NCBI GenBank assembly: GCA_021783475.1
Contig: JAJXTU010000006.1
Coordinates: 1 to 39,727, forward strand
Length of the DNA stretch: 39,727 nucleotides
Source: a bacterium
Lineage (GTDB): Bacteria > Thermodesulfobiota > Thermodesulfobiia > Thermodesulfobiales > Thermodesulfobiaceae
Direction: 5' to 3'
Below the pieces are notes generated by a model. It was given only the letters and a program-made list of their open reading frames with translations, ran no database searches and had not been told where the DNA came from. Positions 1-39,727 of the stretch are shown in pieces. The position numbers were made by a program, and so were the translations under genes. Positions within the stretch are counted from its first letter, which is position 1. Each line of letters opens with the position of its first letter.

Positions 1-2358
1 AATTCAGATGTTATTATGATTTGTGGAGGGAATCCTGCTGAAAATCATCCTGCCATTGCGAGATATATCAATATGTGCAAGGATTCAGGTGGGACGGTAA
101 TATCTGTAGATCCAAGGTTTACGAGAACTTCTTCGCTCTCTGACATATATTCGCCGATAAGGCCAGGCACTGACATAGTTTTTTTTGGTGCCTTAATTAA
201 TTACATTATCCAAAACAAAAAATACCAAGAAGTTTATATGAAAAACTACACAAATGCTTCTTGGTTATTAAAGCCTGAATACGAATTTAAAGACGGTCAT
301 TTTTCTGGATGGGATGAAGCAAAGAGAATGTACAATTATGCCAGCTGGGGATTCCAAACAGGTCCAGATAAAAAAGTTTTGAAAGATATGACCCTTCAGG
401 ATCCAAATTGTGTATTTCAAAGGCTTGCACAACACTATTCTCGATATACGCCTGAAGTTGTAGAAAATGTAGCTGGAATGAAGAAGGAAAATTTCCTGAA
501 AATTGCTGAGGTTTATGCTTCTACTGGAGCGCCAGAAAAATCAGGTTGTTTGATATATGCTATGGGTCTTACCCAACATACTATCGGCACACAAAATATT
601 AGGGCTTTTTGCATGATTCAGCTCTTGCTTGGAAATATGGGTATGGCTGGTGGTGGAGTAAACGCTATGAGAGGCGAGGCAAACGTTCAAGGGTCTACTG
701 ATATGGGTCTTTTGTTCCATACTTTGCCAGGTTATCTGCCATCACCAAATGACAAATTACATCCTACTCTTCAGGAATTTATTAAAAAGTCTATCGCACC
801 TGATAGCTACTGGGTTAACGCTCCTAAGTTTATTATAAGTATGCTAAAAGCATGGTATGGAGATGCAGCCACAAAGGATAACAATTTCGGATATGATTGG
901 GTGCCAAAGTGGTCAAAGCCAGCTTCCTGGATGCACATATGGGACAACCTATATAAAAATGAAGGAATTAAAGGTATGATGATCTGGGGACAAAACCCCC
1001 TGGTATCAAGTCCATTTGCTGATAAAACAGGCAAGGCACTAGAAAACCTTGAGTGGCTGATGCAAGCAGATTTATTCGAGACTGAAACTGCTAATTTCTG
1101 GAGAAGACCTCATGCCGATACGAAAAATATTAAGACAGAAGTATTTTTGCTGCCTGTGGCATCAATGGTAGAGAAAGACGGTTCGGCTACCAATACCTCC
1201 AGGTGGCTTCAGATGAGATATAAGTCAGTAGAGCCGCTTTATGAGTGCAGAGAAGATTCAGTAATAATGCACGATTTGATTCATAAAATAAAAGATCTGG
1301 TAAAAGTTGATCCGTCTACCCCAAGTCCTGAGTCAATACTTAACTTAACATGGGATTACGGTGGACACAACCACAGTGCGGATGAGGTGTTTAAAGAAAT
1401 CAACGGCTTTGAGGTAGCAACGAAAAAGCAAGTTCCGGGCTTTGCTGCACTAAAAGATGATGGTTCTACGACAAGCGGTTGCTGGATATATTCTGGAATG
1501 TTTCCTCCTGCAGGAAATCTTGCGAAAAGGAGAAAACCAGAAAAAACTGGATTGGGACTCAATCCTGAATGGGGTTGGGCATGGCCTGTAAATAGAAGAA
1601 TTCTATACAATAGAGCTGCATGTGATTTAGAAGGCAATCCTTGGAATCCTGAAAAATACGTTATAAAGTGGGATGCTGGACAAAAGAAGTGGGTGGGTCG
1701 AGATGTTCCCGACTTCTTGCCTACAAAAGCTCCGTCAGATGCGGGAGGAACGCTGCCCTTTATAATGCTCACTGGCGGACAGGGAAGAATATTTGTTCCT
1801 GGCGGCATAGTAAAAGATGGTCCTGTCCCTGAACACTATGAGCCAATTGAGTCGCCAGTTGCAAATAAAGTAAACCCTGTACAAAATAATCCAATTGCTG
1901 TGATATTTAAGTCAAACATAGACAAGTATGCTCCACTCAACGATCCGAAATTTCCATATATTTGTACCACATATAGAGTTGCAGAACATTATCAATCGGG
2001 TGCAATAACAAGAAAAATACCTATAACAGTAGAAGCTATGCCACAAGTTTTCGCTGAGATCGATCCTGAGCTTGCAAAAGAGCTTAACATAAAGGATGGT
2101 GACAATGTAGAACTTGAGTCCATAAGGGGTAAGGTTAAAGCTAAAGCATGTGTTACTACCAGGGTTCAACCGATGATAATCAATGGTAAAAAATATCATG
2201 TAGTTGGAATTCCATGGAACTGGGGCTTTGTCGGTATAGATCCAGATAGCGGTAAAGACGAATCATTTGCTGCAAATCTTGTAACAGAAAATGTAGGGGA
2301 TCCTACAAGCCTTATTCCAGAATCCAAAGCTTTGATGATTAACTTGAGGAGGGCCTAA
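1..2358 (+). CDS. fdhA: Formate dehydrogenase catalytic (alpha) subunit, copy 1, 5' end cut by window edge
   Basis: This is the molybdopterin (Mo- or W-bis-MGD) subunit that oxidises formate to CO2, of the membrane-anchored FDH-N/FDH-O type. The frame is open from base 1; the first codons read NSDVI and align with residue 214 onward of the complete paralogue at 5614, so about 213 N-terminal codons are missing. The lost part would hold the twin-arginine signal, the [4Fe-4S] cysteines and the Sec/Cys active-site residue. Visible family features include GGNPAENHP near the start, the stretch around TIGTQNIRAFC and GNMGMAGGGVNAMRGEANVQ, and a C-terminal cofactor-binding domain ending in LMINLRRA. 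The next gene, fdhB, starts 1 nt after the stop, with a GAGGAGG ribosome site inside the end of this gene. The internal ATG at 16 is not the true start. Whether this copy carries Sec or Cys cannot be seen. Confidence 0.93.
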   Translation, partial: NSDVIMICGGNPAENHPAIARYINMCKDSGGTVISVDPRFTRTSSLSDIYSPIRPGTDIVFFGALINYIIQNKKYQEVYMKNYTNASWLLKPEYEFKDGHFSGWDEAKRMYNYASWGFQTGPDKKVLKDMTLQDPNCVFQRLAQHYSRYTPEVVENVAGMKKENFLKIAEVYASTGAPEKSGCLIYAMGLTQHTIGTQNIRAFCMIQLLLGNMGMAGGGVNAMRGEANVQGSTDMGLLFHTLPGYLPSPNDKLHPTLQEFIKKSIAPDSYWVNAPKFIISMLKAWYGDAATKDNNFGYDWVPKWSKPASWMHIWDNLYKNEGIKGMMIWGQNPLVSSPFADKTGKALENLEWLMQADLFETETANFWRRPHADTKNIKTEVFLLPVASMVEKDGSATNTSRWLQMRYKSVEPLYECREDSVIMHDLIHKIKDLVKVDPSTPSPESILNLTWDYGGHNHSADEVFKEINGFEVATKKQVPGFAALKDDGSTTSGCWIYSGMFPPAGNLAKRRKPEKTGLGLNPEWGWAWPVNRRILYNRAACDLEGNPWNPEKYVIKWDAGQKKWVGRDVPDFLPTKAPSDAGGTLPFIMLTGGQGRIFVPGGIVKDGPVPEHYEPIESPVANKVNPVQNNPIAVIFKSNIDKYAPLNDPKFPYICTTYRVAEHYQSGAITRKIPITVEAMPQVFAEIDPELAKELNIKDGDNVELESIRGKVKAKACVTTRVQPMIINGKKYHVVGIPWNWGFVGIDPDSGKDESFAANLVTENVGDPTSLIPESKALMINLRRA

Positions 2359-2359
2359 A

Positions 2360-3139
2360 ATGGAAAGAGTGGCCTATATGTACGATTCTTCCAAGTGTAT
2401 GGGTTGTAGGGGATGCCAGAGCATTTGCAAGGAATGGAACGATCAAAAAACTGATCCTACAACTTTTAATGGGGTATATACCAATCCTCCCAGTCTAAAT
2501 CCTGATACAAGGATGATTATAAAATTTTATGATACCTTTACTCCAGATCCAAATTTTAACTTTTTAAAATATCAGTGTTTCCACTGCGGAGATCCTGCTT
2601 GCGTAAAGGCATGCCCAAGCGGAGCTCTTTTCCAGGCAGAAAATGGCATAGTAGCATTTGATGTAAACAAGTGTATAGCATGTGGTTACTGTCACAGTGC
2701 ATGTCCATTTGGGATTCCTCAGATTGGGAAAGTGATAAACAAATGCGATATGTGCTATTCAAGGGTTATGGAAGGTTCTGAATCTGATAAAACTTCTACG
2801 CCTGCATGTGTAAAGAGCTGCCCTGCGGGCGCACTTACTTTCGGGAAAAGAAATGATTTGGTTGAGCAAGGCAAGAAAAAGGTTGAAATTTTAAAAAATA
2901 AAGGATATACAGAAGCAAATCTTTATGGAGAAAATATTCTTGGAGGGTTAGGAGTTCTGGCTATTCTAAAGTATTCTCCTGAAAAATATGGTCTTCCAAA
3001 GGAACCTACATTTCCTAATGATATTGGTTTGTGGAAAGGCATATTGCATCCTTTAGGGGTAATTATGTTAGGAGGCGCAGCTGGTTTTGTCGTGCTTCAT
3101 AGAGCGCTTAACCTGGGAAAAAAGGGAGGTGATAAATAA
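2360..3139 (+). CDS. fdhB: Formate dehydrogenase iron-sulfur (beta) subunit, copy 1
   Basis: This is the electron-transfer subunit that links the catalytic subunit to the membrane cytochrome b. It has 259 residues and four ferredoxin-type cysteine groups, enough for four [4Fe-4S] clusters: CMGCRGCQSIC at residues 13-23, CFHCGDPACVKACP, CIACGYCHSACP, and CDMC with CVKSCP. A single hydrophobic segment near residues 228-246 (GVIMLGGAAGFVVLHRAL) matches the C-terminal membrane anchor of FdnH-type subunits. It is slightly shorter than E. coli FdnH. The gene starts 1 nt after fdhA and its TAA stop overlaps the ATG of fdhC by one base (TAATG), so translation is probably coupled. A paralogue of the same length lies at 8612. 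Confidence 0.94.
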   Translation: MERVAYMYDSSKCMGCRGCQSICKEWNDQKTDPTTFNGVYTNPPSLNPDTRMIIKFYDTFTPDPNFNFLKYQCFHCGDPACVKACPSGALFQAENGIVAFDVNKCIACGYCHSACPFGIPQIGKVINKCDMCYSRVMEGSESDKTSTPACVKSCPAGALTFGKRNDLVEQGKKKVEILKNKGYTEANLYGENILGGLGVLAILKYSPEKYGLPKEPTFPNDIGLWKGILHPLGVIMLGGAAGFVVLHRALNLGKKGGDK

Positions 3140-3789
3140 TGGCTGTAAAAAAGATTGAAAAACATAAGAAAAATACTAGGATATTTCACTGGTTGCACTT
3201 AATAACATTTATAGTTATGCTTTGGACTGGAATTTCTTTGTTTTATCCGTGGACGAATGTTTTAGGTATGACTTTTGGCAGCCTTAGAAATGCAGCATTT
3301 ATTCACAAATATCTTGGATGGTTTTATGTGGTTCTTCCGATAGTTTATGTTTCCTGGAACTTCAAGCTATTTTCAAACTTTTTCAAAACTATTAGCACAT
3401 TTACACCTGAAGATAAGAAATGGCTTTCTATACTGGGTGGTTATTTGCATCCCATAATTAAGGCTGATGAAGTTCCTCCACAAGGCAAATACAATGCGGG
3501 ACAAAAACTTTTGGGTTGGATAATAATTGTTTTTTCAATTTTACTGGGTATTACAGGGTTGGTTATGTTTTATTATGCGCTATTCCCTGGTTTGTTGGTT
3601 CGAACGGCTATAATAGTTCACGTATTTTGTGGCACATTTTTAGGGGCTGCTGTGATTGTGCACTTTTACCTTGCTGCAGTTAATCCTACATCGAACAAAG
3701 AGTTGGGGACTATGCTTGGCAGTGGTATGATAGAGGAAGATTATGTAAAACATCATAACGCGCTATGGTATGAAGATCTAAAAAAGTAG
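3139..3789 (+). CDS. fdhC: Formate dehydrogenase cytochrome b556 (gamma) subunit, copy 1
   Basis: This is the integral membrane di-heme cytochrome that anchors the complex and reduces quinone. It has 216 residues and about four hydrophobic segments (roughly residues 20-45, 55-75, 125-150 and 155-180). Candidate heme-ligand histidines sit where expected for the FdnI family: H17 and H20 (IFHWLHL), H56 (AAFIHKYLG), and H161 and H175 (VHVFCGTFLG then VIVHFYL). A GGAGGTGATAAAT ribosome site lies inside the end of fdhB. The gene closes the first fdhABC operon, and 36 nt after its stop begins the first copy of a 67-bp hairpin repeat. Same length and clear homology to the copy at 9391. Confidence 0.92.
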   Translation: MAVKKIEKHKKNTRIFHWLHLITFIVMLWTGISLFYPWTNVLGMTFGSLRNAAFIHKYLGWFYVVLPIVYVSWNFKLFSNFFKTISTFTPEDKKWLSILGGYLHPIIKADEVPPQGKYNAGQKLLGWIIIVFSILLGITGLVMFYYALFPGLLVRTAIIVHVFCGTFLGAAVIVHFYLAAVNPTSNKELGTMLGSGMIEEDYVKHHNALWYEDLKK

Positions 3790-3825
3790 ACAGTTTCTAA
3801 TGATAAAATAGATTTATAAAGTATA

Positions 3826-3892
3826 TTTTATATTGTTTTTAATTTGAGTGCAAGGTCTTAAATGGCTTTGCACTCAAAAATTGTAAATCTTT
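3826..3892 (+). repeat. 67-bp direct repeat with hairpin, copy I (between fdhC1 and hicB)
   Basis: This 67-nt segment is identical to 4531-4597. It holds an 11-bp perfect inverted repeat: TTTGAGTGCAA at 3843-3853 pairs with TTGCACTCAAA at 3867-3877, with a 13-nt loop. A further shared 19-nt block lies just upstream (3803-3821, matching 4494-4512), separated from the core by 4 nt here and 18 nt in copy II. There is no clear T-run after the stem, so it is not a textbook terminator, though it could act as a processing or stabilising hairpin at the end of the fdhABC transcript. Confidence 0.95.
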
Positions 3893-3972
3893 ATTAAAGA
3901 GAAAACTTGATATGAATATATTGATAATTTTAAATCGACGGGTTTTTGTATATATGATAAAGGAGGAGAATT

Positions 3973-4206
3973 ATGAGGGTTTTAAATTATCGTATATTTC
4001 TGAGAAGGGAGTCTGAAGGTGGTTACACGGTAACAGTTCCGTCGTTGCCAGGCTGTGTAACTTATGGTGATACATTAGATAATGCGGTGTTGATGGCCAA
4101 GGAGGCAATTGAGCTTTATATAGAAACCCTTGATTCTCATGGCGAAGATATACCATTGGAAGATAACATATTTGAGACCACAGTCGCTGTAGAATCTAAT
4201 GCCTAA
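3973..4206 (+). CDS. hicB: HicB-family antitoxin
   Basis: A 77-residue HicB-type antitoxin that would neutralise the HicA RNase encoded next to it. The partial RNase-H-like fold is recognisable from YRIFLRRESEGGYTVTVPSL, then PGCVTYGDTLDNAV and an amphipathic helix (MAKEAIELYIETL). No clear C-terminal DNA-binding domain is present, so this is the short form of the family, and promoter binding may be weak or rest with the complex. A strong ribosome site (AAAGGAGGAG) lies 4 nt before the ATG. The 3' end overlaps hicA by 8 nt. The antitoxin-first order is the less common one for hic loci but well known. The pair is bracketed by exact 67-bp direct repeats. Confidence 0.87.
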   Translation: MRVLNYRIFLRRESEGGYTVTVPSLPGCVTYGDTLDNAVLMAKEAIELYIETLDSHGEDIPLEDNIFETTVAVESNA

Positions 4207-4423
4207 ACTGCCTTCATTAACTCCTCAGAAGGTGATATATATTCTTCAAAAAAAAGGATTTATACTTGAGAGAACAAAGGGAAGTCATCATATCTTTATA
4301 AATTTAGAAACTAAAAGAATGGTAGTTGTGCCGTTTCATAAAAAAGACCTGCCAAATGGGACGCTTCTTGAAATATTAAAACAGTCAGGTATAAGCAAAG
4401 AAGAACTAGAAAAATTGATTTAA
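4199..4423 (+). CDS. hicA: HicA-family mRNA interferase toxin
   Basis: A 74-residue HicA toxin with a dsRBD-like fold, a ribosome-independent RNase that cleaves mRNA. The sequence runs PQKVIYILQKKGF, then the diagnostic catalytic segment RTKGSHHIFIN (catalytic His at residue 30), then VVVPFHKKDLPNGTLLEILKQ, which is typical of the family almost end to end. Its length is normal. The ATG lies inside the 3' end of hicB (8-nt overlap), so translation is coupled to the antitoxin. No frameshift or missing key residue is visible, so the toxin is probably functional. The second copy of the flanking repeat begins about 70-107 nt downstream. Confidence 0.9.
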   Translation: MPKLPSLTPQKVIYILQKKGFILERTKGSHHIFINLETKRMVVVPFHKKDLPNGTLLEILKQSGISKEELEKLI

Positions 4424-4530
4424 GATATTAAATTGATTCATCAAAATTATTTCTGTAATTATTTAAATAAATTTTAAGCTATATTTGATTATAATAAAAT
4501 AGATTTATAAAGATTAGATTTTGATTAAAA

Positions 4531-4597
4531 TTTTATATTGTTTTTAATTTGAGTGCAAGGTCTTAAATGGCTTTGCACTCAAAAATTGTAAATCTTT
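4531..4597 (+). repeat. 67-bp direct repeat with hairpin, copy II (leader of fdhE)
   Basis: Identical over 67 nt to 3826-3892, including the 11-bp inverted repeat (4548-4558 with 4572-4582). It ends 3 nt before the GGAGG ribosome site of fdhE (4601-4605), so it forms the 5' leader of fdhE. The two copies are 705 bp apart and enclose only hicBA and its flanks. Recombination between them would delete hicBA and leave fdhC1-repeat-fdhE. Confidence 0.95.
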
Positions 4598-4610
4598 TTC
4601 GGAGGTACAG

Positions 4611-5396
4611 ATGAATTTAACAAAATATGTAGAAAAGTACCCAATTTTAGAATCAGTTGCTGCTTTTTGGGAGAATTATTTTTCTTGTAGAGATAAGTTG
4701 CTCTCTAAATTACCTGATTTTATTTCACCAGATAGTATTAAAGTTGATGAATTTAAAAAAGCTTTTGATGAAGGCAGACCGTATTTAGATTTATTTAAAA
4801 TTAAGATATACAAGAAAGATCTAAATTTTTTGGCAAAAATTGTAAAAGATGATTTTGGAATAAAAGAAAAAGTAAAATTTGATGAAAAGGGCTTACCGAT
4901 ATTTGACAAGTTAATTTTACCTGAAGATAAAATAGGTTTCGTAAAGTTAGTTGTTTATTCTTCTATTTATTCATATATTGGCGATATAATTATGAAAAAT
5001 TGTAGCCTTGTAAAATGGTATGAGCCTATTTGTCCTGTTTGCGGTTCGAGGGCTGGCTTAGGATTTATAGAGGGGGATGGAAAGAAGAGTCTGGTCTGTT
5101 CTACTTGTTATACGAGGTGGGGACACAGAAGGACAGCTTGCCCTGTATGCGCTGATGAAGAACAAAAGTCAATGAAATATTTAAGTGCAGATGAACTCCC
5201 TGGGTGGAGGATAGAGGTTTGCGAATCCTGTGGTATGTATTTAAAAGTATTGGACTTAAGGGAAAAAAATGAGGACACACCTCTTTATCCCTTACTTTAC
5301 CTTTCGAGTTGGGATTTGGACGTTTCAGTGAAAGATTTAAACTTCAGACCATCATGGTTCAAGATTTTTTATGCTGCATCTTGGCTTAATAAATAA
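4611..5396 (+). CDS. fdhE: FdhE-like formate dehydrogenase accessory protein
   Basis: A 261-residue cytoplasmic protein of the FdhE family, which binds FDH catalytic subunits and is needed for their maturation before Tat export. The C-terminal half carries four CxxC motifs that bind iron or another metal: CPVC at 141-144, CSTC at 163-166, CPVC at 177-180 and CESC at 204-207. The context around them (GSRAG, TRWGHRRTACPVC, LPGWRIEVCESCGMYLK) is typical of FdhE. The N-terminal half is helical and less conserved. GGAGG lies 5 nt before the ATG. Its place between two fdhABC operons suggests that it serves both enzymes. Confidence 0.88.
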   Translation: MNLTKYVEKYPILESVAAFWENYFSCRDKLLSKLPDFISPDSIKVDEFKKAFDEGRPYLDLFKIKIYKKDLNFLAKIVKDDFGIKEKVKFDEKGLPIFDKLILPEDKIGFVKLVVYSSIYSYIGDIIMKNCSLVKWYEPICPVCGSRAGLGFIEGDGKKSLVCSTCYTRWGHRRTACPVCADEEQKSMKYLSADELPGWRIEVCESCGMYLKVLDLREKNEDTPLYPLLYLSSWDLDVSVKDLNFRPSWFKIFYAASWLNK

Positions 5397-5400
5397 TACT

Positions 5401-5430
5401 TATTCTTGTTTATGATAAGAATATTTTATA
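5401..5430 (+). terminator. Possible weak terminator after fdhE
   Basis: A 7-bp stem (TATTCTT at 5401-5407 with AAGAATA at 5417-5423) and 9-nt loop are followed by TTTTATA. It begins 4 nt after the fdhE stop. The stem is short and AT-rich, so termination would be weak. The rest of 5431-5547 is AT-rich with no gene. Confidence 0.35.
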
Positions 5431-5547
5431 ATAAATTATTTTAAATCAAAATTTTCAAGAATATAGCTTAAATTTGAATATAAGACAGTTTTTAAGATAA
5501 AATTTTTTTATATATTTAAATTTGAGCATTATTTAACCAATTTAATG

Positions 5548-5600
5548 TGATATTATTAAATTGATAGTGTTTTGAAATTATAAAATATATTCACTATCAA
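5548..5600 (+). promoter_or_regulatory. Promoter and inverted-repeat leader of the second fdh operon
   Basis: An extended -10 candidate, TGATATTAT (5548-5556), is followed by a perfect 9-bp inverted repeat: TTGATAGTG at 5561-5569 and CACTATCAA at 5592-5600, with a 22-nt AT-rich spacer. The expected transcription start falls on the left arm. The right arm ends 1 nt before the GGAGTG ribosome site (5602-5607). It could be an operator, or a 5'-terminal RNA hairpin that affects stability or ribosome access. No good -35 box is seen. Confidence 0.45.
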
Positions 5601-5613
5601 GGGAGTGAAATGA

Positions 5614-8610
5614 ATGGGGAAATTTAATCGAAGAGATTTTCTGAAGTTTTCCTTTACTAGTGCTGCCATGATGGTATTCGATGGCAACGTAGCTGTACCA
5701 AAGCTTGCCTATGCAAGCACACCTTTTAAGCTAAAAGATACCAAGGTTACAAATTCTGTATGTATTTATTGCGGAATTGGTTGTGGTCTTTTAATCTATT
5801 CAAAGGACAGCAAGGTAGTAAACGTTGAGGGAGATCCTGATAATCCAAATAGCGAAGGTGGGCTTTGCGCAAAGGGTTCTACCTGTTTTAGCGTTTACGA
5901 TAGCCCACTGAGGTTGCAAAAACCAATGTATAGAGCTCCTGGCTCTGACAAGTGGGAAGAGAAAAGCTGGGATTGGACTATTTCTGAGCTTGTCAAACGA
6001 ATCAAAAAAACTCGAGATAGTTCTTTTGTAAAGACTTCAAACGGAGTAACAGTAAATAGAACTGAGGGACTTGCGATGCTTGGTGGCGCAGCTCACGGTA
6101 CCGATGAGTGTTATCTATTTGCTAAGGTTGCCAGGGCTCTTGGTATAGTTTACCTTGAGCATCAGGCAAGAATCTGTCACTCTTCTACTGTTACAGCCTT
6201 GGGGCCAAGTTTTGGCAGAGGGGCAATGACAAACTCGCTAATAGATGTGAAAAATTCTGACGTAATAATGATATGCGGAGGAAATCCTGCAGAGAACCAT
6301 CCAGGCAGTGCGCGCTATATCAATATGTGCAAAGAGCGTGGCGGCAAGGTTATTTCTGTGGATCCGCGATTCACTAGAACCTCTGCACTCTCAAACATTT
6401 ATGCTCAAATAAGACCTGGTACTGATATTGCATTTTTTGGTGGTTTGATAAACTATATTCTTCAAAACAATAAATATCAGGATATTTATGTAAAACACTA
6501 TACCAATGCATCTTATCTTTTAAAGCCTGAATTTGATTTTCAGGATGGATATTTTTCTGGATGGGATATGACAGGCAAGTCATATAATTATGCAACCTGG
6601 GCATATCAAACTGGTCCTGATAAGAAGCCATTGAGAGATATGACCCTTCAAGACCCAAGCTGTGTATTTCAGAAAATGAAGCTTCATTATTCAAGATATA
6701 CTCCTGATGCTGTTGAAAAAATCACAGGGATTAATAAGGAAACTTTTCTTGAGATTGCACAATTGTTTAGCTCTACTGGTGCGCCAGATAAATCTGGCAC
6801 ATTGATGTATGCGATGGGCCTAACACAGCACACTATTGGCACACAAAACATCAGAGCTTTTTGCGTCATTCAACTTTTGCTGGGCAACTTAGGTATGGCT
6901 GGTGGTGGGGTGAACGCAATGAGAGGGGAGACCAATGTTCAGGGTTCTACTGATATGGCTCTTCTTTATAACTCCTGGCCTGGATACCTTGCTGCTCCGA
7001 ACGAAAAACTTCATCCAAATTTCAAGGAATACCTGAAAAAGATTACGTTGCCTGATTGCTATTGGTCTAATGCGCCAAAGTTTGCAGTTAGTATGCTTAA
7101 GGCATGGTTTGGAGACGCAGCTACAAAAGAAAATGATTTTGGTTATGATTGGCTGCCAAAGTGGTCCAAGCCAGCTTCATGGATGTATATCTGGGACAAT
7201 CTCTATAAAAATGAGGGTATTAAGGGGATGATGATCTGGGGTCAAAACCCATTGGTATCAAGCCCATTAGGTGATAAAACTGGCAAGGCATTAGACAATC
7301 TTGATTGGCTTATGTCTGCTGATATTTTTGAAACTGAAACAGCTAATTTCTGGAGAAGGCCGGGCGCTGATCCTAAGAGCATAAAAACTGAAGTTTTTAT
7401 GCTTCCTATATCTTCATTTGTAGAGAAAAATGGTTCAGTTACAAACACTTCTAGGTGGCTGCAGATGAAATATCAGGCAATCGAGCCACTTTATGAGTCC
7501 AAAGAAGACATGGTTGTATTAGATGGTCTGGTGCTTGGATTAAAGAAGCAATTTAAAGACGATCCTTCTACCCCTTCTCCTGAAGCTATACTTAACTTAA
7601 CTTGGGGTTATGGTGGAGATAAGTATGATATAGATACCGCGTTAAAAGAGATCAACGGTTTTGAGGTCGCAACGAAAAAACAGCTAGTTAGTTTTGCAGC
7701 CCTTAAGGAAGATGGCTCAACCGCATGCGGTTGTTGGATATATTCAGGAGTGTACCCGCCGGCTGGGAATATGGCTGCAAGGAGAAAACCTGAAAAAGAG
7801 GGGATAGGACTTAATTCTGAATGGGCATGGTCATGGCCTGTAAACAGAAGAATTCTATATAACAGAGCTAGCTGCGATCTGGAGGGTAATCCCTGGAATC
7901 CAAAGTTGTCTGTTATTAGTTGGGATAGCGCTCAAAAGAAGTGGACTGGCCGAGATGTGCCAGATTTTCTTCCAACAAAAGCGCCAAGCGCACCTGGTGG
8001 AGATGCTCCTTTCATAATGATACCAGAAGGCGGAGGAAGGCTTTTCGTGCCAGCTGGAATAGTTAAAGACGGTCCATTTCCTGAGCATTATGAGCCAATT
8101 GAAGCTCCTGTGAAGAATCTTATAAGCTCTGTACAAAACAATCCTGTAGCTATAGTTTTCAAATCAAACATTGATAAGTATGCCCCATTAAACGATCCAA
8201 AATATCCATATATATGTACCACATATAGATTAACTGAGCACTATCAAAGTGGAAGTATAACAAGAAAAATTCCGATCTTAGTCGAAGAGATGCCGCAGGT
8301 TTTTGCAGAAATAGACCCTGAACTTGCAAAAAATCTTGGGATTAAAAATGGTGACAAAGTAGAGCTCGAATCTATCAGGGGCAAAGTAAAGGCACAAGCT
8401 TGTGTTACATCCAGGCTGCAGCCTATTATGATTGATGGCAAAAAGTTTCATATAGTTGGGATACCTTGGCATTGGGGCTTTGTAGGAATAGATCCTGATA
8501 GCGGCAAAAAAGAATCTTTTTCTGCTAACCTGATGACTGAAAATGTAGGGGATCCGACTTCTGAGATTCAAGAGTCCAAAGCGTTGATGATTAACTTGAG
8601 GAGGGCCTAA
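5614..8610 (+). CDS. fdhA: Formate dehydrogenase catalytic (alpha) subunit, copy 2, Cys-type
   Basis: A complete 998-residue FdnG-like subunit (E. coli FdnG has 1015). The N-terminus has a twin-arginine signal (NRRDFLKF, hydrophobic stretch, cleavage after LAYA near residue 34), so the enzyme faces the periplasm. CIYCGIGCG with the later GGLCAKG binds the proximal [4Fe-4S] cluster. The metal ligand that is selenocysteine in FdnG is cysteine here: ARICHSST, Cys188 (TGT at 6175-6177) followed by the conserved His189. GRGAMTN, GGNPAENHP and the C-terminal molybdopterin domain follow. Start: GGAGTG 6 nt before the ATG at 5614. The overlapping ATG at 5610 hits a stop after five codons. It is strongly similar to copy 1 throughout, down to the same C-terminus. 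Confidence 0.96.
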   Translation: MGKFNRRDFLKFSFTSAAMMVFDGNVAVPKLAYASTPFKLKDTKVTNSVCIYCGIGCGLLIYSKDSKVVNVEGDPDNPNSEGGLCAKGSTCFSVYDSPLRLQKPMYRAPGSDKWEEKSWDWTISELVKRIKKTRDSSFVKTSNGVTVNRTEGLAMLGGAAHGTDECYLFAKVARALGIVYLEHQARICHSSTVTALGPSFGRGAMTNSLIDVKNSDVIMICGGNPAENHPGSARYINMCKERGGKVISVDPRFTRTSALSNIYAQIRPGTDIAFFGGLINYILQNNKYQDIYVKHYTNASYLLKPEFDFQDGYFSGWDMTGKSYNYATWAYQTGPDKKPLRDMTLQDPSCVFQKMKLHYSRYTPDAVEKITGINKETFLEIAQLFSSTGAPDKSGTLMYAMGLTQHTIGTQNIRAFCVIQLLLGNLGMAGGGVNAMRGETNVQGSTDMALLYNSWPGYLAAPNEKLHPNFKEYLKKITLPDCYWSNAPKFAVSMLKAWFGDAATKENDFGYDWLPKWSKPASWMYIWDNLYKNEGIKGMMIWGQNPLVSSPLGDKTGKALDNLDWLMSADIFETETANFWRRPGADPKSIKTEVFMLPISSFVEKNGSVTNTSRWLQMKYQAIEPLYESKEDMVVLDGLVLGLKKQFKDDPSTPSPEAILNLTWGYGGDKYDIDTALKEINGFEVATKKQLVSFAALKEDGSTACGCWIYSGVYPPAGNMAARRKPEKEGIGLNSEWAWSWPVNRRILYNRASCDLEGNPWNPKLSVISWDSAQKKWTGRDVPDFLPTKAPSAPGGDAPFIMIPEGGGRLFVPAGIVKDGPFPEHYEPIEAPVKNLISSVQNNPVAIVFKSNIDKYAPLNDPKYPYICTTYRLTEHYQSGSITRKIPILVEEMPQVFAEIDPELAKNLGIKNGDKVELESIRGKVKAQACVTSRLQPIMIDGKKFHIVGIPWHWGFVGIDPDSGKKESFSANLMTENVGDPTSEIQESKALMINLRRA

Positions 8611-8611
8611 G

Positions 8612-9391
8612 ATGGATAGAGTGGCCTATATGTTCGATTCTTCTAAATGCATGGGTTGTAGAGGGTGTCAATCTGTTTGTAAACAGTGGAACGATCAAAA
8701 AACTGACCCTACTACTTTTAATGGATTTTATACAAATCCGCCAACTTTGAATCCACATACGCGTATGATTATAAATTTCTACGATGATTTTACTGAGAAA
8801 CAGAATTTTAATTTTCTTAAATATCAGTGTTTTCACTGTGGCGAGCCTGCCTGCGTAAAGGCTTGCCCAAGCGGTGCTTTGTTCCAGGCAGAAAATGGCA
8901 TAGTAGCATTCGATGTAAACAAGTGTATAGCATGCGGTTATTGTCACAGTGCCTGTCCATTTGGGATTCCGCAAATTGGTCAAGTGATAAACAAGTGCGA
9001 TATGTGTTTTTCAAGGGTTATGGAGGGCAGCAAATCTGATGAAACTGCTACACCTGCCTGCGTAAAGGCATGTTTGGGAGGGGCACTTTATTTTGGCAAG
9101 AGAGACGATCTGGTAAAACAAGGAAAAGAAAAGGTAGATATTTTGAAAAAAGAGGGCTTTACTGAAGCGAACCTATATGGTGAAAATATACTTGGTGGTT
9201 TGGGAGTACTTTCTATACTAAAATATGATCCTGAAAAATATGGCCTGCCAAAAGATCCTGTTTTTCCAGTAAATACTCTTATCTGGAAGAATATAATGCA
9301 TCCACTTGGGTTGATGATGCTGGGTGGTGCTGCTGGTCTGGTATTTCTTCACAGAATACTGCAGACTGGCAATAAAGGAGGCGATCAGTAA
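8612..9391 (+). CDS. fdhB: Formate dehydrogenase iron-sulfur (beta) subunit, copy 2
   Basis: A 259-residue paralogue of the protein at 2360, colinear without gaps. The four cysteine groups are kept (CMGCRGCQSVC, CFHCGEPACVKACP, CIACGYCHSACP, CDMC with CVKAC), so four [4Fe-4S] clusters are expected. In the last group the usual Pro after Cys is Leu (CVKACLGG), a small departure from copy 1. A C-terminal membrane anchor (LGLMMLGGAAGLVFLHRIL) is present. The start is 1 nt after fdhA2, with the same GAGGAGG site, and the stop overlaps fdhC2 by one base. A 125-nt stretch at 8882-9006 is about 93% identical at DNA level to copy 1, including many synonymous sites. Confidence 0.94.
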   Translation: MDRVAYMFDSSKCMGCRGCQSVCKQWNDQKTDPTTFNGFYTNPPTLNPHTRMIINFYDDFTEKQNFNFLKYQCFHCGEPACVKACPSGALFQAENGIVAFDVNKCIACGYCHSACPFGIPQIGQVINKCDMCFSRVMEGSKSDETATPACVKACLGGALYFGKRDDLVKQGKEKVDILKKEGFTEANLYGENILGGLGVLSILKYDPEKYGLPKDPVFPVNTLIWKNIMHPLGLMMLGGAAGLVFLHRILQTGNKGGDQ

Positions 9392-10041
9392 TGGCAAAAA
9401 AGATGATTGAAAAGCACAAAAAGGCTACTCGTATCTTTCACTGGCTTCACCTTATAACTTTTATAATAATGCTTTGGACAGGATTATCTTTGTTTTATCC
9501 AGCGATGAACGTTATGGGATTGACTTTTGGGAGCCTAAGAAATGCTGCTTTTTTGCATAAATATCTTGGATTTTTCTATCTGTTGCTTCCGCTCTCTTAT
9601 GCAGTATTCAATTTCAATCTATTTTCTAAATTTATAAAACTTATTGGTACCTTTACGCCAGAAGACAAGAAATGGATGAAGGTGTTTGGAGGGTATCTTG
9701 CTCCGCTGATAAAGGCAAAAGAGGTCCCACCGCAGGGCAAGATCAATGCCGGTCAGAAGCTTTTGGGATGGATAATTATCGTGTTTTCTTTGTGCCTTGG
9801 CTTAACTGGATCTATGATGTTCTTCTATGCATCTTTTCCAGGATATTTGATTCAAATGGTGATAATTGTTCATGTATTTTGTGGCACTTTTTTGGGTTCA
9901 GCAATTATTGTTCACTTTTATCTTGGGGCAGTCAACCCTAGTTCAAGAAAAGAGCTTGGAACAATGCTTGGCAATGGAATGATCGATGAAGAGTATGTAA
10001 TGAAGCACAACGAGTTGTGGTATGAGGAGTTAAAGAAGTAA
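9391..10041 (+). CDS. fdhC: Formate dehydrogenase cytochrome b556 (gamma) subunit, copy 2
   Basis: A 216-residue membrane cytochrome b, equal in length to the copy at 3139. The heme-ligand candidates are retained: RIFHWLHL, AAFLHKYLG and VHVFCGTFLGSAIIVHFYL. About four membrane segments are visible. It would take electrons from FdhB2 and reduce quinone at the cytoplasmic side of the membrane. It is the last gene of the second fdhABC operon and is followed 24 nt later by a strong hairpin terminator. Confidence 0.93.
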   Translation: MAKKMIEKHKKATRIFHWLHLITFIIMLWTGLSLFYPAMNVMGLTFGSLRNAAFLHKYLGFFYLLLPLSYAVFNFNLFSKFIKLIGTFTPEDKKWMKVFGGYLAPLIKAKEVPPQGKINAGQKLLGWIIIVFSLCLGLTGSMMFFYASFPGYLIQMVIIVHVFCGTFLGSAIIVHFYLGAVNPSSRKELGTMLGNGMIDEEYVMKHNELWYEELKK

Positions 10042-10064
10042 ATATATTTTAGCACTAAGTTTAC

Positions 10065-10109
10065 AAACTTCTGAGATATGTTTATTTAAAATATCTCAGA
10101 AGTTTTTTT
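10065..10109 (+). terminator. Rho-independent terminator between convergent operons
   Basis: A 15-bp perfect stem (10065-10079 with 10091-10105), an 11-nt loop and a T-run at 10103-10109 follow fdhC2. The T-run overlaps the stop codon of the convergent permease gene (TTA at 10108-10110 on this strand), so the hairpin lies directly after that gene too and may act in both directions. The T-run favours the plus direction. Confidence 0.85.
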
Positions 10110-11328
10110 ATGAATAGATAGCTCTTATAGGATCAACTTCTGCTGCCTTTTTGGCTGGTATTGTGCCAAATATTACGCCCATTAAAAATGCTACAAATAT
10201 AAGCGGTATTAAAATATTGAAAGGCACTACAAAAGGCATTTTTGTAAACAGAGTGATTATAAAGGTTATTAATAGTCCAATTAATATGCCAAAAATTGTT
10301 CCTGAACCAGATAGAATGGCTGCTTCTATAAAAAATTGTGTTAATATATCTTTTTTTGTTGCGCCGAAGGACTTTCTGACTCCTATTTCTTTTGTTCTTT
10401 CTTTTACGGCTACCAAAAGAACGGCTGCTATTCCTAAGCCTCCGATAAAAACGGCTATCATTGCGAGCGCTACTGTAAGATTGTCAAGAGTTTGAGTAGA
10501 TTTTGTTTGAGCGGCTATTATGTCGCTTTGGTCTTGAACGGTAAAGTCATTTTCTTGACTGCCCGTAAGATTGTGATTTTGTCTTAAAATTCTGATGGCT
10601 TCATCTTTGTATGAGCTCATCAGGTATTCTTGAGGTGCCGAAATATAAATATTATTTATATAAGTAACATTTAACAGCCTATCTAGTGCGGTATCAAGAG
10701 GAATTATTATTTGATTGTCCTCATCTTGGCCTCCAATATCTACACCTACTGGATCTTGAATGCCTATGACCCTAAATGGCGTGGTATTTATGATAATAGT
10801 TGCACCGAGAAGCTGCTCTGGGACGGCATTTAGATTCTGTATGACGGTTCTCCCAATTATTGCCACTCTTTCGCGAAGCCTATCCTCTCTGGAAGTAAAT
10901 TCTCTACCCATGCTAACTGTATAACCTCTTACGCTAAACAGGCTTGGGGTTGCGCCTATGATAGTAGTTTGAGCGCTGTAATCAGAGAATTTTACCGTAA
11001 ATGATTTTTGTTGGGTAGCTGCTACTTTTGCATTTGGAAGATCTTTTCTTAGCATTGTGTAGTCGAATGGTTTTAAAGTGGTGACATTGCCAACCTGATG
11101 CGCTCTGTTGCCCATTACTTTAAGTTGTCCTGCTGTAACTACTATCATATTGCTGCCCATACTTTTTATCTGGTCGATTGTTTTCTCTTTTACACCCGAG
11201 CTGATGCTTGCTATTACGACTGTGGCGCTGATACCAATAAGGAAACCTAGAATAGCAAGGATTGATTTTCCCTTTCTTCTGGATATGCTTTTCATAGCTT
11301 GTGAAAAATTAATAAAGAAGTTGTTCAT
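10108..11328 (-). CDS. MacB/FtsX-type ABC transporter permease (second of pair)
   Basis: A 406-residue permease with an N-terminal membrane helix (ILAILGFLIGISATVVIASI, about residues 23-45), a large periplasmic MacB-type domain, and three C-terminal helices forming the FtsX domain (from about residue 280; the signature VKERTKEIGVRKSFGATKKDI lies between helices). The protein has no ATPase domain; that is encoded by the separate gene at 12530. Its start overlaps the stop of the upstream permease by 4 nt (ATGA). It probably forms a heterodimer with that permease, exporting a substrate or a mechanical signal to the MacA/TolC partners. The substrate is not evident. Confidence 0.88.
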   Translation of the reverse strand: MNNFFINFSQAMKSISRRKGKSILAILGFLIGISATVVIASISSGVKEKTIDQIKSMGSNMIVVTAGQLKVMGNRAHQVGNVTTLKPFDYTMLRKDLPNAKVAATQQKSFTVKFSDYSAQTTIIGATPSLFSVRGYTVSMGREFTSREDRLRERVAIIGRTVIQNLNAVPEQLLGATIIINTTPFRVIGIQDPVGVDIGGQDEDNQIIIPLDTALDRLLNVTYINNIYISAPQEYLMSSYKDEAIRILRQNHNLTGSQENDFTVQDQSDIIAAQTKSTQTLDNLTVALAMIAVFIGGLGIAAVLLVAVKERTKEIGVRKSFGATKKDILTQFFIEAAILSGSGTIFGILIGLLITFIITLFTKMPFVVPFNILIPLIFVAFLMGVIFGTIPAKKAAEVDPIRAIYS

Positions 11329-12533
11329 CTTTGTAGCACTACCGCCGGGTCGTATGAACTGGCCTTCAGCGCTGGTTGAATCCCAGCAATTAAAGCAATT
11401 ACAGTAGAAACGCTAAAAGCTACAAGAAATAGTATGGGGCTAATTGAGACATTTATTCCAGTAAAATGACCCATTATTAAGCCGAAAATAGCACCTAAGG
11501 TTGCTCCAAAAAATGAACCAATGATGCTGATTACAAATATTTCGAGAAATACCTGTATTACTATAAGTGACTTTGTGGCCCCAAAAGCCCTTCTTAGAGC
11601 TATTTCTTTTTCTCTTTCAGAAATTGATGCCTGCATTATATTGGAAACTACAACAGAACCAATTATTATAGAAACTATAGTTGAGACAACTAGAAATATA
11701 TTTAAAGTAGAGTTAATCCTGTTCAAGAATTCCATTACCTGATCGGGTGTTATGATTGTAAAGTCATCTGGGAGTCCCTGGGCAGTGAGTTTATGATTAT
11801 ACCTTAAGATGGTACTAATTTCTCCTGCAACGTTAGTTATATTTGTCCCCGGTGCAAATTGTATTCTCATCATAGTAATGTATGTCTGGTTCAACATTCT
11901 TTTTAACATTGTGTTGAGAGGTATGACGATCCTATTGTCTCTGTCCATTCCGTTTGGAGTAGTACCAAGTGTGCTTAGCACCCCAATAACTGTAAATGGT
12001 GTAGTGCCAATCCTGATTAGCTTGCCAAGAGGGTTTTGACCTTGAAATAGCTGCTTTGCAACCGTACTACCGATTATGGCCACCCTTGACATAGAGGTAT
12101 TTTCTCTTTCGGTAAAGAATCTTCCTTCAGCCACGTTCCAATCCCATGCTGATGTGAATGAAGATGAAGCGCCTGAAACAGTTGTATCTATGTTTTGTGC
12201 TCCATATTTTGCGTTCATATTGCTGTTTGCTTCAGGGTCTATTGCTGTAATGCCGCTTATCTGATCGCTAATTGAGCGAACATCGTCTAATGTCATGGTA
12301 GTAGATCTTTGGAATGGTTGACCTGGCTGCCTTCTGCCGCCTGCAAAGACTATAACAGATGTAGGACCAAATTGTTGGAGGGTTTCATTTACAAGCTGTC
12401 TTGCTCCAAGACTTATTGAGGTTACCAGTGTAATCACAAGAATACAAAGAGATATTCCTGCTATCATAATAAAAACCTTCAAGCCTTGCTTTAAGTTTAT
12501 TTTTATTGCTGAAGAAAGAATCTTGATGATCAT
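11325..12533 (-). CDS. MacB/FtsX-type ABC transporter permease (first of pair)
   Basis: A 402-residue permease homologous to its downstream neighbour, with the same plan: an N-terminal helix (VFIMIAGISLCILVITLVTSI), a periplasmic domain with WNVAEGRFFTERE and SRVAIIGSTVAKQLF (the MacB periplasmic core), then three C-terminal helices with SEREKEIALRRAFGATKSLI. It overlaps both neighbours by 4 nt. Two different permease genes with one ATPase gene suggest a heterodimeric membrane part, unlike E. coli MacB, where the ATPase and permease are fused and homodimeric. Confidence 0.88.
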   Translation of the reverse strand: MIIKILSSAIKINLKQGLKVFIMIAGISLCILVITLVTSISLGARQLVNETLQQFGPTSVIVFAGGRRQPGQPFQRSTTMTLDDVRSISDQISGITAIDPEANSNMNAKYGAQNIDTTVSGASSSFTSAWDWNVAEGRFFTERENTSMSRVAIIGSTVAKQLFQGQNPLGKLIRIGTTPFTVIGVLSTLGTTPNGMDRDNRIVIPLNTMLKRMLNQTYITMMRIQFAPGTNITNVAGEISTILRYNHKLTAQGLPDDFTIITPDQVMEFLNRINSTLNIFLVVSTIVSIIIGSVVVSNIMQASISEREKEIALRRAFGATKSLIVIQVFLEIFVISIIGSFFGATLGAIFGLIMGHFTGINVSISPILFLVAFSVSTVIALIAGIQPALKASSYDPAVVLQR

Positions 12534-13270
12534 GTATTGATCACATACATTTTTTGTAATTCCTCTTGAGCTGATTTTGGATTCTTTACTGCGTCTTCTT
12601 TTAAGACCTTTCCAAAACTTAGAGTAATAACTCTGTTAGTGAATAGGGCTATTTCGGGAGAGTGAGTGACCATCAGTATTGTAATCCCATCTTCGTTTAG
12701 CTTTTGAAAAACTGACAAGATCTCCATACCTGATTGTGGGTCTAGGTTTCCTGTTGGCTCATCTGCTAAGATTAGTTTTGGATTGTTTATTAGAGATCTT
12801 GCAATGGCTACCCTTTGTTGCTGACCGCCTGATAGCTCAGAGGGATAAAAATTTAGTCTTTCTCCCAATCCAACGGTTTCAAGAAATTTTTTAGCCCTTT
12901 CCTTAATATCTGATGGCGGATTTTGTGCATACACAGAGGGGAGTAAGACATTTTCAATTGCCGTAAGATCGGGCAAAAGGTGAAATTGTTGGAATATAAA
13001 ACCTATATATTGGTTTCTCAGATGGGCAAGCTCATTGTCAGAGAGCTTTGAGGCTTCTTTGTTGTCAAGAAAATATCGGCCACCCGTAGGCCTATCCAAG
13101 AGTCCTATTATATTCATCAAGGTGGTTTTGCCGCTGCCTGAAGGAGCCATAATTGCGGCAAATTCTCCTTTTTCTATTACAAAGCTTATGCCCTTTAAAA
13201 CGATTGTTTCAAGAGTGCCTGATTTGTAAACCTTTTGGATGTCATCTAATTCTATGATTTTTTCGCTCAT
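12530..13270 (-). CDS. ABC transporter ATP-binding protein, MacB/LolD type
   Basis: A 246-residue ATPase that powers the two permeases encoded downstream. Walker A is APSGSGKTT at residues 42-50, the Q-loop is FIFQQFHLL near 91-99, the signature is LSGGQQQRVAIARS at 146-159, Walker B is LILADEPTGNLD at 166-177, and the switch His is in MVTHSPE. These features place it in the MacB/LolD/FtsE group of mechanotransmission-type ATPases. It overlaps the adaptor and permease genes by 4 nt on each side, so all are one operon. Confidence 0.92.
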   Translation of the reverse strand: MSEKIIELDDIQKVYKSGTLETIVLKGISFVIEKGEFAAIMAPSGSGKTTLMNIIGLLDRPTGGRYFLDNKEASKLSDNELAHLRNQYIGFIFQQFHLLPDLTAIENVLLPSVYAQNPPSDIKERAKKFLETVGLGERLNFYPSELSGGQQQRVAIARSLINNPKLILADEPTGNLDPQSGMEILSVFQKLNEDGITILMVTHSPEIALFTNRVITLSFGKVLKEDAVKNPKSAQEELQKMYVINT

Positions 13271-14373
13271 TTTGAATTCTTCAATATACTTTCTGGGATA
13301 TCTCCTACTATTACTTTGTCGCCTTCTTTTAACCCGCTGGTTATCTCAGTATAGTCCAAATCTGATAAGCCAGTCTTGACTGCTCTTTTTTCGAATGATC
13401 CAGGACTGGTTTCTACAAATACAACTGTCTGATTACCAAAAGTCTTCAGGGCAAGGTTTGGAACTGCAATCACACCTGTTTTTTCTTGAGCTTTGATATT
13501 TACATTTGCTGTCATTCCAGGCATCAAAAGATGTTTTGGATTTGAATCAATGGTAATGACTGTTGTGTAATATACTACATTACTTACAACTGTGGAAGTT
13601 GGATATATTGCTGCAACTGTTCCTGTGAAAGTTTTGTCTGGATAAGCAAGAACAGTAAATGTTGCTGGCATTCCTACCTTTACTTTGCCTATATCTGTTT
13701 CATCGACAGATGCATCTACTTCAAGCTTGTCAAGGTCGTCAATCGTCACGAAATTTGGAGCATTCATCCCAGATACTACTGTTTCACCCTGGTGGGTAGT
13801 AACAGCTGATACCATTCCGCCTATTGGAGCGGTAATAGTACAATATTCAAGGTTTACTTGTGCGGTGTTTAGGGCTGCTGATGTTGCATCGACAGTACCC
13901 TTTTGCGCAAGGTAGCCTGCTTTTGAGCTATCGTATTTATCTTTGGAAATTAGTCCTTCTTCGAAGAGTTTGGCATATCTTTCATATGTAACCTTTGCAT
14001 AGTTATAATTGCTCAACGCTGCCTGATAATTTGCCTGAGCTTGATTAAGTGCTGCAATTTGGGGTCTTGGGTCTATTTCAGCTAAGACCTCTCCTGCCTG
14101 AACTATAGTGCCTACCTGTACGTTTAATTTTATAACCTGACCAGTTACCCGCGCTCCCACGTTTATTTGTGCTCCGACCTGGGGATTAATAGTTCCAGTA
14201 GAGTTTACTAATTCTGTAATAGTTCTCTTTGTTACGTCTGCTGTTTTAATCGCCTGCTGTGATTTTTTTAGATTGTTTATATAATTGTTATATCCATAAA
14301 ATGAACCAGCAATAATTATTATTAAGACGATAATTAAGGCTATTACCTTTTTTTGTTTAAAGATCTTTAACAT
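13267..14373 (-). CDS. MacA-like periplasmic adaptor (membrane fusion protein)
   Basis: A 368-residue adaptor that bridges the inner-membrane ABC transporter and the TolC channel. It has one N-terminal membrane helix (KVIALIIVLIIIIAGSFYGY, residues 9-28), two lipoyl half-motifs (LNVQVGTIVQAGEVLAEIDP and YCTITAPIGGMVSAV) separated by an Ala-rich coiled-coil hairpin of about 75 residues, and then beta-barrel and membrane-proximal domains. It starts with a strong GGAGGAG site. Its place between TolC and the ATPase in a minus-strand operon fits a MacAB-TolC type exporter. Confidence 0.9.
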   Translation of the reverse strand: MLKIFKQKKVIALIIVLIIIIAGSFYGYNNYINNLKKSQQAIKTADVTKRTITELVNSTGTINPQVGAQINVGARVTGQVIKLNVQVGTIVQAGEVLAEIDPRPQIAALNQAQANYQAALSNYNYAKVTYERYAKLFEEGLISKDKYDSSKAGYLAQKGTVDATSAALNTAQVNLEYCTITAPIGGMVSAVTTHQGETVVSGMNAPNFVTIDDLDKLEVDASVDETDIGKVKVGMPATFTVLAYPDKTFTGTVAAIYPTSTVVSNVVYYTTVITIDSNPKHLLMPGMTANVNIKAQEKTGVIAVPNLALKTFGNQTVVFVETSPGSFEKRAVKTGLSDLDYTEITSGLKEGDKVIVGDIPESILKNSK

Positions 14374-14408
14374 CTCTCCTCCTTATAAATATTAACTTTA
14401 TGGTCCAT

Positions 14409-15761
14409 TTAATAACTTTCTGTGTTGAGAAATTTTACGCCTATGTCTCTTTCTAGAGCAGCAAGACTAAGATAGTAATTATATTCATTTATTATCCTTT
14501 GATTTTTTGCCGAAATATAGTTGTTCCTGGCTGTTGTTAGATCGATTATTGAGTTTAAACCCTCTCTATATTGGGCTTCATTTACCTTTAGGTTTTCCTC
14601 AGCGCTTTTTACTGCTGCATCAGATAGTTCAAAAGTAGAATAGGCGTTGTTTAGATTCAATATATCAGTCCATACAGCGAGCTTCACTGAGTCCTCTAAG
14701 TTATCCTTTGTTTTTATTAGCGAGTTCAATATATCCTGTTCCTGTCTGATCTTTGAAACGTTTTGTCCGCCGTTGTAAAAGGTCACCGTTGCGGTTACGC
14801 CGTAGAACCATGAATAGTTTTCTGGTGGAAATTTGCTGTCGCTTCTCGAATAGTCGCCAACTAAATTAATCTTTGGGTAAAGTGAACTTTTAAGATTTTT
14901 TAATGTATATCTTGCTGCGTCAATGCCTTCAACGGCGGCTGCAATATCAGGTCTATTTTTTATTGCCATAGAGAAAATTTCATCCGAAAAATTTGTTTTT
15001 ATTAATTTTGGTGCGCTGCTATAAGCTGTTTGAGCAATATTAAAATCTTTTCTGGGATCATAGCCTAAAACATTTGCTAAATTAGCCAGACTGACATTGA
15101 TTTGATTTTGTGCATTTAAAAGTGAGATCTTTGCGTTTTGTGCCTCAACTTCTGCTGATAAAACGTCTGACCTGGCGACTAAGCCAACGTCAAATTCTGA
15201 TTGAGTGTATTTTAATACCAGGTTTGCAAGATCTAAGCCTTCTTTGGCGGTATTGTATAGCTGGTCTGCTGACAGGACGCCTAAATAATTTTGTTTTACC
15301 TGATATTCAATCTGGCGAAGGGTGTCGTTGTATTGTTTTTCACTTTGTTTGTAAGAGTGATAAGCGCTCTGTATATATGAGTTCGTGGCCCCAAAGTCGT
15401 AGAGGAGCTGACTGGCATCCAGTGAATATGAGAAATTGTCCTTTGAGCCGAATGACGCATTATTTGTAGACATTGCTCGATTTCTTTCATAGTTTAGTGA
15501 TCCCGTGACATCGGGCAACCTATAGCCCAAAGCCTGAATGTACGTTTCTTTTGCAGATTGCATCTGATAATATTGCGCTTGAAGAGTTTTGTTGTTTTCC
15601 TTGGCAATTTTTAGTGCATCGTCAAGAGTGAGGACACTCGAATCATCAGCAGATGCGATAAGTGGTTGTAGTTCTAAAGTGCAAGTTGTTAGCACAAAAA
15701 GTAGTAAAATGCTTAAGCAAGTTATTAATGAATAATTTAAAACTTTAATTTTTTGAGTCAT
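14409..15761 (-). CDS. TolC-family outer membrane efflux protein (ABC operon)
   Basis: A 450-residue outer-membrane channel protein. The N-terminus has a signal peptide (hydrophobic SLITCLSILLLFVLTTC, with a possible lipobox at LTTC), then LTLDDALKIAKENNKTL, the usual first helix of the TolC repeat. Two related repeats follow (the second around FDEIFSMAIKNRPDIAAAVE), rich in long Ala/Asn/Gln coiled-coil helices, ending in NYYLSLAALERDIGVKF. It starts directly after the stop codon of the panE-like gene and lies 35 nt before the MacA-like gene, so it is probably the outer-membrane part of the same exporter. Confidence 0.9.
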   Translation of the reverse strand: MTQKIKVLNYSLITCLSILLLFVLTTCTLELQPLIASADDSSVLTLDDALKIAKENNKTLQAQYYQMQSAKETYIQALGYRLPDVTGSLNYERNRAMSTNNASFGSKDNFSYSLDASQLLYDFGATNSYIQSAYHSYKQSEKQYNDTLRQIEYQVKQNYLGVLSADQLYNTAKEGLDLANLVLKYTQSEFDVGLVARSDVLSAEVEAQNAKISLLNAQNQINVSLANLANVLGYDPRKDFNIAQTAYSSAPKLIKTNFSDEIFSMAIKNRPDIAAAVEGIDAARYTLKNLKSSLYPKINLVGDYSRSDSKFPPENYSWFYGVTATVTFYNGGQNVSKIRQEQDILNSLIKTKDNLEDSVKLAVWTDILNLNNAYSTFELSDAAVKSAEENLKVNEAQYREGLNSIIDLTTARNNYISAKNQRIINEYNYYLSLAALERDIGVKFLNTESY

Positions 15762-16787
15762 CTATATCAGCCTGTATTTATACAAAAAATTTCTTTCCCT
15801 GTCCAAATAAAGCTCTTCTAATCCTTTTACTACGGTGTATGAGGTACTAATCACAGGTATAGAAAGCTGATTTTTCGCACCTCTGTGATAGAGATCTCCA
15901 AGGGTATACTCTAATTCTGTCTTTTTTTGTCTAATTATATCAACCGACATTGATACTCTTAAATCTTTCAAATTCTTCGCTTCGAGTTGTTTTGCTTTGC
16001 CGTTTAGAATTGAAATTGCTTCATCTTCGCTCAGGGTGGTAGACAGGTTTATTACTTCAAGACCCTTCATGTCAAAAAGTTTTATGCCTTCGCTCTCTGC
16101 TATAGCCTTGCCTTCCTTCAAGGCATTGAGAAACACCTTGCAAAGGTTTGGTGAATTCCATATAAGGTGATAGGGTAGCAGTGTCAAACAGCCTATGGCT
16201 GCTCCTGCGCTATAAAACACCATCTTATTCCACACAAGACCAATCGGATCGATTTCTATATTTGCTGGAAAGCTTGCGTCTATAAATACTTGAGATAACT
16301 CTTCTAAAAATTTTACGGATGAGTTAGTCTTTTCATATAAAGAAAGCCATATAGCCCCAGGTGAAGTGTAATTCACAATTCCCTTATCACTAAAAGTAGC
16401 ACCGATTGTGCAAGCAGATGATATTGCTTTTTCTTTTCCTATGAAATCTAATAATTCATCTTCCTTTTTTACGCCATTTTGGAAAGAGAGAGCGTAAGAG
16501 ATGTTTGATTTTATTCCCTCAAGCGCGTCATAATAATCTTTTGTAGCAAATGATTTTACGACAGTAATCAACAAGTCAAATTTTTCATTTTCAATAAATT
16601 TTGGGTTGCTAAATGCTTTAACATTTTTGTAATGCTTTGTGCCCTGTGGCGTTGAAACCTTAATACCGTTGTTGTTTATAAAATCAACATTTTTACTGAA
16701 TCCAAAAAGCACAACGTCGTGTTTCTCGGATAAAAAAGCTGAAAACATCATTCCTAAAGCTCCAGTTCCAGCAATCAAAATTTTCAT
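15762..16787 (-). CDS. 2-dehydropantoate 2-reductase family protein (PanE-like)
   Basis: A 341-residue NADP-dependent reductase of the ApbA/PanE family, which makes pantoate for coenzyme A in its best-known form. It starts with a dinucleotide-binding loop (ILIAGTGALGMMF, GxGxxG at 7-12), followed by TVVKSF, ALSFQNGV and the C-terminal helical domain with WNKMVFYSAGAAIGCL, which carries the expected catalytic-region Lys. It is longer than E. coli PanE (303). A GAGGTG site precedes the ATG. It is the first gene of a run that continues into tolC with no gap, an unusual partner for an exporter. The family also contains reductases of other 2-oxo acids, so pantoate as substrate is likely but not proven. 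Confidence 0.82.
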   Translation of the reverse strand: MKILIAGTGALGMMFSAFLSEKHDVVLFGFSKNVDFINNNGIKVSTPQGTKHYKNVKAFSNPKFIENEKFDLLITVVKSFATKDYYDALEGIKSNISYALSFQNGVKKEDELLDFIGKEKAISSACTIGATFSDKGIVNYTSPGAIWLSLYEKTNSSVKFLEELSQVFIDASFPANIEIDPIGLVWNKMVFYSAGAAIGCLTLLPYHLIWNSPNLCKVFLNALKEGKAIAESEGIKLFDMKGLEVINLSTTLSEDEAISILNGKAKQLEAKNLKDLRVSMSVDIIRQKKTELEYTLGDLYHRGAKNQLSIPVISTSYTVVKGLEELYLDRERNFLYKYRLI

Positions 16788-16842
16788 TTTATCACCTCTT
16801 AAGTAAAGAATACGGATTAATTAATGCATAAGTAACAAACTT

Positions 16843-16851
16843 ATTCTAGCA
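16843..16851 (-). promoter_or_regulatory. Candidate extended -10 for the panE-tolC-macA operon
   Basis: On the minus strand the sequence reads TGCTAGAAT, a TGn-extended -10 box, about 56 nt before the panE-like start. No convincing -35 box lies 17 nt upstream. It sits in the 16788-16966 divergent spacer shared with the UPF0173 gene, where no gene is seen. For the plus strand only a weak pair (TTGATC at 16865, TATTTT 17 nt later) is visible. Confidence 0.35.
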
Positions 16852-16966
16852 TTTTAATTTAATTTTGATCTAAAATAGTATTATGATTATTTTTTAATAT
16901 GCTTGTAATCAAATATAGCTATAAATAATGAGAAAAATCTACACATTCTATTTTTTGGAGGTTAAA

Positions 16967-17611
16967 ATGAAGATTGAATACTTTGGTCATTCATGTTTTG
17001 TAGGCGAGACAAAAGCTGGCACAAGGTTTATGTTCGACCCGTTTAACGAGAAAGTAGGGTATCCCTTACCTTCTGTATCGGTTGATGCAGTTTTTACCTC
17101 TCACGACCACTTTGATCACAATGCTGTTAATGTAGTTAAGGGCAATCCAAAGGTATTTAAGGATGCCGGTAAATTTGAATTTAATGATCTCTCCATAGAA
17201 GGGCACCCCTTTAATCATGACAACAATGACGGAAAGGATAGGGGAAAAATTGTCGCTTTTAAGATAACTGCTGATGGCGTTAGTATAGCTCATATGGGAG
17301 ACCTTGGAGAAATTCCTTCTAAAGAGTCTCTGAAGCCATACGAAGGCGTCGACCTGGTTTTAATTCCTGTTGGTGGATTTTATACGATTGGGCCAGATGA
17401 GGTAATGAAGATTGTAGATGTAATCAAGCCAAAACAGATTGTTCCAATGCATTATAAAATGTCTGGTAACGAATTTCCAATAAAGACTCTAAATGAATTT
17501 TTAGCAGCATGGAAGTATGGTATAAATAATATTAATTCTAGCAAATATGAGATTCTACATGGAAATAAAGAAAAAGAATTAGTTGTGATGAAGACGGTTT
17601 TTGAAAAATAA
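16967..17611 (+). CDS. UPF0173 family metal-dependent hydrolase (MBL fold)
   Basis: A 214-residue cytoplasmic metallo-beta-lactamase-fold protein of the UlaG-like/UPF0173 group. The metal-binding motif SHDHFDH lies at residues 45-51, preceded by the family N-terminus MKIEYFGHSCF. Further metal residues are in IEGHPFNHD, AHMGDLG and PMHYKM. The biological substrate of the family is not established. The frame also allows a start 39 nt earlier (16928), but the ATG at 16967 has a good TTGGAGG site 7 nt upstream and matches the usual N-terminus. The gene converges on rarA, with 1 nt between the two stops. Confidence 0.88.
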   Translation: MKIEYFGHSCFVGETKAGTRFMFDPFNEKVGYPLPSVSVDAVFTSHDHFDHNAVNVVKGNPKVFKDAGKFEFNDLSIEGHPFNHDNNDGKDRGKIVAFKITADGVSIAHMGDLGEIPSKESLKPYEGVDLVLIPVGGFYTIGPDEVMKIVDVIKPKQIVPMHYKMSGNEFPIKTLNEFLAAWKYGINNINSSKYEILHGNKEKELVVMKTVFEK

Positions 17612-17612
17612 A

Positions 17613-18878
17613 CTATTTCTCATTATCGCCCCATAGTTTTAATAATCTTTCTTTGATCTTTTTTTCAAAACCTACGTCAGAGGGGTGATAAAACTTTCTA
17701 TTTTCAGATAGATACCTTTGCTTCGCAAAGTGTTCTGGGAAGTCGTGGGGGTAAAGGTATCTATTTTTCAGGTCTTCTGTGTGAATATTTTTCAGATGTT
17801 CAGGAATTTTTAAGATTTGTTCATCTTTAATTGATTTTTTTGCGTTGTTTAGTGCCATATAAGCGGTATTACTTTTTGGTGCACAGGCAAGATATACTGT
17901 GGCATGTGCAAGGTTTATCTCAGCTTCAGGAAGACCTACGAAGTTTACAGCATCGAGAATGGAGGTCGCAATAGTGATAGCATATGGATCAGCTAAACCT
18001 ATATCCTCTGAAGCAAGTATTATCAGTCTTCTTGCTATAAATCTTGGATCTTCACCTGAATCGAGCATCAGGGCAAGGTAATAGATAGCAGCGTCAGGAT
18101 CGCTACCTCTTATTGACTTTATAAAAGCAGAAATTGTGTCGTAGTGTTGATCTGAGGACCTGTCAAACAACAGTTTTTTTTCAATTATTCCATCTAAGTC
18201 GTCAATTGATAGCTTTAACTTATCAGTATCTGATGAATCAACGATTAATTCGATTATATTTAATAAATATCTTGCATCCTTTTGTGAAAGGTTTATTATC
18301 AAATCCTTTGTTTGTAAGTCAAATGTAATTTCTTTATTTTTAAATTTTATGTAATATTCTATTGCTCTATCGAATAGTTTGCTAAGGTCGTCTTTGCTGA
18401 GAGGATGTAATGTGAGTAGCAAGGATCTCGAAAGTAGAGGTTTGATGATGTAGAAAAAAGGATTTTCTACAGTAGCTCCTACAAATTTTATCGTGCTGTC
18501 TTCTAAGACAGGGAGCAAGGCATCTTGTTGAGCTTTGTTCCAACGATGCACTTCGTCGACGAAAAGCAAAGTTTCCATTCCTCTTTTTTTATCCTCTATC
18601 GCTCTGTCGATAACCTTTCTAAGCTCTGGTACTCCGCTTAACACAGCATTTAATATTTCGAAATTGGCTTTCGAATAGGAAGCTATTATTTTCGCAAGAG
18701 TTGTTTTGCCAATTCCAGGAGGCCCATATAGTATAACGCTTTTTAATTTTGCGTTAACTATGCTTTTATAAATGGTGCCCTCTCTTTTTAAAAGATGACT
18801 CTGCCCAAGAAATTCATCAAGATCTTTGGGTCTGAGCGATTGAGCTAAAGAAGTATCGTTTTCAAATAAATTTTCCAT
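17613..18878 (-). CDS. rarA: Replication-associated recombination protein A (RarA/MgsA AAA+ ATPase)
   Basis: A 421-residue AAA+ ATPase related to clamp loaders and RuvB, acting at stalled replication forks. Typical features are LAQSLRPKDLDEFLGQSHLL near the N-terminus, Walker A GPPGIGKTT at 52-60, Walker B LLFVDEVHRW at 104-113, sensor 1 GATVENPFF, and the C-terminal tetramerisation region with IRGSDPDAAIYYLALML and PKSNTAYMALNNA. Length is normal. Only 70 bp separate its start from the divergent MBL-fold gene. Confidence 0.94.
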   Translation of the reverse strand: MENLFENDTSLAQSLRPKDLDEFLGQSHLLKREGTIYKSIVNAKLKSVILYGPPGIGKTTLAKIIASYSKANFEILNAVLSGVPELRKVIDRAIEDKKRGMETLLFVDEVHRWNKAQQDALLPVLEDSTIKFVGATVENPFFYIIKPLLSRSLLLTLHPLSKDDLSKLFDRAIEYYIKFKNKEITFDLQTKDLIINLSQKDARYLLNIIELIVDSSDTDKLKLSIDDLDGIIEKKLLFDRSSDQHYDTISAFIKSIRGSDPDAAIYYLALMLDSGEDPRFIARRLIILASEDIGLADPYAITIATSILDAVNFVGLPEAEINLAHATVYLACAPKSNTAYMALNNAKKSIKDEQILKIPEHLKNIHTEDLKNRYLYPHDFPEHFAKQRYLSENRKFYHPSDVGFEKKIKERLLKLWGDNEK

Positions 18879-18884
18879 ATTTTT

Positions 18885-18908
18885 ATTTTATCAAAATAAA
18901 GTTATAAT
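18885..18908. promoter_or_regulatory. Possible overlapping divergent promoters (rarA / MBL hydrolase)
   Basis: On the minus strand, TGATAAAAT (18893-18885) is an extended -10 box whose expected start point falls at or next to the rarA ATG, implying a leaderless or near-leaderless mRNA. On the plus strand, TATAAT (18903-18908) precedes the MBL gene. The short AT-rich spacer makes chance matches likely. Confidence 0.3.
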
Positions 18909-18948
18909 TTGCTTAATATATTTATTTTCTTTTATCCTGGAGGTAACT

Positions 18949-19839
18949 ATGCAGTTAATTTATATAAATGATCGCTTAGGATATATAAAATCTAGTGTAA
19001 ATATTGGGTTTATCTTAAATGAAAACAAAGAAGCTATTTTAATTGATGCTGGGATTGACGATGAGAATGCGAAAAAGGCATACAAACTTCTGAAGGCGGA
19101 GGAAATTGTTCCAAAAAAAATTATTATTACGCATGCCCATGCAGATCATTTTGGCGGTGCATGGTGGTTTGTAAAACATCTTGATACTGAAATATTCTCA
19201 AGTCTTCCAGCTAAATCCATACTGGAATATCCTTTGTGGGAGCCTATATATCTTTTTTCTGGAGCATATCCACCAAAGGTTCTTCATCAAAAATTTTTTC
19301 TTGGGAAAAAAGTAAGCGTAGACGGTGTTATAAATCCAGGAAATATAAATTTTGAAAATATAAATTTTGAAATTGTTGATCTGCCTGGTCACTCCTTTGG
19401 TCAAATTGGAATCTTATTTGAAGACTATCTATTTTGTGCTGACTCATTTATCTCGTACGAATTTTTGACCAAACACAAGATACCTCTAAACTCAGATATA
19501 AGGGGAACTCTTAGTACCCTTGGCTATTTGAAGAATTCTAATTATAAAGGGATAATACCTTCACACGGCGAACTCTTTGAAAGCTATCTTGACGTCTTGG
19601 TTGAAAATGAAAGAATTATCAATCAGATTTTAGAATTTATTTTAGAAATATGCTTTAAGAAAATATCTGAAATAGAGCTTTTAAATTTGGTTTACGATAA
19701 ATTCGCTATCTCAATAAAAGATATGGCTACCAATGTCTTAATGAGGCTTTCTGTTTTAGCATATATAGGCTATCTACTGGATGAAAACCTCTTAACAGTA
19801 GAATTTATAGACAATCAGCAATTTTTTGTCAGATCTTAG
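18949..19839 (+). CDS. MBL-fold metallo-hydrolase
   Basis: A 296-residue metallo-beta-lactamase-fold protein with the metal-binding motif THAHADHFGG at residues 61-70 (HxHxDH), a further His in DLPGHSFGQIGILFE, an Asp in FCADSFI and a C-terminal IPSHGE. This arrangement is that of glyoxalase II-like thiolester hydrolases and related enzymes. A helical C-terminal extension of about 80 residues follows the core. The substrate cannot be told from sequence. GGAGG lies 6 nt before the ATG. It is transcribed away from rarA and ends 108 nt before tRNA-Val. Confidence 0.85.
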   Translation: MQLIYINDRLGYIKSSVNIGFILNENKEAILIDAGIDDENAKKAYKLLKAEEIVPKKIIITHAHADHFGGAWWFVKHLDTEIFSSLPAKSILEYPLWEPIYLFSGAYPPKVLHQKFFLGKKVSVDGVINPGNINFENINFEIVDLPGHSFGQIGILFEDYLFCADSFISYEFLTKHKIPLNSDIRGTLSTLGYLKNSNYKGIIPSHGELFESYLDVLVENERIINQILEFILEICFKKISEIELLNLVYDKFAISIKDMATNVLMRLSVLAYIGYLLDENLLTVEFIDNQQFFVRS

Positions 19840-19904
19840 CAGCAAACAGTGTAAAATTTTCTGTTTTAAGATATGGTTTAAAGAAAATTAGAGATTTTAT
19901 CAGC

Positions 19905-19931
19905 TTGACTCTTTTTGTTTTTTGATATAAT
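19905..19931 (+). promoter_or_regulatory. Promoter of tRNA-Val
   Basis: A -35 box TTGACT (19905-19910) and an extended -10 box TGATATAAT (TATAAT at 19926-19931) are separated by 15 nt, shorter than the usual 17, which the TG extension may compensate. The predicted start is about 10 nt before the mature tRNA. Confidence 0.7.
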
Positions 19932-19947
19932 ATTTCAATATTCAAAT

Positions 19948-20023
19948 GGGCGGTTAGTTCAGTGGTTGGAACGCTTGCTTGACATGCAAGAGGTCGTAGG
20001 TTCGATTCCTACACCGCCCACCA
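19948..20023 (+). tRNA. tRNA-Val (anticodon GAC)
   Basis: A 76-nt cloverleaf with acceptor GGGCGGT pairing with ACCGCCC, anticodon stem CTTGC/GCAAG around loop TTGACAT (GAC, valine), T-arm GTAGGTTCGATTCCTAC and encoded CCA. It is preceded by a good promoter. Nothing recognisable as a T-box or terminator lies between it and thrS, so some readthrough into thrS is possible. Confidence 0.97.
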
Positions 20024-20104
20024 TTTAAGCCTTCCTAAGTTCAAATTCAAACCTAAGTATAAGTCATTTTTAATTCTCCAATTAGTAAATTTTTTGTAAT
20101 TTTG

Positions 20105-20113
20105 TGCTATATT
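20105..20113 (+). promoter_or_regulatory. Candidate extended -10 of thrS
   Basis: TGCTATATT has the TGn-extended -10 form and lies 38 nt before the thrS ATG. No matching -35 box is seen. The 128-nt leader holds no obvious T-box specifier or antiterminator. Confidence 0.35.
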
Positions 20114-20151
20114 AAAATCATCTTTTATATATATACAATTTGGAGGTTTTA

Positions 20152-21972
20152 ATGTCTAAAATTATTTGCTATCTGGACAACGATAAACTTGTGGATTTTA
20201 GGGATTTCAAAGATGGCGAAAAGTTTATACCTGTTACAAATGAAGATAAAAAGTCTTTGGACGTTCTTAGGCATTCAGCAGCCCATCTATTAGCTCAAGC
20301 GGTAAAAGAGCTCTATCCTGAATCAAAATTAGCGATCGGTCCATCCATAGAAAATGGTTTTTATTATGATATATATCGAGAAGAGCCTTTCAATCCTGAA
20401 GACCTTGAGATAATAGAGAAGAAGATGAAGGAGATATCAAAAAGGGATTTAGAGATTACGAGATCTTGTGTAGCAAAAGATGATGCAGCTAAGCTTTTTT
20501 CTGATTTAAATGAAGATTATAAATTGGAATTAATTAAAGATATACCTGATTCAGAAGTTTGCATATATAAACAGGGAGACTTTATAGATCTTTGCAGAGG
20601 GCCACATCTCTCTTCTACAGGTCAGATAAAACATTTTAAATTGTTGAATTTGGCTGGGGCTTATTGGAGGGGCGATGAAAATAGAGAAATGCTTCAAAGG
20701 ATATATGGCACTGCATTTTGGACAGAAGAAGATCTAAAAGAACATCTTAAATGGCTGGAAGAAGTGACGAAGAGAGACCACAGAAAGCTTGGCAGAGAAT
20801 TAGATTTATACAGTATGAATGAAGATATAGGAGCAGGTCTGATTTTGTGGCATCCAAATGGCGGAATTATTCGAACACTTATCGAAGATTATTTAAGAAA
20901 AGAGCACACAAAAAGAGGCTATGAAATAGTTTATAGTCCACATATGATGAACTTAAGAATATGGAAGATATCAGGGCATTATGATTTTTATAAAGAAAAT
21001 ATGTATATCTTTGAAAATGATGGCCAGGAATATGCAGTTAAGCCAATGAACTGTCCAGGTCATATGATGATTTATAATTCTAAAACAAGAAGCTATAGAG
21101 ATCTGCCCATAAGATTTTTTGAACTTGGAACTGTATACAGATTTGAGAGATCTGGAGCCTTGCATGGACTTTTGAGAGTGAGGGGATTTACCCAAGACGA
21201 TGCCCATATTTTCTGCACAGATGAACAGCTTCAAAATGAAATTATAGGGGTTCTTGATTTTGCAAAGGATATGATGGATCTCTTTGGATTTAAATATGTG
21301 GTGTCGGTAGGTACCAGACCTGATGGTTCAATAGGCACAGATGAGCAGTGGAAGCTTGCTACAGATTCGCTGACTAATGCCCTGAAACATAAAAATATTG
21401 AATTCGAGATAATTGAAGGAGATGGGGCATTTTATGGTCCCAAGATTCAGGTAGAGCTTATAGATGCGCTTGGAAGGAAATGGACTGGTCCTACTATCCA
21501 GGTAGACTTTGCCCTGCCAGAGAGATTCAACCTCGAGTATGCTGATAAGGATGGCACGAAGAAAAGGCCTGTGATGATTCACAGAACAGTAGTAGGCAGT
21601 ATGGAGAGATTCCTTGGAGCACTGATAGAGAATTACGCAGGAGTATTTCCAGCATGGTTATCTCCAGTACAGGTAATGGTTATACCCATTAAAGAAGAAG
21701 CAGATCTCTTAGAATATTCTTCTCAGATTGAGAAAAGGCTATTTGACGAAGGCTATAGGGTGAAAGTTGACAAAAGAAATGAAACCTTGAAATATAGGAT
21801 AAGAGAAGCAGAGATGAACAGGATTCCATATATATTAGTAGTGGGCAAGAAAGAATGTGAAGGGAAATTGGTGTCGCTCAGAACAAGGGGCATGAACGAT
21901 GAAGGCCAGATGAACATTGAAGACTTTTTGAAAAGGCTATATCTTGAAGCAAGAATTCCTTCAGGCAAATAG
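20152..21972 (+). CDS. thrS: Threonyl-tRNA synthetase lacking a full TGS domain
   Basis: A 606-residue class II synthetase that charges tRNA-Thr. The editing domain is intact: RHSAAHLL (H41 and H45, equal to the HxxxH motif) and DLCRGPHLSSTG with its Cys. The catalytic core shows the zinc ligands in MNCPGH, DDAHIF and HRTVVGS and the motif RVRGFTQDDAHIF. An anticodon-binding domain ends the protein. The E. coli enzyme begins the editing domain near residue 70, after a TGS (N1) domain. Here only 40 residues precede it, so TGS is missing or reduced. An in-frame TTG lies 12 nt earlier, but GGAGG (20142-20146) points to the ATG at 20152. An upstream in-frame stop at 20113 excludes a longer protein. 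Confidence 0.95.
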   Translation: MSKIICYLDNDKLVDFRDFKDGEKFIPVTNEDKKSLDVLRHSAAHLLAQAVKELYPESKLAIGPSIENGFYYDIYREEPFNPEDLEIIEKKMKEISKRDLEITRSCVAKDDAAKLFSDLNEDYKLELIKDIPDSEVCIYKQGDFIDLCRGPHLSSTGQIKHFKLLNLAGAYWRGDENREMLQRIYGTAFWTEEDLKEHLKWLEEVTKRDHRKLGRELDLYSMNEDIGAGLILWHPNGGIIRTLIEDYLRKEHTKRGYEIVYSPHMMNLRIWKISGHYDFYKENMYIFENDGQEYAVKPMNCPGHMMIYNSKTRSYRDLPIRFFELGTVYRFERSGALHGLLRVRGFTQDDAHIFCTDEQLQNEIIGVLDFAKDMMDLFGFKYVVSVGTRPDGSIGTDEQWKLATDSLTNALKHKNIEFEIIEGDGAFYGPKIQVELIDALGRKWTGPTIQVDFALPERFNLEYADKDGTKKRPVMIHRTVVGSMERFLGALIENYAGVFPAWLSPVQVMVIPIKEEADLLEYSSQIEKRLFDEGYRVKVDKRNETLKYRIREAEMNRIPYILVVGKKECEGKLVSLRTRGMNDEGQMNIEDFLKRLYLEARIPSGK

Positions 21973-22010
21973 TATAAGAGTGTTTTCAGAGCGATTAATG
22001 ACCTTTAATA

Positions 22011-25000
22011 GTGGATAAGAAGCTTAAAGCTTTATCAATTATCAATAGCTTATATGATATAGTTTTTACTTCTAAATTTGTTATTTTTGATAGAAATTTA
22101 TCCATATATAATTTTTGTTTTCTAAATAATTCAAATAATCGAACAGTGTGTGGTTTTACTGATAAAGAGTTAGCTGAAAATAATCTCTTTTTTGAAAACA
22201 TATTTCCCGATGATAGGTCTAAGTTTGTTGAAAGTATTTTTGATTTAGGGGTGGGGGAGAGTTTGCAATATGAGTTTCGCTTCAAATCAAAAGAAGGTAG
22301 TTATACCTGGCTTAGATCTAATATGACAGCATTTAATAAAGATGAGAGATTTATTGAAGTCGGTGGCGTGATAGAATCAATATCTAAAGAGAAAAACCTT
22401 GAGGCTATTTTATATACGATAAAAGAAATCAATCAACTTGCTGTAAAAATAGATAGAGAAGAAGAGCTTTTACAGAGTTTGTGCGACATACTGGTTGATA
22501 AGCTCGGATATGTTGGAGCCTTTCTTGGTGATATAGATTCTGAAAAATTATTCAGATTAAAATATTTTGCAAAGAATATTCCTGATGTTCTTGTGGACAA
22601 CTTTAAAGAAGTTACTATTTCAGTGGATGAAAGAATACCTGAAGGCAGAGGGACAGTAGGTAACGCCTATAGAACAGGGAAAATTTTCTTAATCCCTGAT
22701 ACGTTAAGCTCTGAGAAAATGAGTCCATGGATAACTTATCACAAGAAATATGGCATTCGTTCTACCTGCTCTATACCATTGAGTAAAGATGGTAGGATAG
22801 AATTTGTGCTGGTAATATACTCTAATACGCCTGATCTTTTTAGTGAAGAGTATATGGATATACTTAATGAGATTGAGATGGACATTTCTTTTGCATTGAG
22901 AAAGATCGATAAAGAAAAAAATATACAAATTCTTAGCGATGCAATGGAAGAATCTTCTGAATGGTTCTTGGTGGCGGATGAAACTAGAACTATTTTACAT
23001 GCAAATAAAGCAGTTGAGAAAATTTCTGGTTATAGTTTGGATGAAATCATTGGCAAAAAGATACCTGTCTTTAATTTCGACGATCATTTAAGTGGGTATT
23101 ACGAGAAGGTTTTCGAAAAGGTTTTGGCAGGAGAGAAATGTCAATGTGAAATCGTCAAACAGGCTAAAGATAAAAGTATATTTTATTTAAATACTATAGT
23201 TATTCCGATTTTTTTTGATAATAAGATTTATAGATTTGTAGAACTCTCAAGGGATATAACCAAAGAAAAGCTTCAGCAGGAGAAAATATTGGAGTTAACC
23301 AAGCTTTATATGACGCTTTCAAATATAAATCAACTGATTGTTAGAACTGATTCTGTTAGAGAGCTATATACAATGATGAACGAGATATTAGTTAAAGATG
23401 CAGGTTTTTCAATAGCTTACTTTTCTCTTATTGATGATGAAAATAAGCTAAAGATTTATAATTGTTACTATTTAGAAGATGATGTAGATAGGAAGTATAG
23501 CGAATTTCTAAAGTTCATTGAAGAGAGCTATAAATCTGAGGATATACCTATTTTAATTAAAAAAGGTTTTATTGGTGCGGTTGCAATAGTAAAAAAGGAA
23601 ATTTCTTATTATAACGATCTTCTTACATCTCTAAAGACTGATGAAATCAAAGAAAAATTTAAAGATTATGACTTATTAAGATCTGCTGCTGCAATACCTA
23701 TTTTTAAAAATAATAAAATTTTGGGATCAATTTTTTGTGGCTCTACTAAAAAAGATTTCTTTACTACTGACGTGTTAAGACTTTTAAATGAAATAGGCAG
23801 TGACATAAGTTTCGCTCTGGGAAAAATTGAGATGGAAAGATTTAATACTATGACCTCTCTTGCGCTAAATTCTGGTAGTGACTTTGTAATGGTTACTGAC
23901 AAGAACTTTAAAATTGTTTATGTAAACGATAATGCTCAAAAGATATTTGGATATGCGAAAGATGAATTGATAAATCATCATCACTCTATTATATCCTCAA
24001 GGTCTCAGGGTCTGGGTTTTGCAAGAAGGTTTTATAGGACTATTAGAAGCGGTCAAAAATTTTCAGATTTTTTTGTTTACATGACGAAATCTAGTGAAAA
24101 AATTTATTGTTACACTACAATTACTCCATATTTAATTCGGGGAGAAATAAGATATTATGTCGCAGTAGGCAAAGATATCACCCATTCAAAGTCTCTTGAA
24201 GACAGTTTAAAAAAGTTAAAAGATTTCGACCCTTTAACAGGGCTGTTAAATAGAAACAAATTTATTGAAAGTGCAAACGAATTTATTAAAGTTGCGAAAT
24301 ATGAAAAAAAACTTGCAAGTGTATGCATTATAAATCCAATGAGCTTTTCTGCTATAAATCAGGCTTACGGTTTTTATACTGGTGATTTGATTTTATGCGA
24401 TATATCTAAAAGAATTCAAGACAATCTAAGAGATAACGATTTAATAGCGAAATTGGAATCTGATATGTTTATAATTTTACTAAAAGATATTGCATCTTTG
24501 GAAGATGTTATAAATATAATTTCAAAGTTAAATTCTTTTCTTGAGAAACCATATGATACCCCAAAAGAAAAAGAGGTCCTAGTATCTTTCAATTATGGCG
24601 TAAGTTTTTTCCCAAATGACGGTGAAAATGCCCAAACTCTTGTTGAAAGAGCCAATATCGCTCTGGGTAGCATTAAAAATAGTAAAAATAAGAAGATAGG
24701 CTTTTATAAGAAGGATTTCGAACAAAAAGCAAAGATTAAGCTGGATTTGAGATCAAAATTAGAAAAGGCAATTTTAAACAAAGAATTTGTTCTTTATTAT
24801 CAGCCAATTTTTTCAATAAAAGACAGGAAAATCGTTGGAGCGGAGGCGCTTCTTAGATGGAAGGATAACGGTAATATAGTTTTTCCAATGGATTTTATCC
24901 CAATATTAGAAGAGATGGACCGTATAGTAGAAGTTGAAAAATTTGTAGTTGATAGTGTGTGCAGTAAATTAAGACAGTGGGAATCAAGAGGAAAATCAAG

Positions 25001-25490
25001 TGTACCTATTTCAATCAACCTATCTGAAAGAAGCTTTAAAGATGACAACTTTAGGAAATATATAATCTACTCTGTTAAAAAATATGCTATTCGTAGGGGA
25101 TTTTTTTCCATTGAATTGGTTGAGAGAGTTTTTGTCGATGATTTTGAACACTGCTCTGTAGTATTAAAAAAGTTTAATAGAGAAGGCATATCAATATCGC
25201 TGGATGACTTTGGTACAGGATTTTCATCTCTTAATTATCTTTACAAACTTCGATTTAAATTTTTAAAGGTCGATAAATCATTTATAAACAATATTGCGAA
25301 CGACATAAGGGCAAAATCTATTATTGAAAGCATCATCTTTTTAAGTAAAAAGTTAGATTTGACAACTGTGGCTGAGGGCGTTGAAACGCTTGAACAGTTT
25401 GAGATACTGGAAAGTTTAGGGTGTAATATTGTCCAGGGGTATCTTTTGGCCAGGCCTATGTCTGAAGAGGACTTTGAAGATCTTTTATAA
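22011..25490 (+). CDS. PAS/GAF/degenerate-GGDEF/EAL signalling protein 1 (putative c-di-GMP phosphodiesterase)
   Basis: A 1159-residue cytoplasmic sensor with no membrane helix. The order is PAS (about 35-125), GAF (145-297), PAS (305-420), GAF (440-605), PAS (610-727), GGDEF (737-895), EAL (905-1159). The cyclase signature is ESDMF at 816-820 instead of GGDEF, so diguanylate cyclase activity is unlikely. The EAL site looks complete: EALLR at 945-949, N1003, E1035, DDFGTG at 1065-1070, K1086 and AEGVET at 1121-1126, ending QGYLLARP. It probably hydrolyses c-di-GMP in response to a ligand, redox or gas cue sensed by PAS/GAF. The start is GTG at 22011 with no clear ribosome site; a stop 9 nt upstream excludes extension. 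A homologue of the same type follows. Confidence 0.88.
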   Translation: MDKKLKALSIINSLYDIVFTSKFVIFDRNLSIYNFCFLNNSNNRTVCGFTDKELAENNLFFENIFPDDRSKFVESIFDLGVGESLQYEFRFKSKEGSYTWLRSNMTAFNKDERFIEVGGVIESISKEKNLEAILYTIKEINQLAVKIDREEELLQSLCDILVDKLGYVGAFLGDIDSEKLFRLKYFAKNIPDVLVDNFKEVTISVDERIPEGRGTVGNAYRTGKIFLIPDTLSSEKMSPWITYHKKYGIRSTCSIPLSKDGRIEFVLVIYSNTPDLFSEEYMDILNEIEMDISFALRKIDKEKNIQILSDAMEESSEWFLVADETRTILHANKAVEKISGYSLDEIIGKKIPVFNFDDHLSGYYEKVFEKVLAGEKCQCEIVKQAKDKSIFYLNTIVIPIFFDNKIYRFVELSRDITKEKLQQEKILELTKLYMTLSNINQLIVRTDSVRELYTMMNEILVKDAGFSIAYFSLIDDENKLKIYNCYYLEDDVDRKYSEFLKFIEESYKSEDIPILIKKGFIGAVAIVKKEISYYNDLLTSLKTDEIKEKFKDYDLLRSAAAIPIFKNNKILGSIFCGSTKKDFFTTDVLRLLNEIGSDISFALGKIEMERFNTMTSLALNSGSDFVMVTDKNFKIVYVNDNAQKIFGYAKDELINHHHSIISSRSQGLGFARRFYRTIRSGQKFSDFFVYMTKSSEKIYCYTTITPYLIRGEIRYYVAVGKDITHSKSLEDSLKKLKDFDPLTGLLNRNKFIESANEFIKVAKYEKKLASVCIINPMSFSAINQAYGFYTGDLILCDISKRIQDNLRDNDLIAKLESDMFIILLKDIASLEDVINIISKLNSFLEKPYDTPKEKEVLVSFNYGVSFFPNDGENAQTLVERANIALGSIKNSKNKKIGFYKKDFEQKAKIKLDLRSKLEKAILNKEFVLYYQPIFSIKDRKIVGAEALLRWKDNGNIVFPMDFIPILEEMDRIVEVEKFVVDSVCSKLRQWESRGKSSVPISINLSERSFKDDNFRKYIIYSVKKYAIRRGFFSIELVERVFVDDFEHCSVVLKKFNREGISISLDDFGTGFSSLNYLYKLRFKFLKVDKSFINNIANDIRAKSIIESIIFLSKKLDLTTVAEGVETLEQFEILESLGCNIVQGYLLARPMSEEDFEDLL

Positions 25491-25541
25491 AAAAATTTTT
25501 TTATAGTAAAATAATAATAAATTAGTAGGTTTGGAGCTAAT

Positions 25542-28500
25542 ATGAAAAACTTTGATGAATTTAATGTTTTGCTAAAAAATCTTCCAATTATCATATTTCG
25601 AACAGAATTCTTTCTTAGAGATATGCAGATAGAATACAAAAAAATATCAATATTAAATCCTGATTATTTTTGTGAGCACTATGGTTATTCGATTGATGAA
25701 TTGGGCTCTATAGATTTTTGGCCAAGTAGAATTCATCCCGATGATAAAAGAAAGATTTTTGAGAACCTGTTATGTTTACAGGTGGATAATGTTGCTAGCT
25801 ATGATTGTAGATTTTTGAATAAAGATGGAAACTATATCTGGGTTAGAGTAACCGACAATATAATAAATAGAGATGACTCTTTCTTTGAAAGCGTAGGTTT
25901 TGTGCAAGATATTACAAGAGAAAAGATAATGTTAGATAAAATTGAAGAGTCAAGCGATCTGTTTTCAATAATTTCTGATCAATTTTCTTTAGGAATATGT
26001 GTTTTTAATAAAGATAAGATATTGTATGTAAATAAATTTCTCAAAGATACCCTCGGATTTGTAGAAAAAGATTTTTTAGAGTCAGATATATCGAAGCTTC
26101 ATAAAAATTTGAGTAATTTTGATGAAGTTGAGTTAATATTTCAAGATATCTTTAGCAAAAACGATATTATAAAGTGCGTTAACGATGTTAGGATAAGACG
26201 AAATGACGCAAAAACAAGGTTTTTTAATATCTTGGTAAACCCCTTCAGATATAAAGGCGAAGATTCTTTTTTGTCTATATTTTTTGACATAACAAAACAA
26301 AAAAATTTTGAAATGCTATATTTTGCATTGAAAGATATAAATCAAATACTGGTAAGGTCTGTCCAGGAAGGCGAGGCTCTAAAAAATATTACAGATTTAC
26401 TCGTTAGAAACATAGGATTTAAAAATGCGATATTTGGCGATATTGATGAACAAAAGAATTTTAGGCTTTTGCACAGCACTGGAGGAAGAGATTCTTTTAT
26501 AGAAGACTATAAGTCATTAAATATTTCTGTTGGTTCTGAGGCAAAAGAAAATTATTGCACTATCCAAGCCGCATATTTCTCAGGGAAGATTTCTTTGATT
26601 TCAGATATACTGACGACACAAATGCCAAACGCACTAAAAAATCTATTTATAAAATTTAGCATAAGGTCGGTTTGCTCAATCCCTATTAAGATCTATAACA
26701 AAATTAAATATATTCTTGTAATATTTTCCGATACTCCCGATATGTTTAGCAATGAATACATGAATATACTTGAAGAAATAGAAGAAGACATCTCTTTCGC
26801 AATGGAGAAGATCGATAAGGAGAGGAATATTAAATTTCAACAAGAAAAAATAGTAGAATTGACGAAGTTATACAAAACTATTTCTGAGATCAATAGTTTT
26901 GTTGTAAAGGTAAAAAGTTATACTGAGATCTTTGAAAATGCGCCTAAGATTTTAGTTGAAAATGCAGGATTTGATTTTGTTTTTTTTGCAACTATTAACA
27001 AAGATCATCTTGAAATGAAGAGTTTTTATACCACAAACGATAGATTTGTAGATTTTAAGGACTACATTATTGATGTATATAAGGAAAAAGATATTAGAAA
27101 CCTTAGTGACTTTTTTATAACTGCTCAATCTTTTTTGACTGGAGAAATTGTTGTAGACAATAATATATTAGATTCAAAAAGATATACTCCAGTGAAAGAA
27201 AAATTTAAAGACTTTACTTCACTTTCTGCCGCTGCCATACCAATATATAACAACGAAAATAAAGTTGGAGTGGTATATTATTGTGCTACAAATAAAAAAG
27301 GATATTTTAACGAAAGCATTTTAAACTTGTTAGGCGAGATAGCTAGTGATATTAGTTTTGCACTTAATAAGGTAGAGATGGAGAGATTTAGCTCTCTAAC
27401 TATGTTAGCATTGAATTCTGGAAACGATTTTGTAATTGTTACCGACAAAAATTTTAATATCATATATGTAAGTGATAATACTGAGAGAATTTTTGGATTC
27501 AGTAAGAAAGAGTTAATTGGTAAACATCATTCAATTTTTTCCTCGAAATCCCAAAGCTTAAGTTTTTCCAGAAGATTTTATAGAACGATTAGAGGTGGTC
27601 AAAAATTTGCAGATGTTTTTATATATAAGAAAAAATCTGGTGAAAAATTTTATTGTTATACGACCGTTAGCCCCTTTGTTATAGATAACGATATAAAGTA
27701 CTTTGTGGCGGTTGGCAAAGATATCACTCAGGAAAAGGCGCTGAGCGAATCGGTAGAAAAACTCGTGGATTTTGATTCTTTGACAAACCTGCCAAATAGG
27801 AAAAAATTCTTAGAAGAAGTTGATTCATATTTAAAAATAGCTAAATATAGCAAAAAGATATTTGCTGTTATAATAGTTAACCCTATTTCTTTCTCTGATG
27901 TAAATCATGCTTATGGTTTTTATAAAGGCGATATGGTGTTAAAAGAAATTGCCAAAAGACTTAGGGATCTTTTGTTTGATTTTGATATTATTGCGAGACT
28001 AGAGTCTGAGAAATTTGCTATCCTCGTGAAAGAGCTAGGCTCTTTAGATGATGTGGTAGGAGTTGTTGACAAGGTCTTCCTGGAACTTAATAAGCTCTAT
28101 AATATTGCTGATAATAATATTAAACTATTTTTTAATGTAGGAATAAGCTTTTACCCTGTAGATTCTACTAATGCAGAAAAGCTCCTGGAAAAAGCAAATA
28201 TTGCTGTTAAGGAAGCAAAGGAAAAAGGGGAGAACTCAATAGGATTTTATAAAAAAGAGCTTGAGAGCTTTGCCGTGAAAAGCTTGAAACTCAAGGACGA
28301 TCTGTCGCAAGCTGTCAAAAACAACGAGTTTGTTCTGTATTATCAGCCGTATTTTTCTACTTATAATAAGTCAATGATTGGTGCTGAAGTCTTGCTAAGA
28401 TGGAAAAGAAATGACAATATAATTTTGCCATTTGAATTTATAGCATTTTTAGAAAAAAGCGATTTAATTGTAGAGGTAGAAAGAAGCATAATAGATCATC

Positions 28501-29042
28501 TTGTAGAGAAATTTAATGAATGGCAAATTAATAAATATTCTATCGTTCCCATTTCAGTTAACCTCTCCACCAAGAGCTTTGAATCTACTGATTTTAAGGA
28601 GCACCTGTTTGACCTGTTAAAAAATAATAAATTGCCTCAAAATTATATAAATATTGAGATTATAGAGCGCTTATTTATAAACGATTTCTCAAGCGTAAGA
28701 ATTGAGTTGGAAAATATAAAAAGAAGAGGAATCAGTATCTCATTGGATGATTTTGGCACTGGATTTTCATCGTTTAATTATTTATATCAGCTACCATTAG
28801 ATATATTGAAGATAGACATGTCTTTTATTAGAAACATGTTGGTAGATGATAAGGCTATGGCTATTGTAGAAAGTATTCTAAAACTTGCCAAAAGGCTAAA
28901 AATCAATAGCTTAGCTGAGGGAGTAGAAAATATTGAACAATTAAAGATATTAGAAAAGCTTGGATGTGATTATATTCAAGGCTATCTCTTGGCTAGGCCT
29001 ATGGCTGAAGAAGATTTTGAGGAGTTAATAAAAACCCAATAA
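25542..29042 (+). CDS. PAS/GAF/degenerate-GGDEF/EAL signalling protein 2
   Basis: A 1166-residue tandem paralogue of the upstream protein. The order is PAS (10-125), PAS (135-250), GAF (275-430), GAF (440-610), PAS (615-735), GGDEF (740-905), EAL (910-1166), so the second PAS and first GAF are swapped relative to protein 1. The cyclase signature is ESEKF (821-825), again degenerate. The EAL site has EVLLR at 949-953, keeping the metal-binding Glu, with N1007, E1039, DDFGTG at 1069-1074, K1090 and AEGVEN at 1125-1130. Phosphodiesterase activity is therefore plausible but less certain than for protein 1. A TTTGGAG site lies 7 nt before the ATG. The last third is most alike between the two proteins, and the N-terminal sensors differ most. 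Confidence 0.88.
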   Translation: MKNFDEFNVLLKNLPIIIFRTEFFLRDMQIEYKKISILNPDYFCEHYGYSIDELGSIDFWPSRIHPDDKRKIFENLLCLQVDNVASYDCRFLNKDGNYIWVRVTDNIINRDDSFFESVGFVQDITREKIMLDKIEESSDLFSIISDQFSLGICVFNKDKILYVNKFLKDTLGFVEKDFLESDISKLHKNLSNFDEVELIFQDIFSKNDIIKCVNDVRIRRNDAKTRFFNILVNPFRYKGEDSFLSIFFDITKQKNFEMLYFALKDINQILVRSVQEGEALKNITDLLVRNIGFKNAIFGDIDEQKNFRLLHSTGGRDSFIEDYKSLNISVGSEAKENYCTIQAAYFSGKISLISDILTTQMPNALKNLFIKFSIRSVCSIPIKIYNKIKYILVIFSDTPDMFSNEYMNILEEIEEDISFAMEKIDKERNIKFQQEKIVELTKLYKTISEINSFVVKVKSYTEIFENAPKILVENAGFDFVFFATINKDHLEMKSFYTTNDRFVDFKDYIIDVYKEKDIRNLSDFFITAQSFLTGEIVVDNNILDSKRYTPVKEKFKDFTSLSAAAIPIYNNENKVGVVYYCATNKKGYFNESILNLLGEIASDISFALNKVEMERFSSLTMLALNSGNDFVIVTDKNFNIIYVSDNTERIFGFSKKELIGKHHSIFSSKSQSLSFSRRFYRTIRGGQKFADVFIYKKKSGEKFYCYTTVSPFVIDNDIKYFVAVGKDITQEKALSESVEKLVDFDSLTNLPNRKKFLEEVDSYLKIAKYSKKIFAVIIVNPISFSDVNHAYGFYKGDMVLKEIAKRLRDLLFDFDIIARLESEKFAILVKELGSLDDVVGVVDKVFLELNKLYNIADNNIKLFFNVGISFYPVDSTNAEKLLEKANIAVKEAKEKGENSIGFYKKELESFAVKSLKLKDDLSQAVKNNEFVLYYQPYFSTYNKSMIGAEVLLRWKRNDNIILPFEFIAFLEKSDLIVEVERSIIDHLVEKFNEWQINKYSIVPISVNLSTKSFESTDFKEHLFDLLKNNKLPQNYINIEIIERLFINDFSSVRIELENIKRRGISISLDDFGTGFSSFNYLYQLPLDILKIDMSFIRNMLVDDKAMAIVESILKLAKRLKINSLAEGVENIEQLKILEKLGCDYIQGYLLARPMAEEDFEELIKTQ

Positions 29043-29047
29043 AATAA

Positions 29048-29134
29048 TGGTGCCGAGGGTGGGACTCGAACCCACACATCCGTGAGGATACTGGATTTTG
29101 AGTCCAGCGCGTCTGCCAATTTCACCACCTCGGC
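29048..29134 (-). tRNA. tRNA-Leu (anticodon CAA)
   Basis: An 87-nt class II tRNA read on the minus strand: acceptor GCCGAGG/CCTCGGC, anticodon stem CTGGA/TCCAG with loop CTCAAAA (CAA, leucine), long variable arm, T-arm GTGGGTTCGAGTCCCAC and encoded CCA. Its 3' end is 5 nt from the end of the convergent EAL gene. Confidence 0.96.
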
Positions 29135-29174
29135 CTGTATATTAGAGAAAATATATAACAAAAAGTCCAAAAAG

Positions 29175-29462
29175 TCAAACATATTTCCAACCATCAATTA
29201 CAAGTTGATGTCTACCAAGAGACTTTTTTAGCTTAATAGTTAAGTCTCTATTGTATTGAACGTCCTTTGGGAGGTATATCTTTATCCCATCAACTTCTGA
29301 AATCTCAAACCTAGTTGGGTCCTTTGGTACGCCCAACTTAATTGAAGGCGGAAACTTTATGTCTCCAACACAGGTGCCAATTGATGGGTAATCATCAAAA
29401 TATACAATGTTTCCATTTTTGCTAATATACAACTTTGCGTCATTAGCAATTGATAAAGTCAT
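29175..29462 (-). CDS. Small HesB/IscA-like protein (possible CC/Se-motif family)
   Basis: A 95-residue protein starting MTLSIANDAKLYISKNG, which resembles the N-terminus of HesB/IscA-like proteins. The middle, SIGTCVGDIKFPPSIKLGVP, then KDPTRFEISEVDGIKIYLPK, and the end LVIDGWK recall, from memory, a small family named for a CC or Cys-Sec motif. Here only one cysteine (GTCVG) stands at that place and no in-frame TGA is present. The longest frame starts at 29474, but GAGGG lies just before the ATG at 29462, which also fits the family start. The gene lies between two tRNA-Leu genes on the same strand, 25 nt from one and 40 nt from the other, and may be co-transcribed with them. The function is unknown; the family match is unverified. 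Confidence 0.6.
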   Translation of the reverse strand: MTLSIANDAKLYISKNGNIVYFDDYPSIGTCVGDIKFPPSIKLGVPKDPTRFEISEVDGIKIYLPKDVQYNRDLTIKLKKSLGRHQLVIDGWKYV

Positions 29463-29487
29463 ATGTACCCTCATTTTAAAAAAATAT

Positions 29488-29574
<87 letters not shown>

Positions 29575-29582
29575 CTATTCAT

Positions 29583-29611
29583 AAGTTACAATATTTATAA
29601 GACACTGTCAA
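29583..29611 (-). promoter_or_regulatory. Promoter of the tRNA-Leu cluster
   Basis: On the minus strand a consensus TTGACA (29611-29606) is followed after exactly 17 nt by TAACTT (29588-29583), a weak -10 box. The expected start is within a few bases of the tRNA-Leu(CAG) 5' end. Confidence 0.5.
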
Positions 29612-29948
29612 ATATTCACATATTTTATTATATTAGACTTAGTTTAATCTGAATTCAATTTGCTATATTTTTAAAGACGATTTAGATTTTAAGGCTATGA
29701 GATTTAGAGCAGTTGAAGGCTAAAAAAATTCACTAATGATTCTTGCAGTACATTTGCATTATTGTAGTAATATTTGGAGAAAATGGCAATAATAAATGTC
29801 TATTCTGCCCAACATAAATTGGAGTTTCTATTTTTCAATTGTTATATATTTATGTTAATATTATGTAAAAGTAATATGATTGATATTTGACAACTAAATA
29901 TTATCTATATTTACAAAATTGTCTTTCTGGTTTAGAATTTATGAAATC
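29612..29948. other. Gene-poor spacer upstream of the efflux operon
   Basis: About 340 nt of AT-rich sequence with no recognisable gene. It holds a TTGACA box at 29887-29892 on the plus strand with only weak -10 candidates, probably part of the tetR promoter. It also holds a 35-codon plus-strand frame at 29783-29890 with GGAG 4 nt before its ATG, encoding a hydrophobic peptide that resembles nothing known to me. Confidence 0.5.
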
Positions 29949-29962
29949 TGACTGATTGGTCA
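29949..29962. promoter_or_regulatory. Candidate TetR operator
   Basis: TGACTGATTGGTCA is an imperfect palindrome of the form TGAC-nn-AT-nn-GTCA, ending 3 nt before the first possible tetR start. TGAC/GTCA half-sites are common for TetR-family regulators. Binding here would let the regulator repress its own efflux operon. Confidence 0.45.
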
Positions 29963-29965
29963 TAA

Positions 29966-30541
29966 ATGGAGATTATGAATATAGAAGATAAAATTTTGAA
30001 AATTGCTTTTGAACACTTTTCACAAAAAGGGTATGCTCAAGTCAGAATAGGCGACATCTCTAAAGAGGCAGATATAGGTAAGGGCACAGTATACCTTTAT
30101 TTTAATTCTAAAAGAGATCTTTTCTATTCTACTATGGAACATGCCTTTAGAAAGTTATCAGAGATTCTCTGGTTGGACAAAGATTTTAATAGTGTTCTAA
30201 GCTTGAGAGCTTTTGTTTACGACTATTTTGATAATTGGGAGCTTGCTAGCAGGTTAGGCAGCTTGGTATTGGAAGGGCTCTCGCTGGGCGATAGAGCTTT
30301 TTATAGTGAGTTAAGAAGCGTTAGAGATAGATACATTATCGAAGATCTTGATAAAATTATTAAGAATCTCATGAAGGTAAACATAATTCGTGAGATTGAT
30401 CCAAGAATGGTTTCGCTTTTTATTTGGGGAAATTTAGTATTTTTTACAACTTTAGTTTTGAAAGGGGAAGAGATTAAATTGGATAAAAAAGAAATATGGC
30501 AAATGATTTTCTCAGGTCTTACTTCGGGGTTGATTAAATGA
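29966..30541 (+). CDS. TetR/AcrR family transcriptional regulator
   Basis: A 191-residue (or 188-residue) one-domain repressor. The N-terminal helix-turn-helix matches the TetR pattern: KILKIAFEHFSQKGYAQVRIGDISKEADIGKGTVYLYFNSKRDLF (in parts), about residues 8-52. The C-terminal ligand-binding domain is helical and unspecific. Two starts are possible: ATG at 29966 without a ribosome site, or ATG at 29975 with GGAG only 3 nt upstream. The stop overlaps the start of the downstream tolC gene (ATGA), so it heads the efflux operon and most likely controls it through the palindrome just upstream. Confidence 0.9.
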   Translation: MEIMNIEDKILKIAFEHFSQKGYAQVRIGDISKEADIGKGTVYLYFNSKRDLFYSTMEHAFRKLSEILWLDKDFNSVLSLRAFVYDYFDNWELASRLGSLVLEGLSLGDRAFYSELRSVRDRYIIEDLDKIIKNLMKVNIIREIDPRMVSLFIWGNLVFFTTLVLKGEEIKLDKKEIWQMIFSGLTSGLIK

Positions 30542-31869
30542 AAATAAAATCTTATATTTGTTTTTTTGTTCTTTTTATTTTTCTGACTCTTCCTGGTGTT
30601 GCATACTCAAAAGAGACTACGCTGGAGTATAAGCCTACCAATCCCCCTGAGCAGTTGAACCTTACTTTGGACAAATCAATTGAGCTCGCAAAAGATTATA
30701 GTCCTGTAATAAAGATGGACAAGGAGAAGATTGGCAATGCAAGAATGCAAGCGCATCAAGTTTCTGGCTATCTTGTCCCTCACCTTAACTGGCAGTCTAC
30801 TTATACCGAGCTAAAGAGCGCTCCTACCATTATGATCCCAGGAGTAGGCAAGGTTTCAACTGGTTATAAAACCACATATGACCACAGAGCTGTTTTGACT
30901 TATGATTTTGACGTTTGGAGAAAGATCTGGGAACAAAGATCCGCTGCATGGCTAAACGTAAGAGAGGCAGAAGAGAATTATAGAAGCGCTGTTCAAAACT
31001 TAACCTATCAGGTTACAAGCGCTTACTTTCAGTGTTTACAGGCAGAAGACAATGTGGCTTCTCAGGAATCTGATTTAAAGCAAATTGAAGAACAGTTAAG
31101 GGTTACGCAGGCTATGTACAATGCTGGTACGGCTGCTAAGATTGACGTCCTAAGAGTCGAGGTATCATTGGCTCAAATTAAACAGAATTTGTTAGATGCT
31201 GAGAATCAAAGGGATTTATCTTATTCTTCCTTGAATAATCTTATCGGCTATCCAATGAATACTAAATTGGTTCTGGCAAAAGATCAAGACGTTCCAAATA
31301 TAACTGGAAGTGTGGATGACTTGACTGCTAAGGCCGTTTCCTTCAGGCCAGATCTTAGATCTGTAAGATTTGCTGCTGAGGCTGCAAAGAAGCTTATATG
31401 GGTTGCAAAGACGCAGAGGCTGCCTGACTTTTCTGTTACTGCATACAAAGAATGGGTTGATAACACATTCTTTCCTGATAATCAAGACTGGGGTGCTGTA
31501 GTTCAAATGACTATTCCGATATATGATGGTGGAGTGATTAGGAGTCAGGTTCAACAGGCAATCATTGCCTACAGAACGCAAAAGGATTATGAAAGACAAG
31601 TATTCGATCAGGTTAAGCTAGATGTAAAACAAGCAATTTTAAATCTTTCTTCTGCAAAACAGAGAATTGATACAATTGCACAATCTGTTTCTGAAGCTGA
31701 GGAAAGTTTGAGACTGGCTAGGGTTCGATATCAGGCAGGAGTAAACACCATCTCAGAGGTTTTAGATGCTGAGGCTCAGCTCTCTACTTCACAAACTCAA
31801 TATGCCCAAGCAAAATTTGACTATCAGGTTGCAAAGGCATCACTTTATAAGGCTATAGGTTTAGATTAA
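30538..31869 (+). CDS. TolC-family outer membrane efflux protein (RND operon)
   Basis: A 443-residue outer-membrane channel. A signal peptide (ICFFVLFIFLTLPGVAYS, cleavage near residue 25) is followed by NLTLDKSIELAKDYSPVIKM, the start of the first TolC repeat. The second repeat starts near VDDLTAKAVSFRPDLRSVR. Long coiled-coil helices carry YNAGTAAKIDVLRVEVSLAQIKQNLLDAE and the matching ARVRYQAGVNTISEVLDAEAQL (in parts), typical of this family. It overlaps tetR by 4 nt and is followed 2 nt later by the adaptor gene. It is distinct from the TolC at 14409. Confidence 0.92.
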   Translation: MKIKSYICFFVLFIFLTLPGVAYSKETTLEYKPTNPPEQLNLTLDKSIELAKDYSPVIKMDKEKIGNARMQAHQVSGYLVPHLNWQSTYTELKSAPTIMIPGVGKVSTGYKTTYDHRAVLTYDFDVWRKIWEQRSAAWLNVREAEENYRSAVQNLTYQVTSAYFQCLQAEDNVASQESDLKQIEEQLRVTQAMYNAGTAAKIDVLRVEVSLAQIKQNLLDAENQRDLSYSSLNNLIGYPMNTKLVLAKDQDVPNITGSVDDLTAKAVSFRPDLRSVRFAAEAAKKLIWVAKTQRLPDFSVTAYKEWVDNTFFPDNQDWGAVVQMTIPIYDGGVIRSQVQQAIIAYRTQKDYERQVFDQVKLDVKQAILNLSSAKQRIDTIAQSVSEAEESLRLARVRYQAGVNTISEVLDAEAQLSTSQTQYAQAKFDYQVAKASLYKAIGLD

Positions 31870-31871
31870 TT

Positions 31872-33032
31872 ATGATGAAAAATATTTTAAAAAGAAAAGT
31901 TTTACTTGCATCATTATTGGTAGGTGTTTTAGTAGTTGCAGGCTTAGTTTTTGCTCTGCTTAATAAAAAACCCATGCCCATACATCAGCCTGTATCAGTT
32001 AAGGCTATGAAGGTAGTAGTTAAGGACACTGACGTTTATCAGGATTATGTGGGTCAGGTGGAAGCTGTAAACGACATACAAGTTAGATCTAAGGTTTCTG
32101 GTAATATCGTAGAGAAATTCATAAAAGGTGGAGAGATAGTAAGAGCAGGTCAACCACTTTTTCAAATTGATAAAAGAACTTATGAGGCTGCTGTTTCTAA
32201 TGCTAAAGCACAGCTAGCTCAAGCAATTGCAAATTATGAGAATGCAAAACTTGATGCAGATAGATATAAAACTCTTGCTGCTCAGGACGCTGTTTCTCGG
32301 CAGACTTCTGATACTGCTACATCGGTAGCATTACAAGATTATCAGATTGTAGAGGCGATGAGAGCAAACCTAAAACAGACAGAAGATAATCTAAGTGATA
32401 CTTTGATAGTAGCACCCTTTAGCGGGAAGCTTGGTGTGGGAGACGATCTGAGTCTGGGCGCGTTTGTGACTGCTGGCCAGACTGTAATGTGCACTTTGTC
32501 ATCTCCAGATCCGATGTATGTTTTGTTCAGCATATCTGAGAACGATTATTTAAATATGTTTAAGAATGGCATTGATCCTATGAACAGTGATGTTGGGAAA
32601 AACATCGTGCTAACTCTTTCTAATGGCACTACTTATAAGTATCCAGGAAAGATAGCTGAAATAAACAGAGGGTTAACGCAAAATACAGGCACTCTATCGA
32701 TCAAGGCTCTTTTCCCCAATCCTGACAATATTCTTGTGCCGGGGATGTTTGCAAATGTGGTTCTTAAAGAAGGCAATTTAAAAAATGCTATACTTATTCC
32801 TCAAATGGCTGTACAGCAGGTCTTGGATAAGACCTTTGTTACTATTGTAGATAGCGATAATAAGGCGCAAATGGTACCAGTTAAAATGGGCCCAAGAGTT
32901 GGATCTTTCTGGGTTGTGGAAGAGGGTTTGAAGCCTGGTGATAACGTTATAGTCGAAGGATTCCAAAAGGCGCCTACTGGAACGTTAGTCAAGCCGACTG
33001 AAACAACTCCTGAATCACTGGGCTTAAAGTAA
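31872..33032 (+). CDS. RND efflux periplasmic adaptor (AcrA/MexA-like)
   Basis: A 386-residue membrane fusion protein linking the RND pump to the TolC channel. It has an N-terminal hydrophobic anchor or signal (VLLASLLVGVLVVAGLVFAL), no lipobox Cys, lipoyl halves (VRSKVSGNIVEKFIKGGEIV and LIVAPFSGKLGVGDDLSLG) around a helical hairpin (VSNAKAQLAQAIANYENAK), and a beta-barrel with LFPNPDNILVPGMFANV, a strong AcrA-family motif. Start: ATGATG at 31872, either codon possible. It lies 2 nt after tolC and 3 nt before the pump gene. Confidence 0.92.
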   Translation: MMKNILKRKVLLASLLVGVLVVAGLVFALLNKKPMPIHQPVSVKAMKVVVKDTDVYQDYVGQVEAVNDIQVRSKVSGNIVEKFIKGGEIVRAGQPLFQIDKRTYEAAVSNAKAQLAQAIANYENAKLDADRYKTLAAQDAVSRQTSDTATSVALQDYQIVEAMRANLKQTEDNLSDTLIVAPFSGKLGVGDDLSLGAFVTAGQTVMCTLSSPDPMYVLFSISENDYLNMFKNGIDPMNSDVGKNIVLTLSNGTTYKYPGKIAEINRGLTQNTGTLSIKALFPNPDNILVPGMFANVVLKEGNLKNAILIPQMAVQQVLDKTFVTIVDSDNKAQMVPVKMGPRVGSFWVVEEGLKPGDNVIVEGFQKAPTGTLVKPTETTPESLGLK

Positions 33033-33035
33033 CTT

Positions 33036-36000
33036 ATGGCACAATTTTTTATAAAAAACCCAATTTTTGCCATAGTAGTTTCGCTGATCATTGTATTATT
33101 AGGGCTTCTTGCAATGACAAACCTTCCTATTGCTGTCTATCCTCAAATTACACCTCCTCAGGTGAACGTCATAGCAAGCTATCCTGGTGCTAATGCTGAG
33201 ACTGTAGAACAAACTGTTGCTCAGCAAATGGAGAACCAAGTAAACGGCGTAGAGGGTATGGTTTCAATGCTATCAACAAGTACTGATGCAGGGAGCTATA
33301 CTTTAACCGTTCAATTTGAACTTGGCAAAGATCCAGATATGGCAACAGTCCAAACACAAAATAGGGTAGGGCAGGCATCTCCTCTCTTGCCAAATGCAGT
33401 TGTCCAATATGGAATAAATACGATGAAAGTTACTCCACAAAATGTTCTTGTATTTTCACTTTACTCTCCTAAGGGCACGTATGATTCTACCTTCCTTGCA
33501 AATTATGGAAATATTAACATAGTTCATCAACTCCAAAGGGTTAAGGGTGTAGGTCAGGTAAACATGTATGGCTCTCCCTTTGGAATGAGAATATGGCTAA
33601 ACCCTGAGAAGATGGCTCAATTGGGCATTACTACAACTGACGTATATAATGCAATTCAGGAACAAAATTTACAGGCAGCATCAGGTACTATAGGCCAGAT
33701 GCCTACAGCATCCAATCAAGCATTTCAATACACCACAAGGGTAAAAGGCAGGTTAAGTACCCCCCAAGAATTTGATAATGTAATCATCAGAGCAAATCCT
33801 GATGGCTCTATCGTGAGACTTAGGGATATTGCAAAAGTTGATATGGGTGGAAGGTTTTACGTTTATAACTCTACAATGAATAATTATAATGCTGCTGCTT
33901 TCGGCGTGCAGCTAACTCCTGACGCTGATGCTTTGAAGACTGTCGATGAATGCAAGGCAATCATAGCAAAAGCTGAGAAGAGTTTCCCGCCTGATATGAA
34001 ATCAGAAATTATTGTAGACAATACGCTTTTTATAAGAGAATCTTTAAAAGAGGTTTTGATAACTTTATTTGAGGCTTTGCTTTTGGTTATGGCAGTAATT
34101 TTTATCTTTTTACAGTCGTGGAAAGCGACTCTTATACCAATGCTAGCAGTGCCAGTATCGTTGATAGGCACATTCGCTACATTTCTTGTTTTTGGATTTT
34201 CTATAAATACCCTTACTCTTTTCGCTATGGTGTTAGCAATAGGTCTGGTGGTCGATGATGCGATTGTAGTCATTGAGGCAGTAGAGCATCATATTCGGTA
34301 TGACAATATGAAACCTTTTGAGGCGGCACAGAAAGCTATGAAAGAGGTTTCTGGTGCAATAGTCGCAATCGCATTTGTCTTGTCTTCTGTTTTTATTCCT
34401 GTTGCCTTTTTTGGTGGAACTATGGGAGTATTGTACAAGCAATTTGCGTTAACCATTACTGTTTCTATGATACTTTCTGTAATAGTAGCTCTTTCTCTTA
34501 CACCAACCTTGTGTGCAAGAATGCTCACACCTTACGATCCAACAAAACATAAGGGATTGTTAGCCAGATTTTTCGATAAATTTAACGATATTTTCGAAAA
34601 AATGATTTCTGAATATTCTAAAATTGTTTTTAAATTTGTAAGAAAGGTAAAATGGGGGCTGCTGTTTATTTTATTATTGACAGCTGTTACTTTTTTCATT
34701 ATATCTCAACTTCCAACCTCATTTGTGCCAGATGAAGATCAAGGATATTTAATTACTGCGGTTTCTCTACCAGAGGGTACAAGCTTGAATGTCACCTCTA
34801 ATGAAATGAATAATATTGGTGAGGTAATAAGAAAAATTCCAGGTGTATATGCTGTAACATGTATTAGCGGTATCAACTTTTTAACATTTGCTTCAGATTC
34901 AAGTACTGGAATAGTATTTATAAGACTTAAGCCCTGGGATGAAAGAACAACTGATCAGACTTCTGCCTCAGGCATTATAAAACAGATATTTATTAAATCG
35001 AGCCAATTTCCAAACGCAACAATATTACCTTTGCTGCCTTCTTCATTGCCAGGAATCGGCACAAGGGGAGGCTTTACAATGATGCTTGAAGATAGAAGTG
35101 GGACTACAAGTAATCAAGATTTGGGCAATATATCTAAAGAATTCATTCAGGAAGCCAAAAAAATGCCAGCTATTGGAACGATTTATTCCACTTATAACGC
35201 TAATGCACCTGGTTATACATATAATATAGACAGGGATAAAGTAAAAAAACTGGGCATTCCTCTTGATGACGTTTTTAATGCAATGCAAGCATTCTATGGT
35301 GGTATTGAGATAAATGATATAAATCTTTATGGAGAAACCTATAAAGTTACAATGCAAGCCTTACCGCAATTTAGGAAGAGTCCTGACGACATAAAATATT
35401 TCTTTGTAAAAAACTCAAGCGGCCAAATGGTTCCGCTAAGTACTCTCGCTACCGCAAAACTTACGAATGGTCCTTCAGTGATACAAAGATTTGATGGCTA
35501 CAAAACAATTCAAATCGGAGGCAATCCTGCTGCAGGATATAGTTCTGGCCAGGCTATGCAAGCACTGGTGGATACTGCTCAGAAGGTTCTACCAAGATCT
35601 TTTTCTTATGGTTGGTCAGACTTAAGCTTGGAAGAGCAAAAATCAGGTCAAAAAGCGCCTGTACTGTTTGCACTCGCTATTATTTTTGCATTCTTATGTC
35701 TTGCAGCTCTTTATGAGAGTTGGTTTGTGCCAATTAGCGTGGTATTATCTGTTCCTACTGCAGTCTTTGGCGCTGCCTTTTTCCAATATGCCAGACACCT
35801 TAACAACAACGTTTATATGCAAATTGGCCTTGTTATGCTTATAGGTCTTGCTGCCAAAAATGCTATCTTGATAATCCAGTTTTCAAGACAGAGAGAAGAA
35901 GCTGGCATGAGTCAGATCGAAGCTGTGGTAGAGGCTGCAAAGGTAAGGCTTAGGCCAATTCTTATGACGTCATTTGCGTTTATATTTGGTTGTCTGCCTT

Positions 36001-36158
36001 TGGCAATAGCAACTGGTGCAGGCTCAGGCGCAAGAATTGCTATGGGCACATCGGTAGTTGGCGGGATGTTCACGGGCACATTTATTGGTGTCTTTATAAT
36101 ACCTGTCCTATATGTTGCAGTTGAAAGGGTTGCTTACAAGATATTTAAGAAGAGATAA
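33036..36158 (+). CDS. RND multidrug efflux pump, HAE-1 (AcrB-like)
   Basis: A 1040-residue inner-membrane proton antiporter (AcrB has 1049). Family landmarks are MAQFFIKNPIFAIVVSLIIV at the start, YPGANAETVEQTVAQQME, the proton-relay pair D407 D408 in GLVVDDAIVVIEAVEHH, at the same numbers as in AcrB, and the partner Lys K941 in GLAAKNAILIIQFS. It has twelve predicted helices and two large periplasmic loops. With the TolC and adaptor upstream it forms a complete tripartite exporter of hydrophobic and amphiphilic compounds. No defect is seen. Confidence 0.96.
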   Translation: MAQFFIKNPIFAIVVSLIIVLLGLLAMTNLPIAVYPQITPPQVNVIASYPGANAETVEQTVAQQMENQVNGVEGMVSMLSTSTDAGSYTLTVQFELGKDPDMATVQTQNRVGQASPLLPNAVVQYGINTMKVTPQNVLVFSLYSPKGTYDSTFLANYGNINIVHQLQRVKGVGQVNMYGSPFGMRIWLNPEKMAQLGITTTDVYNAIQEQNLQAASGTIGQMPTASNQAFQYTTRVKGRLSTPQEFDNVIIRANPDGSIVRLRDIAKVDMGGRFYVYNSTMNNYNAAAFGVQLTPDADALKTVDECKAIIAKAEKSFPPDMKSEIIVDNTLFIRESLKEVLITLFEALLLVMAVIFIFLQSWKATLIPMLAVPVSLIGTFATFLVFGFSINTLTLFAMVLAIGLVVDDAIVVIEAVEHHIRYDNMKPFEAAQKAMKEVSGAIVAIAFVLSSVFIPVAFFGGTMGVLYKQFALTITVSMILSVIVALSLTPTLCARMLTPYDPTKHKGLLARFFDKFNDIFEKMISEYSKIVFKFVRKVKWGLLFILLLTAVTFFIISQLPTSFVPDEDQGYLITAVSLPEGTSLNVTSNEMNNIGEVIRKIPGVYAVTCISGINFLTFASDSSTGIVFIRLKPWDERTTDQTSASGIIKQIFIKSSQFPNATILPLLPSSLPGIGTRGGFTMMLEDRSGTTSNQDLGNISKEFIQEAKKMPAIGTIYSTYNANAPGYTYNIDRDKVKKLGIPLDDVFNAMQAFYGGIEINDINLYGETYKVTMQALPQFRKSPDDIKYFFVKNSSGQMVPLSTLATAKLTNGPSVIQRFDGYKTIQIGGNPAAGYSSGQAMQALVDTAQKVLPRSFSYGWSDLSLEEQKSGQKAPVLFALAIIFAFLCLAALYESWFVPISVVLSVPTAVFGAAFFQYARHLNNNVYMQIGLVMLIGLAAKNAILIIQFSRQREEAGMSQIEAVVEAAKVRLRPILMTSFAFIFGCLPLAIATGAGSGARIAMGTSVVGGMFTGTFIGVFIIPVLYVAVERVAYKIFKKR

Positions 36159-36201
36159 TTTCGTGAATTTTTATTTTTTATGTATTTAAGGAGATGTCAA
36201 T

Positions 36202-36726
36202 TTGACTATATTAGAATTTTCTTTTAGAAACAGCATTGGATCCTTTCCTGTAGTGCATGAAATTTCTGAGATATATAGCTTTATAAATAAAGATTTTTCA
36301 CCCTTTCCAAATTATAGGGTTTTACAGCTCTCAGCTATTGAAGATGATTTGGCAAGCATAAAGGTTTCGCCTTTCTTTTCAGTACTTTTCTGCGCAGGTA
36401 AGGCTTTCCTCTCTAAGGGAATAAGATTTGATGTGAGAGATGTTAGTTTTTATAATATGTCGCGAAATTTATTTTCTTTTGATGACATTAAAGAAAATAT
36501 TGATTTATGTAGATTTCATTATAGAGGTAATGTAAGGCCTTTGAAAGATTTGTTTTTAGGGTTGGATTCAAATTTTTTTAATGAAAGGCCTATAGATATT
36601 AAGTGTTTATATCTTTTTAACATTTTTGAGGGGTTGTTTCTCCCTATGCCAGAAGAAGAAGTTGTTTTTGAGAACAAGTTAGGCAATTTCAAATTTGTTT
36701 GTGAATTCAACAATATAGTTAGATAA
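36202..36726 (+). CDS. Hypothetical protein coupled to selA
   Basis: A 174-residue protein that I do not recognise. It starts at TTG with a good AAGGAG site 8 nt upstream. No signal peptide, membrane segment or metal motif is visible. It is rich in Phe and acidic residues (FSFRNSIGSFPVVHEISEIY, SFDDIKENIDLCRFHYRGN), which suggests a soluble globular protein. Codon use is like its neighbours. It ends 1 nt before the ATG of selA, which has no ribosome site of its own, so selA translation probably depends on it. A role in the selenocysteine pathway is possible from context only. Confidence 0.75.
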   Translation: MTILEFSFRNSIGSFPVVHEISEIYSFINKDFSPFPNYRVLQLSAIEDDLASIKVSPFFSVLFCAGKAFLSKGIRFDVRDVSFYNMSRNLFSFDDIKENIDLCRFHYRGNVRPLKDLFLGLDSNFFNERPIDIKCLYLFNIFEGLFLPMPEEEVVFENKLGNFKFVCEFNNIVR

Positions 36727-36727
36727 A

Positions 36728-38077
36728 ATGGACTTTTCTCAACTACCTTCAATATCTTATATTTTGGAAGAGATAAAAAAAAGTGATATTGAAATCTCTC
36801 ATGATTTGTGCGTACTGGTTAGCCAAAGAGAGGTGGAGATTGCAAGACAGCTAATTAAGAGTGGCAAGAGCATTGCCAAGGATGAAGTTGTCGATAGTGT
36901 TTTGGTCAAATTAAAATTTTTTAGCAATTCTGTACTCAGAAGACTGATTAACGCTACAGGAATTATTGTACACACCAATCTTGGGAGATCTCCTTTGAAC
37001 GAGTCTATCGCTAAAGAGGTAGCTAAAATATCTACTAATTATTCAAACCTTGAATACGATCTTTTTAATAATAAAAGAGGTAAAAGAGATTCTCTGGTGA
37101 GGGACTTACTTATAGCCCTCACAGGAGCCGAAGATGCAACGGTGGTGAATAATAATGCTGCTGCTGTTTATATAATTTTAAATACCATTGCAAATAATAA
37201 AGAGGTTTTAATTTCAAGGTCTGAGCTCATTGAAATTGGTGGATCATTTAGGATTCCTGATGTAATATCGTCTTCTGGAGCAATTCTGAAGGAAGTCGGC
37301 ACAACCAATAAAACTCATCTAAGAGATTATGAAAATAACATAAACGAATTAACTGGCGCTATTATGAAGGCTCATCAAAGCAATTTTTATCAAGAGGGGT
37401 TTGTACAAAGTGTAGAAATTGAAGAATTGTCAGATCTTGCTAAGAAAAAAAATATTTTATTTTTTGAAGATTTGGGCAGCGGATGTCTGATTGATTTAAG
37501 AAAATATGGTTTAAATTACGAACCTACTGTGCAGGAAAGTTTGAAAAAGGGTGTAAATATCATTAGCTTTTCTGGTGATAAATTGCTTGGTGCAGGGCAG
37601 TGCGGTATTATTTTGGGTGAAAATAGATTGATTGATATGATTAGAAAAAATCCCTTAATGAGAGTATTGAGAGTTGATAAGATGACCCTGTGCGCTCTTG
37701 AGGGGACTTTGAGATTGTATCTTGATAAACGACATGAAGAAATACCTGTTTATAAAATGTTGTCGAAAACCCTAGATGAAATGATAGTTGATGCAAAAAA
37801 GGTCATCAATAACGTAAAAAATGACAATTTAATACTGAAAATTCTTGAAAGCGAAGGCAGACTTGGCGGTGGATCTACTCCTAAGAGCTCTTTCAAAACT
37901 ATTGGAGTAGGGTTGATGCATAAAAAACTATCGACAAAAGAGATTGAAACTTTTCTGACAAGAAGAGATATGCCTATAATTGGTAGGGTCCTGGATGAAT
38001 ATTATTTTCTTGATATGAAGACGGTTTTTCAGGACGATATTGATTTTATCTCTAGTACATTAAACCAAATAGCTTAA
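36728..38077 (+). CDS. selA: L-seryl-tRNA(Sec) selenium transferase
   Basis: A 449-residue PLP enzyme that converts seryl-tRNA(Sec) to selenocysteinyl-tRNA(Sec) with selenophosphate. The family pattern is clear: RRLINATGIIVHTNLGRSPL, NLEYDLFNNKRGKRD, VVNNNAAAVYIILNT, RSELIEIGGSFRIPDV, EVGTTNKTHLRDY, and the PLP-binding Lys285 in SFSGDKLLGAGQCG. Length is close to E. coli SelA (463). It lies 1 nt after an unknown gene and lacks its own ribosome site. The usual partner selB, and selC and selD, are not in the window. Its presence implies that the genome encodes at least one selenoprotein. Confidence 0.95.
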   Translation: MDFSQLPSISYILEEIKKSDIEISHDLCVLVSQREVEIARQLIKSGKSIAKDEVVDSVLVKLKFFSNSVLRRLINATGIIVHTNLGRSPLNESIAKEVAKISTNYSNLEYDLFNNKRGKRDSLVRDLLIALTGAEDATVVNNNAAAVYIILNTIANNKEVLISRSELIEIGGSFRIPDVISSSGAILKEVGTTNKTHLRDYENNINELTGAIMKAHQSNFYQEGFVQSVEIEELSDLAKKKNILFFEDLGSGCLIDLRKYGLNYEPTVQESLKKGVNIISFSGDKLLGAGQCGIILGENRLIDMIRKNPLMRVLRVDKMTLCALEGTLRLYLDKRHEEIPVYKMLSKTLDEMIVDAKKVINNVKNDNLILKILESEGRLGGGSTPKSSFKTIGVGLMHKKLSTKEIETFLTRRDMPIIGRVLDEYYFLDMKTVFQDDIDFISSTLNQIA

Positions 38078-38080
38078 CCC

Positions 38081-38239
38081 CTAACTCCCATGTGATTTCA
38101 GTATCATAAGAGTCATTTTAACATTTATTATTGCAAACTTTATTAATTGCCAGAAGAAAAAAGTTCTTAGAAATTTTGTGAATCCTAAGGGTTTTGACGC
38201 AAAAAAAGCTTGTTCATAAGGCTTTCTATTTTCAACCAT
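38081..38239 (-). CDS. Small basic membrane-associated protein (52 aa) after SQR-like gene
   Basis: A 52-codon frame starts at an ATG 13 nt after the SQR-like stop, with GAGGTG 6 nt upstream on the minus strand. It runs MVENRKPYEQAFFASKPLGF, then a segment FLRTFFFWQLIKFAIINVKM, then a short tail ending KSHGS. It is strongly basic, with Lys/Arg spaced along an aromatic and aliphatic helix, as in an amphipathic or membrane-surface peptide. The stop is 3 nt from the selA stop on the other strand, so the frame fills the intergenic space almost exactly. I do not recognise the family. The good ribosome site, tight spacing and non-random composition support a real gene. Confidence 0.65.
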   Translation of the reverse strand: MVENRKPYEQAFFASKPLGFTKFLRTFFFWQLIKFAIINVKMTLMILKSHGS

Positions 38240-38252
38240 TTTTAACACCTCA

Positions 38253-39698
38253 CTATTCTGGGATTATATACCAAAATGGATTTTGTTTTGCTTTATATAT
38301 AAACGCATAATGCAAAAAAAGCTTGATCCAGTGTCCAGCGAGTCCTATTTCACCGAATGTATAGTTTAAGTCCCTGCCATATTCGGGAAATCTTTTGAAA
38401 TCAGGAACAATTGGAAAAACAGTAATAGATACGGCTGTTCCTGAAAACAATCCTGTTCCTGTGGATGCTACACATGCAGCACCTAATTTTGCCATACTTG
38501 CTGTATGTAATGGTTTGTCCCTGCCATTTACCAAATTCGCTATACTTTGTGCCACAGCTTTCCCCATCATAGCTGATGGCATTCCAGTTCGGGGAGGCGC
38601 TGGTGATATTGTCGTCTTATTTGGACTTTGCATCGGCTTGCTAATTGGATGTGGAGGTGCAAAGGCGATGCCTATTGCAAATATATTTTTATATATTGGA
38701 TTTTGCAGTGTTTTTGGCCAATCTTCAGCATCCCATTCTGGATATGGTTTTGGGTTATAATTCCCATCCACTTTCATAAAGCCATTTGGCAAAAATAAAG
38801 AGCTGGTAATATCTTCTTCATTTTTGTTGAAGGCTTTTAGACCTACGCCAGCAAATGGTGGTATTAGCATTGCAAAATCGAACTCTTGCTCATTGAAAGC
38901 GCCATCAAGAGTTTCGTATTTAATTTTATTTTTATCAATCTTTATCGGATGAGCTCTCTTTATCCAAAAGATCTCTCTTTCTGCAAAAAGAGATTCTGTA
39001 AAAGTCTTGCTATGGGCGACGTAACCGCCGTATTTAAGGTGTAGGCTTCCCATTCCAAAGTCTCCAAGCTCGTATTCGTTTGTCATATAAATTATTTTAG
39101 CCCTGTCTCTTACGCCTTCTCTTCTTAACTTTGATTCTACGTTGAAAAGATATTCGAAGGCAGCTCCCTGACAAGTAGCCATTCCATGCCCCATACCTAC
39201 TACGATTGTTTTGTTCTTGCCAGCTTTCATTTCTTTAATTATGGAGCTTAGACTTTCCCAGGCTTGCACGGCGTGAGATGCGGAGCAAATTGATTGAGAA
39301 TTTTTTGATGGGCCCAATCCTTCAGTAGCGTCAAAATTTAATTTCGGTCCAGTAGCGTTTATGAGATAATCATACTCTATATTTTTCATCTCTTTTGATG
39401 TCATATCTTCTACAACAACAAAGGGAGATACTATATCTTTGTTCCCTTCTGGGTATATCTTTGTTGCCTTTGCATTTATATAGTTTATATCTGCCTTATT
39501 ATAGATTGATTCTAAATCAAACAGCACTTGTTCAGGTTTCATATCTCCTACGCCGACCCATACATTCGAAGGAATCCAGTTATACTTTTTTGTAGGGGAG
39601 ATGACAGTAATTTGATGGTCTTTGCCTAAATATTTTCTCAATAGACATGATGCAGTATGTCCCGATATCCCAGCTCCTAAAACTACAATTTTTGACAT
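38253..39698 (-). CDS. Sulfide:quinone oxidoreductase-like FAD-dependent oxidoreductase
   Basis: A 481-residue flavoprotein of the two-dinucleotide-binding-domain family. It starts with an FAD-binding loop (IVVLGAGISGHTAS, GxGxxG at 8-13). A second domain has TIVVGMGHGMATCQGAAFEY at 164-183, which includes a Cys in the position typical of SQR redox cysteines. YLINATGPKL and the NIFAIGIAFAPPHPI motif contact FAD. Cysteines are C18, C138, C176 and C409. The C-terminus (HWIKLFLHYAFIYKAKQNP) looks like the amphipathic membrane-binding helix of SQRs. It would oxidise sulfide and reduce quinone at the membrane; other NADH or thiol substrates are not excluded. GGTGGGA lies upstream of the ATG. A small gene follows in the same operon. 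Confidence 0.78.
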   Translation of the reverse strand: MSKIVVLGAGISGHTASCLLRKYLGKDHQITVISPTKKYNWIPSNVWVGVGDMKPEQVLFDLESIYNKADINYINAKATKIYPEGNKDIVSPFVVVEDMTSKEMKNIEYDYLINATGPKLNFDATEGLGPSKNSQSICSASHAVQAWESLSSIIKEMKAGKNKTIVVGMGHGMATCQGAAFEYLFNVESKLRREGVRDRAKIIYMTNEYELGDFGMGSLHLKYGGYVAHSKTFTESLFAEREIFWIKRAHPIKIDKNKIKYETLDGAFNEQEFDFAMLIPPFAGVGLKAFNKNEEDITSSLFLPNGFMKVDGNYNPKPYPEWDAEDWPKTLQNPIYKNIFAIGIAFAPPHPISKPMQSPNKTTISPAPPRTGMPSAMMGKAVAQSIANLVNGRDKPLHTASMAKLGAACVASTGTGLFSGTAVSITVFPIVPDFKRFPEYGRDLNYTFGEIGLAGHWIKLFLHYAFIYKAKQNPFWYIIPE

Positions 39699-39727
39699 TT
39701 AGGATCCCACCTTTAAAAAATATATAT

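Follow-up and report, generated by a model that had tools for sequence, protein, structure and literature searches.

Genes of the fdhC-fdhE locus

The window, i.e. the whole stretch of bacterial DNA that was analysed (39,727 nucleotides), carries the end of fdhA, then fdhB, fdhC1, hicBA, fdhE and a second fdhA (Table 1). Two paralogous fdhABC sets (16-3789 and 5614-10041), about 74% identical at the DNA level, are located on either side of fdhE, and only the first of them has the hairpin described below after it.

The hicB and hicA genes overlap by 8 nt, and HicB and HicA_toxin domains are encoded in one operon, as is characteristic of HicAB systems. HicA retains the GSH histidine motif, HicB shows an N-terminal partial RNase H-type domain only, without any detected DNA-binding domain, and both the toxicity of HicA and its neutralisation by HicB are predicted. 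The two genes have changed little between the source genome (G000) and a second genome of the same genus (G002): dN is 0.006 for hicB and 0.017 for hicA, and the corresponding dN/dS ratios, which rest on very few changes, are about 0.07 and 0.4, respectively. Besides, HicA has a patchy distribution, and relatives with 66-68% identity occur in distant genomes belonging to three separate families, which is consistent with horizontal transfer.

Table 1. Positions of the genes, repeat copies and hairpins at the hicBA locus
Feature	Position	Strand	Remarks
fdhC1, formate dehydrogenase cytochrome b subunit	3139..3789	+	Pfam PF01292; TIGR01583 just under cut-off
Left copy of the duplicated target segment (about 96 nt)	3800..3895	+	exact 68-nt core 3825-3892
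Hairpin, left copy	3843..3878	+	15-bp stem, 6-nt loop; kept in four species
hicB, antitoxin, 77 aa	3973..4206	+	PF15919, E 4.6e-15; best PDB match 6g1c (HicB)
hicA, toxin, 74 aa	4199..4423	+	PF07927, E 1.6e-19; PDB 1whz, 4c26, 6g26
Right copy of the duplicated segment	4491..4600	+	14 extra bases between 4512 and 4530; exact core 4530-4597
Hairpin, right copy	4548..4583	+	27 nt lie between its end and the start codon of fdhE
fdhE, formate dehydrogenase accessory protein	4611..5396	+	PF24859 over cut-off; PF24860 and TIGR01562 under cut-off

The direct repeat around hicBA

The hicBA pair is bracketed by an exact direct repeat whose copies are spaced by 705 nt from start to start. The initial annotation had rightly recognised two identical copies around the pair, their length being 68 nt rather than the 67 nt given there, and the common 19-nt block that it had noted, ATAAAATAGATTTATAAAG, is indeed found at 3803-3821 and 4494-4512. 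In the right copy of G000, the extra bases listed in Table 1 lie between this block and the exact core. When the left copy of G000 is compared with the right copy of G002, the alignment runs gap-free for 96 nt (94.8% identity), which indicates that the whole duplicated unit measures about 96 nt.

Within the window, this bracket is the sole exact direct repeat of at least 25 nt at a spacing of 100-1000 nt. The genome-wide search for the repeat that the initial annotation had suggested found the 68-mer just twice in G000, both times next to hicBA, thereby ruling out a dispersed repeat. The left copy retains the junction with fdhC and the right copy adjoins the fdhE ribosome-binding site. The insert proper, of about 595 bp, holds little beyond hicB and hicA: it contains no transposase, no integrase and no terminal repeats, and no recognisable ends or inverted termini were found at it. 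Conventional transposons and MITEs are characterized by terminal inverted repeats, a target duplication of 2-14 bp and multiple copies. Such an element was rejected here in view of the lack of terminal inverted repeats, the length of the duplication and the presence of two copies only.

A conserved hairpin within the repeat

Each copy of the repeat does contain a hairpin, as previously noted, although its stem comprises 15 bp including two G-U pairs instead of 11 bp. The predicted fold has an energy of -22.8 kcal/mol (z -7.3), and the pattern was never matched in 100 shuffles, placing it far beyond chance. In each of the four species of the genus that were compared, the hairpin follows closely after fdhC, and its arms are invariant in the four of them (the window and the fdhC-fdhE spacers of L051, L052, and L050) while the spacer around has diverged. 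It is therefore an old single-copy element of the fdh locus, probably under selection.

Regarding its function, a canonical intrinsic terminator was rejected since the hairpin is devoid of a U-tract and a terminator scan of 3600-5700 found none. No match to Rfam families was obtained besides tRNAs. In the species with hicBA at this site, the 27 nt between the hairpin and fdhE leave no room for a promoter behind the hairpin, and fdhE is probably transcribed either through it or from upstream of it. The hairpin may take part in the processing or stability of the fdh mRNA, or may be a protein-binding palindrome.

Occupied and empty sites within the genus

Four genomes of the same genus were compared (G000, G001, G002, and G003), with no outgroup for the spacer. 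In G000 and G002, hicBA lies between fdhC and fdhE together with two copies of the element; in G001 and G003, fdhC and fdhE are adjacent, no hicBA is present between them, and exactly one copy is found at the orthologous spot. The proposal that hicBA came with the duplication of a segment, which the initial annotation had advised to examine in the fdhC-fdhE spacers of relatives, is thereby supported by a single copy without hicBA in the same place in G001 and G003. The two outcomes that it had regarded as contrary to this proposal, namely two copies in relatives without hicBA and a widespread intergenic repeat, were not observed. As the element is restricted to the fdhC-fdhE locus in each of the four genomes, the repeat is host sequence and was not carried by the insert.

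The distance between the hairpin and fdhE amounts to 90-94 nt in G001 and G003 and to 27 nt in G000 and G002. In the latter two, the right copy is followed by the fdhE ribosome-binding site, and the leader of 60-odd nt seen in the hicBA-free species is missing, which, on this sequence comparison, means that the insertion departs from a perfectly simple duplication. As a candidate for the ancestral fdhE leader, the stretch preceding hicB was considered, being of equal length, and was rejected, since without its first 22 nt the similarity does not exceed the null. The genus has further hicBA pairs or remnants, in G001 and G002 (L076, ~5370-5780; L077, ~4640-5050; L078, ~4750-4950). Several of them have stop codons in the aligned stretch, and no strong bracketing repeats were found at these three loci.

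Probable sequence exchange at the locus

The two copies of G000 are identical to each other and differ from the G002 copies at three positions inside the block, corresponding to an A/T difference, the length of a T-run and a base of the loop. At each of them, both copies of a species agree and the species differ, and the reverse grouping finds no support anywhere within the exact block. This pattern suggests that the two copies exchange sequence by gene conversion.

In addition, dS of hicBA between G000 and G002 is 0.062, a value as low being found in only 3 of 221 same-size windows (median 0.22), and the identity between the two genomes is 96-98% up to the right copy, where it falls to some 88%. 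As for fdhE, its dS relative to the sister species reaches 0.59, the highest whole-gene value, the median being near 0.22. Part of the locus has thus probably been exchanged between lineages, to judge from these substitution patterns. The high divergence of fdhE begins right at the right repeat copy, which may mark a recombination boundary.

hicA loci outside the genus

Beyond the genus, 63 hicA loci that were usable and non-redundant were surveyed. Of these, 11 are bracketed by direct repeats that measure 44-211 nt and are spaced by about 590-880 nt, compared to none of 74 control mid-points, taken in the same genomes from pieces of equal length (Fisher p 1.2e-4); this survey is post hoc, having been made after the first case, and its controls were hand-picked and mostly coding, unlike the intergenic hicBA loci. 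Among a mixed collection of other loci, 2.7% of positions are bracketed, and a set of VapC loci, with three members, is too small to serve as a control.

In at least three of the bracketed loci, the repeat is local host sequence: at L173 (1157-1838), the initial 80-odd bases about the beginning of the next gene; at L164 (1162-1803), the terminal portion of the gene before; and at L086 (1346-2072), the 3' end of a tRNA-Glu gene. L094 (1078-1885), L096, L135, and L163 are hicBA pairs in unrelated genomes that are likewise bracketed by direct repeats of neighbouring host sequence, the spacing in these seven loci being about 590-780 nt. The inserts that were measured span about 515-740 bp and have no end sequences in common. 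Among the bracketed cases, the repeats at L140, L144, and L150 look like ordinary dispersed intergenic repeats, and those at L158 and L135 may be paralogous coding sequence. A strict subset composed of L086, L094, L096, L135, L163, L164, and L173 still gives 7 of 63 loci against 0 of 74 controls (p ~0.004, calculated by hand). A lead towards an empty site for G182 was abandoned, as its family relative G037 has hicBA there, with one repeat copy and a truncated hicA, and is consequently not empty. At L109, an 82-nt repeat (669-750 and 2318-2399), 98% identical and with a spacing of 1649 nt, brackets the hicBA region; it is situated at a contig end and could be an assembly effect.

Probable origin of hicBA at the locus

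The explanation that we consider likely is that hicBA, a type II toxin-antitoxin pair, was acquired horizontally and was inserted in the fdhC-fdhE spacer with a target duplication of about 96 bp. Among the four species, the insertion would date from the ancestor shared by G000 and G002, and the duplicated target would be the 3' flank of fdhC including the hairpin. The pair presumably entered through DNA-capture repair or illegitimate recombination, starting from a staggered break or a template switch, the outcome being an "insertion with long target duplication" in which some 100 bp of target are copied. Such a duplication would leave one hairpin copy upstream of hicBA and the other upstream of fdhE, and selection against loss of the antitoxin (addiction) would help to retain the pair. 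The short leader counts against a simple duplication, and the explanation requires either a further deletion or a different leader length prior to insertion. The lack of a comparable bracket at the remaining hicBA loci and remnants of the genus also speaks against it.

The same arrangement could stem from a Campbell-type integration, i.e. homologous recombination of the resident spacer with circular or donor DNA on which hicBA lay beside a further copy of the fdh spacer. This would yield exactly two copies around hicBA without any illegitimate step, and the low hicBA dS together with the drop in identity at the right copy indicates that the segment was probably exchanged by homologous recombination between lineages. 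Nevertheless, it requires hicBA to have been linked already to the fdh spacer elsewhere, the element being found only at the fdh locus in the four genomes, and it leaves unexplained the unrelated host sequences that bracket other hicBA loci. We therefore hold it to be unlikely. Less probable still is an ancestral two-copy state from which G001 and G003 lost hicBA through recombination between the copies. The product would hold one copy, as these two genomes do, and the gene-conversion pattern in G000 and G002 suggests that the copies can recombine. However, such a loss, which is the clean removal envisaged in the initial annotation, predicts 27 nt between the hairpin and fdhE, and this product was not seen: the spacing in G001 and G003 is the longer one, and the two are mutually alignable there. 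Moreover, similarity between the two copies is 95-100%, despite the strong divergence of the spacers between the two clades. The leader length thus favours gain over loss, within a set of four genomes lacking an outgroup.

Finally, the hairpin had been proposed as a dedicated target or border of a small mobile cassette, and a related reading takes it for a mobile or integron-like border (attC-like, REP-like) with hicBA as its cassette. The presence of a hairpin within the repeat, the small size of the cassette and the known occurrence of hicAB on mobile elements speak for it. It is already contradicted by the data and we consider it highly improbable: the hairpin belongs to the fdh locus, with two copies in the G000 genome and one in the hicBA-free species, and the other hicBA insertions lie in unrelated targets, have no common ends and do not share the element. 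Besides, the integron integrase (TIGR02249) had no match over cut-off in the four genomes and no GTTRRRY core was seen by eye in the repeat, so that an integron gene cassette was rejected, and the hairpin arms, when sought across 84,980 species genomes, matched 9 stretches in unrelated bacteria, which is near chance for 20 specified bases.

Coming back to insertion with target duplication, a more tentative extension, which we regard as possible and still doubtful, is that hicBA cassettes as a class may move as minimal two-gene units, inserting in varied host sequence and duplicating 45-200 bp of it without encoding a recombinase.

Relation to known systems

Toxin-antitoxin pairs are called mobile on account of their patchy distribution, but to our knowledge the route by which a module of just two genes gets into a chromosome is mostly unexplained. 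For hicBA, the site is documented here both occupied and empty and the duplication has been measured, and the survey suggests the same footprint at unrelated hicBA loci. The insertion mechanism is thereby open to large-scale comparison and to laboratory tests.

The pair resembles type II HicAB systems (PMC2701414, PMC11594946) in its GSH-motif HicA, its partial RNase H-type HicB, its overlapping genes and its patchy distribution. It differs in that HicB comes first and has no detectable DNA-binding domain, such a domain being common according to a 2024 HicAB review. Target duplication is absent from the same review, in which the word "duplication" does not occur, and no report of a long target duplication for hicAB was found in the literature searched, a limited search that is no proof of novelty. 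The ccdO157-type islets are similar in that a toxin-antitoxin pair alone constitutes a genomic islet that varies between strains, and differ from hicBA here in that the passages concerned mention no long target duplication (PMC2654758).

A closer likeness is offered by restriction-modification systems, for which passages of PMC3874152 report insertions that duplicate target sequence "in the order of 100 bp"; long target duplication is attributed to Nobusato et al. 2000 and Furuta et al. 2010, as cited in PMC3874152, PMC3031569, and PMC1643837. Of the features by which such an insertion is recognised, a single-copy empty site, flanking repeats of about 100 bp and a repeat derived from the host are found at the hicBA site; as for the original downstream sequence expected after the right copy, the fdhE ribosome-binding site is there and the leader of 60-odd nt is missing. 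As far as these passages describe them, the restriction-modification insertions share with hicBA a small addiction-type module, a target duplication of about 100 bp, a single copy in the insert-free relative and the lack of a transposase, but differ in that the insert here is a toxin-antitoxin pair and that the downstream part of the target seems to have been lost or replaced. The hicBA site thereby links toxin-antitoxin modules to the long-target-duplication insertions of restriction-modification systems. If insertion with target duplication held true for hicBA cassettes as a class, it would point to a general transposition-like route for toxin-antitoxin modules, hinting at movement without a transposase and running parallel to the one proposed for restriction-modification systems.
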